A stretch of DNA of 64,000 bases from Neobacillus sp. PS2-9 (GTDB lineage Bacteria; Bacillota; Bacilli; Bacillales; Cytobacillaceae), in the NCBI RefSeq assembly GCF_030915525.1, contig NZ_CP133269.1:2133001-2197000 (forward strand), given 5' to 3'. Under the pieces are notes generated by a model. It saw nothing but the letters and a program-made list of their open reading frames with translations, had not been told where the DNA came from and made no database searches. Each line of letters starts with the position of its first letter. Position 1 is the first letter of the stretch. Shown piece by piece: positions 1 to 64,000 of the stretch. Position numbers and translations under genes: made by a program.

Positions 1-275
1 AAGAAGGAAAGTGCAATAAATGCTCTTGAAAAGTCTGTGAAAACTAGTACGCTTTTTCGAGACCATTTTTCAGCAATCATACTGCTAAGTGGACCAAATA
101 GAAGGAAGGGAATCATACGTAAAGCCATTGTAATCCCAACAGTCAAGCCTGAACCAGTTAAGTGTAAAAGTAATGCAAGTAACGCCACCTGGCTAAAGCG
201 GTCTCCCACACCGTTAATAATCCCAGCAAAAAATAATTTTCGATAGGATTTTTCTGTTTTTAAAATTTGAAACAT
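1..275 (-). CDS. MFS transporter, N-terminal part (cut by window edge)
   Basis: The first 91 codons of a minus-strand gene run off the left edge. The translation starts MFQILKTEKSYRKLFFAG and continues with two hydrophobic stretches separated by a GVGDRFSQ turn, then a loop with AEKWSRKSVLVF, typical of the first helices and the helix 2-3 loop of major facilitator exporters of the MFS_3/EntS type. The ATG at 275 has a good ribosome site (GGAGGA, about 8 bases upstream). The substrate cannot be told from this fragment. A large palindrome just upstream suggests control by a local repressor. Confidence 0.75.
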   Translation of the reverse strand, partial: MFQILKTEKSYRKLFFAGIINGVGDRFSQVALLALLLHLTGSGLTVGITMALRMIPFLLFGPLSSMIAEKWSRKSVLVFTDFSRAFIALSF

Positions 276-294
276 CTCTCCATCCTCCAAATAT

Positions 295-336
295 GATTAT
301 CATCTAATTAGATATATTTCTAATTAGATGATAATC
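295..336. promoter_or_regulatory. Large palindrome in front of the MFS gene, probable operator
   Basis: Two perfect 18-base arms (GATTATCATCTAATTAGA and its complement) flank a 6-base spacer. Each arm itself contains the palindrome TCTAATTAGA. It lies 20 bases upstream of the MFS start codon, the usual place for a MarR, ArsR or TetR repressor site. There is no T-tract, so it is unlikely to be a terminator. Confidence 0.55.
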
Positions 337-373
337 GAAAGTATATAAAAAGGAAAGATGCTTTTGTTAAAAT

Positions 374-414
374 TACAAAAAAATCCCACCTTTTGAAAAG
401 AGGAAGGTGGGATT
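374..414 (-). terminator. Rho-independent terminator of inhA
   Basis: Arms AATCCCACCTT and AAGGTGGGATT, followed on the minus strand by a run of T, just after the inhA stop codon. Confidence 0.85.
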
Positions 415-420
415 ACTTTA

Positions 421-2814
421 TTATTTGTAGATTACAATAGATCCAACAGATTTGTCTTTTGCTTGTCCGTTTACACGAACTTTAAGTCCATAATTACCAA
501 TATTTCGGCCTGCATCTGGCATAAAGGTATTTAAGAAAGAGTTACTGTCGTTAAATAATGAAACGGCATCCTGACTTGGTACAGTTAATGTTTGAGTTGG
601 ATATATGAGGTCTAAACCAGAAGTTGGATTTAATCCAAAGGCAGCATCTGCAATATGGTAACGAGTGCTGGCTTCTGGTGTTGTACCATCATTTACTAAC
701 CACCTTAAGTCATTTCCAATATGAGCATCCACAACTCCTAAGAAACCATCACCTGGGTGAACGCCCGTCCAGTTTTCAGTATAGCTATCATCCACATACC
801 ATACAACTAGTCCACCATCATAACTCATTAAGGAATTTCCACGTTTAATGTTTTTAAGACCAAGGTCAACACCTTTATGATTACGCCATTCAAGCAAATA
901 GTAATGATCAGTTAGTTTATTTCCGTCCATCTTAGTAAAACCATTTAGAGTAAATGACGATGGTGAATTCTCAGCTCCATCATTAATAATAGTTTGCCCA
1001 TCTGCAACTACTTTGATATTATCGGCAAAGAAACCGATATTTGATTGACCCCAGTCTGTTGCAGAACGGAGACGTAGCTTAACTTTTTGACCTTTATACT
1101 GTGATAAATCAAACGACTGAGCTTTCCACCCATTTGAATTTCCAGTGAAACCAGGCATTGAGTTTAAGATTGTTGGATAACCTTCAGGAACCACATCCGA
1201 CCGAGTATTATCGTTTCCTAGTGATTTCCATGTTGCTCCATTATCTGTAGATACTTGGACAAAAGCGAAGTCCCATTGTTCCTCCATATCATACCAAGCA
1301 TCAAATGTTAGTGTAGCAGAGGATTTTCCAGTTAAATCTACATCAGTTACCATAGTTGTATCCATTTCATCTTTTTGACCACCCCAATACTCAAAGCTTC
1401 CAGCAGCTGGAGTGTTAACAGGAGTTTTCTTTCCAGGCAAATTCACACGAATTGCTTGACTGTTTTGACCGAGTGGAGAATTAGCTTGATCAAGTAAGAA
1501 TTGTGTTCCTTTAGTAGAAACATCTTCCCAATTGACAACAGTTGGAGCTGTCCATTTACCACCAAGAGTGGATTGGAAGTATTGTTTTGCCCAAGGAGAG
1601 AATCCAGTTGGTTCTGCACCTGGTACTTTACCAGCCCAAGAGCCACTTGCCATAATAGACCAATATCCAACTGCTTCACCCGTACCAGAGTATACGGTAT
1701 CATATTCATCAGGTAATCCTAAATCATGACCGTATTCATGAGCAAAAACCCCCGTTGCTCCATCTTCTGGCATCATAGTATAATCGTAAAAACCAACTTG
1801 TCCAACTCCTAGTGGGTCAGAGTCAACATATTTAGCAGAACGATGTGACCAAATTGCATTGTTACCTTGTGCTCCACCGCCAGCTTCTTGTCCAATACCC
1901 GAGTGAATGATTTGTAGGTGGTCAACTAAACCATCTGACTCCCAAAAGTCTCCGTCACCATCTAAATCATGCGGATCCTCTAAATCATAATCTTGTAAAG
2001 GTATACCTGCAGCCAATGCAGCTTTATAAGTATCTACTACTAATTGCTTGGAACCCCCAGGGGTTACGTTGTCATGACCGCCAGTGGCTTTATCAGCACC
2101 ATAATAGGCAGCTGTACCGGGCACCTTTAACCAGCCATATGCTTTACCTTCAATGGTATAAGTGCCACCGGATTGCTCTTCATAGAATTGTTTTTGCGAA
2201 ATTTGGTCCTCACCGTTAGGCCCTTTATAATCGTCATTCTTACCAAAAATCATATCTTCGTAGTGTTTAAGATTATAATCACTGTAATAATTGTCTGTTT
2301 CTCCTGGTTGAATGCTATTGTGTGGGAGATCTGAGAATTCTACTGTTAATGTTAGTAATTTCCCTGTTTTCTGTACCCCAGGTGATTTTCCTTCTTGCAC
2401 AGGATCAGGATTACCCTTTAACTGTCCATACTTGTTACCTTTTCCTTTTAATAGACCATTGTTAAAGTCTTTGAATTTCCGCTGTTTTTCAGCTTCTGCA
2501 GCTTTAACTTTTGCAGCCAAAGGGTCAGTTACTGTTACTTTATCTTGTTTCCCTTTAACCACTAAGTAATTATGTAGAGCCTTTTGTTTCTCAGCAGTAG
2601 AAGCATTTTTTGAAATAACGCCACGTTTAATAAGGGCTTCCAATAATTTGTCCTCGTTTACAACAGCCATATCCAGTGAACCATAATTATGTGAAACTGT
2701 TGCTGGTTTCTTTAGGACATCGCTGGAAGTACTAGCGTAATTGCCAGGAAATCCGGCAAACAATGTTCCCGCTATGACTGCAGTGGAAAGTCCTGTTTTT
2801 AATAGTTTCTTCAT
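421..2814 (-). CDS. inhA: Immune inhibitor A, secreted M6 zinc metalloprotease
   Basis: 797 residues from the ATG at 2814, which follows AAGGGGG at good spacing; an ATG 63 bases further upstream has no such site. A signal peptide (MKKLLKTGLSTAVIAGTLFAG) is followed by a propeptide. The catalytic motif HEYGHDLGLPDEYD lies near residue 358, with zinc-binding histidines and the glutamate base intact. The C-terminal half contains the carbohydrate-binding-like VEG region of InhA proteins. Length equals that of Bacillus cereus InhA (about 796). In B. cereus and B. thuringiensis these enzymes cleave host antimicrobial and matrix proteins; here a general exoprotease role is equally possible. It is transcribed alone, with its own terminator. 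Confidence 0.93.
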   Translation of the reverse strand: MKKLLKTGLSTAVIAGTLFAGFPGNYASTSSDVLKKPATVSHNYGSLDMAVVNEDKLLEALIKRGVISKNASTAEKQKALHNYLVVKGKQDKVTVTDPLAAKVKAAEAEKQRKFKDFNNGLLKGKGNKYGQLKGNPDPVQEGKSPGVQKTGKLLTLTVEFSDLPHNSIQPGETDNYYSDYNLKHYEDMIFGKNDDYKGPNGEDQISQKQFYEEQSGGTYTIEGKAYGWLKVPGTAAYYGADKATGGHDNVTPGGSKQLVVDTYKAALAAGIPLQDYDLEDPHDLDGDGDFWESDGLVDHLQIIHSGIGQEAGGGAQGNNAIWSHRSAKYVDSDPLGVGQVGFYDYTMMPEDGATGVFAHEYGHDLGLPDEYDTVYSGTGEAVGYWSIMASGSWAGKVPGAEPTGFSPWAKQYFQSTLGGKWTAPTVVNWEDVSTKGTQFLLDQANSPLGQNSQAIRVNLPGKKTPVNTPAAGSFEYWGGQKDEMDTTMVTDVDLTGKSSATLTFDAWYDMEEQWDFAFVQVSTDNGATWKSLGNDNTRSDVVPEGYPTILNSMPGFTGNSNGWKAQSFDLSQYKGQKVKLRLRSATDWGQSNIGFFADNIKVVADGQTIINDGAENSPSSFTLNGFTKMDGNKLTDHYYLLEWRNHKGVDLGLKNIKRGNSLMSYDGGLVVWYVDDSYTENWTGVHPGDGFLGVVDAHIGNDLRWLVNDGTTPEASTRYHIADAAFGLNPTSGLDLIYPTQTLTVPSQDAVSLFNDSNSFLNTFMPDAGRNIGNYGLKVRVNGQAKDKSVGSIVIYK

Positions 2815-3069
2815 GAAACTCCCCCTTAAAATATCAGCTTGCTTTTCAATAATATTTTGAAAATTAGGACAAGACAATAGGATATTTTCCTTAAATTTCT
2901 GTAAATTCTAACAATTTATAGTTAAATTGACTCATTTATCGACGACAATTCTATTTTTTTTGCAAAAATTTAGCAAAACAACAGGAACAAATCTTAATTA
3001 ACAATAGTAAATCTGTATAAATTATGTTTAAAAGAGAGTCTGTAAAGCGTTACTCCGACAAAGGGAAGT

Positions 3070-3090
3070 GATTTACAAATTGTGTAAATC
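3070..3090. promoter_or_regulatory. Inverted repeat in the inhA / ATP-grasp divergent spacer
   Basis: GATTTACA, five bases, TGTAAATC. It sits in the middle of the 410-base AT-rich spacer between the two divergent genes (2815-3224), which holds the promoters of both. Binding factor unknown. I see no ORF in the spacer. Confidence 0.35.
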
Positions 3091-3224
3091 AAAAAAGAAA
3101 TATTATACAATTACCACTTTCTCTACTTCACAAATCGACAATAGAAAACTAAAATATAAATAGGAAATAGAATAAATTAAGGATAAAATACATATAGGTT
3201 TCAGCACGAGGGGAGACTTTCTTT

Positions 3225-4151
3225 TTGAAAAAAGTTCATATTATACACGAGAATAGTGATTGGACACAGCATTTAACCAAGCGCCTAGATGAAATAGGGG
3301 TGCCTTACGAGGAGTGGCATTTAGATAGCGGACGTCTCGATCTTACAAAGGAGCCTCCAGAAGGCGTTTTTTATAATAGGATGAGTGCATCTTCCCATAC
3401 AAGGGGGCACCGTTTTGCACCGGAATTTACTGCTCAAGTACTTGCTTGGTTAGAAGCGCACGATAGGAAGGTTATCAATGGTACACGTGCCCTTCAGCTG
3501 GAGATTAGCAAAGTGATCCAATATTTAGAGCTAAACAAATTTGAAATCCAGACACCTCGTACAATAGCTGCAGTGGGGAAGGAACAAATCCTCGAGGCTG
3601 CTGTTGAATTTTTAGATACCCCTTTTATAACGAAACATAACCGTGCAGGGAAGGGGTTAGGTGTACAACTATTTCAAACGTATGATGGCTTGAAGAGTTA
3701 TATCGAAGGCCCAGTGTTTGAGGAGCCAGTTGATGGTATTACTTTAATTCAAGAGTACATACAAGCGCCAGAAAGCTATATTACTCGCTGTGAATTTGTA
3801 GGTGGAAAGTTCGTTTATGCAGTAAAGGTAGATACTTCAGAAGGCTTCCAATTATGTCCTGCGGATGCATGTCAAATAGGTGATTTATTCTGTCCTGTAG
3901 GGGAAGAAAAAGAAGAGAAACCAAAGTTTGAAATTATTGATGGTTTTTCAGATCCTATTATTAATAAGTATGAGAAGGTACTAGCTGCCAATCATATTCA
4001 GGTGGCCGGCATTGAATTTATTCGCAATGCAGCGGGTGAAATATATACGTATGATATTAATACAAATACAAACTACAATTCAGAGGCAGAAGCTAAGGCG
4101 CAGAAATTTGGTATGCTAGAATTGGCTAAATTTTTGAAGTCACAACTTTAA
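3225..4151 (+). CDS. ATP-grasp ligase, RimK-like
   Basis: 308 residues, TTG start preceded by GAGGGGAG. The middle holds an ATP-grasp fold: FITKHNRAGKGLGVQLF supplies the phosphate-binding lysine and glycine loop, and the end carries DINTNTNYN (near residue 276), the acidic and asparagine residues that bind magnesium in RimK and glutathione-synthetase-like ligases. Such enzymes join a carboxylate to an amine through an acyl-phosphate, often adding glutamate to a peptide or cofactor. The substrate is unknown. It is a single-gene unit between a divergent promoter region and a bidirectional terminator. Confidence 0.8.
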   Translation: MKKVHIIHENSDWTQHLTKRLDEIGVPYEEWHLDSGRLDLTKEPPEGVFYNRMSASSHTRGHRFAPEFTAQVLAWLEAHDRKVINGTRALQLEISKVIQYLELNKFEIQTPRTIAAVGKEQILEAAVEFLDTPFITKHNRAGKGLGVQLFQTYDGLKSYIEGPVFEEPVDGITLIQEYIQAPESYITRCEFVGGKFVYAVKVDTSEGFQLCPADACQIGDLFCPVGEEKEEKPKFEIIDGFSDPIINKYEKVLAANHIQVAGIEFIRNAAGEIYTYDINTNTNYNSEAEAKAQKFGMLELAKFLKSQL

Positions 4152-4169
4152 ATTATTGAATATAACCAT

Positions 4170-4207
4170 ATAGAAAAAGAGGCTGGCCAAAAGGTCAGCC
4201 TCTTTGT
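4170..4207. terminator. Bidirectional terminator between the ATP-grasp gene and yceI
   Basis: AAAGAGGCTGGCC and GGTCAGCCTCTTT with a 4-base loop, and A/T runs on both sides, between convergent genes. Confidence 0.85.
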
Positions 4208-4220
4208 TGTCTTATAATTA

Positions 4221-4751
4221 TTAAGCTTTAGCAGCTTGGATCTGTAGATTGATTTTAACTTTATCGCCAACTAAAACGCCGCCAGTTTCAAGTGCAGCAT
4301 TCCATACTAAACCGTAGTCAGAACGATTGATGGACCCTGATGCGCTGAAACCTACTTTTTCATTGCCCCATGGATCTTTTCCTTGGCCTTCAAATGTAAC
4401 AACAAAAGTTTCAGGTTTTGTTACGCCGCGAAGGGTCAGATCTCCAGTTACATTGTATTCACCTTCGTCTGTTTTCTCAATCTTTGTTGCGCGGAAGTTC
4501 ATTGTTGGGTGATTTTCGACATCAAAGAAATCTGCAGAAACTAAATGACCATCACGATCTTGATTACGAGTATCTACACTACTAGTCTCGATTGAAAATT
4601 CAATTGTTGCATTTGTTAAGTCAGTAGGATCTGCTTCAATTGTTGCGTTAAAGTTATTAAAGCTTCCTTTTACGTTCGCAATCATCATATGGCGAACTGA
4701 AAAATCTACGCTGCTGTGTGCAGTATCTAGTGCCCATTTTGTTTTTGTCAT
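4221..4751 (-). CDS. YceI-family lipid-binding-fold protein
   Basis: 176 residues from the ATG at 4751, chosen because AGGGAGAG lies about 7 bases upstream; the more distant ATG at 4784 has no site. The sequence (WALDTAHSSVDFSVRHMM at the start, DFFDVENHPTMNFRAT, LTLRGVTKP, VGFSASGSINRSDYGL) is the full YceI beta-barrel, which binds long isoprenoid or other lipid chains. No signal peptide is visible, so it is probably cytoplasmic, unlike E. coli YceI. A palindrome just upstream suggests stress-type control. Confidence 0.9.
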   Translation of the reverse strand: MTKTKWALDTAHSSVDFSVRHMMIANVKGSFNNFNATIEADPTDLTNATIEFSIETSSVDTRNQDRDGHLVSADFFDVENHPTMNFRATKIEKTDEGEYNVTGDLTLRGVTKPETFVVTFEGQGKDPWGNEKVGFSASGSINRSDYGLVWNAALETGGVLVGDKVKINLQIQAAKA

Positions 4752-4782
4752 TAGTAAATCTCTCCCTTTTTGTTTTGAAATC

Positions 4783-4821
4783 ATTTATCTTGAAATTGAA
4801 ATAACTTAATTCAAGATAAAT
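4783..4821. promoter_or_regulatory. Spaced dyad upstream of yceI, probable MarR-type operator
   Basis: ATTTATCTTGAA and TTCAAGATAAAT, 12-base perfect arms with a 15-base spacer. The half-site ATCTtGAa resembles MhqR-type operators that control quinone- and electrophile-stress genes in Bacillus. The spacing is wider than the usual contiguous palindrome, so the identity of the binder is a guess. Confidence 0.45.
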
Positions 4822-4921
4822 TATATGATGGAAATGATTTGATTGTCAATTGTTTTTTTATTATGTTTTTTCATTTTTATCGAATACTACTTATATATCT
4901 AATATGGGGGAATGAAATTGA

Positions 4922-5770
4922 ATGAGGAAAATAAAAGGAATGAACCTTCCATTTTTGTTATTATGCGTGATTCATTCTTGTCTTCTTGGAATAACCTTTT
5001 ATAAAAGCAAAAATAGAAAAAACATATTTATTTTGCTGGTATCCAATATAGGACTTGCGTACCTGTTTGAGTATTTTGTATTTAATTTATTTAAGTTATA
5101 TAAATATAAACCGAATATCATTAGGAATAATTTTTTTGATAATATTTTTGGAGCTGTTTTATCCCAAGCGGTTTTTGTCCCATTTACATCTGTTTTTTTG
5201 ACGGTTTCAAACTCGGGATGGTTAAAGAAGATATCTGCTAGCATTTATTTTTATCTTATAGAAATGTTATTTTTACGTTTGGGAGTGTATAAACACACCG
5301 GATGGAAAACTATTTATACATTTGTTTTAATTCCTTTTTACTTTAAATGGAGTGATATTTGGTATCACCTGCTTGAAAAAAAGAATGAGATTGTCCGATG
5401 TATTTCCTTCTTTTTAATGATCATGGTTACAGAGACTAATTTGTTTTTAATACTGGCCCTATTTCGAAAGATAAGATTTGGGGTGGGAAGACATCACTCA
5501 TGGAAGGAACATTTTATTATCTCACCGTTATACTCTATTTCCGTGTCTTTATTCACTGCATTTTCTTTAAAAAATCATAATACTCTTGATGCCAAGCTAA
5601 GGGTCGTCATATTTTGTACTCTTTTAAATCAATTCTTTATAAAAATTAAGCTTTTAAAAAATAATATAAAGTTTTATCCATATGTATTAAAAAGGGTCAT
5701 AATGGTTGCATTATACGGAAAATACAGGAAGTGGGTGTATGGAGAAGGAGAAATAGAAAAGAATTCTTAA
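4922..5770 (+). CDS. Multi-pass membrane protein of unknown function
   Basis: 282 residues, rich in Phe, Leu, Ile and Lys, with about six hydrophobic segments (for example near residues 8-22, 34-50, 78-95, 145-165 and 195-210). A GGGGGA site precedes the ATG by about 11 bases. The motif YKHTGWKTIYTFVLIP and the spacing of helices recall the loosely defined CBO0543 family of Firmicute membrane proteins, but I am not certain. Lower GC than its neighbours. It is a single transcription unit with a terminator immediately downstream. Confidence 0.6.
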   Translation: MRKIKGMNLPFLLLCVIHSCLLGITFYKSKNRKNIFILLVSNIGLAYLFEYFVFNLFKLYKYKPNIIRNNFFDNIFGAVLSQAVFVPFTSVFLTVSNSGWLKKISASIYFYLIEMLFLRLGVYKHTGWKTIYTFVLIPFYFKWSDIWYHLLEKKNEIVRCISFFLMIMVTETNLFLILALFRKIRFGVGRHHSWKEHFIISPLYSISVSLFTAFSLKNHNTLDAKLRVVIFCTLLNQFFIKIKLLKNNIKFYPYVLKRVIMVALYGKYRKWVYGEGEIEKNS

Positions 5771-5776
5771 TGTACA

Positions 5777-5806
5777 AAAAAAACGCCTAAACAGGCGTTT
5801 GCTTTT
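5777..5806 (+). terminator. Terminator after the membrane protein gene
   Basis: AAACGCCT, AAAC loop, AGGCGTTT, then a T-rich tail. Confidence 0.8.
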
Positions 5807-5887
5807 TGTATAAAAAATCCTTGAAAATTATGTAAAGTGATGATAAGATGACAATTGGCACAAAAAAATCATTATAATGTAGTTAAA

Positions 5888-5921
5888 AATAACCTAATAT
5901 AACATTATCATATAGGTTATT
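5888..5921. promoter_or_regulatory. Dyad upstream of helD
   Basis: AATAACCTA and TAGGTTATT with a 16-base AT-rich spacer, 46 bases before the helD start. It could overlap the promoter and act as an operator. No T-tract follows. Confidence 0.3.
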
Positions 5922-5966
5922 GATTGTCAAGTAAGTAGAATAAAATATTATCTGGAGTGTGGTTAA

Positions 5967-8291
5967 ATGAGCGATTTACAAAACAAGGACTGGCAACTAG
6001 AACAAGAAAGAGTTAGTGCAGTCGTAGAGGAAATCGACCAAAAGGTAGCGAACCTATTGGGAAATACCAGTAAGGTTAGCTCAGACGTTCTAGAGCTTCG
6101 TAAGACCTTTTGGGAAGATGTAACTGTAAATTTCGAAGAACCAGATGATATTATTGAGACCGCAGCAAGTATTAAGCAACAGGCTGAATTGCTGTCGGAA
6201 CGAGAACGAACACATAAACAATTGGATCAACAACTTAAAATCTTAGCAAAATTAAAATATTCTCCGTACTTTGGTCGAATTGATTTTTTTGAAGAAGGAG
6301 AAAAGTCCGCTGATCAAGTGTATTTAGGGATTGCATCATTAATGGACCAACATGACGAAAATTTTATAATTTATGACTGGCGTGCCCCAATCTCTAGCCT
6401 TTATTATGATTATGCTCCAGGACCTGCTGAATATAAAACCCCTGAAGGCGACATTAAAGGGGAAATGTTATTGAAGCGACAATTCATTATTAGGGCATCT
6501 AAAATTAAAGGTATGTTTGATACAGGTGTAACAATTGGTGATGAAATACTTCAAGAAGTCCTTGGCAACAATGCAAGCACACAAATGAAAAGTATCGTGG
6601 CAACCATCCAACGAGAGCAGAATGAAATTATTCGAAACGAGAGAAGTAAGATCCTTATTGTTCAAGGGGCCGCAGGTAGTGGTAAAACATCAGCTGCATT
6701 GCAGCGGGTTGCATACTTGTTATATCGTTATCGTGGAATATTAAATGCCGAAAATATTATGCTTTTTTCACCTAATCCGTTATTTAATAGTTATGTGGCA
6801 ACGGTTTTACCTGAGCTTGGTGAAGAAAACATGCAACAATCCACCTTTCAGGAATACTTAACGCATAGACTTGGGAAGGAATTTGAGGTAGAAGATCCCT
6901 TTACACAAATGGAATATTTACTTCGTACATCAGGAAATCCTGAATATCAAATAAGAGTCCTAGGAATTCGTTATAAAGCGAGTCTTGAGTTTAAGGACAA
7001 AATTGATCAGTACGCAAAAGTGCTATCAAGGAAGGGCTTAATCTTTAAGGATTTAACTTTTAGAAAAGATGTCTTGGTTTCTAAAGAAGAAATTCATAAT
7101 TATTTTTATTCATTGCCGGATAGTTATTCCATTCCAAACCGAATTCAGCTAGTAAAGGATTGGATATTGAAAGAAATAAAACGTGCAATGAAACGTGAGC
7201 GTACTAGAAGCTGGGTAGAGGATGAGTTGCAATACCTTGAAAAAGAAGATTTTATGGAGGCATTCAAAAAACTACAGGAGAAAGATCGTTTTTCAGATAA
7301 CACATTTGATGATTTTGAACGGGAGCAAAAATTATTAGCAGAAATGATAGTCAAAGAAAAATTCAAACCCTTATTTTCACGGGTGAAGAGTTTAAAATTT
7401 ATTAATATGCCGGAAATTTATCTTCAATTGTTTAAAGGCTTGGAAATAATTACAGAAACACAACCATCTAATTGGGAACAGATTTGCGGTCTCACAATAA
7501 ATAAATTAAGTAAAATGGAAATTGCCTATGAAGATACCACACCCTATGTGTACCTCCAGGATTTAATAGAAGGAAGAAAGTCAAATACTGCCATTCGTCA
7601 TATTTTTATTGACGAAGCCCAGGATTATACACCGTTCCAGTTTGCTTTTATTCAAAAACTTTTTCCTTATAGTAAAATGACACTTCTAGGCGATTTTAAT
7701 CAGGCTATCTTCTCTGGAGCGACGGGTTCCGAAACGGTGTTAACAGAATTAGACATCAAAGGAGAGGAAATTGAAAGGTTTGTATTAACAAAAACATATC
7801 GGTCTACAAGCGAAATTGTTCACTTTACGAGTGGTTTGCTTACAGATGGTGAGAAAATCATCCCCTTTAATCGTAAAGGTAGGAAGCCGGTTATTGAAAT
7901 GGTTAATCACGAAAAAATTAATCATTTGATTCTTGAAAAAATCAAAGAATGGAAAGCAGATGGACATCGAACGATTGCAGTAATTTGTAGGACGGCAGAA
8001 GAAAGTAAAAATGTTTTTGAAGCACTTAAACAAGATGTGCCACTGCACTTAATCGAGAAGGGGACAGTTTCTTATGAGCGCGGAAACCTTGTCATTCCAT
8101 CGTATTTAGCTAAAGGTATAGAGTTTGATGCGGTCATTCTATATGATTGTTCCCCTTACATTAGAGAAAATGAACGAAAACTATTCTACACCGTCTGTAC
8201 TCGAGCTATGCATGAACTGCATATATTTGCCACGGGACAGGTTTCGCCTCTATTAGAGGTTGTTCCAAGGGATGCTTACGAGTTAGTTTAA
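5967..8291 (+). CDS. helD: HelD, UvrD-like helicase that recycles RNA polymerase
   Basis: 774 residues. A coiled N-terminal arm (about residues 1-90) is followed by a superfamily 1 helicase core: Walker A GAAGSGKTSAA near residue 233, Walker B/DExQ motif IDEAQDYTPFQ near 548, GDFNQAIF, the TKTYRST motif, and a C-terminal helicase domain ending with VCTRAMHEL. This is the HelD layout. HelD inserts its arms into the channels of RNA polymerase, removes stalled enzyme from DNA and counters rifampicin-like drugs in some relatives. It stands alone between a membrane-protein gene and a YjdF-type gene, with a GGAGTG ribosome site and its own terminator. Confidence 0.92.
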   Translation: MSDLQNKDWQLEQERVSAVVEEIDQKVANLLGNTSKVSSDVLELRKTFWEDVTVNFEEPDDIIETAASIKQQAELLSERERTHKQLDQQLKILAKLKYSPYFGRIDFFEEGEKSADQVYLGIASLMDQHDENFIIYDWRAPISSLYYDYAPGPAEYKTPEGDIKGEMLLKRQFIIRASKIKGMFDTGVTIGDEILQEVLGNNASTQMKSIVATIQREQNEIIRNERSKILIVQGAAGSGKTSAALQRVAYLLYRYRGILNAENIMLFSPNPLFNSYVATVLPELGEENMQQSTFQEYLTHRLGKEFEVEDPFTQMEYLLRTSGNPEYQIRVLGIRYKASLEFKDKIDQYAKVLSRKGLIFKDLTFRKDVLVSKEEIHNYFYSLPDSYSIPNRIQLVKDWILKEIKRAMKRERTRSWVEDELQYLEKEDFMEAFKKLQEKDRFSDNTFDDFEREQKLLAEMIVKEKFKPLFSRVKSLKFINMPEIYLQLFKGLEIITETQPSNWEQICGLTINKLSKMEIAYEDTTPYVYLQDLIEGRKSNTAIRHIFIDEAQDYTPFQFAFIQKLFPYSKMTLLGDFNQAIFSGATGSETVLTELDIKGEEIERFVLTKTYRSTSEIVHFTSGLLTDGEKIIPFNRKGRKPVIEMVNHEKINHLILEKIKEWKADGHRTIAVICRTAEESKNVFEALKQDVPLHLIEKGTVSYERGNLVIPSYLAKGIEFDAVILYDCSPYIRENERKLFYTVCTRAMHELHIFATGQVSPLLEVVPRDAYELV

Positions 8292-8298
8292 ACTGTTT

Positions 8299-8339
8299 AA
8301 AAAAGCTGTAAGATCCTCTAGTGAGTCTTGCAGCTTTTT
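8299..8339 (+). terminator. Terminator of helD
   Basis: AAAAAAGCTGTAAGA and TCTTGCAGCTTTTT around a 12-base loop. Confidence 0.75.
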
Positions 8340-8382
8340 ACATAAAGTAATTGCTAATAATGATGGAAAATGGGGAGTCTCA

Positions 8383-8997
8383 ATGTTAAAGGAACATCGA
8401 TTATTGATTGTTTTCTTACTACTTTTTTCAACAGTACTAATTTGGTCAGCCATACACCCCTCTGATCGTTTTACCTGGTGGTTGGAGGTCATCCCAGCAT
8501 TAATAGGTATGTTAATTTTGTTTTTCACGTATCGCTTCTTCACCTTTACAACTCTTGTCTATTTTTTAGTCTTTATCCATTCGTCAATATTATTTATTGG
8601 CGGACATTATACCTATGCAGAAATGCCATTGTTTAATTGGTTTAAGGACATTTTGGGATTGGACCGTAATTATTATGACCGGCTAGGTCATTTTGCACAA
8701 GGGTTTATTCCAGCCATAATTATTCGAGAATTACTCATACGGACTTCGCCATTAAAAAATTCTAAATGGCTGCCTATTACAGTGGTGTCGATGTGTTTAG
8801 CAATAAGTGCAGTTTATGAATTAGTTGAATTTTTTGTGGCTGTTTTAACTGGAGAAGCTGCCGAAGCGTTCCTTGGTACTCAAGGAGATGTATGGGATAC
8901 TCAGTGGGATATGCTATTTGCATTAATCGGCGCAATTATTTCCTATATAACACTGTGTAAAACTCATTCACAACAGTTAATGAAAATGAAAAAATAA
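8383..8997 (+). CDS. DUF2238 membrane protein (YjdF-like)
   Basis: 204 residues, six predicted membrane helices beginning with a hairpin (LLIVFLLLFSTVLIW). The loop NYYDRLGHFAQGFIPA and the later AISAVYELVEFF and GTQGDVWDTQWDM are the conserved acidic and histidine motifs of the YjdF/DUF2238 family. Function is not known in any organism I recall. GGGAG lies 8 bases before the ATG. It shares a bidirectional terminator with the small gene that follows on the other strand. Confidence 0.85.
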   Translation: MLKEHRLLIVFLLLFSTVLIWSAIHPSDRFTWWLEVIPALIGMLILFFTYRFFTFTTLVYFLVFIHSSILFIGGHYTYAEMPLFNWFKDILGLDRNYYDRLGHFAQGFIPAIIIRELLIRTSPLKNSKWLPITVVSMCLAISAVYELVEFFVAVLTGEAAEAFLGTQGDVWDTQWDMLFALIGAIISYITLCKTHSQQLMKMKK

Positions 8998-9017
8998 AAA
9001 CAGCCGCCGGCTGTTTT
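8996..9017. terminator. Bidirectional terminator
   Basis: AAAACAGCC and GGCTGTTTT around a 3-base loop, between convergent genes. It overlaps both stop-codon regions. Confidence 0.75.
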
Positions 9018-9150
9018 ACTTTTTCCATTGCTTTTGTACTTGTTCATATGCAAGGCGGAGGATCTCTTCATTTGAAGTTTCAGGATTTGTAATCACGTTG
9101 GTTAAATAGCTTCTTCCTTCGAATGTAATAGTTACTTCAATTTGTACCAT
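9016..9150 (-). CDS. Small stress-response protein (BA3454 family)
   Basis: 44 residues: starts MVQIEVTITFEGRSYLT, ends AYEQVQKQWKK. The ATG at 9150 follows AAAGGTGA at 7 bases. The short beta-hairpin then helix pattern (VEVTFxGxxYxTNVIT, EEEILxxAxEQVxxQW) matches what I know as the BA3454 family of small Bacillus stress proteins. Function unknown. It has its own upstream dyad at 9180-9217. Confidence 0.65.
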   Translation of the reverse strand: MVQIEVTITFEGRSYLTNVITNPETSNEEILRLAYEQVQKQWKK

Positions 9151-9179
9151 AAGTTATCACCTTTCTTTTTTTTATTGCT

Positions 9180-9217
9180 AATGTTGTTTATTTATTGGAT
9201 AAAAAATAAACAACATT
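9180..9217. promoter_or_regulatory. Dyad upstream of the BA3454-type gene
   Basis: AATGTTGTTTATTT and AAATAAACAACATT, 14-base perfect arms with a 10-base spacer, about 30 bases before the small gene's start. No T-tract on the minus strand, so an operator is more likely than a terminator. Confidence 0.4.
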
Positions 9218-9316
9218 TCAGTGTATGAATGCTGCCTTATGCGTATGACAGTAAGTGTTAGCGGGTATGAATTTTGATATAATTGTTTCATAAAGTTATT
9301 TGTAGGGAGAGTAAGC

Positions 9317-9784
9317 ATGTCAATCTATTTTGAAGAAGTAACAAAAGAAACGCTGTATATTGCTTTAGAGATGGTTAATTCAAATCCAGAATATAATGTA
9401 TTTGAGAACGGAAACGAGGAAAGGACACTAGTAGAAGTAGAGGAGGAGTTCTTAAATCCTCATTCAACGAGTGCATTTATTAAGCTTGATGACACCTATA
9501 TTGGAGTAATTGATTACTTGATGGAAAATCCAAAAGATCATCATCCATGGCTAGGACTATTATTGATTCATGGCGATTACCAGGGTTATGGCTTTGGCAA
9601 GCAGGCATATTCAATATATGAAAATGAGATGCTAAAACGAGGTGTCAATAAAGTTCGTATTGGTATTTTGAGTGAAAATAAAAAAGCGATTCGCTTTTGG
9701 GAATCCTTAGGATTTGACTATTATAATACAGTCATTGCACAAAATGGAAGTGGAATTTTATGTTATCAAAAACAATTGGGCTAA
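9317..9784 (+). CDS. GNAT-family N-acetyltransferase
   Basis: 155 residues, AGGGAGAG ribosome site. The acetyl-CoA-binding motif A is visible as IHGDYQGYGFGKQAYS, then IGILSENKKAIRFWESLGFDYY, the usual C-terminal motif B. Members acetylate amines on small molecules or proteins; the substrate is not predictable here. Single gene, followed by a weak hairpin. Confidence 0.85.
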   Translation: MSIYFEEVTKETLYIALEMVNSNPEYNVFENGNEERTLVEVEEEFLNPHSTSAFIKLDDTYIGVIDYLMENPKDHHPWLGLLLIHGDYQGYGFGKQAYSIYENEMLKRGVNKVRIGILSENKKAIRFWESLGFDYYNTVIAQNGSGILCYQKQLG

Positions 9785-9805
9785 AAAAACTTCCAAAAGG
9801 AAGCT
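9785..9805. terminator. Short hairpin between convergent genes
   Basis: CTTCC, AAAA, GGAAG preceded by a run of A, so it would end minus-strand transcription better than plus-strand. Weak stem. Confidence 0.4.
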
Positions 9806-10036
9806 CTAAACTTCAATTACCATAAATTCCTCTGCAAACAACTGAACATCATTTTTATTTATTTTATTTTTCTTCAGTAAAGATTCTGCTAAAACGATGT
9901 GCGCTTGAATAGAAATATTTCTTTTTAAATCACGAATAGATACCTCGCCATTCAATAATTGAATGGCTTTTTCTTTGATGTCTTGATTCTTAGATGATGT
10001 GTAAAGAAGATAAGCAATACAAGTGATCTTGTCCAC
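9806..10036 (-). CDS. Small protein of unknown function
   Basis: 76 residues from a GTG at 10036. AGGAGG ends 7 bases upstream of this GTG, and the nearest ATG (10054) lies upstream of that site, so the GTG is clearly the start. Mostly alpha-helical and charged (DIKEKAIQLLNGEVSIRDLKRN, ESLLKKNKINKNDVQLF). No family recognised. No signal peptide or membrane segment. Confidence 0.65.
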   Translation of the reverse strand: MDKITCIAYLLYTSSKNQDIKEKAIQLLNGEVSIRDLKRNISIQAHIVLAESLLKKNKINKNDVQLFAEEFMVIEV

Positions 10037-10267
10037 AAAGTAACCTCCTATCAAGAATCGAGTATCTTTTGTTTAATACATATTCGACGAGAAACCAACT
10101 TTTTCCTTCTACAATTCATGATGATTATTGAAAATTCCGACAAAAAAATAAGAAGTTATCTCGGACCAAAGTTGTAGAAAGAATCAAGCTTCTTTACGAG
10201 GAGAAAAAACCAAAGATTTCTTAAGATAGAAGCATAGAACATAAATTGATCTTAAGGAGTTTTGAAA

Positions 10268-10996
10268 ATGGAAAACAAACCTGTTGTCATGATTACAGGA
10301 GCTTCAAAAGGGCTTGGCAGGGAATTGACGCTAGCCTTCGCACAAAAAGGAGCATATTTGGCTATATGTGCAAGAGGTGAAAAGAACTTACAAGAAGTAA
10401 AAAAAGAAGCAGAAGGTAAGGGTGCCTCTTGTGTGCTTGCAGTCACAGGGGATGTATCTAAATCAAGGGATGTAGAGAGATTTGTTGCTATGACAGAAGA
10501 ATTATACGGGAAAGTAGATGTCTTAATAAACAATGCGTCAATTCTCGGTCCGAGCCCAATGCCACTGTTACTGGATTATCCTGAAGAAGATTTTGTAGAG
10601 GTATTAAAAGTAAATGCGGTGAGCCCGTTCTTAGTGACGAGAAGGATTCTTCCGGGAATGATCCTAAACAATAAAGGGTCAATTATTAATGTCACATCAG
10701 AGGCTGGGAACACAGGCTATGCTGGATGGGGGGCATATGGGATATCAAAATTTGCACTAGAAGGTTTAACAGAAACATGGGCAGATGAGCTCAAAGAAAC
10801 AGGAGTTAGAGTAAATATGGTAGATCCAGGTGAGATGGATACAGAGATGCATCAATTGGCAGTTCCAGACTGTGATTATGAACTGGCGAATCCAAAAGAT
10901 GTAATTAATATTTTTCTTTATCTAGCCTCCGATTCATCCAAGCATATCAATGGTCAGAGATTTCAGGCGCAGGAATTTATGGGAAGGGAGGTATAA
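10268..10996 (+). CDS. Short-chain dehydrogenase/reductase
   Basis: 242 residues. ATG at 10268 is 8 bases after AAGGAG; an in-frame TTG at 10262 is too close to that site. TGASKGLGR (cofactor loop), NNAS, the catalytic serine region INVTSEAGN and YGISK (Tyr-x-x-x-Lys) are all present. The next gene starts two bases after the stop and its ribosome site is inside this gene's last codons, so the two are co-translated. This suggests an NAD(P)-linked step connected with the QueA-like partner. Confidence 0.88.
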   Translation: MENKPVVMITGASKGLGRELTLAFAQKGAYLAICARGEKNLQEVKKEAEGKGASCVLAVTGDVSKSRDVERFVAMTEELYGKVDVLINNASILGPSPMPLLLDYPEEDFVEVLKVNAVSPFLVTRRILPGMILNNKGSIINVTSEAGNTGYAGWGAYGISKFALEGLTETWADELKETGVRVNMVDPGEMDTEMHQLAVPDCDYELANPKDVINIFLYLASDSSKHINGQRFQAQEFMGREV

Positions 10997-10998
10997 GT

Positions 10999-12027
10999 AT
11001 GCATGTAGAGACACTTAACTTTGAAATCCCGCCTTTCTTAAATGCCAAAATGCCACCTGAAAGAAGGGGGTTACGAAGAGATCATGTTAAGTTAATGATT
11101 CAGGATCGGCGAACAGGGCAAACAAATCATGATATATTTTTTAATCTTGATCATTATTTATCAAAGGGAGATGTAGTTGTATTAAACAGTAGTAGAACTG
11201 TTCCTGCTATATTATTAGCAGACTTATATCGTAACAAAAATTGTATCCAAAAAGGGATAGAAGTTCGCTTAGCAAGACGGAAGAATGGTCATACTTGGGA
11301 AGCGATAGCAGTATCTGCTGGAATAAAGAATGGAGATTTTCTAGTCTTATCTTCAACTCTTCATGGGGTTGTGTCACGCGCTTCAACGAATACCCCTTTT
11401 ATTACGATTCAATTCTCAAAGCAAGGAACAGCTTTGTATGATGAAATTTACGCACTTGGAGAACCTGTTCGATATGAATATATTAATAATCCTTGGGAAC
11501 TAAACTATTATCAGACTGTCTTTGCTACCCAGCCTGGTTCTGTAGAAATGCCATCCGCAGGTAGGGCATTCAGTTGGGAGCTATTATTTAAGCTCCAAAA
11601 AAAGGGGATTCATCTTGTATTTATTCAACTTCACACGGGGCTTAGCTATTTAATGGATGACAAGTGGGACCACTCCCCAACAGAAAACTACGAGGAATAT
11701 AACATTCCAAAGGAAGCATGGGATACTATTTTAAGGGCAAAAGTGGAGAGGAGAAGAGTGATTGCAGTGGGAACGACAGTGGTACGTGCCATGGAAACAG
11801 CAGCTTTGGATGGCTGTCTACAGGGATGGACCAATCTTTATATAAAGCCAACATACAATCTAAAGATTGCAGATGGGATTATTACGGGAATGCATGAACC
11901 AGAAGCTAGTCATCTAGATTTGCTCTCAGCCTTTATTGAGAAAGATCATTTATGCAACGCCTATCAAGAAGCGCTAAAAGAAGGGTATTTATGGCATGAG
12001 TTTGGTGATATGAATCTCATTTTATAA
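10999..12027 (+). CDS. QueA-like protein (paralogue of tRNA ribosyltransferase-isomerase)
   Basis: 342 residues, the length of QueA (about 342-356). QueA-type segments are seen in order: FEIPPFLNAKMPPERR, DVVVLNSSRTVPA, a domain insertion near residues 90-150, GTTVVRAMET, and GMHEPEASHLDLLSAF near the end. QueA moves the ribosyl part of S-adenosylmethionine onto a tRNA precursor of queuosine. This copy is divergent: the usual RDxSRLLV is RGLRRDHVKLMI, and it is coupled to an SDR gene rather than to tgt and yajC. It is therefore more likely a specialised paralogue than the housekeeping enzyme. Confidence 0.8.
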   Translation: MHVETLNFEIPPFLNAKMPPERRGLRRDHVKLMIQDRRTGQTNHDIFFNLDHYLSKGDVVVLNSSRTVPAILLADLYRNKNCIQKGIEVRLARRKNGHTWEAIAVSAGIKNGDFLVLSSTLHGVVSRASTNTPFITIQFSKQGTALYDEIYALGEPVRYEYINNPWELNYYQTVFATQPGSVEMPSAGRAFSWELLFKLQKKGIHLVFIQLHTGLSYLMDDKWDHSPTENYEEYNIPKEAWDTILRAKVERRRVIAVGTTVVRAMETAALDGCLQGWTNLYIKPTYNLKIADGIITGMHEPEASHLDLLSAFIEKDHLCNAYQEALKEGYLWHEFGDMNLIL

Positions 12028-12044
12028 TATACTAGAATTTCTTA

Positions 12045-12072
12045 AGCCTTGACTCTCCGGTCAAGGTTTTTA
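12045..12072 (+). terminator. Terminator of the SDR-QueA-like operon
   Basis: CCTTGAC, TCTCCG, GTCAAGG, then TTTTT. Confidence 0.8.
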
Positions 12073-12172
12073 ATTGTCTATAACCATGGTAAAATAGGTG
12101 GGAAGTTGATTTTAATAGGTTTATTTTTATTAGTAGTTTGTACCGCTCACATGGAATCAATTTTATAAAATA

Positions 12173-12249
12173 GGCTTTGTTAAAGAACATTGTTGATTTT
12201 TATACCCTGTTGATTGGAGCGGAAATCAACAGACAAGTTTAACAGAGCC
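12173..12249. repeat. Dispersed repeat family 1, internally deleted copy
   Basis: 77 bases with the family's ends (GGCTTTGTTAAAGAACATTG and AATCAACAGACAAGTTTAAC plus AGAGCC) joined at TTGATTGGAGCGGAAATC. About 105 bases of the centre present in the full-length copies are missing. The ends form an imperfect terminal inverted repeat. Confidence 0.85.
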
Positions 12250-12336
12250 AAAAAATAAAATTTCTACTATGGTAGTCTATTTTACAGAAAATTCAAATAA
12301 ATTAACTTTAAAGATTCTTCTTGGAGGCGATGTACA

Positions 12337-13203
12337 ATGTTTCATTTCAAAGAAGAACATCTAACAAGTGTTGAAGTTAGGAAGTCGATTATAAAAGAAG
12401 GATATTCTATTAGAGAAGTTTATTTTGAAAGCCCTTACAAAAGGTGCGTGAAAGCCTTTCTTATTGTACCTAATCAAAAAAGTTCTCATCCTGCTGTGAT
12501 TTTTATGCATCCTGGCCAGGAGAGTAGAAAAAGTTTTTATAAGGAAGCTCAATTGCTTGCTGAAAAGGGGTTTGTTTCTCTTATTATTGAATCTCCGTTT
12601 TTGGTAGGCTGTCATCAAGAAGGGAAACAGTATAAAAAATTCATTCAAACAATAGAGACGTTGGTGGATATTCAAAATTACACTCAAATGATAATGGATA
12701 TAAGGCGTGGGATTACTCTTCTTAGTAAACTAGAATTTGTAGATGCGAATCGAATAGCCTACGTCGGACACGGCTTCGGCGCTACATGGGGAGGAGTGCT
12801 TGCAGGCATTGAAAACCGAATTAAGGCTTTTGTTTTAATAGCTGGTGCCTCCCAAACCTCATCCTGGCATATGACGAGTGAACATCCAATGGCTGTTTTA
12901 ATTCGGAGTTTTTTGCCACCAGAACGATTTGATTTTTTTATTTCAAATTTACGTAAATTCGCTGCTACGCATTATATTAAAAATGCAGCCCCCGCTTCTA
13001 TTTATTTTCAATTTGCAAAAAATGATGAATATGTTGATTGTGACCAGGCAACCTCCTTTTATACTGCAGCAAGCTCTCCAAAAAAAATAAGTTGGTATCA
13101 AACAGACCATGGATTTTCACAGTGTGAAGAAGCCTTTTTAGATCGCCATAATTGGCTTCTTGATAAGATTGGACTACCCAATGACATCTTTGTAACGGAA
13201 TAA
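12337..13203 (+). CDS. Alpha/beta-hydrolase-fold protein lacking the nucleophile serine
   Basis: 288 residues, GGAGG site before the ATG. The dienelactone-hydrolase/acetyl-xylan-esterase-like fold is visible: PAVIFMHPGQES (oxyanion region), IAYVGHGFGATWG at the nucleophile elbow, FAKNDEYVD (acid) and TDHGFS (histidine). The elbow should read G-x-S-x-G; here it is GHGFG, so the serine is a glycine (GGC, one base from the serine codon AGC). The aspartate and histidine are still there. It is either a non-hydrolytic member or a recently inactivated enzyme. Single gene. Confidence 0.75.
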   Translation: MFHFKEEHLTSVEVRKSIIKEGYSIREVYFESPYKRCVKAFLIVPNQKSSHPAVIFMHPGQESRKSFYKEAQLLAEKGFVSLIIESPFLVGCHQEGKQYKKFIQTIETLVDIQNYTQMIMDIRRGITLLSKLEFVDANRIAYVGHGFGATWGGVLAGIENRIKAFVLIAGASQTSSWHMTSEHPMAVLIRSFLPPERFDFFISNLRKFAATHYIKNAAPASIYFQFAKNDEYVDCDQATSFYTAASSPKKISWYQTDHGFSQCEEAFLDRHNWLLDKIGLPNDIFVTE

Positions 13204-13252
13204 ACAGTAAACAAAAAATTAATTCGCTCACAAACGGGAATTTTGTTGAAAA

Positions 13253-13281
13253 TTGCTTCATTGAATGGTATTTTATATAAT
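13253..13281 (+). promoter_or_regulatory. Probable sigma-A promoter of asnS
   Basis: TTGCTT, 17 bases, TATAAT. It would give a leader of about 150 bases before asnS that contains a weak hairpin with T-run (near 13334-13358), a possible attenuator. Confidence 0.5.
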
Positions 13282-13437
13282 ATTGAAGGGATAAAAGAAA
13301 AACGAGGATAGTCAGTGAATTTTACCTTTCGTCCCAATGGGATGGGAGGTTTTTTATTTCGTCACCTAGTCCATTGGTGGAATACAATGCCATTGGCCAA
13401 TTGATGACCTTATACATATGATTTAGGAGGAACTACT

Positions 13438-14829
13438 TTGAAACAGGCCTTAATCAAGGATTTGTACAGAAACACAGAAAGTTATGTGGAACAAAAGGTG
13501 AAATTATCAGGATGGATTCGTACCATCCGCGATTCCAAAACATTTGGTTTTATTGAATTAAATGATGGTAGCTTCTTTAAAGGAGTTCAAATCGTTTTTG
13601 ACGAGCAATTAAATAATTTTAAAGAAATAACAAAGCTTCCGATAAGTTCAACGATTAAAGTAGAAGGAGATTTTATTTATACTCCTCAAGCAAAGCAGCC
13701 ATTTGAAATTAAAGCAACTGAAATCACTATTGAAGGTACCTCAAATGTAGATTATCCGTTACAAAAGAAACGACATACATTTGAATACCTTAGAACGATA
13801 GCCCATTTACGACCAAGAACTAACACATTTGCGGCTGTCTTTCGGGTGAGATCATTAGCAGCATATGCCATCCATAAATTCTTCCAAGATAAAGGATTTG
13901 TAAACGTCCATTCTCCGATTATCACTGGAAGTGATACGGAGGGTGCGGGAGAAATGTTCCGTGTGACTACATTGGATTTGGAAAATCTTCCGAAAAATGA
14001 AGAAGGAAAAACGGATACATCAAAAGATTTCTTCGGTAAAGAGTCTAACTTAACTGTTAGTGGACAGCTTTCAGCAGAAGCATTTGCCTTAGCTTTCCGT
14101 AATGTTTATACCTTTGGACCGACCTTTAGAGCTGAAAATTCTAACACCGCTCGACACGCAGCAGAGTTTTGGATGATTGAACCAGAAATCGCTTTTGGGG
14201 AGCTTCCTGATATTATGGATCTTGCTGAAGAGATGGTTAAGTCTGTTATTGGTTATGTTATTGAACAAGCGCCAGAGGAAATGAACTTCTTCAATAGTTT
14301 CGTTGAAAAAGGCTTATTAGATCGCTTAAATAATGCCTTTACGGCGGATTTCGGCAGAGTGACATATACAGAAGCAATTAACCTGTTAAAAGAATCCGGT
14401 GAAAATTTTGCTTATCCCGTTGAATGGGGAGCAGACCTTCAAACAGAGCACGAGCGATATCTGTGCGAAAAAGTGTTCCAAAAGCCAGTATTTGTTACTG
14501 ACTATCCAAAAGAAATTAAAGCCTTCTATATGAGATTGAACGAAGATAATAAAACAGTTGCTGCAACAGACTTACTAGTTCCAGGAATTGGAGAGTTAAT
14601 TGGAGGCAGCCAGCGTGAAGAGCGTGAAGATATTTTAGCTGGAAAAATTAATGAACTTGGTATGAATGAGGAAGATTACTGGTGGTACTTAGAGCTAAGA
14701 AAATACGGCGGAACTAAACATTCTGGTTATGGCCTTGGATTTGAACGTTTAATTATGTACTTAACTGGTATGACAAACATCAGAGATGTCATTCCATTCC
14801 CAAGAACTCCAGGTAATGCAGAATTTTAA
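13438..14829 (+). CDS. asnS: Asparaginyl-tRNA synthetase
   Basis: 463 residues, TTG start 7 bases after AGGAGG. An OB-fold anticodon-binding domain ([20 protein letters not shown]) is followed by a class II catalytic core: motif 2 region [20 protein letters not shown], and motif 3 [14 protein letters not shown] with the closing [15 protein letters not shown] typical of AsnS. The length and the insertion around residues 185-205 match the 463-466 residue form found in the B. cereus group and enterobacteria rather than the 430-residue B. subtilis form. Charges tRNA-Asn with asparagine in the cytoplasm. Its terminator is split by an insertion sequence. Confidence 0.95.
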
Positions 14830-14890
14830 GCCAAAAAAGACCAATTCATTCTAATGTGTACCCGTTGTAAAGGACATTTTTAAAAAAAGC

Positions 14891-15853
14891 CTAGGCAGAT
14901 TTAAGAAGATGGTCTCTGTATTGAACAGGGGTCATCTTTTTTAAATTCCATTGATATCTATAGTGGTTGTAATACGTCATATATTGCTTAATTTCTCTTT
15001 TTAGCTCCTCTAGGGTTGTACATTCTTTTATATAAGCTTCGTCTTTTAAGTGGCCAAAGAAAGATTCTTGAGGTGCGTTATCCCAACAATTACCTCTTCT
15101 TGACATAGATTGGCGTAGTTTAAGTTTTTTTACAGCTTTTTGAAAATCCGGATGCGTATAATGTACTCCTTGGTCTGAATGGATCAATGCATCTTTCGCT
15201 TTTTTAAAGTGTTTATTCTTCTTTAGTTTTTTAAGAGTGTCTGTGGCTAAATCAATGGTCATACGTTCTGAAATATTATAGGCTAATAGTTCACCTGTGG
15301 AACCATCTTTTATGGCTGATAAATAAGCTTTCCGACCTTCACCGTAAAATAAGTAAGTGATATCTGTTAGAAGAACTTTATAAGGGATTTCCTGTTTAAA
15401 TTCCCGATTTAAAAGGTTTGGTACGACTCTATGTTCTTGTGTGGCTTTCATCATCCGTCTATAGGGATTTGCCTTTCTAATAGGGCAAATAATACCGTAT
15501 TTCTTCATGATTCTTCTAATCCGTTTTAAATTGTATTTAACATTAAATTGACCCGCCAAAGTCATTTTAATTTGACGTGCCCCTTTCTTACGGCGTTTAA
15601 AATGAAAGGCTTTTAGGATGATCTCCTTCACTTTCTCATCTTCCGCTTCTTTTTCTTTTCTTATTTTTTGTGACCGTTCAGAGAAATAATTATAATAACC
15701 AGACCGTGAAACACCAGCCACGTTACATAAATAGCTCACCATATTCTTCAACTTATATTTCTGTATAACTGAACGGATAAGGATAAACTTTTGATCAGTG
15801 GGTAAGGTTATAGGTTCCTTTTCAGCCCCCTTTCTGCAAATCGTATCTTTTTT
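14891..15853 (-). CDS. IS3-family transposase OrfB (DDE integrase part)
   Basis: Read from the frameshift site; the first internal ATG is at 15751. An HTH_21 region (CNVAGVSRSGYYNY) precedes the catalytic DDE domain: VLLTDITYLF (first Asp), HSDQGVHYTHPDF (second Asp), then SRRGNCWDNAPQESFFGHLK with the glutamate, in the 35-residue spacing of IS3 elements. Intact, with no stop. It is produced as an OrfAB fusion by -1 slippage at A-AAA-AAG, where the continuing frame reads KKDTICRKGAEKEP. Confidence 0.92.
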   Translation of the reverse strand, partial: KKDTICRKGAEKEPITLPTDQKFILIRSVIQKYKLKNMVSYLCNVAGVSRSGYYNYFSERSQKIRKEKEAEDEKVKEIILKAFHFKRRKKGARQIKMTLAGQFNVKYNLKRIRRIMKKYGIICPIRKANPYRRMMKATQEHRVVPNLLNREFKQEIPYKVLLTDITYLFYGEGRKAYLSAIKDGSTGELLAYNISERMTIDLATDTLKKLKKNKHFKKAKDALIHSDQGVHYTHPDFQKAVKKLKLRQSMSRRGNCWDNAPQESFFGHLKDEAYIKECTTLEELKREIKQYMTYYNHYRYQWNLKKMTPVQYRDHLLKSA

Positions 15854-16233
15854 AATAGTTCATTTTCTGCCTTTAATAAATTATTTTGAGCTTCTAATCT
15901 CGCAAATTTCTCTTCTAGTGTTAGCTCCCTTTCACCAAGTCTCCCTGAATTTTCACCTCTGGTATCGCGTAGACCGGCTACTCCGTTTTCTCTATAGGAG
16001 GCGCGCCATCTCTTACCAGCAGCTCTAACACGATCCATTCCTAAAACATCAATATCGAATCCACATTGTTCAAATATCTCTCTAGGTAGCTTTCCACCTG
16101 CATTTTCTTCAATGAAAAGATGCTTAAACTCATCTGTATAGGTTATTCCCTTTGATCTAACTGATTTAACATAAGGGTTATTAGAAAGAATCTTAACCTC
16201 TTTCTCTGTAAATAATCTCTTACTCATCTGCAT
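15808..16233 (-). CDS. IS3-family transposase OrfA (helix-turn-helix part)
   Basis: 141 residues. A DNA-binding helix-turn-helix lies in the first half (YTDEFKHLFIEENAGGKLP, PREIFEQCGFDIDVLG) and the second half ends with a leucine-zipper-like stretch, LTLEEKFARLEAQNNLLKAE. The end LLKKIRFAERGLKRNL overlaps the slippery run AAAAAAG (plus-strand 15847-15853), the classic programmed -1 frameshift signal of IS3 elements. OrfA alone normally acts as a regulator of transposition. Confidence 0.9.
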   Translation of the reverse strand: MQMSKRLFTEKEVKILSNNPYVKSVRSKGITYTDEFKHLFIEENAGGKLPREIFEQCGFDIDVLGMDRVRAAGKRWRASYRENGVAGLRDTRGENSGRLGERELTLEEKFARLEAQNNLLKAENELLKKIRFAERGLKRNL

Positions 16234-16354
16234 TCCCCAATCCCATTTTTCTTAAGTATACAAAAAAGTACCCGATAGAGGACTTTTTTAAGTGTCTACT
16301 CTATCGGGTACATTTTATTCAGTGAATTGGTCTTTTTTGTGTTTTTTCACATTG

Positions 16355-16387
16355 TTGGGGCTGATCAAGGCGCTTGCGCTTTTCTTA
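16355..16387. repeat. Fragment of dispersed repeat family 2
   Basis: TTGGGGCTGATCAAGGCGCT and the following 13 bases match the last 33 bases of the two long copies at 30271 and 49743. Only the right end is present, and it runs into the stop codon of the next gene. Confidence 0.75.
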
Positions 16388-16552
16388 CTGTAATTCTTCT
16401 TCAAAATAAAATGTACCTGGGTGCTCTTTAACGGTATAGGAATATCTCTTCATATTTTTTACATATTGCCATTTTAAGATTGTGACATTTTCACCAGTTT
16501 CTTTAATGTTTACAGTTTGGCCGCTACTATATCGGTTGTTTGAATTCTTCAT
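16385..16552 (-). CDS. Small hypothetical protein
   Basis: 55 residues, ATG at 16552 after AAGGGGTG. Starts MKNSNNRYSSGQTVNIKETG and ends EHPGTFYFEEELQ. The pattern (short beta strands, GQTVNIKETGENVTILKW) looks like a small SH3-like barrel. No family named. Its last codons lie in a repeat fragment, so the original C-terminus may have been replaced. Confidence 0.55.
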   Translation of the reverse strand: MKNSNNRYSSGQTVNIKETGENVTILKWQYVKNMKRYSYTVKEHPGTFYFEEELQ

Positions 16553-16715
16553 TTAATTACACCCCTTCTATATTACAACTTAAGTATAACACAAATTAAT
16601 TTATTCTATTTGTCCTTCATTTAGGTTATACTATAAAGTTAAAAATTGGAAACACTGCCTTTTCCTTTCATTTTTAATGCTACTATGATATGATGGTTAA
16701 AAGTGAGGTGTCATT

Positions 16716-16934
16716 TTGACAAATTATAAAGCAAAAAAGAGTAACCTCAAGGCCTTATTATCAAAAAACGGCATGGACTTGGTTGGTTTGGAAAAGAATA
16801 CTAATATACCTAGAAGTCAACTCAATGACTATTTATCCAAGAAGGTAATGAGTTTAAATTCTGCAATGACCATTTCCAAAGAATTGAATTGCAAGATTGA
16901 AGATTTATATGTATGGACTGCTGAAGAAGCATAA
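16716..16934 (+). CDS. Small helix-turn-helix DNA-binding protein (Cro/XRE type)
   Basis: 72 residues, TTG start after GTGAGGTG. The whole protein is one HTH: NLKALLSKNGMDLVGLEKNT, then the recognition helix PRSQLNDYLSKKVMSLNSA and CKIEDLYVW, as in Cro/C1 repressors. No second domain. Target unknown. It ends in a strong terminator shared with lysP. Single gene. Confidence 0.75.
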   Translation: MTNYKAKKSNLKALLSKNGMDLVGLEKNTNIPRSQLNDYLSKKVMSLNSAMTISKELNCKIEDLYVWTAEEA

Positions 16935-16942
16935 TCTTAAAG

Positions 16943-16978
16943 AAAAAAACAGACTCATGTGAGTCTGTTTTTTTTTTT
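16943..16978. terminator. Strong terminator between HTH gene and lysP
   Basis: ACAGACTCA, TG, TGAGTCTGT, with A-run before and T-run after. Works in both directions. Confidence 0.85.
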
Positions 16979-16994
16979 AGCTTTTTCAACAATT

Positions 16995-18476
16995 TTAGTT
17001 AGATAAATCACATTTATCCAAAGGAATTACTTTAGTTTTCTTTGTTAATTTGTATCCCAACCATAAGATAAGGAAAAGCGGTAAACCAATATAAGAAACC
17101 AACACACCATTCCAATCGATAGTGCTTCCAATAAAGGCTGAATAGTTTTGTCCTAAAACAACGAATCCGCAGACAGCAAAAGCGAAAATAGGACCGAAAG
17201 GGAAGAATTTTGATTTATATGGTAATAAACTTAAATCCTTTCCTTGCGCTATAAAGGCTTTTCTGAATCGATAGTGACAGATTGCAATTCCCAGCCAAGC
17301 AATAAAGCCGGACATACCTGAAGCATTTAATAACCAGACATAAACCGTGCCATCTCCGAAGAAAGAGGCAAGAAAGGCCAAAGTACCTACTAAAGTTGTT
17401 GCAAATAGAGCATTGACAGGTACACCATTTTTATTTAGTTTCCCTAGAAACTTGGGAGCTTTTCCTTCACGTGCTAAGTCCCAGAGCATTCGGGTAGAAG
17501 CGTACATACCAGAATTACCAGCAGATAAAACTGCTGTTAAGATAACCGCGTTCATTACTGAAGCAGCAAAAGCAATTCCAGCCTTTTGAAAGACAAGCGT
17601 AAAGGGACTAACCGTAACATCACCATTTGCTAAATTTTCATTTGTAAAAGGAATTAGAAGTCCGATTACTAAAATAGCTAGTACATAAAATAAAAGAATT
17701 CGCCAAAATACTTGTTTCACTGCTCGTGGAATAGCTTTCCTTGGATCTTCCGTCTCACCAGCAGCAACACCTAAAAGCTCTGTTCCTTGGAAGGAAAATC
17801 CAGCTGCCATAAAAATTCCTAGCATTGCCATAAAACCGCCATGGAAAGGAGCATCACCAACTGTGAAATTTTTGAAGCCGATTGCCTCATCTCCCATGAT
17901 ACCGAAAATCATTAGTGTACCAATTATGATAAAGACAATAACCGTTACTACCTTTATTAAGGAAAACCAGTATTCTGCTTCACCAAATCCTTTAACAGAA
18001 AGATAATTTAATAGGAACATAATGACTAAAAAGATTCCACTCCAAATGAAGGATGGTGTTTGTGGGAACCAAAATTTCATGATCATCGTAACAGCTGCTA
18101 ACTCGGCTGCAATGGTAATTGCCCAGTTATACCAGTAATTCCAACCTAGTGCAAAACCTAAGGAAGGATCGACGAATTTAGTTGCATACGTACTAAAGCT
18201 TCCAGCAACGGGCATATAGGCTCCCATCTCTGCTAACCCCTGCATCAAAAAGTAAACCATTAGACCAATAATAATATAGGAGAGAATAGCTCCGCCTGGT
18301 CCTGCAGAATGTATGGCCCCGCCACTGGCAAGGAATAAACCTGTACCAATTGTTCCTCCAAGAGAAATCATGGTAAGGTGACGAGATTTAAGGCTTCGTC
18401 TTAACTCTGAGGGTTCTTTTTTAGGTGATAAATCACCATTATATTCATTTTCTTTTAATACTTTTGCTGTTTGCAT
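16995..18476 (-). CDS. lysP: Lysine-specific permease
   Basis: 493 residues from the ATG at 18476, which follows AAGGAG. Twelve membrane helices of the amino acid-polyamine-organocation superfamily. It is very close to E. coli LysP in long stretches that I recognise, such as SLGGTIGTGLFLASG, FALGWNYWYNWAITIA, AEYWFSLIKVVTVI, GFSFQGTELLGVAAGE, AGNSGMYASTRML and IDWNGVLVSYIGLPLF. Imports lysine with protons across the cytoplasmic membrane. A lysine riboswitch and terminator precede it, so it should be expressed only when lysine is scarce, which also confirms the substrate. Confidence 0.95.
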   Translation of the reverse strand: MQTAKVLKENEYNGDLSPKKEPSELRRSLKSRHLTMISLGGTIGTGLFLASGGAIHSAGPGGAILSYIIIGLMVYFLMQGLAEMGAYMPVAGSFSTYATKFVDPSLGFALGWNYWYNWAITIAAELAAVTMIMKFWFPQTPSFIWSGIFLVIMFLLNYLSVKGFGEAEYWFSLIKVVTVIVFIIIGTLMIFGIMGDEAIGFKNFTVGDAPFHGGFMAMLGIFMAAGFSFQGTELLGVAAGETEDPRKAIPRAVKQVFWRILLFYVLAILVIGLLIPFTNENLANGDVTVSPFTLVFQKAGIAFAASVMNAVILTAVLSAGNSGMYASTRMLWDLAREGKAPKFLGKLNKNGVPVNALFATTLVGTLAFLASFFGDGTVYVWLLNASGMSGFIAWLGIAICHYRFRKAFIAQGKDLSLLPYKSKFFPFGPIFAFAVCGFVVLGQNYSAFIGSTIDWNGVLVSYIGLPLFLILWLGYKLTKKTKVIPLDKCDLSN

Positions 18477-18532
18477 TATCTTTACTCCTTTTTTGTTTTC
18501 TTTCTTTTTTCGAGAAGGAGTTTGGAATAAAA

Positions 18533-18563
18533 AATGCCATCGAAGTAGAATCGATGGCATTAT
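18533..18563 (-). terminator. Expression-platform terminator of the lysine riboswitch
   Basis: AATGCCATCGA and TCGATGGCATT around a 7-base loop, then a T-run on the minus strand, between aptamer and lysP. Confidence 0.88.
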
Positions 18564-18587
18564 CAATACCCCGCATCATACCTTTCG

Positions 18588-18785
18588 AAAGATAGCTCAA
18601 CACGAATGGCTGGTAGGTCCAATTCGTGACAGTTCTGTTCCTATTTGGAGACAGCCCCAGCATGCTTTGTCAGAGAGTAAAGCACACTTCGGCAGTTTTT
18701 CCTTTCAAACGGGGTCAAAAATGTCTCTGCATCTCATCCGCTTTACTAATAAAAACCGCGACCTCTACCTCATCGGTTTGATGAG
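18588..18785 (-). promoter_or_regulatory. Lysine riboswitch (L box) controlling lysP
   Basis: Minus-strand landmarks in order: GATGAGGTAGAGGTCGCGG (P1/P2 start), TTAGTA, GACCCCGTTTGAAAGG, GCCGAAGTG, GCTGGGGCTGTC, and the closing GAGCTATCTTTCGAAAGG. These correspond to the AGATAGAGGTGCGA, AGTA, GCCGAAG, GGCTGTC and GGGCTATCT landmarks of the B. subtilis lysC L box. Lysine binding should favour the downstream terminator and stop lysP transcription. Confidence 0.9.
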
Positions 18786-18998
18786 GATTTAGCTTATGAA
18801 ATTAATATATTTCTAAAGTATAAATAATATTGTACATTTGTCAATATGTTTTTCTTGAATAACTTTTTTACTCATTCAACCTAACAGTAATTAACAGATA
18901 ATTAAATCTTTTGGAAAAAAACTATTAAATTTACTTTAAAAATGATAATCGGTATTATTTTTAAGTATAATGATGGCAGGTATTCGGAGGTATTTTCC

Positions 18999-19814
18999 AT
19001 GCGGATTTTTGGGATTATTACGGGATCACTAATTGTTGTACTAGCATTTAACCTTTTTTTAATACCTCACGAAGTGTTAAGCAGTGGACTAAGTGGTATT
19101 TCCATGATAGTAGGTATGGTTACACCACTTAATACTGGGTTAGCAAATTTTCTTTTGAATTTTCCGTTACTGGTTATTGGGTACAAAATGTTAGGCAAAA
19201 AATTTATTATGAACTCGATCTTTTCAGTGCTCATCATATCAGTTGGGCTCTATGTGGTACCTGTCTACGAAATTGCAAATGATAAGATATTATCCTCCAT
19301 TTTTGGCGGCGCTTTAACAGGTCTTGGGGTAGGCATTGTCTTCCGAAGTTCTGGATCTACAGGTGGCTTTGATATTATTGGAATGATTGTTTCGAGAAAA
19401 AAGGACTTTCCAATAGGTGCACTTCTATCAGGTATGAACGCAGTTGTTATTTTGATAAGTGGATTTCTGTTTAATTGGGATGCTGCTTTGAATACCTTAG
19501 TATCTATTTTTGTAACAGGTAAAGTAGTTGATGCCATCTATACTGACCATGCTAAGCTAACGATAATGATCATTACAGAAAAGGGTGAAGAGATGAGGTC
19601 ACATCTGTTAACCAATCTGTATCGAGGGTTGACAATTATAGATGGTGTTGGCGGCTACTCCAATAATAAACGAAATGTATTAATAACAGTGATATCACGA
19701 TATGAACTGAATGAGATTAAAAATCTCATTGTTGAAGTAGATCCTTCAGCATTCGTCAATATAACTGAAACGATAGAAGTAATGGGACTGTTTCATCGTC
19801 CTAGTCCCTCATAA
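18999..19814 (+). CDS. YitT-family membrane protein with DUF2179 domain
   Basis: 271 residues from the ATG at 18999, 8 bases after GGAGG. Five membrane helices with the family motifs FLIPHEVLSSGLSGIS, GSTGGFDIIGMI and a cytoplasmic C-terminal DUF2179 domain (GVGGYSNNKRNVLITVISRY, then DPSAFVNITETIEV). Probably a small-molecule transporter; substrate not established. It is the first of three YitT proteins in this window. Confidence 0.9.
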   Translation: MRIFGIITGSLIVVLAFNLFLIPHEVLSSGLSGISMIVGMVTPLNTGLANFLLNFPLLVIGYKMLGKKFIMNSIFSVLIISVGLYVVPVYEIANDKILSSIFGGALTGLGVGIVFRSSGSTGGFDIIGMIVSRKKDFPIGALLSGMNAVVILISGFLFNWDAALNTLVSIFVTGKVVDAIYTDHAKLTIMIITEKGEEMRSHLLTNLYRGLTIIDGVGGYSNNKRNVLITVISRYELNEIKNLIVEVDPSAFVNITETIEVMGLFHRPSPS

Positions 19815-19815
19815 G

Positions 19816-19859
19816 AAAAAAATGGGCCTGCACTATACTAATAGTGAGGCCCATTTTTT
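19816..19859. terminator. Bidirectional terminator
   Basis: AAAAATGGGCCT and AGGCCCATTTTT with an inner stem (CACTAT/ATAGTG), between convergent genes. Confidence 0.88.
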
Positions 19860-19860
19860 A

Positions 19861-20475
19861 TCAATTATTAATGTATTTTTCAAATACAAAACCAAAATCT
19901 TTCACACAATACTGTTTTTTACTATCTTCTAACCATTGAAAAGCTGCTTGGTTTAGCATTTTAAATTGTACAACTAAATTGCTATCTGGACTTGTTATTC
20001 GACCTATAGTAGTAGAGGCAACATCAAGGCTTTGTTTGGCAAATTGAAGGCTAATTTCATTTTCATGAGATATTTCGGCAATTTTTATCAAAGCTTTATA
20101 TAAATCTTTCACTTCTTCAATATGTTTTTTATGAATATCAATTGAGAAAGGCTGTGAGCCAATTTTAAACTTAATTTCAACATCAAGGTCTACAGTCCCA
20201 GCTGTTTCAAGTTTAACATCAGAAATCCGATTGGTTGCAAAGCTATATCGATGCAGCATACGCTTCTTGCTTGTAGCACTTGTACCATCAAGGTGAATTA
20301 GGGCGTTATTTGTAAAACAATATTCATCCGATTTTGATTTAATTAGAAAATAAATCTTCTCATTATCTTCGTGCATAACATAATCATCAGCATCAACCTT
20401 ATCATAATTCTCTGGTTTAATAACAGAACCAACATCACTTAATCCTAAAATATCAGCAGCTACTTTTCCAAACAT
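19861..20475 (-). CDS. yvbH: PH-domain protein, YvbH-like
   Basis: 204 residues from ATG 20475, chosen because GAGG lies 8 bases upstream. An N-terminal bacterial pleckstrin-homology domain (YVMHEDNEKIYFLIKSKSDE, YCFTNNALIHLDG) is followed by a helical YvbH-like oligomerisation region. Length and layout match B. subtilis YvbH. Soluble; function unknown. It is encoded convergently to the YitT gene. Confidence 0.8.
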   Translation of the reverse strand: MFGKVAADILGLSDVGSVIKPENYDKVDADDYVMHEDNEKIYFLIKSKSDEYCFTNNALIHLDGTSATSKKRMLHRYSFATNRISDVKLETAGTVDLDVEIKFKIGSQPFSIDIHKKHIEEVKDLYKALIKIAEISHENEISLQFAKQSLDVASTTIGRITSPDSNLVVQFKMLNQAAFQWLEDSKKQYCVKDFGFVFEKYINN

Positions 20476-20663
20476 TCTCTCAACCTCACTTTTTAAGAAT
20501 CTTGACATACATATGTACGAACGATGCGGCATAAAGTTTCACAACTATTTTTTAAAATTTCGAACTACAAAACACTTTATGATCATAATGGTCAGTGTAT
20601 GAGTTAACAGTATTACGGATAATAAAGAAATTTGTTAAACTTAAAAATGAACCTAATGTGAAT

Positions 20664-20728
20664 GGAGGTAGGCCAATGTAAGCACCTATACTTTTTTATA
20701 AATAATTTAATAAAAAGTGAGGGTGCTT
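20664..20728 (+). promoter_or_regulatory. Possible start-stop translation attenuator before an MFS exporter
   Basis: A strong site GGAGG (20664-20668) is followed at 7 bases by ATG-TAA (20676-20681), a one-codon ORF. Immediately after it, AAGCACC (20680-20686) and ACTTTTT (20690-20696) can pair with AAAAAGT (20712-20718) and GGTGCTT (20722-20728). This hairpin covers the GAGGG ribosome site (20719-20723) of the exporter gene. A ribosome held on the ATG would cover the left arm and free the exporter's site. The arrangement resembles inducible antibiotic-resistance leaders. Confidence 0.55.
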
Positions 20729-20730
20729 TT

Positions 20731-21960
20731 ATGTCCAATTTTGTTAGAAAAGAGACTTCTTTTCGGTTTCTTTGGTGTGGGCAAATATTTGCTAACCTAG
20801 GGGATATTTTGTATGTAGTTTGTTTAATTAAGTTAATTTTTGACGCGACTGGATCAGTTACCTATATCTCGCTTGTCCCATTTTTTAATACCATTTCTGC
20901 CTTAATTAGCGGGCTATTAGCCCCGTTAATAATAAATAAATTTAAGCTCACATCAATCTTGTCATATTCTCAAACCGGTAAGACGGTGCTTTTGCTTTTG
21001 TTATGTTTTGTTGGGGCCACTATGGGAGAAGAAAGGTTGTTTTGGATTTATCTTCTGATTTGCCTTATATCTTTTTTAGACGGGTGGGCGTCCCCAGCTC
21101 GGAACGCACTAATTCCTAGTCTAGTTGATGAGAGTAAACTGCTGAAAACTAATAGTTTACTCTCTATATCTGATCAATTAGTTCAGCTTATTGCCTGGCC
21201 GATTGGGAGTATTTTGTTGGTTTTATCTGGTTCGATAAATATACTTTGGTTAGCTTTCATACTGTTTCTTCTTTCAACTGTTTTTATGTGGCAGATTAAA
21301 GGTGGCTGGAAAGAATCACCCCAAGGAAACGAAGCGCATATGGATGTGTTAAAGGAAGGCTGGGCTATTATTTGGAGGTCGAGACTGCTTCGAATAATCA
21401 GTTTGATGAACATTCTCGAAACATTTGCTAACGGGGTATGGATTGCTGCTATCTTGTATGTATATGTATCGGAGGCATTAAATAAAGGGGAGAGCTGGTG
21501 GGGATTTATTAATGGCTCTTTCTTTGGAGGTATGCTCTTTGGGGGGCTAGTCATTTATCGTTTTTCTTCCCTGATTGAAAGGAATCTTGGAAAGACCATT
21601 TTCTATTCAACTTTCATTTTAATTGTGATAACCTTTTTATTCGGAACTACCTCTATCCCATGGTTTGCTCTATTTGTCTCTTTTTTATTCGGTTTTCCAC
21701 AAATGGCACGTGATATTGCGGAAACAACCATTATCCAAAATAGCGCTCGGGAACATCTTTTAGCAAAGGTCTATTCAGCTCGAGGAACTTTAATATTTGC
21801 AGCATTCGGACTTTCATCCCTTGTAATGGGCTGGATTACTGAAAGATTCGGGGTGAGAGTAACATTTTTGGTGGCTACTATTTTTTTTATAGCTTCTTTT
21901 ATTGTTGCATTTATTAATAAATCGGCCCTATTTGTTGAAATAAAAAAGAATAGAGGTTAA
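20731..21960 (+). CDS. MFS exporter (Mef/MFS_3-like)
   Basis: 409 residues from the ATG at 20731, 7 bases after GAGGG; an in-frame ATG at 20662 would place the main ribosome site inside the gene and is not used here. Twelve membrane helices, N-terminus FRFLWCGQIFANLGDILYVV, then FLDGWASPARNALIPSLVDE, the conserved motif of the macrolide-efflux/EntS-like exporter group. Predicted to export a drug or siderophore-like compound by proton antiport. The leader in front of it suggests induction by a translation inhibitor. Confidence 0.85.
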   Translation: MSNFVRKETSFRFLWCGQIFANLGDILYVVCLIKLIFDATGSVTYISLVPFFNTISALISGLLAPLIINKFKLTSILSYSQTGKTVLLLLLCFVGATMGEERLFWIYLLICLISFLDGWASPARNALIPSLVDESKLLKTNSLLSISDQLVQLIAWPIGSILLVLSGSINILWLAFILFLLSTVFMWQIKGGWKESPQGNEAHMDVLKEGWAIIWRSRLLRIISLMNILETFANGVWIAAILYVYVSEALNKGESWWGFINGSFFGGMLFGGLVIYRFSSLIERNLGKTIFYSTFILIVITFLFGTTSIPWFALFVSFLFGFPQMARDIAETTIIQNSAREHLLAKVYSARGTLIFAAFGLSSLVMGWITERFGVRVTFLVATIFFIASFIVAFINKSALFVEIKKNRG

Positions 21961-21967
21961 CTTCAGT

Positions 21968-22003
21968 AAAAAAACGGAAATCGCTTGATGGTTTCCGTTT
22001 TTT
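21968..22003 (+). terminator. Terminator of the MFS exporter gene
   Basis: AAAACGGAAA and TTTCCGTTTT around an 11-base loop. Confidence 0.85.
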
Positions 22004-22076
22004 ATTGGAGAATACACTATATACTCTTTTAATACATAGATTATTTTATATTTTCAGAAAAGGAGGTATTAGAAAA

Positions 22077-23045
22077 GTGAGGCCTATCATTTTAGGAGTT
22101 TTTGCAGCTTTCTTTTTTGCATTTACATTTATATTAAACAGATCAATGGACTTGGCTGGAGGAAGCTGGATTTGGAGTGCATCACTCAGGTATTTTTTTA
22201 TGGTACCCTTTCTTTTCTTGATTGTTCTTAGTAGGAAGAACCTTAGACCATTGCTTGTAGAGATGAAAAGTCGTCCAACTTCATGGATAATTTGGAGTAC
22301 AGTGGGGTTCGGATTGTTCTATGGACCTATTTGTTTTTCAGCTGCCTATGCACCAGGTTGGTTAATCGCGGCTACTTGGCAAGTAACCATCATTTCTGGT
22401 TCACTACTTGCCCCGCTTTTTTATGAAACAATCCTAACTAAAAAGGGCCCTATAAAAATTAGAGGGAAAATTCCTTATAAAGGCTTACTCATGTCAATGA
22501 TTATATTACTTGGAATCATTCTCATACAGCTTGAACAAGCTAATCATTTATCATTTCTTACAGTAAGCTTAGGTGTTGTTCCTGTGTTAATTGCATCGTT
22601 TGCCTACCCATTAGGAAATAGGAAAATGATGGAGGTATGTGGTGGTCGTCTAGATGTTTTTCAACGCGTGTTAGGAATGACAATAGCCAGTCTACCTTTA
22701 TGGATTATCTTATCCATTTATGGAGTCATAGATGGTGGATTGCCAAGCATGGGGCAAACCATTCAGTCTGGGCTGGTTGCTATTACCTCTGGAGTCATTG
22801 CAACAATACTATTCTTTCAAGCAACAGACCTGGTGAGAGGGAATATGCAAAGGCTTGCCGCTGTTGAGGCTACACAATCTATGGAGGTTTTATTTGCACT
22901 TCTTGGAGAGGTGTACATACTAAATTCAGAACTTCCAACTAAGTTATCGTGGATTGGCATTCTGTTAGTCATGGGTGGAATGTTACTTCACAGCTATGTG
23001 TCACAAAGAAAAGAATTATCTAAAGACCAAACCGTTAGCGCATAA
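22077..23045 (+). CDS. EmrE/DMT-type multidrug exporter family protein
   Basis: 322 residues from GTG 22077, 10 bases after AGGAGG; an ORF extension to 22005 has no ribosome site. Ten hydrophobic helices in two EamA-like halves: RPIILGVFAAFFFAFTFILN at the start, GSWIWSASLRYFFM, GWLIAATWQVTIISGSLLAP, and ATQSMEVLFALLGEVY in the second half. This matches the putative multidrug-resistance efflux transporter family (PF13536 type). The substrate is unknown. Confidence 0.8.
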   Translation: MRPIILGVFAAFFFAFTFILNRSMDLAGGSWIWSASLRYFFMVPFLFLIVLSRKNLRPLLVEMKSRPTSWIIWSTVGFGLFYGPICFSAAYAPGWLIAATWQVTIISGSLLAPLFYETILTKKGPIKIRGKIPYKGLLMSMIILLGIILIQLEQANHLSFLTVSLGVVPVLIASFAYPLGNRKMMEVCGGRLDVFQRVLGMTIASLPLWIILSIYGVIDGGLPSMGQTIQSGLVAITSGVIATILFFQATDLVRGNMQRLAAVEATQSMEVLFALLGEVYILNSELPTKLSWIGILLVMGGMLLHSYVSQRKELSKDQTVSA

Positions 23046-23059
23046 GTTAGGTATCTCAT

Positions 23060-23097
23060 AAAAATCCTTATCAATTTGAATTGATAAGGATTTTTAT
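23060..23097. terminator. Bidirectional terminator
   Basis: AAAAATCCTTATCAA and TTGATAAGGATTTTT, 6-base loop, between convergent genes. Confidence 0.88.
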
Positions 23098-23108
23098 ACT
23101 TCCTGCTA

Positions 23109-23969
23109 TTAACCGTTAAGATAAGGGGTGAGTTTATCAATTGTCGCTTGTAAGAGAGCTGCATTTTTTTTGTACATCGCTTTTGATTTTGTACAATTAG
23201 TTTCAAGTGAAAAGATTTCTAAATCAGCCTGTGCTTTTTTTAAGGTTGCCAGTAATAAAGGACGCTGGGCAGGTTCTGGCACTTGTATCTTATCATCATA
23301 TAGATCAACCGTCAGTTCACCGTAGGAATCCACCTGACCAACAAAAACATTATCAAGAGTCACACCTAGTTTTTCTAACTCAGTATATAACCAGCCTCTG
23401 CCTTTCCCTGCACATCTTAAAGGTTCATCAACAATATTCCCGTCCATAATGACTGTTTGTGGTTCTTTTTCATTTGGCATTTTCATTTGTAAATCTTTAG
23501 GTGTCAAAGGTCGGTTTTCTCGTTTTAATAAGGTGCTTAAATTTCCTCGTGGTTCTAGAACGGCAAATTCAACATCAGCAATTTTAAAAATATCCTTTTG
23601 TCGAAGTAGAGCAGATAATTCATCAATAGTGTATTTCTCTTTTTTTAGATTTTCCTCTAAGATCTTTCCATCTTTAATTACGACAGTGCCTTTACCTTCT
23701 GCAAAATCACTGAATTTTTTACTTTTTATTGCCAAATAATTCACTAAAAAGGTAACAAATCCAAAAACAATGAGTGCCAATACACCATGAAACATGTTAC
23801 TTTCAAGTCCAGTAACTACTTCACCCGCAATACTTCCTATTGTAATACCAGCAACATACTCAAAGAAAGAAAGCTCAGATATTTGCTTCTTTCCAAGTAC
23901 TTTTGTAGTGATAAATAAAAGCAGCAAGAAGAATAATGAACGCCCTATAATAAAAAGCCCATCTGGCAT
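23109..23969 (-). CDS. DUF421 (YetF-like) membrane protein with DUF1657-like tail
   Basis: 286 residues. Three N-terminal helices and the GKKQISELSFFEYVAGITIG signature of DUF421, then two soluble YetF-type lobes (GTVVIKDGKILEENL, PQTVIMDGNIVDEPL). The last 50 residues (LLLATLKKAQADLEIFSLET, then AALLQATIDKLTPYL) look like the DUF1657 proteins encoded just upstream, so the tail is probably a fused DUF1657 domain. In heat-resistant Bacillus spores, DUF421 and DUF1657 genes accompany spoVA genes on the spoVA-2mob element. Here they stand without spoVA genes. Last gene of a three-gene minus-strand operon. Confidence 0.85.
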   Translation of the reverse strand: MPDGLFIIGRSLFFLLLLFITTKVLGKKQISELSFFEYVAGITIGSIAGEVVTGLESNMFHGVLALIVFGFVTFLVNYLAIKSKKFSDFAEGKGTVVIKDGKILEENLKKEKYTIDELSALLRQKDIFKIADVEFAVLEPRGNLSTLLKRENRPLTPKDLQMKMPNEKEPQTVIMDGNIVDEPLRCAGKGRGWLYTELEKLGVTLDNVFVGQVDSYGELTVDLYDDKIQVPEPAQRPLLLATLKKAQADLEIFSLETNCTKSKAMYKKNAALLQATIDKLTPYLNG

Positions 23970-23985
23970 AATTTATCACCTCATT

Positions 23986-24192
23986 TTAGGATCCGCTGTA
24001 CTGAGGCTCATTTCGTTCAAGCTCCAAAACTCGATACTGAAGATCCTTCCTTATTTCTTCAATAGTTATCGTAGCTTCATGAAAAATAACTTGTGCTTCT
24101 GTATCAAGTGAATTTAACGCCATGGAAGATAATTGTGCCTCAATTCCTTTCATGGTTGAAAGACATTGTTTAACGTTTGAAGCAATGGTCAC
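23986..24192 (-). CDS. DUF1657 protein
   Basis: 68 residues, GTG start after AAGGAAG. A helical hairpin with the family pattern NVKQCLSTMKGIEAQLSSMA, ALNSLDTEAQVIFHEAT and the end LERNEPQY. It lies 16 bases upstream of the DUF421 gene. Small and soluble, possibly spore-associated by analogy with spoVA-2mob operons. Confidence 0.85.
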   Translation of the reverse strand: MTIASNVKQCLSTMKGIEAQLSSMALNSLDTEAQVIFHEATITIEEIRKDLQYRVLELERNEPQYSGS

Positions 24193-24225
24193 ATGAACAA
24201 CTTCCTTTCAAAAATAAAAAAATGA

Positions 24226-24257
24226 AAAAGGGGTTGGCAGATATGCCAACCTTTTCT
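24226..24257 (-). terminator. Hairpin between the two DUF1657 genes
   Basis: AAAAGGTTGGCA, ATATC loop, TGCCAACC on the minus strand, then a T-rich stretch. Strong enough to act as a partial terminator, which would make the first DUF1657 protein more abundant than the other two products. Confidence 0.65.
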
Positions 24258-24260
24258 ACC

Positions 24261-24464
24261 TTATTGATTGTATTGCGGCTCTTCAGTAACAATCTCTTGA
24301 AGGCGTGGTTCTAGACTGTCAAGGACTGATTGTGTTTGTTGAGCTGCTTGTTGATATAGCTGCTTTGCATTTTGGTTGTCTGTAGCTAAAGCAAAGGTTT
24401 CAAAGCTTGCCTGAGCACTTTTTAACCCTGCCAAAGCTTGTTTTACTTGTGTTCCTACTGTCAT
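24261..24464 (-). CDS. DUF1657 protein (first gene of operon)
   Basis: 67 residues, ATG at 24464 after AAGAAGG. Helical hairpin VGTQVKQALAGLKSAQASFE, FALATDNQNAKQLYQQAAQQ, ending EEPQYNQ, the same end as its neighbour. The paralogue pair probably arose by duplication. It leads the operon and has a possible sigma-G promoter upstream. Confidence 0.87.
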   Translation of the reverse strand: MTVGTQVKQALAGLKSAQASFETFALATDNQNAKQLYQQAAQQTQSVLDSLEPRLQEIVTEEPQYNQ

Positions 24465-24504
24465 GTTTAATCCTTCTTTCGTGGTAGTAATTGAGTTACA
24501 GAAA

Positions 24505-24533
24505 TAGTATGTGAATTTTTTAATTGCTTATGT
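24505..24533 (-). promoter_or_regulatory. Possible sigma-G promoter of the DUF1657-DUF421 operon
   Basis: Minus strand ACATA, 17 bases, CATACTA, about 40 bases before the first gene. This resembles the forespore sigma-G pattern (gnATr, 17-18, CATnnTA) with the first -35 base different. Suggestive only. Confidence 0.35.
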
Positions 24534-24643
24534 ACTTTAACTTAGTATCATGAGACTTAAAAATTTTCCAATTAATGAAAAGTACTTATTACTCCTGCAT
24601 ATAGTTGTAACATTAATAATTTCAAAAGTGAGGGGTGAATTGC

Positions 24644-24982
24644 ATGAGGCAAAATAGCAAAGATGATTTTGTCCAAGGATTTGTGGCTAATCATAATCAC
24701 GGTTCTGTAGATTATACTGGTTTAAGCTCTGGTCATGTACATCAATGTTTAGATGTCACATCACCACCTATTATGACCCAGGATGGGGGACATGTGCATT
24801 ATACTGAGGGGTATGTATTATTTGAAAATGGTCACACACATCACTATCGTGCTTACTCAGGTCCAGCCATTCCAGTAGGAAATGGTATGCATGTCCATTA
24901 CTATGATTTTTATACATCAGAAGATAACGGACATAGCCATCATGTAAAAGGAGTTGACCAGCCTGCACCAGGATCAAAATAA
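24644..24982 (+). CDS. ymaF: YmaF-family histidine-rich protein
   Basis: 112 residues from ATG 24644, 8 bases after AGGGG. Contains six regularly spaced H-x-H motifs: NHNHG, SGHVHQ, GGHVHYTEG, NGHTHHYRAY, GMHVHYYDF, NGHSHHVKG. These are repeats of about 18-25 residues, as in B. subtilis YmaF. The motifs would be well suited to bind metal such as zinc, copper or nickel. No signal peptide. Function unproven. Own terminator follows. Confidence 0.82.
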   Translation: MRQNSKDDFVQGFVANHNHGSVDYTGLSSGHVHQCLDVTSPPIMTQDGGHVHYTEGYVLFENGHTHHYRAYSGPAIPVGNGMHVHYYDFYTSEDNGHSHHVKGVDQPAPGSK

Positions 24983-24986
24983 TTTT

Positions 24987-25014
24987 AAAAAACCAATCTT
25001 AAGGTTGGTTTTTT
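24987..25014 (+). terminator. Terminator of ymaF
   Basis: AAAAAACCAA and TTGGTTTTTT around an 8-base loop. Confidence 0.85.
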
Positions 25015-25101
25015 AGTTTTTTCTAAAAATGTAAATAAAAGGTTACAAATAGTAAGAATTTTGAGGTAAAATAAGAGTAAATTTTATTTTGGAGTGATTT
25101 G

Positions 25102-25707
25102 GTGATTTTTTCAAGAAAGAAAATGGATGATGAACAAAGTCAAGCTAAACTTGTTGCTTACACAATTATATTATACATATGTAGTTTCATCGCACCATTT
25201 GTGTTAGTTTCATCTTATCAAAGTATGGTCTATTTTTCGCGGACGTATTGGTTTTTTTCAACACCCTTCTCTGCTTACATAACTTTTATGGGTGGGATGC
25301 TTTACATTGCAATTATTATCACACTTTATCTAATTTTTAGGCAGAAGTGGGAGGGAGTTAAGTTTAAATGGATTACTGTTTTTTTACTTCTTGTCAGTAT
25401 TCCTGCCTTTATTTGCAGTTTAACCAATTATTATTATTTGGATGATGCAGGTATCCATTACAATGCTTTGAATGGAATAGAGGAAAAGGAGTATAGTTGG
25501 GAAAAGATAGATAAGGTTCATATTGTATACAGGAATCATTCAGGTACAATAGGACTCTATCAATATAAATTTGAAATGCCAGACGGAACAATGGTCACGA
25601 TTTCTTATGATGATAAGCTTGCGGAACATAAATTTAAAATAGAGGAAATAATTAAAAATAATAAAATCACTGTGGTGGATAATTTTAAAAATCCAATAAT
25701 AGATTAA
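25102..25707 (+). CDS. Membrane protein with a PH-like C-terminal domain, unknown function
   Basis: 201 residues from GTG 25102, 7 bases after GGAG. Three membrane segments (about residues 18-38, 58-80, 95-115) are followed by a soluble domain with alternating strands (GIHYNALNGIEEKEYSWEKI, KFEMPDGTMVTISYDD) that looks like a bacterial PH or DUF-type beta domain. No family identified. Single gene with terminator. Confidence 0.65.
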   Translation: MIFSRKKMDDEQSQAKLVAYTIILYICSFIAPFVLVSSYQSMVYFSRTYWFFSTPFSAYITFMGGMLYIAIIITLYLIFRQKWEGVKFKWITVFLLLVSIPAFICSLTNYYYLDDAGIHYNALNGIEEKEYSWEKIDKVHIVYRNHSGTIGLYQYKFEMPDGTMVTISYDDKLAEHKFKIEEIIKNNKITVVDNFKNPIID

Positions 25708-25710
25708 TGG

Positions 25711-25747
25711 AAAGGTCATCTCACTCGGACAGTTGGATGACCTTTTT
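25711..25747. terminator. Terminator between convergent genes
   Basis: AAAGGTCATC and GATGACCTTT around a 15-base loop, T-run after. Confidence 0.82.
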
Positions 25748-25751
25748 GATT

Positions 25752-27005
25752 TTACATATTAGTTGGCTCTAGAACTAGTGGATGCAAGGCATTCGTTTGG
25801 TCGATAAAAATAAATGAATTGTATCTCTGTCCCATATTCGAGGGAACATAATTTCCGAAATGCTCATACTCGGGTCGGTAAACAACACCAATTGCTCTAT
25901 GACCAATAGTTGTAGTGAATTCTTGGCGATTCTCGTCTGTAAATATCAAATATTTATTCACAGGCTCACTTTTATGCATTAAGGATTCCCAGCTTCCATA
26001 TTGGGCTGGAGGAACATTCATTATTTGAAAATCTTCTCCCCACTCTGTGGAGGCAATTACCGTTCCGCTATAGGTCCCAAATCCAACAATATAAACAGAA
26101 TCATGAGCGTGTGCCTCTCTAATTAATTGACCGACATTAACCATACCATCATCCTTCATGTCTGTTGCTCGCGCATCCCCAATATGAGTGTTATGCTCCC
26201 ATATGATTACCTTAGCATCATCACCATAAAAACTCATTATTGCATTAAGAGTTTCGACCATGTGTTTGTCGCGGATATTCCAAGATTCTGAGTCACTTGT
26301 CCCCATTGTACGATAATAATCCTCAGCATTTGCTGTAACTAGAGCATTTACTTCCATATTCAAGCTGCTTTCAGGTTCGGCATCAAATTTCCATTTATTT
26401 TTTCTTATGGATGCAAGGAGGTCCATTGCTTCTTTTATACAGTTTTCAGATAAGTAGCCAGCAGAAACAGCATAGGATTCATGATTGCGGTTATATGGCT
26501 CAAAGCAGGAGAATGCTTTTTTTGCTACAGCTAGTTCAGTTGAATTTGTCTTTTCTAAATATTTAACTATTTCATCCATACTCTCAAAAAGGCTATATAC
26601 ATCTAATCCGTAAAAGCCCACTTTTTGCTTGCTGATATTTTGCTGGTTATAATCCTTTAACCATTCAATCAAACCAGTGATTTCCTGATTTGACCACATC
26701 CATGTTGGCCAACGATTAAAAGCCTCAAGTACTTCTTTAACATCTTTAACTTCATGATTAAATCCCTTTACATATTGGTTGATATTCTGACATGATGGCC
26801 AATCACCTTCAACTGCTATAAATGAAAATCCTTTTTCCATAATTAATCGTTTTGATATTTCGGCACGAAGTGAGTAATATTCAGAAGTTCCATGTGAAGA
26901 TTCACCGAGAAGAACATATTTTGCATCACCAATCGCATCTATTAATGGATTTAGATCATCAACTGATTTGAAAGGCTTAGCATATTTTTTTATTGATTTA
27001 AGCAT
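25752..27005 (-). CDS. Erythromycin esterase-family protein
   Basis: 417 residues. The Ere signatures are present: YVLLGESSHGTSEYYSLRAE near residue 30, GFSFIAVEGDWPSC, WNIRDKHMVETL, and VIIWEHNTHIGDARA with the catalytic-type histidines and glutamates. Family members such as EreA/EreB open the macrolide ring, but most Bacillus homologues of this size are of unknown substrate. The GNAT gene upstream on the same strand has its own terminator, so it is probably transcribed separately. Confidence 0.88.
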   Translation of the reverse strand: MLKSIKKYAKPFKSVDDLNPLIDAIGDAKYVLLGESSHGTSEYYSLRAEISKRLIMEKGFSFIAVEGDWPSCQNINQYVKGFNHEVKDVKEVLEAFNRWPTWMWSNQEITGLIEWLKDYNQQNISKQKVGFYGLDVYSLFESMDEIVKYLEKTNSTELAVAKKAFSCFEPYNRNHESYAVSAGYLSENCIKEAMDLLASIRKNKWKFDAEPESSLNMEVNALVTANAEDYYRTMGTSDSESWNIRDKHMVETLNAIMSFYGDDAKVIIWEHNTHIGDARATDMKDDGMVNVGQLIREAHAHDSVYIVGFGTYSGTVIASTEWGEDFQIMNVPPAQYGSWESLMHKSEPVNKYLIFTDENRQEFTTTIGHRAIGVVYRPEYEHFGNYVPSNMGQRYNSFIFIDQTNALHPLVLEPTNM

Positions 27006-27086
27006 TTATGTTATGGTCCTCTTTTCTTTTATTTTTGATTTCAAATAATGTTCCCTTTTTAAATTGGTTATAGTCCAATGAAAATT

Positions 27087-27112
27087 GAAAAAACCCCCTA
27101 ACAGGGGGATTA
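27087..27112 (-). terminator. Terminator of the GNAT gene
   Basis: CCCCC, TGTTA, GGGGG on the minus strand followed by TTTTTTC. Confidence 0.8.
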
Positions 27113-27117
27113 TTAAC

Positions 27118-27906
27118 CTACCTATGCATTGTCCACATACCAATATCCTTAAAACCAAGTCTTTTATATATACGTCCAGCCTCTGGATTATCATAAAAAA
27201 GACAGAGGACCTTTCCCTCAGCTAATACATCTTTAAAAAGCTTTTTCATAATAGCTGTGGCAAGGCCTTTTCGTCGATAATCGTTTCGTGTGCATACCCC
27301 AACAATCATGGCCGAATGTGAATTTTCTGCAGTGGTTGATACACAAGAAGTAAAAACTCCCTTTTCTTCTGTATAATAGGTTCTAGCAGTATTAGCTTCC
27401 ATTGATTTTACTAGCATATCTCGTGCGTCACTTCTAATATGAAACTCCTTAATTGTAGAGCGAAGATCAATTATTTGATCTACATCGTCTAAACCAGCTT
27501 TTTTTATTTCTAGCTCAACGGTGTTTAAGTTTAGATGGATGTCTGTACGACACTCAGCAAAATAGGTTATTTTTTTTTCTCCAAGGTTAAGGTCCTCAAA
27601 TTGTTCGAATTTTTCTATGATATCCGATTTTCCAGAGAGAAAAATAGGTTGTGAATAACTTTTTATGATAGAAACAAAGCCACTGACATCGAATTCTCCA
27701 TTTGTATACGGTATAAAGGATTGATAAAAACGAAGAAGGACGGCTTTAATTCTTCCATCATGATCAAATTCACCCCAAAGTTCTTGAAAATCGGTTCCAA
27801 AGCCAAATGCTTCTATATCACCTAAAATAAATAAATTTATTGAAGGTTCCACACTTAAAAAGGTGAGGACCTGTTCTTCATCATTTTTAGTAAGCTTTCT
27901 AATCAT
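27118..27906 (-). CDS. GNAT-family acetyltransferase with an N-terminal extension
   Basis: 262 residues, longer than a single GNAT fold. The first 125 residues (MIRKLTKNDEEQVLTFLSVE, NLFILGDIEAFGF) form the N-terminal lobe of the double-lobed GNAT_acetyltran type. The second half carries SAMIVGVCTRNDYRRKGLAT (acetyl-CoA loop) and CLFYDNPEAGRIYKRLGF. AAGGGGG lies before the ATG at 27906. Substrate unknown. Confidence 0.85.
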   Translation of the reverse strand: MIRKLTKNDEEQVLTFLSVEPSINLFILGDIEAFGFGTDFQELWGEFDHDGRIKAVLLRFYQSFIPYTNGEFDVSGFVSIIKSYSQPIFLSGKSDIIEKFEQFEDLNLGEKKITYFAECRTDIHLNLNTVELEIKKAGLDDVDQIIDLRSTIKEFHIRSDARDMLVKSMEANTARTYYTEEKGVFTSCVSTTAENSHSAMIVGVCTRNDYRRKGLATAIMKKLFKDVLAEGKVLCLFYDNPEAGRIYKRLGFKDIGMWTMHR

Positions 27907-29110
27907 ATGAATCCCCCTTGTTTTTACCTAGATTAATGAAATGATTGATGAATTTCAAGACTTTTTTAAATAATCGTAAATGTTTGCACCATAAAGGGAA
28001 AAGTACCTTCTTATAGAAACAATAACTCTTAAAGGTTCACTAGTTCGTCACAAAGTTTCCGTAAATTCTAAAAATTCAATGTTATAATCAAATTGTAAAG
28101 AAAATACAAAGATAACATCTTAGGAGACTCAACCATACGTGTTCGTTCCGTTCGCGAACGAGTAGTAAGGTTATTCCTATTCAATCAATTGGTAGGTGGA
28201 GCGAAGGAATCTTAAGAAGAAAAAGCTAAATCGTAACTTACCTTAAATCATTAGTATTTAAGAGCAAGTGTTATTGGTTTCCTGGAAATGAGAAACATTT
28301 TCTACTTATTTAAAAGGCTTGGTTAAAGAACAGTGTTGATTGGAGCGGAAGGCTCGAAGACTCCTGTGGGAGTACGGTTCAGGGGAGACCCGCAGGTGCA
28401 AGCGCCGATGAGGCTCGCCGAAACGCCCACGAACCGCTTGAGCCTGAAGCGGAAATCAACAGACAATTTTAACAGAGCCATTCAAAAAATACGTAGAAAT
28501 ACAGCTCACACCAAAATGTATTCTTTCGAAAAAAGAACCATTAAACCCAGTAACACTAAAACAGCTTTTATCTTTTTAAAAACTATTGCCAAGAGGCCGT
28601 AATTTTAATTGAGAGAATAATGAATAATGAGTCCCATCGGTATAAAACCGAGAATTTGTTTCTTTTTAGGAATTTGAATTCCATTACATGTGAATTAATT
28701 CCTTCAACGGAACAAACACACATTTTGCTGACTCTTCAATTTTCCTTTAGTTCAATAATATGAATGGAAGGAAATGAAAAAGTTGATGTAGTTTTGCTAA
28801 TGTCATGGTTGGGTCCCCTAAGGTGTTATTCACATTAAGGAGTTGCTTCAAAAGGAGGCAGCTTCTTTTTATTTGATTTGTTTTTTAGAGATTGAGCAAA
28901 AACCAACGGATGAATAACAGGACTTAATGAAAGAATACTATAGGGTATATTTGGGGAAATAGTTTAGAAAAGGAATTTAAACTGGCTAAACTCAGGCATT
29001 TTTCCTGTTTCGTAATATATAGTGCATGGGAATTAGAGGCAGTAAAATATAATTAGTGGAGAAAATTCGTTATAATGTAAATAGAAAATAAATCTGAAAG
29101 GGGAAAGATA
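27907..29110. other. 1.2 kb intergenic stretch
   Basis: No convincing gene. It holds a TATAAT box (28083-28088), a possible 26-codon reading frame after TTAGGAGA that would need an ATA start (28134-28214), one full copy of dispersed repeat family 1 (28316-28479), and then about 630 AT-rich bases with only a small CGGT/ACCG hairpin and a second TATAAT near 29073 before the yitT gene. The rest looks featureless. Confidence 0.6.
28316..28479. repeat. Dispersed repeat family 1, copy 2
   Basis: Starts GGCTTGGTTAAAGAACAGTG, runs through GATTGGAGCGGAAGGC, GACTCCTGTGGGAGTACGG, GGCTCGCCGAAACGCCCACG, and ends AATCAACAGACAATTTTAAC plus AGAGCC. It lacks about 20 bases (TTGATTTTTATACCC region) found near the left end of copies 3 and 5. 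Confidence 0.9.
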
Positions 29111-30028
29111 ATGTCAGGTATTCAAGAATTGAATATTATTGAACAACAGGAAGCGATAATGGCAAAAATTGAACACCGAAGATTAACCAAAAGAAAGATA
29201 TTTCAACGAATACTATTAATCACACTTGGTGCTGCCTTAATGGCAGTAGGTCTAGAAATATTTCTGGTTCCCAATAATGTAATCGATGGTGGAATTACGG
29301 GTATTTCCATCATGCTGTCTTATATTACAGGATGGAAACTAGGGGTATTTATCTTTATTCTTAACATCCCTTTCTTCTTTATAGGCTATAAACAAATTGG
29401 AAAAACCTTCGCATTGTCCACTCTTTATGGGATTATAGTCCTTTCAATTGGAACAACCTTGCTTCATCCGGTTCCAGCCTTCACACAAGATATCCTCCTA
29501 GCTACAGTATTTGGTGGGATTGTACTTGGTATGGGAGTAGGAATGGTTATTCGATACGGTGGCTCGCTGGATGGCACAGAAATTCTTGCCATACTCTTTA
29601 ATAATAAACTCCCATTTTCCGTTGGCGAAATTATTATGTTCTTTAATCTCTTTATCTTGGGGTGTGCCGGTTTTGTGTTTTCTTGGGATCGTGCAATGTA
29701 CTCTCTCATTGCCTATTTTGTTGCTTACAAGACTATTGATATTACTATTACTGGACTCGATGAATCCAAATCGGTATGGATTATTAGTGACAACGCGAAG
29801 CAAATTGGCGATGCGATTTTGAATCGACTTGGTCGAGGTGTAACCTATATTAATGGTGAAGGCGCTTATTCGGGCGATGATAAAAAAGTTATCTTTTGTG
29901 TGATTAATCGGCTAGAAGAAGCAAAATTAAAAGAAATTGTCACAGAAAATGATGATAGTGCCTTTTTGGCAGTAGCTGATATTGCTGAGGTTCGGGGTGG
30001 ACGATTTAAGAAAAGAGACATTCACTAA
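29111..30028 (+). CDS. YitT-family membrane protein with DUF2179 domain
   Basis: 305 residues, AGGGGAAAG site. A 30-residue charged N-terminal extension (MSGIQELNIIEQQEAIMAKI) precedes the membrane part with FLVPNNVIDGGITGISIMLS, YGGSLDGTEILAILFNNK and FSWDRAMYSLIAYF. It ends in DUF2179 (GVTYINGEGAYSGDDKKVIF, DDSAFLAVADIAEVRGG). Second YitT protein of the window, more typical of the YpjC/YvjA/YqfU type in length. Predicted transporter; substrate unknown. Confidence 0.9.
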   Translation: MSGIQELNIIEQQEAIMAKIEHRRLTKRKIFQRILLITLGAALMAVGLEIFLVPNNVIDGGITGISIMLSYITGWKLGVFIFILNIPFFFIGYKQIGKTFALSTLYGIIVLSIGTTLLHPVPAFTQDILLATVFGGIVLGMGVGMVIRYGGSLDGTEILAILFNNKLPFSVGEIIMFFNLFILGCAGFVFSWDRAMYSLIAYFVAYKTIDITITGLDESKSVWIISDNAKQIGDAILNRLGRGVTYINGEGAYSGDDKKVIFCVINRLEEAKLKEIVTENDDSAFLAVADIAEVRGGRFKKRDIH

Positions 30029-30220
30029 TGAAATGAATTATGAACTAAAATTGAATTTTGTCGTATCAAGGTAGAGGAATAACGAATCATATACCAACTA
30101 TTGTAGTTTTTATGTATTTCATGTCGGTTATTAGGGAAAAGATTCTATTTTGAAGTTCATGTTTTGTCGTACTATGCGCTTACCTAGGAAATAGTTGCGC
30201 GAAAAATGAAATATTTCCTA

Positions 30221-30252
30221 AAAAGATGGCAGAGTTTTTCTGCCATCCTTTT
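30221..30252 (+). terminator. Terminator downstream of yitT
   Basis: GATGGCAGA, GTTTT, TCTGCCATC, then TTTTT; about 190 bases after the stop codon. The bases between hold nothing I recognise. Confidence 0.8.
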
Positions 30253-30270
30253 TACATTAAAGGAAAGTAT

Positions 30271-30413
30271 AAAATTCGACTTTGAGAACTGTCCAGCTCC
30301 AGCGCCTAGCCCCTCGGGTCAAATAACCTTCAGCAATAAAAGTCAAAGAGCGACTTTTCTTGCTGAAGAACATTTGCCTGTCGGGGCTGACCAAGGCACC
30401 TACGCTTTTCTTA
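30271..30413. repeat. Dispersed repeat family 2, copy 1
   Basis: About 143 bases: starts near AAAATTCGACTTTGAGAACT, contains GTCCAGCTCCAGCGCCTAGC, CCCTCGGGTCAAATAACCTT and GAACATTTGCCTGTCGGGGC, ends CTTTTCTTA. Near-identical to 49743-49887. It abuts the csgA stop codon. Confidence 0.88.
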
Positions 30414-30414
30414 A

Positions 30415-30666
30415 TTAAAATAATAATTCAAAAACCTCGTTTAATTGGGATGCTCTTTTTTCATCCTGCTCCTCTTTGGCGTAGTTAATTTCTTTTGGCA
30501 GCATCTTATTTAAAAAAGCAATCTCCCTTTGACTTAAAGCTTGAACAAAAGAACCTTCAGAACGATAATTACCTTCCATGAGTTTACGGTAAATATGTCT
30601 TCCCTCTGAATGGTCGTCAGTATAATTCGATAATATTTCTCTTAGGTATCCTAAAGTTTGATCCAT
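30415..30666 (-). CDS. csgA: Sigma-G-dependent spore protein CsgA
   Basis: 83 residues from ATG 30666, chosen by similarity to B. subtilis CsgA, which begins MDVTLGYLRESLSN; here MDQTLGYLREILSN. The remainder (YRKLMEGNYRSEGSFVQALS, EIAFLNKMLPKEINYAKEEQ, DEKRASQLNEVFELLF) follows the same order. CsgA is a small forespore protein, found with acid-soluble spore proteins, whose loss has little effect. The ATG at 30678 directly abuts the purine-rich site and is less likely. Confidence 0.85.
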   Translation of the reverse strand: MDQTLGYLREILSNYTDDHSEGRHIYRKLMEGNYRSEGSFVQALSQREIAFLNKMLPKEINYAKEEQDEKRASQLNEVFELLF

Positions 30667-30746
30667 GCATTCATCCATCCCTTCACAACTTTATTTTTTG
30701 ACGTAACGATAATAATATACGTTAGAAGAAGGAAGCAAACAAAATA

Positions 30747-30781
30747 AAAAGGACCTCAATCTTCTGTGAAATGAGGTCCTA
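30747..30781 (-). terminator. Terminator of the methyltransferase gene
   Basis: AGGACCTCA and TGAGGTCCT; on the minus strand the stem is followed by TTTTTATTTTG. Confidence 0.82.
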
Positions 30782-30790
30782 CAGTATATT

Positions 30791-31501
30791 TTATTTAGTA
30801 CAACTAATAATTCGATAACTCAAAATATTTTGATATTTAATAACTATGCTTCCGTGTTCATTTAGAATGTGAAAAAGTTCAGGCTCGAAGTTTGCAGAGA
30901 AATTAAATTCTGGTGCATGGTTTCCGTGACTAAGAGGCTGTTTTTGCGTTTTTAATAAGATATTTTTAAAATTTGCGGCTTCTAATAAATTTTTCCAGTC
31001 ATCTTCTAATAATAATGAATCTATTGCGTAAAATTTTTTAATTTCGGATTCTTCCTGCTGACTTAATTTTGAGTTAATGGTCATTTCATTTGCAATTAGG
31101 CGACCACCTTTTTTTAATACTCTATAGAATTCCTTTAAGGCCTTCGGTTTATTGACAAAGGCTAAAACTGATTCAGATAAAATAAAATCAAAGGAATCAT
31201 CTTCAAAGGGGATTTCTTCAATGGATCCTTGAATTAACTGAATAGGAAGCTTTAAGGACTGAAAACGGCTTTTGGCTTTTTCAACCATTATTGGATTAAT
31301 CTCCAATCCAAACACCTTAGCTTTGTATTGCTGATATAAATAGGCAGCCGTTTGGCCAGTACCACATCCAGCATCTAATATAAATGAGTTAGTTGTAATA
31401 TTTTCTCCAGAAAGTATATCTTTTGTTAAAAGGATTCCACCAGGATGGGCTCCTCCAACGCCAAATTTAGCTAAGAAATCAAAATAAGTTAAGCCTCCCA
31501 T
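30791..31501 (-). CDS. Class I SAM-dependent methyltransferase
   Basis: 236 residues from ATG 31501 after GGGTGG. Motif I FILDAGCGTGQTAAYLYQ near residue 43, then the acidic residue of motif II in VFGLEINPIMVEKA, IEEIPFEDDSFDFILSES (motif IV), and the usual LKEFYRVLKKGGRLIANE. The N-terminal TYFDFLAKFGVGGAHPGG and the C-terminal substrate cap are similar to small-molecule methyltransferases (UbiE/Methyltransf_11 type). Substrate unknown. Confidence 0.85.
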   Translation of the reverse strand: MGGLTYFDFLAKFGVGGAHPGGILLTKDILSGENITTNSFILDAGCGTGQTAAYLYQQYKAKVFGLEINPIMVEKAKSRFQSLKLPIQLIQGSIEEIPFEDDSFDFILSESVLAFVNKPKALKEFYRVLKKGGRLIANEMTINSKLSQQEESEIKKFYAIDSLLLEDDWKNLLEAANFKNILLKTQKQPLSHGNHAPEFNFSANFEPELFHILNEHGSIVIKYQNILSYRIISCTK

Positions 31502-31688
31502 AGACACCACCCAATTTATCTTTTTTGCATTCTATGTATAAAAGGGGATAGAGGTTCTTTAACTTTAACGTGCCAAGAAATGACAAAGAACGAATTGTTT
31601 CCTAGGCATATTCAAATTTATTAAGCACAAATTAAGTAAATGGAGGGGAGATATTTACTTTCCATACCATTCTTAAGGAGTGCTACTC

Positions 31689-31964
31689 ATGCGAAAAATG
31701 AATAAAATGCCGTTTCTCAATTTGTTCATGCCTAAACGGAAGAGTAGAGGAACTATGTGGGCCTCACTTTTAGGATTAGGAATAAGTGCTGCTGTTTTTG
31801 GAATGAAAAGAGGAAAACATAGTGACATTACACGTCCGATTCAAAATGCTGTAAGAACTTTCACACCTAAGGCAAACATTAATTTAATGGACAATGCGGC
31901 ACTAACCGAATTCTCTGAAGAATTACTAACAAGTGCCCTAAATAATAATAATAATAAGGAATAA
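31689..31964 (+). CDS. Small membrane-anchored protein
   Basis: 91 residues from ATG 31689, 9 bases after AAGGAG. Basic N-terminus (MPKRKSRGT), one hydrophobic segment WASLLGLGISAAVFGM, a middle FTPKANINLMDNAALTEFSE and an asparagine-rich end. It may belong to the DUF3918/YrzQ-like group of small Bacillus proteins, but I am not sure. Strong terminator follows. Confidence 0.65.
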   Translation: MRKMNKMPFLNLFMPKRKSRGTMWASLLGLGISAAVFGMKRGKHSDITRPIQNAVRTFTPKANINLMDNAALTEFSEELLTSALNNNNNKE

Positions 31965-31995
31965 GAAAAAGTCCGCTAACTATGCGGACTTTTTC
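31965..31995. terminator. Bidirectional terminator
   Basis: AAAAAGTCCGC, TAACTAT, GCGGACTTTTT between convergent genes. Confidence 0.88.
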
Positions 31996-32001
31996 ATTTG
32001 C

Positions 32002-32883
32002 TTAATAAGGTGGACCTGGTACTTTGCGTGGGATATATTGTATATTTTCCGATGAATATAGTTTAATTATCAACAGATGCCCTATTGTCCTTGCCTGAAT
32101 TAAAATAGGTTGGTTATACATGTTCTTAAATTCAAAGTCGGGACCATACCAACTAACAGTGGCATCTCGCCCAGGTGGGATATAGGGAACTTTTTTGCTA
32201 TGAGAAAAACGCTGAACAATTTTTAAACCAGCGTTATCAACAGCATTAAATAAAGTGGAGGATACTTGGCAGATCCCTCCCCCGATATCTTCCGAATATT
32301 CTCCTCTGATAATCACAGGTGCTCGTAAATAGCCTTTTGCAACAGTTCTTTTACCAACGACTCTGTTAAAAGAAAAGATTTCCCCAGGAAAAACAACAGT
32401 ATTATTAATCGCTTTTACTGCTAACTGAATATTAGTGGTTCTCGTTATGTTACTAGGATTAAATGTGGTTACATACCGTCCAATACGTAAGCTTCGAATC
32501 TCTTCAAGTAATTCACTATCCACTTTTGCATAGGCTGGGAGCATAGGAATTTCTAATGTACCGCGACGACGTGAAAAAAAGTAAGAATAAAATTGTTCTG
32601 TAAAGGCTTGGCGGTTAATACGAAAACCTACCTGTTCTGCAATTATGGTTCCATGTTGATTTATGTATGCATTTTTAGGCTGAGTAGTAAATTGTTTATC
32701 GAGTTGATCTAAAAACTGATTATATTTTCCATTATCGATTATTGGTAAATCAGTATTGGGATTAGAAAAATCCATCCGGTTTAAAGTTGTTATATTGTAG
32801 CCGTCCTTTGTAATTTCTAAGTGGTCTGGGGAAACTACTGATTGGGCCACCATCAAAACACTAAATATCCAAGACAACATCAT
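32002..32883 (-). CDS. VanW-family protein (YoaR-like)
   Basis: 293 residues from ATG 32883, 8 bases after GAGGAGG. A signal or anchor segment (MMLSWIFSVLMVAQSVVS) is followed by a peptidoglycan-binding-4-like region and the VanW core: VFPGEIFSFNRVVGKRTVAK, EDIGGGICQVSSTLFNAVDN and PGRDATVSWYGPDFEFKN. VanW accompanies some vancomycin-resistance operons but has no proven activity; most Bacillus copies are secreted or membrane-bound cell-wall proteins. No van genes nearby. Confidence 0.88.
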   Translation of the reverse strand: MMLSWIFSVLMVAQSVVSPDHLEITKDGYNITTLNRMDFSNPNTDLPIIDNGKYNQFLDQLDKQFTTQPKNAYINQHGTIIAEQVGFRINRQAFTEQFYSYFFSRRRGTLEIPMLPAYAKVDSELLEEIRSLRIGRYVTTFNPSNITRTTNIQLAVKAINNTVVFPGEIFSFNRVVGKRTVAKGYLRAPVIIRGEYSEDIGGGICQVSSTLFNAVDNAGLKIVQRFSHSKKVPYIPPGRDATVSWYGPDFEFKNMYNQPILIQARTIGHLLIIKLYSSENIQYIPRKVPGPPY

Positions 32884-32997
32884 ATCGTAACCCTCCTCAT
32901 TATAATATAAGTAGAAGATTGCCAATCCATGTAAAAAGTAAGAAAGAAATCAATATAGGTAAAAAAGGAAAACTTGCATTAATTATCCATTTTGGTA

Positions 32998-33047
32998 TTT
33001 ACAAATAAAAGAATATGTATTATTATCATTATTGATAATGATAATAA
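32998..33047 (+). promoter_or_regulatory. Promoter with overlapping 28-base palindrome
   Basis: TTTACA (32998-33003), 17 bases, TATTAT (33021-33026). The -10 box lies inside a perfect palindrome TTATTATCATTAT-TG-ATAATGATAATAA (33020-33047). A protein bound there would block the promoter of the regulator-hydrolase operon, most likely the regulator itself. The GATAAT hexamers also look like part of a Fur box, but their order is reversed. Confidence 0.6.
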
Positions 33048-33066
33048 AAAACAGGAGAAGAAATTC

Positions 33067-33612
33067 ATGATAAAAGAATCAACGGTTGATGTGATCCTAC
33101 ATCCGGTACGGATGAGAATAATCCAATCCTTAATAAACCAACAAATAACAGTACAGCAAATAAAAGATCTACTTCCTGATATTCCTCAAGCATCCTTGTA
33201 TCGTCATATTAAAAAGCTTGTTGATGCAGAGGTTATTCATATCATTGATGAAATACCAAACCGAGGTACGGTTGAAAAGGTGTTTTCAATCAATGACCCA
33301 AACAAGATGACTTTAGGAATTGAGGAATTAAACAAACTCTCAAAGGATGAACATATGGGTTTATTTATAAAATTCATGGCGAATTTAATGGGGGAATACG
33401 AGAGGTATTTACATCAAGAAAAAATTGATTTAGCAGTTGATGGTGTATCTTTTCGGCAAACGTCAGTTTATTTAACTGATGAGGAGTATGCTGATTTTAT
33501 AAAGGAACTGGTTTCAGTCTATTTAAAGGTTACTCAAAATAAGCCAAAAAAGGATAGAAAAAGAAGAACGCTTGCAACAGTAATTATTCCAGAGAAAATT
33601 AAAGAGCAATAG
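33067..33612 (+). CDS. Winged-helix transcriptional regulator (ArsR/HTH_20 type)
   Basis: 181 residues from ATG 33067 after AGGAGAAG. The N-terminus is a winged helix: VDVILHPVRMRIIQSLINQQ, then the recognition helix DIPQASLYRHIKKLVDAEVI and wing NRGTVEKVFSIND. The rest is a helical effector or dimer domain ending in a basic patch. It is followed after 12 bases by a hydrolase gene in the same operon. Probably autoregulates through the palindrome over its promoter. Confidence 0.85.
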   Translation: MIKESTVDVILHPVRMRIIQSLINQQITVQQIKDLLPDIPQASLYRHIKKLVDAEVIHIIDEIPNRGTVEKVFSINDPNKMTLGIEELNKLSKDEHMGLFIKFMANLMGEYERYLHQEKIDLAVDGVSFRQTSVYLTDEEYADFIKELVSVYLKVTQNKPKKDRKRRTLATVIIPEKIKEQ

Positions 33613-33624
33613 GGGGATTTTTTA

Positions 33625-34602
33625 ATGAAAATTAAAGAAAAAGATGTCACCATTCAAGGCCACGTAGCACTTAAAGGAACATTAAGTATGCCAGAAATGA
33701 GGATTGAAAAAAGTCCAGCGATTTTAATTATAGTGGGTTCTGGAAAAATAGACCGTAATGGAAAAGTAAACAAAAAATTGGATCTTAAACTATATCGTCA
33801 ATTGGCTGAATATTTAACATCTATTGGATATATTACCCTTAGATATGATAAACGAGGTGTTGCGGAAAGTGAAGGAGACTTTTTAACAACAGGATTATGG
33901 GATTTGGTGGATGACGCACAGGCCGCTGTTCATTTTTTGAAAAGTCTTCCTGAAGTAGACTCGAAAAGTGTTATTGTCCTTGGGCATAGCGAAGGCTGTA
34001 CTATTGGAGCTGCTGTTGCAGCACGGGAAAGTCTTGGCGGGTTAATTCTACTTTCAGGTGCTGTTGAAAGAATAAGCGAAGCATTAAAACGGCAGAGGGA
34101 TATTGCAGTAGATGACATCAAACATGCAAAGGGATTTCAAGGATTTTTATTACGTCTATTTGGTACACATAATAAAGTGGAACAACAGGCGCAAAAAGCC
34201 ATTAATAAGGTACTTCAGTCAACGGATGATGTGATGAAAGTAAACTTTGTTAAAACAAATGCGAAATGGATGCGAGAACATTTTAATTATAATGTTAGAG
34301 AGGATTTATCAAAAGTAACATGTCCAGTTCTTGCCATAACTGGAGCACGCGACGTTCAGGCGAATCCAGCAGTCCTGAACGATTTACCTCTTTACGTTAA
34401 AGGAGATGCACAATTTAAGGTAATCGAAAATATGGCACACTCTTGTAAACTTGTCACATATAACTCAACTATTTTTACGATGAAAAAAGACATTGTGGCA
34501 CAAGGAGATCTTCCAATCCATCCTGAATTAAAGAATCAGCTAGAAGCATGGCTTCAAGATCACTATATAAACACTCCAGCAAAACATTCAATAACCATAT
34601 AG
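33625..34602 (+). CDS. Alpha/beta hydrolase
   Basis: 325 residues, GGGGGA site. Nucleophile elbow VIVLGHSEGCTIGAAVAAR (serine present), acid in ITGARDVQANP and histidine in VIENMAHSCK. N-terminus KGTLSMPEMRIEKSPAILII resembles cephalosporin- or acyl-esterase-like hydrolases of the YitV/YfhR type. The hydrolase is probably the target gene of the preceding regulator; inducer and substrate are unknown. Confidence 0.85.
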   Translation: MKIKEKDVTIQGHVALKGTLSMPEMRIEKSPAILIIVGSGKIDRNGKVNKKLDLKLYRQLAEYLTSIGYITLRYDKRGVAESEGDFLTTGLWDLVDDAQAAVHFLKSLPEVDSKSVIVLGHSEGCTIGAAVAARESLGGLILLSGAVERISEALKRQRDIAVDDIKHAKGFQGFLLRLFGTHNKVEQQAQKAINKVLQSTDDVMKVNFVKTNAKWMREHFNYNVREDLSKVTCPVLAITGARDVQANPAVLNDLPLYVKGDAQFKVIENMAHSCKLVTYNSTIFTMKKDIVAQGDLPIHPELKNQLEAWLQDHYINTPAKHSITI

Positions 34603-34618
34603 TTAAATATATTAGAGC

Positions 34619-34648
34619 TTGCCCAACATTTGATGGGCGATTTTTTTT
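34619..34648 (+). terminator. Terminator of the regulator-hydrolase operon
   Basis: TTGCCCA, ACATTTGA, TGGGCGA, then eight T. Confidence 0.85.
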
Positions 34649-34747
34649 GCTCTTGATAAAATGGTAATTTGGTAGGTTTAATAGAAACCGATATTCCTAT
34701 AGAATAGTATTTACTGTTGTATTTTGTCAAAGGAGGTTAAAAAAGAC

Positions 34748-35974
34748 TTGAAATTAAGGATTTTTCTTTTACTTACTTTAACAGTAATAGTACTGCATCC
34801 ATTACCAACATTTGCAAATGAAGAAGTTACGAACAATGGTTGGTATGAAGAGAACGGAAAACAGTATTATTACAAAGACAATCTAGTTGTGAAGGGCTGG
34901 GTAGCTCTTGGAGACAATTGGTATTATTTTAACCACAGTGATGGAACACTTCACAAAGGTTGGCTATATGATAATGGCAAATGGTATTTTATGAATAATA
35001 ATGGGGTAATGCAGCGTGGCTGGTTAAAAGATGACGAAAAATGGTATTACCTTGAAAGCAGTGGGTCAATGAAAAGAGGTTGGCTTTTTAACGGGGGTAA
35101 AAGGTATTATCTTGACCTTTCAGGAAAAATGCAAACAGGCTGGATCTATTCAGCAGGGAAGTGGTATTACCTTGCGGATAATGGTGCAATGCAGCAAGGT
35201 TGGATACTTGATAATGGGAAATGGTACTTCCTTAGTAAAAACGGTGAAATGCAAAAAGGTTGGATATTACAAAATGACCGTTGGTATTATTTAAATCAAT
35301 CTGGAGCGATGCAAGTTGGCTGGATTTATTTAGATAGATGGTATTACTTTAATCGTAATGGATGCTGGATTCCTAGTACAATTGCGGATCAGTTTACTAC
35401 CATAGATGATAATAATCAGTTAATCCTCGTTACGACATCAGGTTATTCCACTAATGTTGCAAAAATACGAACCTTTGAAAAAGTGGATAGCAAGTGGTAT
35501 GAAAAACAAAATATATCAGGTTTTATTGGAAAAGAAGGCTTTGCTACCATAATGAAAGAAGGGGCAAAAAAGTCTCCAAGAGGGAAATTTTCGATAGGAA
35601 CCGCATTCGGACGTTATCAAAACCCTGGAACAAAACTGCCATATCGGCAAATTACAAATGACGATGTATGGGTCGATGACCCGGCATCTTCGCTATATAA
35701 TACTTGGCAAAAACAATCAGAAAATAATAGTCGATGGACAAGTGCGGAAAAAATGAATATTCCAGCCTATAATTATGGATTTGTTATTAATTATAATACG
35801 GTGGAGAGAATTCCTGGGGCTGGTTCTGCAATCTTTTTCCATGTGGCAAGTAGTTATACACTGGGATGTACAGGAACGGTACAAAATAATGTCCTGTCCA
35901 TTCTTAAATGGGTAGATCCTAGTAAACTGCCTGTCATAATTCAAACACCTGAAAGCGAATTCGGTAATTATTAG
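34748..35974 (+). CDS. Secreted L,D-transpeptidase-like protein with choline-binding-type repeats
   Basis: 408 residues from TTG 34748, 11 bases after AGGAGG. Signal peptide (KLRIFLLLTLTVIVLHPLPT) then nine repeats of about 20 residues with the pattern GW...NGKWYYL...G.M (about residues 30-210), the cell-wall or choline-binding repeat seen in pneumococcal and clostridial surface proteins. The C-terminal 190 residues carry AIFFHVASSYTLGCTGT, with the His...Ser-x-Gly-Cys arrangement of YkuD-type L,D-transpeptidases (Cys near residue 374). Predicted to bind the cell wall by its repeats and cross-link or trim peptidoglycan. Single gene. Confidence 0.85.
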   Translation: MKLRIFLLLTLTVIVLHPLPTFANEEVTNNGWYEENGKQYYYKDNLVVKGWVALGDNWYYFNHSDGTLHKGWLYDNGKWYFMNNNGVMQRGWLKDDEKWYYLESSGSMKRGWLFNGGKRYYLDLSGKMQTGWIYSAGKWYYLADNGAMQQGWILDNGKWYFLSKNGEMQKGWILQNDRWYYLNQSGAMQVGWIYLDRWYYFNRNGCWIPSTIADQFTTIDDNNQLILVTTSGYSTNVAKIRTFEKVDSKWYEKQNISGFIGKEGFATIMKEGAKKSPRGKFSIGTAFGRYQNPGTKLPYRQITNDDVWVDDPASSLYNTWQKQSENNSRWTSAEKMNIPAYNYGFVINYNTVERIPGAGSAIFFHVASSYTLGCTGTVQNNVLSILKWVDPSKLPVIIQTPESEFGNY

Positions 35975-36009
35975 TAGATGAAACAACTAGAAACTTACTT
36001 TGAATTAGG

Positions 36010-36036
36010 AAGTACTGGGTGAACCAGTACTTTTTA
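36010..36036 (+). terminator. Terminator of the L,D-transpeptidase gene
   Basis: AAGTACTGG, GTGAA, CCAGTACTT, TTTT. Confidence 0.85.
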
Positions 36037-36145
36037 TATTTTTATGAAAGTAATGAAAAATTTGTAGAAATATAGTATAGTAGCAGTGTTATAATATGTA
36101 GATAAATGCTAGCAATGAGATAATAGTTTTATAGGAGATGCTAAC

Positions 36146-36340
36146 ATGACTGAAAACGAAAGAATTCAACTAAATGTAAGAATCACCAAAGAAACCTCAG
36201 GAAAACTTGATGAAATTGTCGAGTATTATCAACAAGGACTAAAGCTTGGTAGAATTTATAAGGGTGATGTGTTAACAGATATAATAGAAAAATCGTATGA
36301 AGTGATGAATAAGCAGAAAAAATCTTTTAAGAGATATTAA
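36146..36340 (+). CDS. Small ribbon-helix-helix-type protein
   Basis: 64 residues, GGAGATG site. Starts MTENERIQLNVRITKETSGK with the beta strand of RHH DNA-binding proteins (QLNVRIT), then two helices (KLDEIVEYYQQGLKLG, VLTDIIEKSYEVMNKQ). No toxin partner next to it. May be a plasmid- or phage-derived regulator or a stand-alone repressor. Confidence 0.65.
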   Translation: MTENERIQLNVRITKETSGKLDEIVEYYQQGLKLGRIYKGDVLTDIIEKSYEVMNKQKKSFKRY

Positions 36341-36341
36341 T

Positions 36342-36376
36342 GGAAAAGGTTCGAGAACTTCTCGGCCTTTTTTTTT
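36342..36376 (+). terminator. Terminator of the RHH gene
   Basis: AAAAGG-TT-CGAGA, ACT, TCTCG-GCCTTTT, T-run. Confidence 0.75.
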
Positions 36377-36377
36377 A

Positions 36378-36560
36378 GGCTGTGTAAATGAACATTGTTG
36401 ATTTTTATACTCTGTTGATTGGAGTGGAAGGCACGAAGACTCCTGTGGGAGTACGGTTCAGGGGAGACCCCGCAGGCGTGAACGCCGAGGAGGCTCGCCG
36501 AAACGCCCACGGAAAGCGAAGTGCCTGGAGCGGAAATCAACAGACAACTTTAACAAAGCC
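36378..36560. repeat. Dispersed repeat family 1, copy 3
   Basis: Full-length copy, 183 bases, from GGCTGTGTAAATGAACATTG to AACTTTAACAAAGCC, with GAAGACTCCTGTGGGAGTAC and GAGACCCCGCAGGCGTGAAC inside. Confidence 0.92.
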
Positions 36561-36631
36561 TTTTTTTAAAACAAGACTATTAAATGGATTGTAAACGTAT
36601 ATTAAATTTATTAGAATATTTAGAAAAGAAT

Positions 36632-36690
36632 TTGAATATTTAAGTTTTGGGAGTATAATTAAACTTATAACATACTAACTGGTTAGTATG
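36632..36690 (+). promoter_or_regulatory. Promoter and TetR-type operator of the acyl-CoA operon
   Basis: TTGAAT (36632-36637), 16 bases, TATAAT (36654-36659). Just downstream is the palindrome CATACTAAC-TG-GTTAGTATG (36671-36690). A closely related palindrome lies at 41107, after the local TetR gene, so both are probably its operators. Confidence 0.75.
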
Positions 36691-36708
36691 GAGAAGGGAG
36701 TGGAGAGA

Positions 36709-37917
36709 TTGGATTTTTCATATTCTCAAAAGGTTAAAGATTTGCAAGAAAAGTTAACAGCATTCATGGGGGCTTATGTTTACCCAAATGAATCTGTGTA
36801 CGAACAGCAATTAAATGAACAGGAGAGTCGTTGGATTGCAGTCCCGCCAATCATGGAGGAACTAAAGGAAAAGGCAAAAGCAGAGGGTTTATGGAATTTG
36901 TTTTTACCTGAAAGTGAATTTGGTGCAGGTCTAACCAATTTGGAATATGCTCCTCTTTGCGAAATAATGGGGCGTTCGTTAATTGGACCAGAAGTGTTTA
37001 ATTGTAGTGCACCTGATACAGGTAATATGGAAGTCATTGTTCGTTATGGTAAGGAACAGCATAAGGAAGAATGGCTGAAACCACTGCTGGCAGGGGAAAT
37101 TAGGTCATGTTTCTCGATGACAGAACCAGCGGTTGCCTCCTCTGATGCGACCAACATAGAAGCACGAATTGAACGCGACGGTGATGAATACGTCATTAAT
37201 GGACGAAAATGGTGGTCATCTGGTGCCGGTGATCCTCGCTGTAAAATAGCAATTGTTATGGGGAAAACAGATCCGAATGCTAACCGTCATGAACAACAAT
37301 CTATGATTCTAGTTCCTCTTGATACCCCTGGGGTAAAAATTGAACGGATGCTGCCAGTGTTTGGATACGATCATGCTCCACATGGACATGGTGAGATTAC
37401 GTATGAAAATGTAAGAGTTCCTGCCGACAATATCCTTTGGGGAGAAGGAAAGGGATTTGCTATTGCTCAAGGTAGACTGGGTCCTGGAAGAATCCATCAC
37501 TGTATGAGATTAATCGGTGCAGCTGAGCGAGCACTTGAGGAATTGTGTAAGCGTGTTCAAAGTCGGACCGCTTTTGGAAAGCCGCTTTCTCGCCAAGGTG
37601 TAATTGGGGAGTGGATTGCTGATTCAAGGATTGAAATTGAACAAGCTAGGTTGCTAACTTTAAAAGCTGCTTACATGATGGATACTGTTGGTAATAAAGA
37701 AGCAAAAACAGAAATTGCCATGATTAAGGTGGTTGCACCATCGATGGCATTGCGTGTGATTGACCGTGCAATTCAAGCATTAGGTGCTGCTGGGGTTTCT
37801 AATGATTTTACATTAGCAGCTCAATGGGCAAATGCAAGGACATTGAGATTGGCTGACGGTCCTGATGAAGTTCATCGTGCTCAGCTGGCAAAACTCGAAC
37901 TACGTAAATATCAATAA
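36709..37917 (+). CDS. ACAD10/11-type acyl-CoA dehydrogenase
   Basis: 402 residues from TTG 36709, giving the N-terminus [19 protein letters not shown] usual for this group; the ATG at 36688 is part of the operator. FAD-binding segments [16 protein letters not shown] and [12 protein letters not shown] are present. The C-terminus [40 protein letters not shown] and [11 protein letters not shown] closely follow mammalian ACAD11. The base glutamate of classic ACADs is aspartate in ADGPDEVH, as in ACAD10/11. In the P. putida lva pathway the related LvaC removes phosphate from 4-phosphoacyl-CoA. First gene of the operon. Confidence 0.88.
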
Positions 37918-37962
37918 AAACGATAGCTAAATTGTGAACTAGATAGAGAAGGGTTGGTACCT

Positions 37963-38715
37963 ATGAGATTAAATAAAAAGATTGCAATTGTAACAGGCGG
38001 CGGAAGCGGCATCGGACGTGCAGCCGCCGTCCGTTTTGCCAAAGAAGGAGCGACGGTTGCGGTAGCAGATATTAATTCTATCATGGGTGAAGAGACCGTC
38101 AGCATCATAAAAGAGGCAGGGGGAGAGGCTGTTTTTGTTAAAACGGATGTAGCCGATTCAGAACAAATCAAGCAGTTAATTCAGATTACATCCAATACAT
38201 TTGGCGGCTTACATATTATGTTCAACAATGCAGGTATTGGTAATTCCGAAGTACGGAGTGTGGATTTGGCAGAAGAGGAATGGGACAGAGTAGTTGATAT
38301 TAACTTGAAAGGCGTATTTCTTGGGATTAAATATGCTGTCCCTGAGATATCCAAATCAGGCGGCGGTTCAATTATTAATACCTCTAGTTTACTTGGACTG
38401 AAGGGTCAAAAGTATATGGCTGCTTACAATGCCTCTAAAGCAGGAGTAGTTGTACTGACAAAAAACGCTGCACTTGAGTATGGAAAATACAATATTAGGG
38501 TGAATGCGATTGCTCCAGGTGTGATCGATACAAAAATAATTGAAAACTGGAAACAGAACGAGCGTAAGTGGCCAATCATTTCTCGTGCCAATGCACTTGG
38601 AAGAATTGGCACACCAGAGGAAGTAGCAAATGCGGTTTTATTCTTAGCGTCAGATGAGGCCTCATTTATTACAGGAACCACTCTTTCAGTTGACGGTGGA
38701 GGACTTACGTTTTAA
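37963..38715 (+). CDS. Short-chain dehydrogenase/reductase
   Basis: 250 residues from ATG 37963, 9 bases after AAGGG. NAD-type fold: IAIVTGGGSGIGRAAAVRFA with an aspartate after strand 2 (VAVADINS, favouring NAD), MFNNAGIG, NTSSLLG (serine) and YNASK. Closest in style to 3-hydroxyacyl/3-oxoacyl or cyclopentanol dehydrogenases. Probably oxidises or reduces a hydroxyacyl intermediate of the same pathway. 45 bases after the ACAD gene. Confidence 0.88.
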   Translation: MRLNKKIAIVTGGGSGIGRAAAVRFAKEGATVAVADINSIMGEETVSIIKEAGGEAVFVKTDVADSEQIKQLIQITSNTFGGLHIMFNNAGIGNSEVRSVDLAEEEWDRVVDINLKGVFLGIKYAVPEISKSGGGSIINTSSLLGLKGQKYMAAYNASKAGVVVLTKNAALEYGKYNIRVNAIAPGVIDTKIIENWKQNERKWPIISRANALGRIGTPEEVANAVLFLASDEASFITGTTLSVDGGGLTF

Positions 38716-38746
38716 TTTAATATGATTACCATATGGAGGGGAACGG

Positions 38747-40357
38747 ATGAGCGAGAACAAAGCCTGGTTGGCACATTATCCTGAAACAATAGAAAAAAAT
38801 GTAACCATTCCGAATAAACCAATGGGACAAATTCTTCATGATACTGCCTCAAAATTCCCTAACAATTTTGCCCTGTCTTTTTATGGAAAAAAGATCACCT
38901 ATGGTCAACTTCAAGCCTTAGCACATGATTTTACCTCAGCACTTCAACAAAATGAGGTTCAAAAAGGGGACCGGGTAGCCATCATGCTTCCTAACTGCCC
39001 GCAATATGTCATTTCCTATTATGGAATCCTTAATGCTGGGGGAATTGTTACCCAGGTGAACCCTATGTCAGTTGAACGGGAACTTGAGTATATCCTAAAT
39101 GATTCAGGTACTGAAACTATTGTGGTACTTGATGCATTATATCCAAGGGTGAAAAGTGTTCAATCTCAAACAAATTTGAAGAATATTATTGTTGTTAGCT
39201 TACAGTCCTCAGGACAAGATTTTGCGCCGGATAGGAGCTTTGAAAATTTCCTAACAGAAGGTAACGGGAATGTGGTCCCAATTGAATTTGAACCGGAACA
39301 TGATGTATCAGTGCTTCAATATACTGGAGGTACTACAGGTCGGTCTAAGGGTGCTATGCTGACTCACCGAAACGTGTTAGCTAATGTGATCCAGTGTTAT
39401 GAATTTTTTAAACATGATTTGGAAGTTGGAAAGGAAAAATGTTTAACCGTAATTCCACTCTTCCATGTATTTGGAATGAGTTCTTGCATGAATCTTTCTA
39501 TATACACAGCAGGGGAATCAATCATGCTTCCTCGTTTTGATTTAGAAGAAGTCCTTAATACGATAAAAAATGAACAACCTACAATGTTCCCAGGAGTTCC
39601 AACCATGTATGTGGCGATTACGAGTCACCCTAAGGCAGAGGAATATGGAATTAATAGTATTCGAACCTGTAACAGTGGTAGTGCACCAATGCCTGTTGAG
39701 TTGCTCCGTAGCTTCGAAAAGAAAACAGGTTCGAAGATTTTAGAAGGCTATGGTCTGTCTGAGGCTTCACCAACCACACATTGTAATCCTCCATTTGCAG
39801 AGCGGAAACCTGGTAGTGTAGGTATTGGAATGCCTTCTACTGAATATAAAATTGTCGATTTAGCAACGGGTACGAAAGAGGTATCTGTAGGTGAACTTGG
39901 GGAGGTCATCATTAAAGGTCCGCAAATTATGAAGGGCTATTGGAATATGCCTGAAGAAACTGCTAATACATTACGGGATGGTTGGCTTTATACAGGCGAT
40001 ATTGCCAAAATAGATGAAGATGGTTATTTATACATCGTCGATCGAAAAAAAGATATGATTATTGCTAGCGGCTTCAATATTTATCCTCGCGACATCGAAG
40101 AGGTGTTATATGAACATCCTGTTGTTCAAGAAGCTGTTTGCATTGGAGTTCCCGACCCATACAGGGGAGAAGATGTGAAGGCTGTAATAGTCTTGAAGGC
40201 TGGTAAAAAGGCTACTGAAGAAGACATAATTCAATTCTGTAGGCAGAACCTTGCGGCATATAAGGTGCCTCGTTTGGTTGAATTTCGTGAGCAATTGCCT
40301 AAAACAGGTGTGGGAAAAATCCTTCGCCGGGCCTTGAGAGACGAAGTCAAACAATGA
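38747..40357 (+). CDS. Acyl-CoA ligase (AMP-forming)
   Basis: 536 residues, GGAGGGGAA site. Adenylating-enzyme motifs in order: LQYTGGTTGRSKGAMLTH near residue 190, EGYGLSEASPTTHCNPP, WLYTGDIAKIDEDGYLYIVD, RKKDMIIASGFNIYPRDIEE and the C-terminal lysine region PKTGVGKILRRALRDE. Activates a carboxylic acid to its CoA thioester with ATP; a medium-chain or hydroxylated acid is likely from the context. Last gene of the first operon. Confidence 0.92.
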   Translation: MSENKAWLAHYPETIEKNVTIPNKPMGQILHDTASKFPNNFALSFYGKKITYGQLQALAHDFTSALQQNEVQKGDRVAIMLPNCPQYVISYYGILNAGGIVTQVNPMSVERELEYILNDSGTETIVVLDALYPRVKSVQSQTNLKNIIVVSLQSSGQDFAPDRSFENFLTEGNGNVVPIEFEPEHDVSVLQYTGGTTGRSKGAMLTHRNVLANVIQCYEFFKHDLEVGKEKCLTVIPLFHVFGMSSCMNLSIYTAGESIMLPRFDLEEVLNTIKNEQPTMFPGVPTMYVAITSHPKAEEYGINSIRTCNSGSAPMPVELLRSFEKKTGSKILEGYGLSEASPTTHCNPPFAERKPGSVGIGMPSTEYKIVDLATGTKEVSVGELGEVIIKGPQIMKGYWNMPEETANTLRDGWLYTGDIAKIDEDGYLYIVDRKKDMIIASGFNIYPRDIEEVLYEHPVVQEAVCIGVPDPYRGEDVKAVIVLKAGKKATEEDIIQFCRQNLAAYKVPRLVEFREQLPKTGVGKILRRALRDEVKQ

Positions 40358-40482
40358 TAGATGACGTTATATTGAGAGAGTGAAAAGCACAATGACAAAT
40401 ATTTATTCATTCATTAAAGGAGCGTTTGATAGTATGGTATAATTTCTATTAGATATTTTTTACAGATTGCGGGGACAGAACG

Positions 40483-41049
40483 GTGAAGGAAAAAATCACA
40501 GGACAAAGCATCCAATTATTTGAAAAGAAGGGTTTTAGTGAAACCTCGATTCAGGATATAGTGGATTCGCTAGGTGTAACAAAGGGGACTTTTTACTATT
40601 ACTTTTCAAGTAAAGAGGAACTGCTCATGGACATCCATCTAGGGTATATTAATGAGCTGCTTGTCCACCAGGAACAAATATTAAATGATACATCAAAAAA
40701 TTGTAAGCAAAAATTATTTGAGATTGTGAATATGCTTATAACGAATATTCAACGGCAGGGAGCAGCAGCAAAGATCTTTTTTAGAGAAATGAAAAATCTA
40801 AGCTCTGAGCGTCTGGCGTTGATTGTTCCTAAACGGGATCAATTTCGTTTAAATATTGAAGCACTTATTAACGATGGCATTTCCAAAAAGGAGTTTCGGC
40901 AAGATCTAAATGCACGTATTGTTACTATGGGTATTCTAGGTATTACCAATTGGAGCTATCAATGGTTTAATCCAAATGGCATGGTCTCTGATCGTGAAGT
41001 CGCAGAGATTTTTGTCGAAATGATTTTAAAGGGAATTCAAGAAAATTGA
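40483..41049 (+). CDS. TetR-family regulator of the acyl-CoA cluster
   Basis: 188 residues, GTG start after GCGGGGA. N-terminal HTH: LFEKKGFSETSIQDIVDSLG, VTKGTFYYYFSSKEELL, then an all-helical ligand domain (LGITNWSYQWFNPNGMVSDR near the end), the FadR/AcrR/PfmR layout that senses acyl-CoAs. A TATAAT box precedes it at 40438. It lies between two operons that both carry the CATACTAAC/GTTAGTATG-type palindrome, so it probably represses both. Confidence 0.88.
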   Translation: MKEKITGQSIQLFEKKGFSETSIQDIVDSLGVTKGTFYYYFSSKEELLMDIHLGYINELLVHQEQILNDTSKNCKQKLFEIVNMLITNIQRQGAAAKIFFREMKNLSSERLALIVPKRDQFRLNIEALINDGISKKEFRQDLNARIVTMGILGITNWSYQWFNPNGMVSDREVAEIFVEMILKGIQEN

Positions 41050-41057
41050 AGAAAAAA

Positions 41058-41099
41058 TGAGAGAGGGTTCTTTAAATAAACATACCCCCTCTTTTTTTA
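41058..41099 (+). terminator. Terminator after the TetR gene
   Basis: AGAGGG and CCCTCT around a 19-base loop, then TTTTTTT. Confidence 0.7.
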
Positions 41100-41106
41100 A
41101 AAAATA

Positions 41107-41126
41107 AATACCAACCGGTTAGTATT
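41107..41126. promoter_or_regulatory. Second TetR-type operator
   Basis: AATACCAAC-CG-GTTAGTATT, differing from the 36671 site in the outer base pair and one inner base. It lies before the thioesterase-led operon. Confidence 0.7.
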
Positions 41127-41172
41127 AAACGTATTTATATCTACATTGTTGTGTGAGGTGAATATCAACAGG

Positions 41173-41574
41173 ATGCATGAGATACGGGTACAAGTAAGAT
41201 TCGGGGAAACTGATGCGTTGGGTCATATTAATAATACAAGTTACTTCATTTATTTGGAGGAAGCACGGATCCGCTTTATTGAAGCATTAGGTTATAAGAT
41301 GGATAGTGGGAATTGGAATTTTATTCTTGCGTCAACCAAATGCGATTTTATCAGCCAAGGCTATTTTAATCAAAGCCTACTGATTAATACCTATGTGTCG
41401 AAAATAGGAAACAAGAGTTTTCAATTAGAACATGATATTATCTGTTCTAAAACTAACCAACTTTTAGCTAAGGGAAATGCAATCATGGTTTACTTTGACT
41501 TTGAGAAACAAAAAAGTGAACTGCTGCCTGACTTGTTAAAAGAAGAACTTAAAAGCTTTTTTGTTCACTGTTAG
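41173..41574 (+). CDS. Acyl-CoA thioesterase (4-hydroxybenzoyl-CoA thioesterase fold)
   Basis: 133 residues from ATG 41173 (12 bases after GAGGTG; upstream in-frame starts are worse). Hot-dog fold with the active-site motif VRFGETDALGHINNTSYFIY and then LEEARIRFIEALGY. Hydrolyses an acyl-CoA, which may release CoA when the pathway is overloaded. First gene of the second operon. Confidence 0.85.
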   Translation: MHEIRVQVRFGETDALGHINNTSYFIYLEEARIRFIEALGYKMDSGNWNFILASTKCDFISQGYFNQSLLINTYVSKIGNKSFQLEHDIICSKTNQLLAKGNAIMVYFDFEKQKSELLPDLLKEELKSFFVHC

Positions 41575-41629
41575 ACATGACATTTCATTTTAAAGAGACT
41601 GAATTTTCTGAAAAGAAAGGAGGAAACAT

Positions 41630-42706
41630 ATGTCGCGCCAAATGAATAAGGATACAATTCCTGTTCGAAAAGGAGAAGAGTTGAATTTAGTAGTATTGGA
41701 AAAGTTCTTACGTGAAACGTTTGAAACGATGCCAGCCGGGCCACTTGAGATTTTACAATTCTCTGCTGGTCATTCAAATTTAACCTATCAACTAAAAATG
41801 GGTGAGTGGGAAGCGGTTTTAAGACGTCCTCCACTTGGCCCAGTTGCACCGAAGGCTCATGATATGAAACGGGAATATAAAATACTTTCTGAGTTAAATC
41901 CGTTTTTTTCAGTGGCGCCCAAGCCCCTTCTTTTTTCAGATAACATCGACATTGTGGGTAGCTCATTTTTCCTCATGGAAAGAAAAAATGGGATCGTGAT
42001 TGACACTTCCTTCCCAGATGGAATTCAAGTGACAAAAGAACTTTGTCAACACCTATCTGAAGTTATGGTTGAGAAATTGGTAGAACTACATGCCATCGAC
42101 TATAAACAAACCGGTCTATCATTAATTAGCAAGCCAGCAGGCTTCATGGAAAGACAGGTACACGGTTGGATTAGCAGGTATGAAAGGGCTAAAACGGATG
42201 AAATAGCTGTTGTTGATACCTTGAAAAAATGGCTAGTTGACCATATTCCTAGAGAACATGAATCTACAATTATTCATTATGATTATAAGTTCAATAATGC
42301 CATGTATAATGAGCAATTTACAGAAATGGTAGGTTTATTTGACTGGGAGATGACCACAGTTGGAGACCCACTGGCGGACCTTGGCGTTGCTATGAGCTAT
42401 TGGAATCAAAGTGATGATTCCGACCTGTTGATTAAAGGACTTGGAAGGGAGCCAGTCACGGCAGTTTATGATGGATTTTTCACCAGAAATCAATTTATTG
42501 AGCTTTATGCCCAAAAAAGTGGACGCGATATTTCCAACTTTAATTTCTATTTGACCTTTGCTTACTTTAAGCTGGCTGTGATTGGACAACAAATCTATTA
42601 TCGCTTTAAAAAAGGTCAGACAAATGATATGCGTTTTGCTAATTTTAACCATTTTGTAAAAAATCTCATCCTGCACGCAGCACATGTGGCTGATCAAAAG
42701 GTTTAA
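41630..42706 (+). CDS. Aminoglycoside-phosphotransferase-like kinase (LvaA/ACAD10-11 kinase type)
   Basis: 358 residues, AAGGAGG site. N-lobe FSAGHSNLTYQLKMGEWEAV and VLRRPPLG, catalytic loop TIIHYDYKFNNAMY near residue 215 (Asp base, Asn metal ligand), and GLFDWEMTTVGDPLADLG near 237 (second metal ligand). This is the kinase subgroup that accompanies acyl-CoA dehydrogenases, as in the N-terminal part of mammalian ACAD10/11 and P. putida LvaA, which phosphorylates the 4-hydroxyl of 4-hydroxyacyl-CoA. Not an antibiotic-resistance kinase. Next to the ComB gene in the same operon. Confidence 0.88.
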   Translation: MSRQMNKDTIPVRKGEELNLVVLEKFLRETFETMPAGPLEILQFSAGHSNLTYQLKMGEWEAVLRRPPLGPVAPKAHDMKREYKILSELNPFFSVAPKPLLFSDNIDIVGSSFFLMERKNGIVIDTSFPDGIQVTKELCQHLSEVMVEKLVELHAIDYKQTGLSLISKPAGFMERQVHGWISRYERAKTDEIAVVDTLKKWLVDHIPREHESTIIHYDYKFNNAMYNEQFTEMVGLFDWEMTTVGDPLADLGVAMSYWNQSDDSDLLIKGLGREPVTAVYDGFFTRNQFIELYAQKSGRDISNFNFYLTFAYFKLAVIGQQIYYRFKKGQTNDMRFANFNHFVKNLILHAAHVADQKV

Positions 42707-42723
42707 AGGGGAGCTGAAAGTGC

Positions 42724-43458
42724 ATGACAAAAGTTCACCTTCTCATGAAGAAAGAAGAAATTAAAGAAGAGAAATTGGCAGAAGGAAATAAAATTGCCGT
42801 TGTTTTAGATGTGCTTTTGGCAACAACAACAATCGTATCTGCATTAAAGGAGGGTGCTAAGGAAGTCATTCCCGTTTTAAACAGCAATGAAGCCTTAGAA
42901 CTCGCAAAAAGATATAAACAAGGTGAATATGTTCTTGCAGGTGAGTTGAATGCTAACCCCATTGAAGGGTTTGTTTATCCGAGTCCAACCTTAATTGGAG
43001 AAGCCATCGCTGGTAGGACATTAATTTTATCTACTACGAATGGAACTGTTGCTTTAAGAAAATCACTATATGCAGATAAAATATATATCGCTTCAATAAT
43101 GAATAATCCTGCTGTTGCCAATGCCCTTCAAAAATGTAACGATAATCAAACCATTCTTGTTATCTGTTCCGGAAATTCAGGAGAAATAAGTCTTGAAGAT
43201 TTTTATGGTGCTGGACATTTCATAGATTGCTTGTTGAAAAATGGGAAGTTTGACTTAACAGATGCAGCTAAAGCAGCATTGTATTTTTATAGAGGCCAGG
43301 ATGATTCATATGAAATACTGCAAGATTCCTATGTTGGTAAATTACTTGAAAAATATAATCAACAAACAGATTTGACATTGGCAGCATCAAAAGGAAGCGC
43401 TTCAATTGTTCCCGTTTTAAAGAATGGAAGAGTAGTAATTGATACCATCTTTGTTTGA
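42724..43458 (+). CDS. ComB-type 2-phosphosulfolactate phosphatase family protein
   Basis: 244 residues, AAAGGGGAG site, 17 bases after the kinase gene. Family features: KIAVVLDVLLATTTIVSALK, EYVLAGELNANPIEGFVYPS, TLILSTTNGTVAL, VICSGNSGEISLEDFYGAGH. ComB removes phosphate from 2-phosphosulfolactate in coenzyme M or spore sulfolactate synthesis, but no other genes of those routes are here. Sitting beside a kinase that makes a phosphate ester, it may act on a phosphorylated intermediate or by-product of this pathway. That role is a guess. Confidence 0.85.
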   Translation: MTKVHLLMKKEEIKEEKLAEGNKIAVVLDVLLATTTIVSALKEGAKEVIPVLNSNEALELAKRYKQGEYVLAGELNANPIEGFVYPSPTLIGEAIAGRTLILSTTNGTVALRKSLYADKIYIASIMNNPAVANALQKCNDNQTILVICSGNSGEISLEDFYGAGHFIDCLLKNGKFDLTDAAKAALYFYRGQDDSYEILQDSYVGKLLEKYNQQTDLTLAASKGSASIVPVLKNGRVVIDTIFV

Positions 43459-43508
43459 AGAAAGCTCTAGTTCCGAAGTAAATAATTTTCATGAGGGGGG
43501 TGGGGAAG

Positions 43509-44282
43509 ATGAGGTTTTCGCAATCGATTGCAGTAGTGACAGGGGCTGGAAGCGGAATTGGCAGGGCTTCTGCTATTCGCCTTGCAAACGAAGGTGCCAA
43601 GGTCATCTTAGTTGGAAGGACAAGGGTGAAACTCGAAAAAACAGCGGAGGAAATCAATCGCACGAGTAAGATCCCGCTCGCTGAAATATTCACGGCTGAT
43701 TGTACAGATTCAGAGGATGTAGCGGAATTAGCCGAATATGTTCAAGTGCAATATGGAGACCTACATGTTCTTGTAAATAATGCAGGCGGTTCTCGACATT
43801 CAAGAATTTTGGAGATAACAGAACAGGACTGGGACTATGTCCAGGATGCTAATTTAAAAAGTGTGTTTTTAGTTTCAAAGGCGCTAGGGAAAATCATGAT
43901 AGAAGGGGCAAAGCATGAAGAACAACGAAGCCGAGCAATTGTAAACGTCGCCTCGTTGTCAGGACATCAGGCAGGTGTAGAAATACCTCATTATAGTGCA
44001 GCTAAAGCCGGGGTCATTAATTTCACACGATCACTTGCTTTAGAATTAGCACCTTTTGGCATTCGAGTCAATTCTGTGTCACCCGGATTTGTTGAAACTC
44101 CTCTAACAGAAAAAGGTTTAAAAAATGATCGATTCGTAAGAGCAATACAAAGAAACACAGCTTTACAGCGTGTGGGTAATCCTGAAGAAATTGCCAGTGT
44201 CATCGCTTTTGCTGCTTCACCTGAAGCATCCTATATGACAGGAGCGGATCTTTTAGTTGACGGTGGTTGGCTCATTAAATAA
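43509..44282 (+). CDS. Short-chain dehydrogenase/reductase
   Basis: 257 residues from ATG 43509; the ATG at 43491 is upstream of the GAGGGGGGTGGGGAAG site. IAVVTGAGSGIGRASAIRLA with a following arginine (ILVGRTRVK, favouring NADP), VLVNNAGGSR, VNVASLSG (serine) and HYSAAKAG (Tyr-x-x-x-Lys). Likely an oxoacyl or hydroxyacyl reductase/dehydrogenase. Second SDR of the cluster, with different coenzyme preference from the first. Confidence 0.88.
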   Translation: MRFSQSIAVVTGAGSGIGRASAIRLANEGAKVILVGRTRVKLEKTAEEINRTSKIPLAEIFTADCTDSEDVAELAEYVQVQYGDLHVLVNNAGGSRHSRILEITEQDWDYVQDANLKSVFLVSKALGKIMIEGAKHEEQRSRAIVNVASLSGHQAGVEIPHYSAAKAGVINFTRSLALELAPFGIRVNSVSPGFVETPLTEKGLKNDRFVRAIQRNTALQRVGNPEEIASVIAFAASPEASYMTGADLLVDGGWLIK

Positions 44283-44334
44283 ACGTGATTAGAAACCATT
44301 TAACTATATTATTTGATATGAAAGGAAGATGTAT

Positions 44335-45114
44335 ATGACTCAAGAACATTTAATTGTTGAAAAATTAGGACCGGTACTTTCTCTAACCTTAAATCGACCA
44401 GAAAGCTTAAACGCTTTTAGTCCAGAAATGATAATAGGATTAAAGGATGCTCTTTATAGTGCACAACAGGATGAGGACGTGCAGGTCATTGTTTTATCAG
44501 GAGCTGGCCGTTCATTTAGTGCGGGTGGCGATGTTAAAACCATGGGGCAGGCTAAAGGTGTTCAAGTATACGATCATATCGGCAGGCTTAATGAACTCAT
44601 CTTACTAATGAAAGATACGGAAAAACCAATTATTGCGGCAGTACATGGGTTTGCTGCTGGTGCCGGTGTCAACTTAGCCCTCGCTTGTGACTTAATTGTG
44701 GCTGCTGAAGAAAGTAAATTTGCCTTAAGCTTTTCACAGGTAGGGCTGGTTTCCGATGGGGGCGGTTCGTATTTACTACCAAGGTTGATTGGACCACATT
44801 TAGCAAAGCAATTCTTGTTTACAGCTGAACCAATTCCAGCAGAAAGATTATATCAGCTGGGTGTTATTAATTACCTTGTTCCAGTTGAAAAGCTTCAGGA
44901 GGAAACAACGAAGTTTGCTCTGAAATTAGCACATGGTCCTGGAAAAGCATACGGAAAGCAAAAGAAGTTAATTGATCAAGCATTCACATCCTCACTGGCG
45001 GACATTCTTGAACAGGAGCGTCTGATCCAGACACTGATGGTACAGACAGAGGACCACCAAGAAGGCATTGCAGCATTTAAAGAAAAGAGAAAACCAGCTT
45101 TTAAAGGGAAGTAG
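44335..45114 (+). CDS. Enoyl-CoA hydratase/isomerase
   Basis: 259 residues from ATG 44335, 8 bases after AAAGGA. Crotonase fold: ITRxx-like LTLNRPESLNAFSPEM, first oxyanion region SGAGRSFSAGGDVKTM near residue 60, second HGFAAGAGVNLALACDLIVA near 108, and LVSDGGGSYLLPRLIG. One of the two usual catalytic glutamates is replaced around FSQVGLVSDGG, as in PaaG-type isomerases, so a double-bond isomerase is as likely as a hydratase. This fits conversion of a 3-enoyl to a 2-enoyl-CoA. Confidence 0.87.
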   Translation: MTQEHLIVEKLGPVLSLTLNRPESLNAFSPEMIIGLKDALYSAQQDEDVQVIVLSGAGRSFSAGGDVKTMGQAKGVQVYDHIGRLNELILLMKDTEKPIIAAVHGFAAGAGVNLALACDLIVAAEESKFALSFSQVGLVSDGGGSYLLPRLIGPHLAKQFLFTAEPIPAERLYQLGVINYLVPVEKLQEETTKFALKLAHGPGKAYGKQKKLIDQAFTSSLADILEQERLIQTLMVQTEDHQEGIAAFKEKRKPAFKGK

Positions 45115-45126
45115 GAGATGAATGGT

Positions 45127-46101
45127 ATGAAAGCAGTACAATTAAAGGAATATGGTGGACCGGAAGTATTAAATCTAGTGGATATTGAAAGACCTGTTCC
45201 TAAAGGTCACGAAGTACTGATAGAAATCAAGGCTATTGGTGTGAACTATGCTGATACAGCGCGAAGAGAAGGACAATATGTGGTAAAAACACCTCTTCCG
45301 TTCATACCCGGTGCTGAGATTGCGGGAATTGTCGCTGAAGTGGGAGAAAATGTAACAAAAGTAAAGCCAGGGACCAGAATTGTTACGTTAATTGAATCGG
45401 GAGGATATGCTGAATTTGCTCTAGCCGATGAACGTGCTCTAATTCCAATCCCTGAACAATTAGATTTTCATACAGCAGTTGCCCTACCACTCCAAGGTTT
45501 AAGTGCTTATCATATTTTAAAAACAATGGGTCGTTTAGAAAAGGGGGAAAGTGTCCTCGTTCATGCGGCTGCAGGCGGCGTAGGTACCATCGCTGTACAG
45601 CTTGCTAAATTGTTCGGTGCAGGAAAAATAATTGCTACCGCAAGCTCCGATGAAAAATTAGCGTTAGCTCGTGAAATGGGAGCAGATGTACTTATCAACT
45701 ATACAGAGCCTGAATGGGAACAACAGGTTCTCGAGGCAACAGATGGTAGAGGTGTAAACGTTGCCCTAGAAATGGTCGGCGGGGAAGTTTTCAATAAAAC
45801 CGTGAGGTGTCTTGCCACATTTGGTCGACTTGTCATCTTTGGTGCCGCAAGCGGGGAACAAAGTCGTTTCTATCCATCCTCACTAATGGCAAGAAATCAA
45901 TCAGTGATCGGATTCTTTCTGCCACAAATTATGAGAAAACAAGAATTATTGCAACCTAGTTTAGTAGAGCTTCTTACCTATTTAGGTGAAGGGAAACTAA
46001 AACTTACAATAGGCGGTGTTTTCCCATTAGAGGAAGCAGCACAAGTCCATACCCTTTTACAATCACGGAAAACACAAGGAAAACTCATTTTAGAACCATA
46101 A
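45127..46101 (+). CDS. Zinc-free quinone oxidoreductase/MDR-type enoyl reductase
   Basis: 324 residues from ATG 45127, 9 bases after AGGAG which overlaps the preceding stop. Medium-chain dehydrogenase fold: MKAVQLKEYGGPEVLNLVDI, VNYADTARREGQY, FIPGAEIAGIVAEVGENV, and the NADPH loop VHAAAGGVGTIAVQLAKL. It lacks the cysteine cluster of zinc alcohol dehydrogenases, so it is a QOR-like NADPH reductase of quinones or enones. Confidence 0.88.
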   Translation: MKAVQLKEYGGPEVLNLVDIERPVPKGHEVLIEIKAIGVNYADTARREGQYVVKTPLPFIPGAEIAGIVAEVGENVTKVKPGTRIVTLIESGGYAEFALADERALIPIPEQLDFHTAVALPLQGLSAYHILKTMGRLEKGESVLVHAAAGGVGTIAVQLAKLFGAGKIIATASSDEKLALAREMGADVLINYTEPEWEQQVLEATDGRGVNVALEMVGGEVFNKTVRCLATFGRLVIFGAASGEQSRFYPSSLMARNQSVIGFFLPQIMRKQELLQPSLVELLTYLGEGKLKLTIGGVFPLEEAAQVHTLLQSRKTQGKLILEP

Positions 46102-46181
46102 ACAGTTAGCACCTAGTCTACCCATACTAATCTATCCATTTTTCTTATTTTTAGTAGAAAATTGAAAGGGTGAACCAATTT

Positions 46182-47177
46182 ATGAAAAATGTTGAAACAG
46201 TTACAGGTCCAATTCCCGTTGATAAACTTGGAAAGACACTTATTCATGAACACTTTATTTTTGGATATCCAGGATTCCAAGGTGACGTAACTCTAGGTCC
46301 TTTTAAGGAAGAAGAGTTCTTAGAAGCAGCTATTGCTGTAGCAAGACAAATCCAGAGTTTTGGTGTTCAAACGGTTGTGGACCCGACTCCTAATGAATGT
46401 GGTAGAGATCCACTATTCTTAAAAAAAGTTTCAGAAGCAACTGGATTACAAATTATTTGTGCGACCGGATATTATTATGAAGGGGAGGGGGCTCCTCCAT
46501 ACTTCAAGTTCAGACAGGCATTAGGTACTGCTGAAGAAGAAATTTATGAAATGTATAAAAAAGAGATATCAGAAGGAATTGCCGGAACAGGAGTTAAACC
46601 AGGCATTATTAAGCTAGCATCCAGCAAAGACCAGATTACTGAGTATGAAAAAATGTTCTTCCGGGCTGCAGCAAGGGTACAAAAGGAAACTGGCATCGTA
46701 ATCTTAACTCATACACAAGAAGGAACAATGGGTCCAGATCAGGCGAGAATGTTAATTGAACTTGGTGCTGACCCAAGTAAGATTATTATTGGTCATATGT
46801 GCGGAAATACTAACCCTGAATACCATAAGGAAGTCATGGACCAGGGAGTCAGAATCGGGTTTGACCGGTTTGGAATCCAAGGAATGGTTGGAGCACCATT
46901 CGACCAAGAAAGAGTGGCAACTTTAATGGATTTGTTGGATGCTGGTTACGAAGATCAAATTTTACTAGCTCATGATTCCGTTAATATTTGGTTAGGACGG
47001 CCTCCAATTATGAACGAGCAAGTGATGAAAATAATGGAGAATTGGCACCCTGGTCATATCTTTGAAAACATCCTACCAACACTTAGAGAGAATGGGGTAA
47101 CAGAGACACAAATCGATAAAATGCTAGGCAGGAACGCTGAAGCATTGTTTACTGGAGCACCATCAAAAGTTTTTTAA
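46182..47177 (+). CDS. Phosphotriesterase-family metallohydrolase, probable lactonase
   Basis: 331 residues from ATG 46182. All five metal ligands of the family are present: LIHEHFIF (His-x-His, near residue 22), the carbamylated lysine in PGIIKLASS (near 143), VILTHTQEG, IIIGHMCG, and the aspartate in LLAHDSVN (near 263). Family members in Gram-positive bacteria (PTE-like lactonases) open gamma- or delta-lactones; organophosphate hydrolysis is usually only a side activity. In this cluster it could turn a lactone into the 4- or 5-hydroxy acid that the ligase and kinase then use. 80 bases after the QOR gene. Confidence 0.87.
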   Translation: MKNVETVTGPIPVDKLGKTLIHEHFIFGYPGFQGDVTLGPFKEEEFLEAAIAVARQIQSFGVQTVVDPTPNECGRDPLFLKKVSEATGLQIICATGYYYEGEGAPPYFKFRQALGTAEEEIYEMYKKEISEGIAGTGVKPGIIKLASSKDQITEYEKMFFRAAARVQKETGIVILTHTQEGTMGPDQARMLIELGADPSKIIIGHMCGNTNPEYHKEVMDQGVRIGFDRFGIQGMVGAPFDQERVATLMDLLDAGYEDQILLAHDSVNIWLGRPPIMNEQVMKIMENWHPGHIFENILPTLRENGVTETQIDKMLGRNAEALFTGAPSKVF

Positions 47178-47190
47178 CACTTTCCAAAAA

Positions 47191-47224
47191 GAGGACTTGA
47201 ATATTAATTCAAGCCTCTTTTTTA
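47191..47224 (+). terminator. Terminator of the acyl-CoA cluster
   Basis: AAAAAGAGGACTTGAAT and ATTCAAGCCTCTTTTTT, 4-base loop. Confidence 0.88.
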
Positions 47225-47231
47225 TGCTTTT

Positions 47232-47414
47232 GGCTTTGTTATAGATTATATTGATTTAACACACCTGTTGATTGGAGCGGAAGGCGCGTAGACTCCTGCG
47301 GTAGTACGGGGCAGGGGAGACCCCGCAGGAGCGAAGCGACGAGGAGGCTCCCCGGAACGTCCGCGGAAAGCGAAGCGCCTGGAGCGGAAATCAACAGACA
47401 ATTTTAAGAAAGCC
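47232..47414. repeat. Dispersed repeat family 1, copy 4
   Basis: 183 bases, GGCTTTGTTATAGATTATAT at the left, GGAACGTCCGCGGAAAGCGA inside, ACAATTTTAAGAAAGCC at the right. More divergent than copies 3 and 5, with an intact GC-rich stem (CTCCTGCGGT..., CCGCAGGAGCG). Confidence 0.9.
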
Positions 47415-47601
47415 CAAATTTTTAAATGAAATATTAAAAAACTATGAACAAAGTATTAATTAGTCGGGAAGAATGCTCTTAATTGTTGATATGCATAAAA
47501 TTTGAGATAAACTAAAAAGTAAGAATCATTTATCTATATTAAATGGATTGCAGTTGTCTTTAATAAGGTATTTCCACGTTTTTATTTAGGAGATGAGCAT
47601 T

Positions 47602-48303
47602 TTGAGAATATTAGTGATTGAAGATAGTAAGAGTGTTTGCTCGATGATTGAAATGTTTTTTGCAAAAGAAGGAATTGAGGGAGAATTTGTAAATGATGGT
47701 CTAGAAGGCTATAACCGCTTTAAAAGTGAAACTTGGGATGCGCTAATTGTTGATTGGATGCTGCCAAGTATGGATGGAGTAACTATTTGCAGAAAGATTC
47801 GCGAAGAGAAGTTTACAGTTCCGATTATTATGTTAACTGCAAAGGATAGTGAATCTGATCAAGTGTTAGGTTTAGAAATGGGTGCAGATGATTATGTGAC
47901 AAAGCCTTTTAGTCCTCTTACACTAATGGCAAGAATTAAGGCAGTAACGCGAAGATTCCAAACGCAGATTCCAATGGAGCAGAAAAATATGGTTCAAACA
48001 GAATATTTTAATGTCAATAAAGATACTAGAGAAGTGATTGTTGACGGTACACCAATAACCAACTTAACACCAAAGGAATTTGATCTTCTGTACTTTATGG
48101 TGGAGCATCCACGGCAAGTCTTTTCAAGAGAGCAGTTGCTTGAAAGTGTTTGGGGATATCAGTTTTACGGTGATGAAAGAACGGTTGATGTTCATATTAA
48201 AAGGCTACGGAAGAAGGTTGAGACCACTTCACAGCCATTCTTTCATACTGTTTGGGGAGTAGGGTATAAATTTGATGAGTCCATCAAAACCGATCAAGTT
48301 TAA
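47602..48303 (+). CDS. OmpR-family response regulator
   Basis: 233 residues from TTG 47602, 9 bases after AGGAG; the ATG at 47593 directly abuts that site. Receiver domain with the acidic pair ILVIEDSK, the phosphorylated aspartate in LIVDWMLPSMDG (near residue 51), MLTAKD and KPF; winged-helix output domain ending WGVGYKFDES. The kinase gene overlaps its end by 29 bases. The protease HtrA gene downstream makes an envelope-stress role possible, but the sequence is not CssR-like. Confidence 0.9.
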   Translation: MRILVIEDSKSVCSMIEMFFAKEGIEGEFVNDGLEGYNRFKSETWDALIVDWMLPSMDGVTICRKIREEKFTVPIIMLTAKDSESDQVLGLEMGADDYVTKPFSPLTLMARIKAVTRRFQTQIPMEQKNMVQTEYFNVNKDTREVIVDGTPITNLTPKEFDLLYFMVEHPRQVFSREQLLESVWGYQFYGDERTVDVHIKRLRKKVETTSQPFFHTVWGVGYKFDESIKTDQV

Positions 48304-49705
48304 ATATTTCTATCAGCAGTTTTTTAGCCATATTAGTATTATTATTGTTGCCTTTTTAATTCTAAGTCTCTTGTTTGCTCATTATGTGGAAAATTTAGTT
48401 TATCAGAATAAGGCAGATGAACTTATTTCGTATGGCAAAGCCATTTTAACAGATATGAAAGAAACTCCTTTCGCGACTAAGGAAATTATGAATCAATATA
48501 GTACAGTATTAGCTGCACGAAAAATGAGTTTTAGTATGTTTGATGAGGATGGTAATCTGTATTTAGTTGGGAAACGCGGACCAGCTATTAAAGGGTTATC
48601 TGATAAGGAATGGAAGAAAATTACCGAAGGACAAACACTCATAGTACAAAGTGATTTTAAAAGGTTTGGACAGGAGGGGGTAACATTTGTTGTCTTACCT
48701 TATCATGATAATGGGAGATTTGTTGGCGGAATTTTGTTAACTTCCCCTATTAGTGGTTCTAGCGATATGATTCGTCAAATCAATAAATTTTTACTCTATA
48801 CAATTTTAATTGCCTCTGCTGTTTCGTTGTTATTAAGCTGGTTTTTATCAAGAATACATGTAAACCGTATTAAACGTCTTCGTGAAGCGACATCACTTGT
48901 TTCAGCGGGAAATTATCATGTTAATGTAAAATCTTCCAATTTTGATGAGATTGGTGAGTTAGCAAAGGATTTTAATCATATGGTGGATAAAATTAATACG
49001 TCAATGGAAGAAATCGAGAGTCTTGAAAACAGAAGAAGGCAGTTTATGGCAGATGTTTCTCATGAGATGAGGACGCCTTTAACGACCATCAGTGGAGTAA
49101 TTGAGGGATTGAGAAATAATATGATTCCTGAGAAAGACAAAGAAAAGGGTATTAATCTTGTCAGTCACGAAGCCAAAAGATTAATTCGGCTTGTCAATGA
49201 AAACCTAGATTTTGAGAAAATTCGTTCCAATCAAATCCAATTGTTTAGAGAAGACATACAGCTTCTAGAAGTATTGGAAATCATCCAAGAACAATTATTA
49301 CTACAGGCGGAAGAGAAAAATAATAAGCTCATTGTCGATGTAGAACCGGATATCATGGTGAATGCCGACTATGACCGCCTTGTTCAAATCTTGATCAACA
49401 TTACCAAAAATAGCATTCAATTTACTACTAATGGGACTATTTGGTTAAGAGGAAAAATGAATGTGAACTGGGTTATTATTGAAGTAGAAGATACGGGGAT
49501 TGGAATTGACCCAAATGAATTAGAAAATATATGGCGTCGTTTTTACAAAGCCGATATCTCAAGAACAAGTAACCCATATGGGGAGTTTGGTTTAGGTCTT
49601 TCGATTGTAAAACAATTGGTATTGTTGCATAACGGCGAAATTGAAGTGTTTAGTGAAAAAGGAAAAGGGACCAAATTTGTGATTCGTTTTCAAAAAATAC
49701 ACTGA
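48275..49705 (+). CDS. Sensor histidine kinase
   Basis: 476 residues from ATG 48275 inside the end of the regulator gene, so translation is coupled. Helix 1 (ISIIIVAFLILSLLFAHYVE), an extracellular domain of about 120 residues, helix 2 (LYTILIASAVSLLLSWFLS), HAMP, H-box FMADVSHEMRTPLTTISG near residue 262, N-box ITKNSIQF, EDTGIGID and FGLGLSIVKQLV. All motifs intact. Signal unknown. Confidence 0.92.
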   Translation: MSPSKPIKFKYFYQQFFSHISIIIVAFLILSLLFAHYVENLVYQNKADELISYGKAILTDMKETPFATKEIMNQYSTVLAARKMSFSMFDEDGNLYLVGKRGPAIKGLSDKEWKKITEGQTLIVQSDFKRFGQEGVTFVVLPYHDNGRFVGGILLTSPISGSSDMIRQINKFLLYTILIASAVSLLLSWFLSRIHVNRIKRLREATSLVSAGNYHVNVKSSNFDEIGELAKDFNHMVDKINTSMEEIESLENRRRQFMADVSHEMRTPLTTISGVIEGLRNNMIPEKDKEKGINLVSHEAKRLIRLVNENLDFEKIRSNQIQLFREDIQLLEVLEIIQEQLLLQAEEKNNKLIVDVEPDIMVNADYDRLVQILINITKNSIQFTTNGTIWLRGKMNVNWVIIEVEDTGIGIDPNELENIWRRFYKADISRTSNPYGEFGLGLSIVKQLVLLHNGEIEVFSEKGKGTKFVIRFQKIH

Positions 49706-49707
49706 GG

Positions 49708-49737
49708 AGAGCTACAGACATGTCTGTAGCTTTTTTT
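49708..49737 (+). terminator. Terminator of the two-component operon
   Basis: Perfect palindrome AGCTACAGACATGTCTGTAGCT (two 11-base arms), then TTTTTT. Confidence 0.88.
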
Positions 49738-49742
49738 ATGTA

Positions 49743-49887
49743 TAAAATTCCACTTCGAGAATTGTCCAGCTCCAGCGCCTAGCCCCTCGGGTCAAATAAC
49801 CTTCGACAATAAAAGTCAAAAGGCGGACTTTTCTTGCCGAAGAACATTTGCCTGTCGGGGCTGAACAAGGCGCTTGCGCTTTTCTTA
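49743..49887. repeat. Dispersed repeat family 2, copy 2
   Basis: About 145 bases, AAAATTCCACTTCGAGAATT at the left, GTCCAGCTCCAGCGCCTAGC, CCCTCGGGTCAAATAACCTT, then GAACATTTGCCTGTCGGGGC and GGCGCTTGCGCTTTTCTTA at the right. Confidence 0.88.
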
Positions 49888-50016
49888 TTGAAATTCATTG
49901 TTCTTTCTTACAAATTTTCAAAACCCGTTACAGATTGTTAATAATTTCTTAAGATTTGTCGGCTAAAGTATAGACAAGGTAAAAGAATTTAATATTCGAA
50001 AAGGAGATCGATTGTA

Positions 50017-51465
50017 ATGGATCGTTTGAATGAAAATGAATTCGAAAGAAATGATTCTAACTCATCTGAGATGACTGAAAATATAAATGCAAGTGTTTCT
50101 ACAGAATTTGAAAATAGAGAAGGAAATTCGAATGCGGTTGACGCGACTTTTGGTGCGAGGGGGAACGAATACGAGAGGGAAAATGTACAACCAATAAAAT
50201 CTGAAAATGAAGCCCATGAAGTCATGCCCCCGATAAGCGAGCAGACTCGTCCTACCAATCAACCAAGGGGAGAAAATCGTAAGAAACGAAATGTAAAAGG
50301 GCTTGCTTCTACCCTGGCAGCAGGAATAGTTGGATCTGTTTTGACCTTGGCTGTTCTGCCACATACAGATTATTTAAAAAACCTATATCCAGATGTAGAA
50401 AATCCGCAAGTAAACACTGCGGGGCAGAGTGGAAATACTGTTTCATCAGTAAAATCCGTTACTGCGCAACCTACTGCTGCTTCATCAAATTCTATAGCAG
50501 ATACAGTAGAAAAGATTTCAAAAGCAATTGTCGGTATCGTCAATTTCCAGCAACAGCAGAACAACTTTTACGAAAACCAAAATTCATCCCAAAGTGTGGA
50601 AAGTGGATCTGGTTCGGGTGTTATTTTTCAAAAAAATAAAGACATCGCTTATATTGTTACCAATAATCACGTTGTTGAAGGAGCATCAAAACTTGAAATT
50701 TCATTGTATGATGGAGAAAAGACAACCGCAGAAGTAGTTGGAACAGATGCGCTTACAGATCTTGCAGTATTAAAAATTGATGCCAAATATGTCACTTCAA
50801 CAGCAGACTTTGGAGATTCATCTACACTTCGCCCAGGTGACCAGGTATATGCGATTGGAAATCCACTTGGCTTGAATCTCTCAAGAACTGTTACTCAAGG
50901 AATTGTTAGTGCAACTAACCGGAGTATTTCTGTCACTACTTCAGCAGGAAATTGGGATACAAATGTTATTCAGACTGATGCAGCGATTAATCCTGGGAAC
51001 AGTGGAGGTGCATTAATCAATCCACAAGGACAGGTAATTGGTATTAATAGCTTAAAAATCTCAGAGAGCGGTGTAGAAGGATTAGGTTTTGCAATCCCTA
51101 GTAATGATCTCATTCCTATTGTGAATCAATTAATTAAAAATGGTAAGATTGATCGACCATACCTAGGAGTAGGACTTGCAGATTTAGAGGAAGTACCACA
51201 AATGTATTGGCAAAACCTACCGAATAATGTGAAAAAAGGTGTTATGGTTATGAACATTGATCCAAATTCTACAGCAGCAAAGGCAGGATTCAAACCAAAA
51301 GATATCATTGTATCAATGAATGGAAATGCCATTGCGAATTCATCTGATTTAAGAAAATATCTGTACTCAAAGGTTCAAACAGGTGATTCCATTAAATTTG
51401 AAGTATATCGTGACGGGAAGCTTATCACATTACATGCAAAATTAGTCAATAATAGTGGTGCATAA
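50017..51465 (+). CDS. htrA: Membrane-anchored HtrA-type serine protease
   Basis: 482 residues, AAGGAGA site. A long acidic cytoplasmic N-terminus (about 90 residues) and one membrane helix (GLASTLAAGIVGSVLTLAVL) put the rest outside the cell. S1C protease triad: His in IVTNNHVVEGA near 217, Asp in LTDLAVLKI near 247, Ser in NPGNSGGALINP near 328. One PDZ domain (about 385-475: PYLGVGLADLEE, SMNGNAIANSSDLRKYL). Degrades or refolds misfolded exported proteins. The closely spaced upstream sensor system may control it. Confidence 0.93.
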   Translation: MDRLNENEFERNDSNSSEMTENINASVSTEFENREGNSNAVDATFGARGNEYERENVQPIKSENEAHEVMPPISEQTRPTNQPRGENRKKRNVKGLASTLAAGIVGSVLTLAVLPHTDYLKNLYPDVENPQVNTAGQSGNTVSSVKSVTAQPTAASSNSIADTVEKISKAIVGIVNFQQQQNNFYENQNSSQSVESGSGSGVIFQKNKDIAYIVTNNHVVEGASKLEISLYDGEKTTAEVVGTDALTDLAVLKIDAKYVTSTADFGDSSTLRPGDQVYAIGNPLGLNLSRTVTQGIVSATNRSISVTTSAGNWDTNVIQTDAAINPGNSGGALINPQGQVIGINSLKISESGVEGLGFAIPSNDLIPIVNQLIKNGKIDRPYLGVGLADLEEVPQMYWQNLPNNVKKGVMVMNIDPNSTAAKAGFKPKDIIVSMNGNAIANSSDLRKYLYSKVQTGDSIKFEVYRDGKLITLHAKLVNNSGA

Positions 51466-51510
51466 TTAGAGGTAAAATAAGACCAATTAAAAGGGTCTTG
51501 AGGTGAAAAC

Positions 51511-51924
51511 ATGAATAGGGTCGGGAAATACGCGATCAGTGAAGTAGTCGATGATTTAGAGCTAATGAATATGGTTTTTGAACTCCCTGAAAAGGATAAA
51601 ATGATTATGTGGTCGGAGGGCTATATCGATCATGTTATTGGAAAATTGCCCGAATATGCCCGTGACATCTTAGAGAATCGAAAAGAAAAGTGGGAAGACA
51701 CGAAAGAATTTTACGAAAAAAACCTAGAAGAAATTGTAAACCAAAAGGAGTTCAAACAAATGCTAAAGGGTGAACGGAAGGAGTTCGCCCTTTTCGTAAA
51801 GCAGCAATATCCAGAATATCAATCATTGTTATTTCTAATTTACGATAGGAACTTAAAGGACGATGACTTGAGAAAGTTTGTATACCGGAGAAGGTTTGGA
51901 GCAAACAAACGGTATCTACATTAG
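51511..51924 (+). CDS. Hypothetical helical protein
   Basis: 137 residues, GAGGTG site. Mostly charged and alpha-helical: YAISEVVDDLELMNMVFELP, PEYARDILENRKEKWEDTKE, then YPEYQSLLFLIYDRNLKDDD and a basic end VYRRRFGANKRYLH. No signal peptide or membrane helix. It resembles the RNA polymerase-associated or T4-RNA-ligase-like short proteins only superficially; no family assigned. It lies 45 bases after htrA and may be cotranscribed. Confidence 0.65.
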   Translation: MNRVGKYAISEVVDDLELMNMVFELPEKDKMIMWSEGYIDHVIGKLPEYARDILENRKEKWEDTKEFYEKNLEEIVNQKEFKQMLKGERKEFALFVKQQYPEYQSLLFLIYDRNLKDDDLRKFVYRRRFGANKRYLH

Positions 51925-51956
51925 GAGTTTTGCGGGAATAGTCTGAAAAAATAGGC

Positions 51957-51985
51957 TTGCAATTATTACGGAAAAAATTTACAAT
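51957..51985 (+). promoter_or_regulatory. Promoter of the 44-codon gene
   Basis: TTGCAA, 17 bases, TACAAT: good sigma-A spacing and boxes, 36 bases before the small gene. Confidence 0.65.
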
Positions 51986-52020
51986 AGATTTAACTTGATT
52001 GGAAACGGAGGTGTAAAGAG

Positions 52021-52155
52021 ATGAAACGTTCTATTTTTGTTCGCGTGCAATGGCTTGAAGCGCTTTATTTTTGTCGCGCGATTTTTCATGATGTGGTTTC
52101 CAAAGGGGGAAGTCTGCCCTTTTATAGAAACTGCATAATGAATTTAGAACGATAA
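52021..52155 (+). CDS. 44-residue protein, unrecognised
   Basis: Starts MKRSIFVRVQWLEALYFCRA, ends FYRNCIMNLER. GGAGGTG lies 7 bases before the ATG. It has its own promoter upstream and terminator downstream, forming a complete short transcription unit. Contains two cysteines and a hydrophobic, aromatic centre (ALYFCRAIFHDVV). It could be a small membrane-associated peptide, or the RNA could be the functional product, since AAAGGG/CCCTTT can fold in its second half. Confidence 0.55.
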   Translation: MKRSIFVRVQWLEALYFCRAIFHDVVSKGGSLPFYRNCIMNLER

Positions 52156-52186
52156 CACATCTCTTTACCCACAATAAATAGGTATA

Positions 52187-52214
52187 AGAGAGTGCATCGC
52201 CCGCACTCTTTTTT
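52187..52214 (+). terminator. Terminator of the 44-codon gene
   Basis: AGAGTGC, ATCGCCC, GCACTCT, TTTTT. Confidence 0.85.
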
Positions 52215-52226
52215 CATGCTTATTTT

Positions 52227-52264
52227 TAGGCCGCGGGAAGGTTAGATGCCCGTGGCCTTTTTAT
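52227..52264 (+). terminator. Second hairpin terminator
   Basis: AGGCCGCGGG and CCCGTGGCCT around an 11-base loop, then TTTTTATAT. Tandem with the preceding one. Confidence 0.8.
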
Positions 52265-52267
52265 ATA

Positions 52268-52449
52268 GGCTATGTTAAAGAACATTGTTGATTTTTATAC
52301 CCTGTTGATTGGAGTGGAAGGCGCGAAGACTCCTGTGGGAGTACGGTTCAGGGGAGACCCCGCAGGCGTGAGCGCCGAGGAGGCTCGCCGAAACGCCCAC
52401 GAACCGCTCGCGCCTGGAGCGGAAATCAACAGACAAATTCAACAAAGCC
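52268..52449. repeat. Dispersed repeat family 1, copy 5
   Basis: Full-length, 182 bases, GGCTATGTTAAAGAACATTG to ACAAATTCAACAAAGCC. Closest to copy 3 (GATTTTTATACCCTGTTGAT shared). It ends 51 bases before the ABC-F start codon. Confidence 0.92.
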
Positions 52450-52500
52450 TTTATATAAAGAGAGTGTTCATCTTAATTATCTATTAAAAGGAGAATGAAC

Positions 52501-54381
52501 ATGATCATTTGTAGCGTAAATCATATAGCAAAATCCTATGGTGGAAATCTGATTTTTAAAGACGTATCATTTGAGATTCTTGAAGGATGCCGGATTGGAC
52601 TCGTAGGCCGTAATGGTGGCGGAAAAACAACCTTAATGAAATTATTAGCTAATCAAGAAACAGTGGATGAAGGTGTCATCCATCGGAAAAAAGGGTTGAA
52701 AATTGGATATTTGGCACAGATTCCTGACTATAAAAGCCTAACAGTTAAGGAAGTTTTAAAAACTGCTTTTGCCCAATTAATAGATGTTGAAACAAAACTT
52801 CAACAATTAGAAATAGAAATGGGGCAGGAAATCGCTCCACCTCATTTGCAAAGGCTAATGGATCAGTATGGAAAACTTCAGGATGATTTTATAGTAAATG
52901 GCGGCTATGAAATGGACGCTCAATTGGAGCGGATTGCAAACGGCCTCAATATTACCAGACTCCTTGACAAAGACTTCTCATCTCTAAGCGGCGGCGAGAA
53001 AACGAAGGTTGGTCTTGGTTTAAGCTTACTGATTAATCCCGATCTCCTACTACTTGATGAACCAACCAACCATTTAGATCTTAAGGCAATTGAATGGCTG
53101 GGAACATTCCTTAATGAATTTAAGGGAACAATCATTCTTATCTCGCATGACCGTTACTTTTTAGATGAAGTAGTTAATAAAGTACTGGAAATGGAAGATG
53201 GAGAAGTTGATTTGTACCATACGAATTTCAGTGGTTATGTAAAGGAGAAAGAAGAGAGGTTATTAAGAGAATTTCAGGAGTATCAGGAACAACAACGAAA
53301 AATTAAGAAAATGAAAGAAGCGATTAAGCGGCTTCGCGATTGGGCCAATCGATCCAATCCTCCGAGTGCTGCACTTCATAAACGTGCAACCAATATGCAA
53401 AGGGCACTTGACCGAATCGAAAAACTAGAACGTCCGAAGATTGATGTGAAGAAAATGGCGATCGACTTTGAGGCCAATGACCGCAGCGGGAAAGATGTAA
53501 TCGTCCTTGAGGAGGTATCTAAGGCATATGGTAATCGCACCCTTTTCGAAAATGTAAACATGTTTGTTCAATATAAAGACCGAGTGGCGATTGTCGGTGA
53601 AAACGGAACGGGAAAATCGACGTTATTAAAAATGATATTAAAGCAAATGGAAGCAGATAAAGGAATTGTCAAGGTAGGAAGCAATGTTAAATTGGGCTAT
53701 TTATCACAGCATGTCTTTGGGGATATTGGTGATGAATCGTTAATTGACGTTTTTCGATCTGAAGTTGTGGTAAACGAAGGAGAAGCACGTCATATTTTAG
53801 CCCGATTCTTGTTTTACGGACCGGCTGTATTTCGGAAAGTAAATCTGCTTAGCGGTGGTGAGAGAATGAGGCTAAGATTGGCGCAGTTGATGTATCAGGA
53901 TATCAATCTGCTGATATTGGATGAACCAACGAACCATTTAGATATTGATTCGTGTGAAGTACTTGAAGAAGCACTTGAACAATTTAACGGTACGATTTTA
54001 GCTGTTTCCCATGACCGTTATTTCCTTAATAAATTATTTAACAAAATCTATTGGCTTCAGAATGGTAAAATTCACTTTTTTGATGGAAATTACAACTGGG
54101 CAAAAGAGAAATTGCTGGAATTTGAAACAAAACAAGTTTATAAATCACCCACCATTACTCCAAAAGCACCTCTACAAGGAAAAATAGGAGAAGAAAAGGA
54201 TACGCTGAAGGTGGATGACATCGAGGAGAGAATAGAGAAAATTGAATCGGAGCTACACCAGCTTAAAAAAATGCTTGAGGAAGAAAGCGAGCTCAATTCC
54301 CTGCAAAAAATTTATTTGGAAATAGAGAATAAGGAAAATGAACGAGACCAACTATACACCTTGCTTGATGAAGTTGTGTAA
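52501..54381 (+). CDS. ABC-F family ATPase
   Basis: 626 residues from ATG 52501, 7-8 bases after AAGGAG; the ATG at 52495 is too close. Two ABC domains without membrane segments: Walker A GRNGGGKTTL near residue 37 and GENGTGKSTL near 366; signatures LSGGEKTKVGLGLSLL and LSGGERMRLRLAQLMY; both followed by LDEPTNHLD. A charged linker (FQEYQEQQRKIKKMKEAIKR) separates them and a coiled-coil ends the protein. ABC-F proteins act on the ribosome, as translation factors or by protecting it from antibiotics. YdiF/YfmR-like in length. No drug-type leader is evident. Confidence 0.92.
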   Translation: MIICSVNHIAKSYGGNLIFKDVSFEILEGCRIGLVGRNGGGKTTLMKLLANQETVDEGVIHRKKGLKIGYLAQIPDYKSLTVKEVLKTAFAQLIDVETKLQQLEIEMGQEIAPPHLQRLMDQYGKLQDDFIVNGGYEMDAQLERIANGLNITRLLDKDFSSLSGGEKTKVGLGLSLLINPDLLLLDEPTNHLDLKAIEWLGTFLNEFKGTIILISHDRYFLDEVVNKVLEMEDGEVDLYHTNFSGYVKEKEERLLREFQEYQEQQRKIKKMKEAIKRLRDWANRSNPPSAALHKRATNMQRALDRIEKLERPKIDVKKMAIDFEANDRSGKDVIVLEEVSKAYGNRTLFENVNMFVQYKDRVAIVGENGTGKSTLLKMILKQMEADKGIVKVGSNVKLGYLSQHVFGDIGDESLIDVFRSEVVVNEGEARHILARFLFYGPAVFRKVNLLSGGERMRLRLAQLMYQDINLLILDEPTNHLDIDSCEVLEEALEQFNGTILAVSHDRYFLNKLFNKIYWLQNGKIHFFDGNYNWAKEKLLEFETKQVYKSPTITPKAPLQGKIGEEKDTLKVDDIEERIEKIESELHQLKKMLEEESELNSLQKIYLEIENKENERDQLYTLLDEVV

Positions 54382-54396
54382 CCTTTTAGGATGTAT

Positions 54397-54429
54397 GGGG
54401 CCGCTAATTTATGCGGCTCTATTTTTTTT
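54397..54429 (+). terminator. Terminator of the ABC-F gene
   Basis: GGGCCGC and GCGGCTC around a 7-base loop, then TATTTTTTTT. Confidence 0.82.
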
Positions 54430-54500
54430 GATAGGGACTTTTCGATTGCCGAAATTTTTCTTATAATTAGTAATGTTCTTTATATGAAAGCGGTGATCTT

Positions 54501-55826
54501 ATCGAAGCTAAATTTACTGTCACGCAAGTTTTGTTACTACTTATTGTTACAATTTCAGGGGTCATCTGGTCTGTCAGTTTTCATTACCCTCTTGTTGCTG
54601 GTTTTTTTCCGGGATATGTAATATTAGTCGTACTTGCAAGAAAAAAATATAACTCTTTAAGAGTTATACTTCAAATTAGTGTAACAGGAATCCAAAAAAC
54701 AAAAATTGTCATTATTATCCTTTCTTTAGTTAGTCTTTTACTACCTTCATGGTATTTAGCAGGCACGATTGATCAGATGGTTAAGATTGCACTTTACCTA
54801 ATTAATCCACACCATTTCATTTTTCTATCATTCCTGGTCGCCATGTTTTTCTCGATGCTTCTTGGTACAACAGTTGGTACGTTAAGTGCGATTGGCATCC
54901 CTATTTTAGGCACTGCTGCAGTCCTTCACCTTCCAATTGAAATAGTCGCAGGTGCATTGGTGTCTGGTGCTTTTGTTGGCGATCGAACATCGCCGTTTTC
55001 AAGCAGTCATCAATTATTATCACATACTGTTGAAGTGCCGGTAAAAAAACAGTGGAAAGCTATGCTATTGACTACGATTATAGCCATAGGAATTTGTTTT
55101 AGTTTATATGGTCTTTTTGACTTGCTTTATTCAAACAAGTTAGTAATAAAATCCCATACATTTGTTTGGGGTGAACTTTCTTTAATTACTTTTATTCCAC
55201 CTCTTGTATTAATCGGATTTGTGGTTTGTCGCTTAAGTATTATTTATGCATTCCTTTCTAGTATTCTATCAGCAGCAATTATTGCTTTAGTAAAAGGGAT
55301 TGCTTTTTCAAAGATAACTTCAGCCTGTTGGTTCGGAATTGATGGTCTGGGTGGAGGATTTTCTCATATGTTTGAATTACTGCTATTTCTCGTATTGGCG
55401 GGGGCTTATAATGGATTGTTAGAAGAGTTGAATGTCATTCAGCCTTACTTAGATCAGTGGCTTCAGTCTTCCCGTTCATTGATGAGTGATACAGTTAAAA
55501 CACTTCTGGCAACATTACTAATCAGTGTAATAGCTGCTAATCAAACACTACCAATCATCTTAACTGGGAGATCTTTTTTACCACATTGGTCAAATAAGTA
55601 TGGAAAAGAAGAGCTAGTAAGGGTGATGGGTGATTCAACGATGTTATTTCCAGGGATGGTCCCGTGGAGTGTTCTTGCCATCATGTGTAGTACGATTGTT
55701 GGTATCCCCTTAAGTGAATACCTACCATATGCATTCTTTTTATGGGGATTGCCATTTCTAACCCTCTTATCCTCATTTTTGAAACAAGTCCTTTTACGTA
55801 AAGGAAAAAATGCTGTAACTATTTAA
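54501..55826 (+). CDS. NhaC-family Na+/H+ antiporter, possibly starting at ATC
   Basis: Ten or eleven membrane helices with the NhaC signatures FSMLLGTTVGTLSAIGIPIL, FVGDRTSPFSSSHQLL, MFELLLFLVLAGAYNGLLEE and VIAANQTLPIILTGRSF. About 431 residues from TTG 54531, which has no ribosome site. Ten codons upstream an ATC (54501) is in frame, follows CGGTGATC (complementary to the 16S tail) at correct spacing, and would give the N-terminus EAKFTVTQVLLLLIVTISGV, a normal start for this family. Exchanges protons for sodium or other ions. Confidence 0.85.
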   Translation: MEAKFTVTQVLLLLIVTISGVIWSVSFHYPLVAGFFPGYVILVVLARKKYNSLRVILQISVTGIQKTKIVIIILSLVSLLLPSWYLAGTIDQMVKIALYLINPHHFIFLSFLVAMFFSMLLGTTVGTLSAIGIPILGTAAVLHLPIEIVAGALVSGAFVGDRTSPFSSSHQLLSHTVEVPVKKQWKAMLLTTIIAIGICFSLYGLFDLLYSNKLVIKSHTFVWGELSLITFIPPLVLIGFVVCRLSIIYAFLSSILSAAIIALVKGIAFSKITSACWFGIDGLGGGFSHMFELLLFLVLAGAYNGLLEELNVIQPYLDQWLQSSRSLMSDTVKTLLATLLISVIAANQTLPIILTGRSFLPHWSNKYGKEELVRVMGDSTMLFPGMVPWSVLAIMCSTIVGIPLSEYLPYAFFLWGLPFLTLLSSFLKQVLLRKGKNAVTI

Positions 55827-55854
55827 AACGAGGTCATATTGGCTTCGTTTTTTT
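55825..55854 (+). terminator. Terminator after nhaC
   Basis: AAAACGA and TCGTTTT around a 13-base loop, T-run. Confidence 0.6.
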
Positions 55855-55941
55855 GTTAATCAAAGGTCTCAATCCGATTGAATGATTTCCCTGTTCCTAT
55901 CATATAAGTGATAATAAAGAATTTGGACAAGGAATGATTAT

Positions 55942-56520
55942 ATGATTAATAAATTGGCTATTATCGGATTCGGCAGTACTATGCTAGGAATAGGTATTAA
56001 TGGTTTTATTCTTCCTTTTCATTTAATTAATGGAGGACTCTTTGGTGTAAGCCTGTTAATAAAGTATTTATTTGGTTTTAAAGCGGGAATTATTTTTATT
56101 CTTCTAAATATCCCTGTTTATATGTTTGCTTATAAATCCGATCGAATGTATTTTTTCAACGGATTACTGGGTGCAATCCTATCTGGATTTATGATTGAAT
56201 TATTTTTTCCTTTAAATGGAATATTCCATTTACCCATTTTAAGTAGTGTAATTGTTGGGTCAATTATCATTGGAATAGGTGTGGGAGTCATGCTAAGAAA
56301 CCATATTAGTCCAGGTGGCATGGATTTACTTGCACTATTAATTTCTAAGTGGTCTAAAGTAAATGTAGGTATCATTATGGTATTGATGGATGGCATGATC
56401 ATTCTAACTGGGCTTGTTCTTCTCCAAAATGCTAGACTTCTTTATTCGTTGATTATCATTACAATTGTAGGTCTTTTTGCCACGATTATTACTTCCTATC
56501 GTAGAATTCATATACTTTAG
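55942..56520 (+). CDS. Short YitT-family membrane protein without DUF2179
   Basis: 192 residues. The membrane half of YitT is complete: GFILPFHLINGGLFGVSLLI, IIFILLNIPVYMFAYK, GVGVMLRNHISPGGMDLLAL. It ends with SLIIITIVGLFATIITSYRR where other members continue into the cytoplasmic DUF2179 domain. No trace of that domain follows, so the short form is natural or an old truncation. Third YitT protein of the window. Confidence 0.85.
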   Translation: MINKLAIIGFGSTMLGIGINGFILPFHLINGGLFGVSLLIKYLFGFKAGIIFILLNIPVYMFAYKSDRMYFFNGLLGAILSGFMIELFFPLNGIFHLPILSSVIVGSIIIGIGVGVMLRNHISPGGMDLLALLISKWSKVNVGIIMVLMDGMIILTGLVLLQNARLLYSLIIITIVGLFATIITSYRRIHIL

Positions 56521-56645
56521 GATTCAGATAATCACTCTAAAGGACAATAATAAGTCTATACAGTTTGTTCACGCTTTTTTCACTCCATTTTCAGAAAAGC
56601 TTGATATGATTAAGATAATTGGATATCTCGAAATGGGGTGACGTA

Positions 56646-57324
56646 TTGAATATTCTGCTAGCGGAGGACGATGTTCGACTAGGGAAGTTAATGTCCCACT
56701 TACTGAAAAAGGAGTTCCACCGTGTAGATTGGGTAAAAAAATGGCCTAGACGCTTATGACCATGCCAGAATGGAGATTTATGATGTTGTGATTCTCGACT
56801 GGATGTTACCTGGAGAAAATGGTCATTCTGTATGTAAAAGATTGCGTGAAAGAGGGGTTCAAAGTGGAATCTTATTTGTTACGGCTAAAGATGCTAAAAA
56901 TGATATCGTTTCGGGTCTAGATTCAGGTGCGGATGATTATATTGTTAAGCCTTTTGAATTTAATGAGTTAATAGCAAGAATTCGGGCGATTAGCCGAAGA
57001 AAAAATAAACCTCTCGAAGTGATCGTTTCCATGGATGATTTCACTTTAAACCTACATACCCATGAACTTATTCGAGGTAACACCGTAATTGAACTAACTA
57101 AAAAGGAATACCATCTTCTTGAATTATTAATGCGTAATCAAAATCAAGTGATGACAAGAGAAATTTTGTTCGAAAAGCTGTGGGGGTATGACACAGAAGT
57201 GTCTGATAATGCTTTAGATGCTTTGGTTAAGTTAGTTCGAAAAAAAATAGATTTGCCTGGTAAACCTTCATTTATCCAAAACGTTCGTGGAATCGGATAT
57301 AAAGTGAGACATTCGGATGTTTAA
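56646..57324 (+). pseudogene. OmpR-family response regulator, frameshifted
   Basis: Starts at TTG 56646 (MNILLAEDDVRLGKLMSHLL) and reaches WVKKWPRRL-stop at a run of seven A (near 56734-56740). Removing one A restores VKNGLDAYDHARMEIYDVVI and a complete receiver (LDWMLPGENG, FVTAKD, KPFEF) and winged helix ending NVRGIGYKVRHSDV, 226 codons in all. The rest can be read from ATG 56770 in the second frame, but this lacks the first strand and the acidic pocket. Either a real inactivation or a homopolymer sequencing error. The kinase gene overlaps its end by 8 bases. Confidence 0.85.
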
Positions 57325-58539
57325 GCAGGTTCGAACAAAACTAACCATTAGTTATACGTTATCACTCGTCATCATACTTATTTTGTTTATTGGCTTGTTA
57401 TATCTTTTAATTTCACATGAAATAAATGAAAAACAAAGAAAAGACCTTACCAATTATTATGCCAAAGAGAAAGCAGAAATGATTGAGGAACTATATGAAA
57501 GAGACCACCATGGCTTGGAATATGAACCTAATCGATCAATCTTCTATTATGTGTACAATAAACAGGGTGAGTTTGTATTTGGGGAGGAAACCATTCAAAC
57601 CTTCTCCAATTGGCTTAATCAAAATAAAGGAATAGGTGGAGAGTCATTTTCTCAAAGAATAACGTGGAAACAACGTCACCTACTTTTTATTAAAGAACCA
57701 CTTGAAAGCTATGGATATATCATACTTGGTATGGATATTACGAGCGAGAATCACCTAATACAAAATATTACTTGGACTTTGGTTGTGTTAACTCTAATGT
57801 TTAGTCTTTTATATGCCTTTCTAGGCTATTATTTTGCTGGACAAGCCATAAAACCAATAAAAAGTGCCTTTCAGAAGCAAGAAAAATTTGTTTCAGATGC
57901 CTCGCACGAGTTAAGGACGCCACTTAGTATTTTTTATAGCTCAATTGATTTGCTTTTAAAAGAGGAAGAGAAAAACTTAAGCAACTATGGTATAGAAGTT
58001 CTCCAGGATGTTAAAACAGAAGCAAACCTAATGAGCAATTTAATTAATAGTCTCTTAGAGTTAGCTAGAAGTGACAATAACCAATTGATTTTAGACATGA
58101 AGAGGGTTCATTTGTCTGATTTATTGTTTTCTATTTATACAAGGTTTTCTAGAAAAATAACTACTCAAATTCAATTTGTGCAAAATATCCAAAATAGTGT
58201 TTATCTCATTTGTGATGCAATACGAATTCAGCAATTGCTTTACATTTTATTGGATAATGCCTTGTGTTATACAAAAGAAGGAATGATTACTCTTTCCTTA
58301 AAAATAGAAGGAAATAAAAGGATTCTGTTGAGGATACAGGTAGTGGCATTTCATCTGAGGATGCTCCATATATTTTTGACCGTTTTTATCGAGCAGATTT
58401 ATCAAGAGAAAAGGGAGGCTCTGGGTTAGGACTTTCTATTGCGAAATCGATTGTTCACGCTCATAACGGAAAAATTTATGCCAACAGTACTCCGGGTGTT
58501 GGCAGCGTGTTTACGGTTATATTTGAGGAAAAAAAATAA
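57317..58539 (+). pseudogene. Sensor histidine kinase, frameshifted near the C-terminus
   Basis: From ATG 57317: two membrane helices (SLVIILILFIGLLYLLISHE and WTLVVLTLMFSLLYAFLGYY), an outside loop, H-box FVSDASHELRTPLSIFYSSI, N-box ILLDNALCYTKEG. At about 58327-58335 one base is missing. The original frame then reads [15 protein letters not shown] to a stop at 58429, while the other frame continues [40 protein letters not shown] to a stop at 58539 (408 codons if repaired). The G boxes needed to bind ATP are therefore lost from the translated product. Not a homopolymer site. Confidence 0.85.
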
Positions 58540-58540
58540 A

Positions 58541-58566
58541 CGGCAGCCAAATTCTGCCGTCTTATC
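58541..58566 (+). terminator. Hairpin after the kinase pseudogene
   Basis: CGGCAG, CCAAATT, CTGCCG, then TCTTATCTTTT; convergent with the reductase gene. Confidence 0.6.
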
Positions 58567-59126
58567 TTTTCATATCCTTTGTTTTAGGAGTCTGTTTAAT
58601 CATAATTGCTTCCATGATTCTAATAAATAGAAGCAAGATAACAAATGAACTGGAAGTTAGGTAGATAACTAATGCCCAGCTTTTAGAAGAATCGGTCCCA
58701 ATTGTCAGTCCATGCATAAGCATAAATATCCATGCAGGGATTACTGCGAGATGGATTTTTTTCCATTTTCGGCTCCTCGGATTTTTTTATAAAAAAATCC
58801 GAGGAGCCTAATACTATTAAAAATAGGTAAAATGAAAGTGTTCCAAGTGCTGAATACAAAGGTTTGTTATTTGCGTAAAAAGGTAGGAGAAGTTCACTTA
58901 AAGAATAAGGAACATACTGATCACGCCAAATTAGGATAATGTGAAAAATAATAGTTAGCATTCCGTACCAGCCACTAGTTTGATGGTACGATAGCAGAGT
59001 AGCTTTCTTTTTTTTCATTATAGAATAGGAGCTAAATAAGCCAATTATTAGAGATAGAGTAAGAAAATAAAAGGCTAAAAACCCAGAAGCACGTATCAAC
59101 GCCCAAACCGAGAGATATTCACTCAT
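58562..59126 (-). pseudogene. Ferric-reductase-like membrane protein, frameshifted
   Basis: ATG 59126 after AAAGGAGG. Helices LIRASGFLAFYFLTLSLIIG, TSGWYGMLTIIFHIILIWRD (heme-type histidine), LGTLSFYLFLIVLGSSDFF. At a run of seven A within a 38-base palindrome the frame is lost and ends NPCMDIYAYAWTDNWDRFF at 58683. With one A fewer it continues RKWKKIHLAVIPAWIFMLMH, GLTIGTDSSKSW, a last helix and a natural stop at 58562 (188 codons). It resembles the MsrQ/YedZ and ferric-reductase membrane fold, which carries electrons across the membrane through heme. Last gene of the minus-strand redox operon. Confidence 0.8.
58771..58808. repeat. Perfect 38-base palindrome inside the reductase gene
   Basis: Two exact 19-base arms with no spacer: GGCTCCTCGGATTTTTTTA and its complement. 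It lies in coding sequence and spans the frameshift. On either strand it could form a strong hairpin with T-tracts. Confidence 0.9.
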
Positions 59127-59140
59127 TGCCCGGTCCTCCT

Positions 59141-60064
59141 TTATCCAGTCAGTATTCTTCCTTGATTACTTACTAGTAGATAAGAACAGCTTAGATTTAA
59201 TTTTTGTAAATGATTCTTAATTAAAGCTTGATCCACCATAAGACTTACTTTGGCACCTACCTCTGCTTCAAGGAGGTTATTGGAAATAACTGTCGCTTGT
59301 ATAATACCGTTGTCTGCAGGTATACCTGTTTGTCCATTTAAGATATGGTGTTTGCGTATTGATCCTTGCATCCAGCCTCGAAAAATAACATTGGAGGTAG
59401 CGATGCCTCCATTTTTTATATTGAAATGGGCAAATTCCTCCTCATTATGATAGGGATCGCTCACTCCAATTCTCCAAACCCTACTGCCATCAGACCATAC
59501 TGTAATATCCCCACCACCATCCACTATTCCAGCTACTGATCTACCTATGTTTTTTAACCATTGAGCTGCTGCTTGAACGGTATATCCTTTTCCAATTCCA
59601 CCAAGGTCTATTTGCCCTTCAGCTACACGCAAAACAGTTTGGTTTTTCGAATTAATCAGGAAAGGTGGCTGTTCTTCTTCGGAAACTAGAGAATATAATT
59701 GGTTTTGTTCGGAGCCTACATCAAATGGAAAGGATTGTTCATACCCATGATATTGCATCTGTAATGAAAGATAGGGAGAAAAGAGTCCCCTCGTTTTCTT
59801 GCGAAAAGCTTCTGCTTGTTTTAGGACGTCGAATAGAGGGTCAGATAGACTCATTTCCTCACCTACCTTCAATTGGTTTAAACGATCCAATTCATTGTCT
59901 TTTCGAAACCTTGACCATTCATATTCCACATAGCGGACCCATTCTTCCATTACTATCTTCCAAGTTGAAATCTTACAATTAGAGATTGCAAAATAAAAAT
60001 TTGTGTTCATAGCATCAAATGACAATGTTTCTAGCCCTTCATGATCTCCGTGTATTCCTATCAC
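59141..60064 (-). CDS. apbE: ApbE-type FAD:protein FMN transferase
   Basis: 307 residues from GTG 60064; an ATG at codon 19 (FDAMNTNFYF) is the usual family start region and is the alternative. Family motifs: FDAMNTNFYFAI, IDLGGIGKGYTVQAAAQWL, VDGGGDITVWSD, GIATSNVIFRGW, HHILNGQTGIP, and the metal-site aspartate region VSLMVDQAL. Attaches FMN from FAD to threonine of an extracytoplasmic flavoprotein. No FMN-binding-domain gene is in view, so the acceptor lies elsewhere or is the small protein upstream. The start overlaps the end of the upstream ORF by 26 bases. Confidence 0.9.
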   Translation of the reverse strand: MIGIHGDHEGLETLSFDAMNTNFYFAISNCKISTWKIVMEEWVRYVEYEWSRFRKDNELDRLNQLKVGEEMSLSDPLFDVLKQAEAFRKKTRGLFSPYLSLQMQYHGYEQSFPFDVGSEQNQLYSLVSEEEQPPFLINSKNQTVLRVAEGQIDLGGIGKGYTVQAAAQWLKNIGRSVAGIVDGGGDITVWSDGSRVWRIGVSDPYHNEEEFAHFNIKNGGIATSNVIFRGWMQGSIRKHHILNGQTGIPADNGIIQATVISNNLLEAEVGAKVSLMVDQALIKNHLQKLNLSCSYLLVSNQGRILTG

Positions 60065-60287
60065 TTTGCATCACGCTTTCTGAGACAACTGCTCCATTAA
60101 TTGAAAAATTGGACCAATCTAGCTGTGCAAATTCTTTTTCTTCATTGCTCATCGATTTATAGATGATTGTTTCTGAGTTTGGCAACCCCTGACTCGGTTG
60201 ATTGACACTTATTTGACTGATTACAAATGCTGAAAGGGCAGTCCCGGTAATCCCAAGGACCCATTTTGATTGATTTGATTTATTCAC
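60039..60287 (-). CDS. Small signal-anchored protein of unknown function
   Basis: 82 residues. Basic start and one hydrophobic segment (WVLGITGTALSAFVISQISV), then an outside tail (SETIIYKSMSNEEKEFAQLD, WSNFSINGAVVSESVMQSDR). It lies between the copper-amine-oxidase-like gene and apbE in the same operon and overlaps apbE. No family named. It may be the partner or substrate of this redox operon. Confidence 0.65.
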   Translation of the reverse strand: MNKSNQSKWVLGITGTALSAFVISQISVNQPSQGLPNSETIIYKSMSNEEKEFAQLDWSNFSINGAVVSESVMQSDRNTRRS

Positions 60288-60301
60288 CTATGTCACGCTC
60301 C

Positions 60302-60919
60302 TTATTGAATTTGTTGTAATTCCATGACTTTTTGAGTATTGTTCCATTTAATACGATAGCCGAAGGCGTTTGCAGCAACGGAAATTGGTAGATAAACTGT
60401 ATTTTCATAGGCTACAGCTTGAATTGGCATCGGAGTTTTGAACCTATTTTCAAAAACTGCGTTTGATCCTGCTTTAACAATCAGCTCAATATTTCCTTTA
60501 GATAGAACGGATATCTCACTATATGGATAGAATGCAGCCTTTGCTCCAATTGCTTTTGCTATTTCATTTGCTGGAATTAGGATCTGTCCATCTTGAGGAA
60601 TCATATAAATTACTATTTTGTTTTGATTGATGATGACAGGAACCTCTGTAGGCTCTGAAATAGGAAGTGGTTTATTAGGATTGTTGCTTGGTTGCCTTGA
60701 CCATAAATTCCAAAATTCTATTTGTTGTTTTTCACTTATAGGGACGTCCCATTCATCCTCATTATTATCATCCTCATCTTCATCTTCTTCTTGATAATAT
60801 TCTTGTCTATCCTCCTCGTCATGGTCTTCGCCATCATCTGCTATGACACTTGTTCCAATTGAAAGTAATGGTAGTATGACTGCAAGTAAAATTGTGAAAT
60901 GTCTCCATTTTTCTTTCAC
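60302..60919 (-). CDS. Secreted copper-amine-oxidase-N-like (stalk domain) protein
   Basis: 205 residues, GTG start 8 bases after AAGGAGG. Signal peptide (FTILLAVILPLLSIGTSVIA), then a highly acidic stretch of about 35 residues rich in Asp and Glu with several Tyr, then a Cu-amine-oxidase N-terminal-like domain (QDGQILIPANEIAKAIGAKA, NTVYLPISVAANAFGYRIKW, ending QKVMELQQIQ). Such domains bind the wall or partner proteins and are not the oxidase itself. The acidic region could bind metal ions. First gene of the minus-strand redox operon. Confidence 0.82.
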   Translation of the reverse strand: MKEKWRHFTILLAVILPLLSIGTSVIADDGEDHDEEDRQEYYQEEDEDEDDNNEDEWDVPISEKQQIEFWNLWSRQPSNNPNKPLPISEPTEVPVIINQNKIVIYMIPQDGQILIPANEIAKAIGAKAAFYPYSEISVLSKGNIELIVKAGSNAVFENRFKTPMPIQAVAYENTVYLPISVAANAFGYRIKWNNTQKVMELQQIQ

Positions 60920-61056
60920 ATTCCATACCTCCTTCTATCTTTGTTTGCAGTTTAGTCCATGACTCTGAAAAGAAACTGAAAACAGTATGGTAAAATAAAA
61001 AAACAACCATTTTTTAATGAAGTGAAGAGATAATTAAAAGACGAAGGTGAAGTAGA

Positions 61057-61563
61057 ATGAAACCTGTTAGTGACCACTTAAAGGAAGAATTAAGCATCCT
61101 GTTTGTAGGTTTTAACCCAAGTATCCGCTCTAGTGAGGTAGGGCACCACTATGCTAATCCAAATAACCGGTTTTGGAGAATTTTATTCGAAGCGGGGATT
61201 ACCCCACGGAAATTTGAGGCAGAGGAAGATGCAGACCTTTTAGAATTTGGGTACGGGTTAACCAATATTGTCCAACGACCAACGAAAGCAGCGGATGAAA
61301 TAACGAAGGATGAGTACGAAGAGGGAAGAAAAATATTAAAACGGAAAATCGAACAACTTAAACCAAAACTAGTTTGCTTTGTTGGAAAGGGTGTATACCA
61401 GCAGTATAGCGGTTGTAAGGCCGTACCATGGGGCGCTCAAAAGGTGTGTGTCGTACCAGGAACAATTGATTTTGTAGCTCCATCTTCGAGCGGACTAGTT
61501 AGAATGAAAATGGATGAAATTGTAGAGATCTATAAACAGTTGACTAAATTAATCGTTAAATAA
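61057..61563 (+). CDS. mug: G:T/U mismatch-specific DNA glycosylase (Mug/TDG family)
   Basis: 168 residues, AAGGTGA site. UDG-superfamily motif 1 ILFVGFNPSIRSSEVGHHYA (Asn as catalytic residue), NNRFWRILFEAG, GLTNIVQRPTKAADEI, and motif 2 PSSSGLVRMKM. Removes uracil or thymine mispaired with guanine, starting base-excision repair. Single gene in the opposite direction to the redox operon. Confidence 0.9.
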   Translation: MKPVSDHLKEELSILFVGFNPSIRSSEVGHHYANPNNRFWRILFEAGITPRKFEAEEDADLLEFGYGLTNIVQRPTKAADEITKDEYEEGRKILKRKIEQLKPKLVCFVGKGVYQQYSGCKAVPWGAQKVCVVPGTIDFVAPSSSGLVRMKMDEIVEIYKQLTKLIVK

Positions 61564-61602
61564 AAACATCGACGGAAATAGTTTACCGTCGATGTTTTAT
61601 TT
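61563..61602. terminator. Bidirectional terminator between mug and sqhC
   Basis: AAAACATCGACGG and CCGTCGATGTTTT around a 10-base loop. Confidence 0.88.
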
Positions 61603-63468
61603 TTAGGTGCCAAATTTTTTATGATAGTGTGACAGGGCTAAGAGTGGGAAAATATAGCGATAACTATGGTAGTGAATATATAACCCCCCCGCCATTCCTT
61701 GTCCTTTTGGATAAGAAGTAGTCCAATCTTCTTTTTCGAGTGATTCAAGTAAATAGTTGATCCCTCTTTTTATATCAGATGTTGGTTTTTTCGAGGCAGA
61801 AATTAACGCGTCTAGTGCCCAGGAAGTATGTGTTAATGTGCTTGCATTTAATGGGATATACGTCTTCTTACTATCACTATGGCATGATTCTCCCCAACCC
61901 CCATCCGTATTTTGAATCTCATGTAACCAAGTGACACCTCTTACAATAGAAGAATGATTGGAAGGAACCCCTGCGGATAATAACCCCGTAACTGCTGCCC
62001 ACGTTCCGTAAATGTAACAAATCCCCCATCTACCATACCAAGAGCCATCCTTTCCCTGATTTCGTAGCAGCCAGTTAACTCCTTGTTTGATAGAAGTGTG
62101 GTTGTTGGAAAGGGTTGTATAATTTCCGAAAAATTCAAGTGTTCGGCCCGTGAGATCGGCACTTGAAGGATCAGCAATCAAAAACTCTGCTTTCTCTATC
62201 GGAAGAAACTGTAGTAGTTTAGAATTGGTGTTCCTTTCAAAGGCTGGCCAGCCTCCATCATCATTATGCATGGACAAGACCCAATTAATTCCTCGGTCCC
62301 AGGCCGCTCCTTCGGATGGTACCATTCTAGATAGTGATCGTAAAGAAGCTGTTGTATCATCGACATCAGGATTAATTGTATTTACATCGGAAAAACCCCA
62401 GCCCCCTGGCATGGTTCTAGGGTTATGGACCACCCAATCTCCGAATTTATCTTGCTGTCGTTCAAGAAGATATTGATTGGCCTTTTGAACCATCGCGTCG
62501 CTTACGGTAATCCCCGCTGATTGTAAGCTATAGCTTATCAAAGAAGTGTTCCACACATTGGCAGTTGTATATTGCATATGTGGCTTTCCATTAATTTCGC
62601 ATTGCATCGACTTAATTCCGGCTATTGCCTTTGTAATAATTGGGTCGCTCTTTTTGTATCCAAGAGACAATAGAGCAAAAATCATTAAAAAAGTACTGCT
62701 GTAATAGCTATAAAAGGTGCCGTCAGGCTCAATTCGGTCAAGCATATACTTTTTCGCTCGATCAAGGGCCAATTGGTGAAGCTGTTCGGGTAAGCCGAGT
62801 AAACTTTTCACACCTTCCTCAATAAACGAGTATAAAGAACGATAGTCTTGTGAGCGGCTCCATTCGTTTTTACTATTTCGTTGTAAATATAAATGAGATA
62901 GGTCGGGACTGTACTGCGTTTTTATTGAAAACTGCTTATCTGTTAATATCATGATTGGAGTAAGGTTAGCCCTTCCGAAAATTGAAAAGGAATAATAATT
63001 AATAGGAAAGTTTAAGGGTAATAGGATTACTTCAATGGGGAGTAGAGAATAGGCAGGCCACTTGTATTGTCCCGTTATTGCGAGCATTATTTTTGTGAAC
63101 ATACTAACTTCTTCTAAACCGCCTTTAGATAATATGAATTTTTGGGCTGTCATTAGCCGTTTGTCCTCTTTATCAATCAGTCCCGAATATAACAAAGAAT
63201 AGTAGGCTTCAACCGTTGCTGATAGGTTCCCGTCACCTTCATCATAAAAAAGTTTCCAGGCTCCATTTTTTTCTTGTTTGTTAATAATTCTCTTAACCAA
63301 ACCCTGAATTAATTCTTCATCATTTATTGACAGTGTCCGTAATAAAATGATGGTATAAGCATCAGTTGAAATACCTGTCTCAAAAGGGTAATTCCATGAG
63401 CCATTGGGAGATTGATCTTGTCTAAGCTGTCTAACAATCCAGTCTATGCCCTTACTTATATCAGTCAT
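61603..63468 (-). CDS. sqhC: Squalene-hopene/sporulenol cyclase
   Basis: 621 residues. Repeated QW motifs (for example QDQSPNGSWNYPF, QEKNGAWKLFYDEGDG, DDGGWPAFE, QGKDGSWYGRWGICY, QNTDGGWGESCHSD) and the catalytic acid INPDVDDTTASL (near residue 370) identify a class II triterpene cyclase. B. subtilis SqhC (632 residues) makes sporulenol from tetraprenyl-curcumene in sporulating cells, and the same is likely here. The ATG at 63468 is about 14 bases from the nearest purine-rich site (AGGGAGAGG), which is long. Confidence 0.92.
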   Translation of the reverse strand: MTDISKGIDWIVRQLRQDQSPNGSWNYPFETGISTDAYTIILLRTLSINDEELIQGLVKRIINKQEKNGAWKLFYDEGDGNLSATVEAYYSLLYSGLIDKEDKRLMTAQKFILSKGGLEEVSMFTKIMLAITGQYKWPAYSLLPIEVILLPLNFPINYYSFSIFGRANLTPIMILTDKQFSIKTQYSPDLSHLYLQRNSKNEWSRSQDYRSLYSFIEEGVKSLLGLPEQLHQLALDRAKKYMLDRIEPDGTFYSYYSSTFLMIFALLSLGYKKSDPIITKAIAGIKSMQCEINGKPHMQYTTANVWNTSLISYSLQSAGITVSDAMVQKANQYLLERQQDKFGDWVVHNPRTMPGGWGFSDVNTINPDVDDTTASLRSLSRMVPSEGAAWDRGINWVLSMHNDDGGWPAFERNTNSKLLQFLPIEKAEFLIADPSSADLTGRTLEFFGNYTTLSNNHTSIKQGVNWLLRNQGKDGSWYGRWGICYIYGTWAAVTGLLSAGVPSNHSSIVRGVTWLHEIQNTDGGWGESCHSDSKKTYIPLNASTLTHTSWALDALISASKKPTSDIKRGINYLLESLEKEDWTTSYPKGQGMAGGLYIHYHSYRYIFPLLALSHYHKKFGT

Positions 63469-63549
63469 TACTGATTCACATTCCTCTCCCTAAATTTTTT
63501 CTAATTTATACATATTCTCATCTTGTCAAGAGAATTCGTAAGGGAGGTA

Positions 63550-64000
63550 ATGTATATTTTATTTACAAGAAATCGAGAGAAAACGGTGATAGAAGGCATA
63601 ACCCAAGAATTAAAAAAGAAAAAGCATCTTCCGCACTCTACGTATAAGCTAATAAAAAGCGATCAAGCCCTTTTAGAAAAAATTAGAACCAAGACACAAG
63701 AAATGAATGTCAACAATTTGACTAGAACAAAGGCCTATCTTGACTTTTACCTTAAATATCCTGAAATACATTGGGCGTTCCTTGGTCACATGGTCTCCCG
63801 TAATGGTGGATGGAATATGACTGACCTACAAGGGGAATTTCTACCTCGGTTGATGCAAAAAAGAGAAAGAGATGTGTTTTTTAATTTTCTAGAAAGGGGG
63901 AATTGGCTTATTTTTCAAGACGCTTATCCGCAATTTTTGCTTTACGAGGAAGGTTTGAAACAAAATAAGCCATTGTTTTATTTATTTTCTTATTTGAATA
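63550..64000 (+). CDS. DUF2515 (YppC-like) protein, N-terminal part (cut by window edge)
   Basis: 150 codons before the right edge. The conserved block NNLTRTKAYLDFYLKYPEIH, WAFLGHMVSRNGGWNMTDLQ, GEFLPRLM identifies the YppC/DUF2515 family. The ATG at 63550 is only two bases after GGGAGG, so the real start may be a later codon (for example GTG 63586). Function unknown. Confidence 0.8.
   Translation, partial: MYILFTRNREKTVIEGITQELKKKKHLPHSTYKLIKSDQALLEKIRTKTQEMNVNNLTRTKAYLDFYLKYPEIHWAFLGHMVSRNGGWNMTDLQGEFLPRLMQKRERDVFFNFLERGNWLIFQDAYPQFLLYEEGLKQNKPLFYLFSYLN

What the first reader, a model, noticed from the sequence alone, without database searches (positions are those of the whole stretch)
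36709..47177. Probable 4-hydroxyacyl-CoA (lactone-derived acid) catabolic cluster with a built-in lactonase candidate
Seen: an ACAD whose C-terminus follows mammalian ACAD11 ([16 protein letters not shown]), an APH-like kinase of the acyl-CoA type (HYDYKFNN), an AMP ligase, two SDRs, a PaaG/ECH-type protein, a thioesterase, a QOR-like enzyme, a ComB-type phosphatase and a complete phosphotriesterase-family hydrolase, in two operons. Known: in P. putida LvaA, LvaC, LvaD and LvaE activate levulinate, reduce it, phosphorylate the 4-hydroxyl and eliminate phosphate; mammalian ACAD10/11 combine the kinase and ACAD parts. Inferred: the hydrolase opens gamma-lactones, the ligase makes 4-hydroxyacyl-CoA, the kinase phosphorylates it and the ACAD removes phosphate. 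There is no LvaB-like partner, and the ComB and lactonase members are additions that I do not recall from described pathways.
Basis: partly seen in the sequence, partly recalled or inferred. Interest (0 to 1): 0.75.

Follow-up and report, generated by a model that had tools for sequence, protein, structure and literature searches.

The report
Hydroxy-acid and lactone breakdown gene cluster
A soil-type Bacillus relative carries two co-regulated operons that look able to open lactones and feed the resulting 4-hydroxy fatty acids into fat burning by the same kinase-plus-dehydrogenase trick that mammals use, together with an altered phosphatase-family protein that appears to be a partner of the kinase.

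Summary
They form two gene groups, each preceded by a copy of one palindromic TetR-type operator (36672-36689, 41108-41125) that recurs in relatives. The ACAD is of the ACAD11/LvaC type: it has the phosphate-contact residues and catalytic Asp of mouse ACAD11 and groups with it (100/99). The kinase has the ACAD11-kinase catalytic residues. The phosphotriesterase-like protein is 65% identical to the lactonase GkaP, with 11 of 11 checked residues kept.

In 249 genomes of the order (114 with the kinase), 111/111 with the ACAD, 94/95 with the cluster-type ComB and 35/35 with the lactonase carry the kinase. Lactonase and ComB are accessories: they come with the kinase, but the kinase often lacks them.

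The new point is ComB. It has lost residues invariant in the ComBs compared, so it should not be called a 2-phosphosulfolactate phosphatase. It sits beside the kinase, where other phyla have a histidine phosphatase with Ser for the second catalytic His, and ACAD10 has a HAD domain. One such histidine phosphatase, in place of LvaB in Pseudomonas citronellolis, is already in print.

Substrates are unproven. GkaP prefers delta- to gamma-lactones, and LvaA was not available for the tree.

The parts
36632..36659 (+). promoter-like site (TTGAAT-16-TATAAT) of operon 1, just upstream of operator 1
   Evidence: such sites are no more frequent than in shuffles (32 vs 31.1), so only its position argues for it
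36672..36689 (+). operator 1, ATACTAACTGGTTAGTAT, palindrome
   Evidence: recurs at this place in many relatives
36709..37917 (+). ACAD11/LvaC-type acyl-CoA dehydrogenase (4-phosphoacyl-CoA phosphate-eliminating, inferred)
37954..38715 (+). SDR oxidoreductase 1 (hydroxyacyl/ketoacyl-CoA reductase or dehydrogenase, inferred)
38747..40357 (+). AMP-forming acyl-CoA ligase
40483..41049 (+). TetR regulator (TetR_C_24); best NCBIfam hit Bacillus FadR, below its cut-off
41108..41125 (+). operator 2, ATACCAACCGGTTAGTAT, before operon 2
41146..41574 (+). 4HBT-family acyl-CoA thioesterase
41630..42706 (+). APH-fold kinase, proposed 4-hydroxyacyl-CoA kinase
42724..43458 (+). ComB-family (PF04029) protein of a kinase-linked subfamily; Arg32, Arg75, Asn86 and His204 of the compared ComBs replaced
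43491..44282 (+). SDR oxidoreductase 2
44329..45114 (+). crotonase-family enoyl-CoA hydratase/isomerase
45118..46101 (+). PIG3-type quinone oxidoreductase-like MDR enzyme
46170..47177 (+). PLL-B-type phosphotriesterase-like lactonase, 65% identical to GkaP

Best explanation
The cluster is a TetR-controlled catabolic module for 4-hydroxy acids, with a lactonase as optional entry. Proposed order: (1) the PLL-B lactonase opens alkyl lactones to hydroxy acids; (2) the AMP ligase makes the hydroxyacyl-CoA; (3) the APH-fold kinase phosphorylates the 4-hydroxyl; (4) the ACAD11-type flavoenzyme eliminates phosphate, with internal FAD reduction and reoxidation, to 2-enoyl-CoA; (5) the crotonase-type enzyme, the SDRs and thiolases encoded elsewhere finish beta-oxidation. 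The ComB-family protein is the kinase's partner and either removes phosphate from misdirected 4-phospho compounds (wrong isomer, free acid) or senses them and restrains the kinase. Shown here: sequence relationship of the parts, active-site residues, linkage, shared operator. Inferred: every reaction in this organism, the lactone type, and ComB's role. Steps 3-4 are reported for homologues (ACAD10/11, LvaA/LvaC, Burkholderia proteins; PMC12440821 and PMC11342911, passages).
For: ACAD: 473 bits to mouse ACAD11 against 151 bits for the best ordinary ACAD. R626, H634, R637 and D753 of mouse ACAD11 (phosphate contacts and catalytic Asp in PMC12440821, passages) are present in the window protein; R/H/R in 22 of 22 and D in 21 of 22 ACAD11-type rows (1 gap; the mouse and window rows counted), while 3 of 4 other ACADs have Glu at the base position. 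Clade support 100/99 with mouse ACAD11 inside. Kinase: D220, N225, R176 equivalents. Lactonase: 65% identity to GkaP, 11 of 11 checked residues incl. six metal ligands and Tyr99. Co-occurrence in the same 249 genomes: ACAD with kinase 111/111; ComB with kinase 94/95, 80 of 99 ComB genes start within 1.5 kb of a kinase start; lactonase with kinase 35/35, 19 of 35 within 21 kb. In four clusters from four other genera (L105-L108) kinase-ComB is followed by a Liv-type ABC transporter and then, after one to three genes, the lactonase (Pfam for L105 only). Shared operator.
Against: GkaP prefers delta-lactones (9.9x10^5 vs 7.3x10^4 s-1M-1), whose 5-hydroxy acids should need no kinase; cells with ACAD10 formed no phospho product from 5-hydroxyhexanoate (PMC11342911). 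The lactonase is in only 14 of 80 kinase loci and 35 of 114 kinase genomes. 22 of 80 loci show no ACAD of this type within reach (some loci are cut short), though 20 of 20 genomes searched, the own one included, have one somewhere. ComB is not next to the kinase in 25 of 80 loci; 20 of those 25 genomes were searched and 16 have no such ComB at all, so it is not essential. Co-occurrence was not corrected for phylogeny.
Confidence: 0.72

Rival explanations
1. The core is a 4-hydroxy (or levulinate-type 4-oxo) acid pathway, and the lactonase is a detoxification or delta-lactone enzyme that merely shares the regulon.
For: GkaP prefers delta-decanolactone; 79 of 114 kinase genomes have no such lactonase; 16 of 35 lactonase genes are not within 21 kb of a kinase (7 on the same contig but further off, 9 on a contig without a kinase, where assembly breaks may play a part). 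Of 13 such regions opened, 6 have the lactonase beside or near an AMP ligase (L112, L115, L116, L119, L122, L123), 5 do not (L114, L117, L118, L120, L121), and in 2 (L113, L124) my ORF picking lost the lactonase.
Against: All 35 lactonase genomes have the kinase against 114 of 249 overall (Fisher 4.7e-14, uncorrected for kinship); the lactonase is the last gene of operon 2, 68 bp after QOR, with no terminator-like site between.
Confidence: 0.25
2. Quorum quenching: the lactonase and ligase degrade N-acyl-homoserine lactones, as proposed for the Rhodococcus qsd operon.
For: qsd has a PLL lactonase, an acyl-CoA ligase and a TetR repressor (PMC6262395, passages).
Against: The closest homologues are PLL-B, described as exclusive oxo-lactonases (PMC4323659, passages); AHL breakdown gives no reason for a 4-hydroxyacyl-CoA kinase and ACAD11-type enzyme. 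The Rhodococcus authors themselves describe a gamma-lactone catabolic pathway (PMC3689677, passages).
Confidence: 0.05
3. ComB is an ordinary 2-phosphosulfolactate phosphatase that happens to lie in the operon.
For: PF04029 214.6 bits; D29, E74, N106-G107-T108, D159 and G164 kept.
Against: Arg32, Arg75, Asn86 and His204, invariant in 30 of 30 comparison ComBs, are replaced (Leu/Met, mostly Tyr/Leu, Pro, Val/Ile) in the 60 sequences from the fetched kinase and lactonase loci; 94 of 95 genomes with this type have the kinase.
Confidence: 0.08

Closest known systems
lva operon of Pseudomonas putida / P. citronellolis (LvaA, LvaB, LvaC, LvaD, LvaE)
   Same: kinase, ACAD of the LvaC/ACAD10-11 type, SDR and AMP ligase; P. 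citronellolis has a phosphatase-family gene beside the kinase (PMC6692424, passages)
   Different: TetR/operator instead of the LvaR-type regulator; lactonase, crotonase, QOR and thioesterase present; ComB instead of LvaB or histidine phosphatase; LvaA/LvaC sequences themselves were not compared here
mammalian ACAD10 / ACAD11
   Same: diagnostic ACAD residues and kinase catalytic residues; ACAD10 also carries a phosphatase-family (HAD) domain next to the kinase that restrains it (PMC11342911, passages)
   Different: separate genes; ComB fold instead of HAD; kinase only 27% identical to mouse ACAD11's; ACAD10 not compared by sequence
PLL-B lactonases GkaP/GKL (Geobacillus kaustophilus) and DrOPH
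   Same: 65% identity to GkaP, identical at 11 checked active-site positions
   Different: here in a defined catabolic operon; the biological function of PLLs is called unclear in PMC4323659 (passages)
Rhodococcus qsd operon (QsdR, QsdA, QsdC)
   Same: PLL lactonase, acyl-CoA ligase, TetR regulator (PMC6262395, passages)
   Different: no kinase or ACAD named in the qsd passages read; QsdA not compared by sequence
ComB, 2-phosphosulfolactate phosphatase (1vr0)
   Same: fold family, E 2e-37
   Different: four residues invariant in the comparison set replaced

Membership tests
ACAD10/11-LvaC type acyl-CoA dehydrogenases | Arg626, His634, Arg637 (phosphate contacts) and catalytic Asp753 of mouse ACAD11 | tested here: met
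   all four in the window protein; the four other ACADs have other residues except an Arg at 637 in one
ACAD10/11-LvaC type acyl-CoA dehydrogenases | falls in one clade with ACAD11 apart from ordinary ACADs | tested here: met
   100/99 support, 22 rows against 4; some long branches
ACAD10/11-LvaC type acyl-CoA dehydrogenases | turns 4-phosphoacyl-CoA into 2-enoyl-CoA without an electron acceptor | not testable with these tools
   needs enzyme assay
LvaA / ACAD10-11 kinases | catalytic Asp220 and Asn225, Arg176 | tested here: met
   (Arg86 could not be mapped reliably; the outgroup 9fsg also has these three, so they show a working kinase fold more than specificity)
LvaA / ACAD10-11 kinases | groups with LvaA / ACAD11 kinases in a tree | tested here: inconclusive
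   Bacillales clade 99/99, mouse ACAD11 with 3dxp and Caballeronia/Sulfitobacter kinases 99/99, order unresolved; LvaA sequence not held
lva operon | LvaB homologue beside the kinase | not tested
   no LvaB sequence available; ComB lies next to the kinase
PLL-B lactonases | six metal ligands, Tyr99, Arg230 of GkaP | tested here: met
PLL-B lactonases | oxo-lactone hydrolysis | not testable with these tools
   needs assay
2-phosphosulfolactate phosphatase (ComB) | residues invariant in the comparison ComBs (Arg32, Arg75, Asn86, His204, window numbering) | tested here: not met
   30/30 in comparison set, replaced in the window and in the kinase-locus set
Catalytic histidine phosphatases (for the partners of other lineages) | two catalytic His (RHG and the second His; role recalled) | tested here: not met
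   RHG kept, second His is Ser in 16 of 17 opened loci (the 17th, L172, was not picked up by the scan) and in 11 of 11 aligned, against His in 3 own-genome members aligned (the fourth, L176, was not recovered)

The most novel reading that the evidence does not exclude
The 4-hydroxyacyl-CoA kinase repeatedly acquired, in different lineages, an unrelated and catalytically altered phosphatase fold as its partner: a HAD domain lacking one Asp in ACAD10, a histidine phosphatase with the second catalytic His changed to Ser in Proteobacteria, Streptomyces and Deinococcus, and a ComB with four otherwise invariant residues changed in Bacillales. These would be product-sensing brakes, or repair phosphatases for misphosphorylated 4-hydroxy acids, and LvaB would hold the same slot.
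Probability: 0.35. Interest if true: 0.78.

Novelty: new variant of a known kind. Interest (0 to 1): 0.6.

Why it matters
The native role of PLL lactonases is described as unclear (PMC4323659, passages); this operon gives PLL-B enzymes a concrete, testable one (lactone catabolism upstream of an ACAD11-type pathway). It also offers bacterial systems for asking why this kinase keeps company with phosphatase-family proteins, a question open for ACAD10's HAD domain and for LvaB.

Tried and rejected
Considered and set aside: quorum quenching; ordinary fatty-acid operon (the ACAD residues argue against an ordinary ACAD); ComB as sulfolactate enzyme. A PDB comparison of the Ideonella histidine phosphatase found nothing at E 0.001. 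A literature search for ComB active-site residues was useless because 'comb' matches 'combined'. No structure prediction was run. The first ACAD residue table used numbering one off; corrected. The ComB table counts 61 'cluster' rows; one carries exactly the letters of the own-genome paralogue (L003), so I read it as 60 rows from fetched kinase and lactonase loci; that each of the 60 touches a kinase was not checked. The paralogue itself also lacks Arg32, Arg75 and His204, so these residues are not universal in PF04029. The 30 comparison ComBs are the 30 best-scoring places of a Bacillota draw (94 of 149 genomes had a match), hence biased to typical members. Histidine phosphatase: 46 plasmid records; of 37 examined, 31 lie within 0.8 kb of a kinase (30, one more), one is 24 kb away, five have no kinase within 3 kb (L165, L166, L167, L172, L174); nine were not examined. 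Plasmid rows include near-identical strains. In the own genome the operator pattern has 6 places at up to 2 mismatches against 2 for the reversed control pattern, so the two weakest places may be chance. Statements that something was not found in print rest on searches in an open-licence library only; Rand et al. 2017 is not held.
Full report
What is there. The region holds eleven complete genes on the + strand: ACAD, SDR, AMP ligase and TetR, then thioesterase, APH-fold kinase, ComB-family protein, SDR, crotonase, QOR and phosphotriesterase-family hydrolase. The window lies in a single-contig genome of 5.19 Mb with one match to this kinase. The kinase's best named relatives are Neobacillus and Bacillus records (83% to N. 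bataviensis), so I call the organism Neobacillus-like.

Operons and regulator. An 18-base palindrome, ATACTAACTGGTTAGTAT, lies at 36672-36689 before the ACAD and a one-mismatch copy at 41108-41125 between TetR and thioesterase. In the 80 kinase loci fetched (80 of 275 relatives kept), 136 sites with up to three mismatches were found, 106 of them up to 600 bases upstream of ACAD (47), kinase (27), thioesterase (13), SDR1 (10), ligase (7) or TetR (2), and 30 elsewhere; two loci (L046, L057) had none; a mononucleotide shuffle of 30 loci gave 3 hits in 573 kb. The own genome has four other copies with up to two mismatches, against two places for the reversed control pattern. One, with a single mismatch, is in a cluster at 3.08 Mb with a Liv-type permease (70% to that of L106), an AMP ligase 66% identical to the one beside the lactonase in L105, a TetR 57% identical to the window's, two thiolase-like genes and an ordinary ACAD (thiolase naming by eye). 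Another, with two mismatches, lies before genes that look like a PHA granule operon (naming recalled). So the module may be part of a wider acyl-CoA regulon, perhaps served by several related TetR proteins.

The dehydrogenase. It scores 473 bits with mouse ACAD11 and 151 with the best ordinary ACAD. PMC12440821 (passages) names R626, H634, R637 as contacts of the 4-phosphate and D753 as catalytic base; all four are in the window protein, and in the four other ACADs compared the base is Glu in three. The tree puts it with mouse ACAD11, 4hr3 and ACADs lying near kinases in Deinococcus, Azospirillum, Streptomyces and others, 100/99 apart from the four other ACADs (some long branches).

The kinase. 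Nearest solved chains are 9o56 (485 bits), 3dxp (156) and ACAD11 (148), then a drop to 39 bits. Catalytic residues are kept. Identity to mouse ACAD11's kinase is 27%. In the tree the mouse kinase joins 3dxp, Caballeronia and Sulfitobacter kinases (99/99) and the Bacillales kinases with 9o56 form their own group (99/99); which is nearer to LvaA could not be tested.

The lactonase. It is 65% identical to GkaP, and 11 of 11 checked residues are identical. GkaP hydrolyses gamma-hexyl-gamma-butyrolactone (7.3x10^4 s-1M-1) but prefers delta-decanolactone (9.9x10^5; PMC4338136 section 6). PLL-Bs are described as exclusive oxo-lactonases and the biological function of PLLs as unclear (PMC4323659, passages).

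Survey. The same 249 genomes of the order were searched with four proteins (combined after dropping weak rows, see Tried and rejected). Kinase: 114 genomes. ACAD11-type: 111, all with the kinase. Cluster-type ComB: 95, of which 94 with the kinase; 80 of 99 genes start within 1.5 kb of a kinase start. GkaP-type lactonase: 35, all with the kinase; 19 of 35 within 21 kb. Kinase without lactonase: 79 genomes; kinase without this ComB: 20. The dependence is one-way, as expected of an entry enzyme and of a protein acting on the kinase's product. Kinship was not corrected for. In L105-L108, from four other genera, kinase-ComB is followed by a Liv-type transporter and then the lactonase, after an AMP ligase (L105, L107), an AMP ligase and two hydrolase-like genes (L106) or one hydrolase-like gene (L108) (Pfam run on L105 genes; hydrolase naming by eye). 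Of 13 opened regions where the lactonase is not near a kinase, 6 have an AMP ligase beside or near it, 5 do not, 2 could not be read. In some close Neobacillus relatives the ACAD, ligase, thioesterase, ComB, second SDR or lactonase is missing from an otherwise collinear cluster; 20 of 20 genomes searched, the own one included, have an ACAD11-type gene somewhere.

ComB and the partner slot. I opened ten plasmid regions with kinase homologues, nine outside Bacilli: in seven of them a histidine phosphatase gene follows the kinase, in six directly and in one after a single gene. The three without are Rhodococcus opacus, Haladaptatus and the Bacilli plasmid, which has no ComB there either. That phosphatase subtype occurs in 46 plasmid records; of 37 examined, 31 lie beside a kinase, one is 24 kb away and five have none within 3 kb. 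The RHG motif is kept but the second catalytic His is Ser in 16 of 17 loci opened (the other was not picked up by the scan), while the three own-genome members that could be aligned have His (the role of the second His is recalled knowledge of the superfamily). No such gene was found in the 80 Bacilli loci and no ComB in the 20 plasmid loci. The ComB of kinase loci keeps D29, E74, N106-G107-T108, D159 and G164 but has lost Arg32, Arg75, Asn86 and His204, invariant in 30 of 30 comparison ComBs. In mammals the ACAD10 kinase is joined to a HAD domain that lacks one Asp, has negligible phosphatase activity and restrains the kinase (PMC11342911, passages). In P. citronellolis a histidine phosphatase gene lies beside the lvaA homologue and no lvaB is found; LvaB binds LvaA in P. 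putida (PMC6692424, passages). That one-species observation, and the idea that it may remove phosphate, are prior art. What I did not find in the library searched is the general pattern, the residue losses, or ComB in this role. Against it: ComB is not next to the kinase in 25 of 80 Bacilli loci (one of these contigs ends there), and 16 of 20 such genomes have none.

Verdict. The core pathway is a known kind in a lineage where I found no report of it. The lactonase link and the ComB slot are the new parts. A cautious reading is an accessory repair or control protein; the bolder reading is repeated recruitment of altered phosphatase folds by one kinase.

Noticed in passing
L057, L058, L059, L060, L071, L075 (just after the kinase): In Planococcus/Planomicrobium the gene after the kinase looks like a cytochrome P450 (about 400 aa) instead of ComB, with the ACAD upstream in 5 of these 6 loci; a P450 could supply the 4-hydroxyl group. 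Identification by eye only.
   Followed up: no
L187 (own genome 3075000-3089000): A second catabolic cluster at a copy of the same operator, with a Liv-type permease and AMP ligase homologous to those beside the lactonase in other genera.
   Followed up: partly
L189 (own genome 3833000-3845000): A two-mismatch operator copy lies before what looks like a PHA synthase/phasin operon (naming recalled).
   Followed up: no
L155 1753-2841; L164 1-501: The Deinococcus NW-56 kinase/ACAD cluster contains an SMP-30/strictosidine-synthase-like gene, a possible second kind of lactonase; in D. radiodurans the cluster lies near a SOD-family gene, and a D. radiodurans SOD fused to a beta-propeller lactonase is in print (PMC12362111, listing only); whether it is this gene was not checked.
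   Followed up: no
L004-L014 against the window: Near-identical operon context with clean presence or absence of single genes (ACAD, SDR2, thioesterase, lactonase) among close Neobacillus relatives.
   Followed up: partly
own genome 2887751-2888410 (-): A second, divergent PF04029 protein (90.7 bits) that also lacks Arg32, Arg75 and His204.
   Followed up: no
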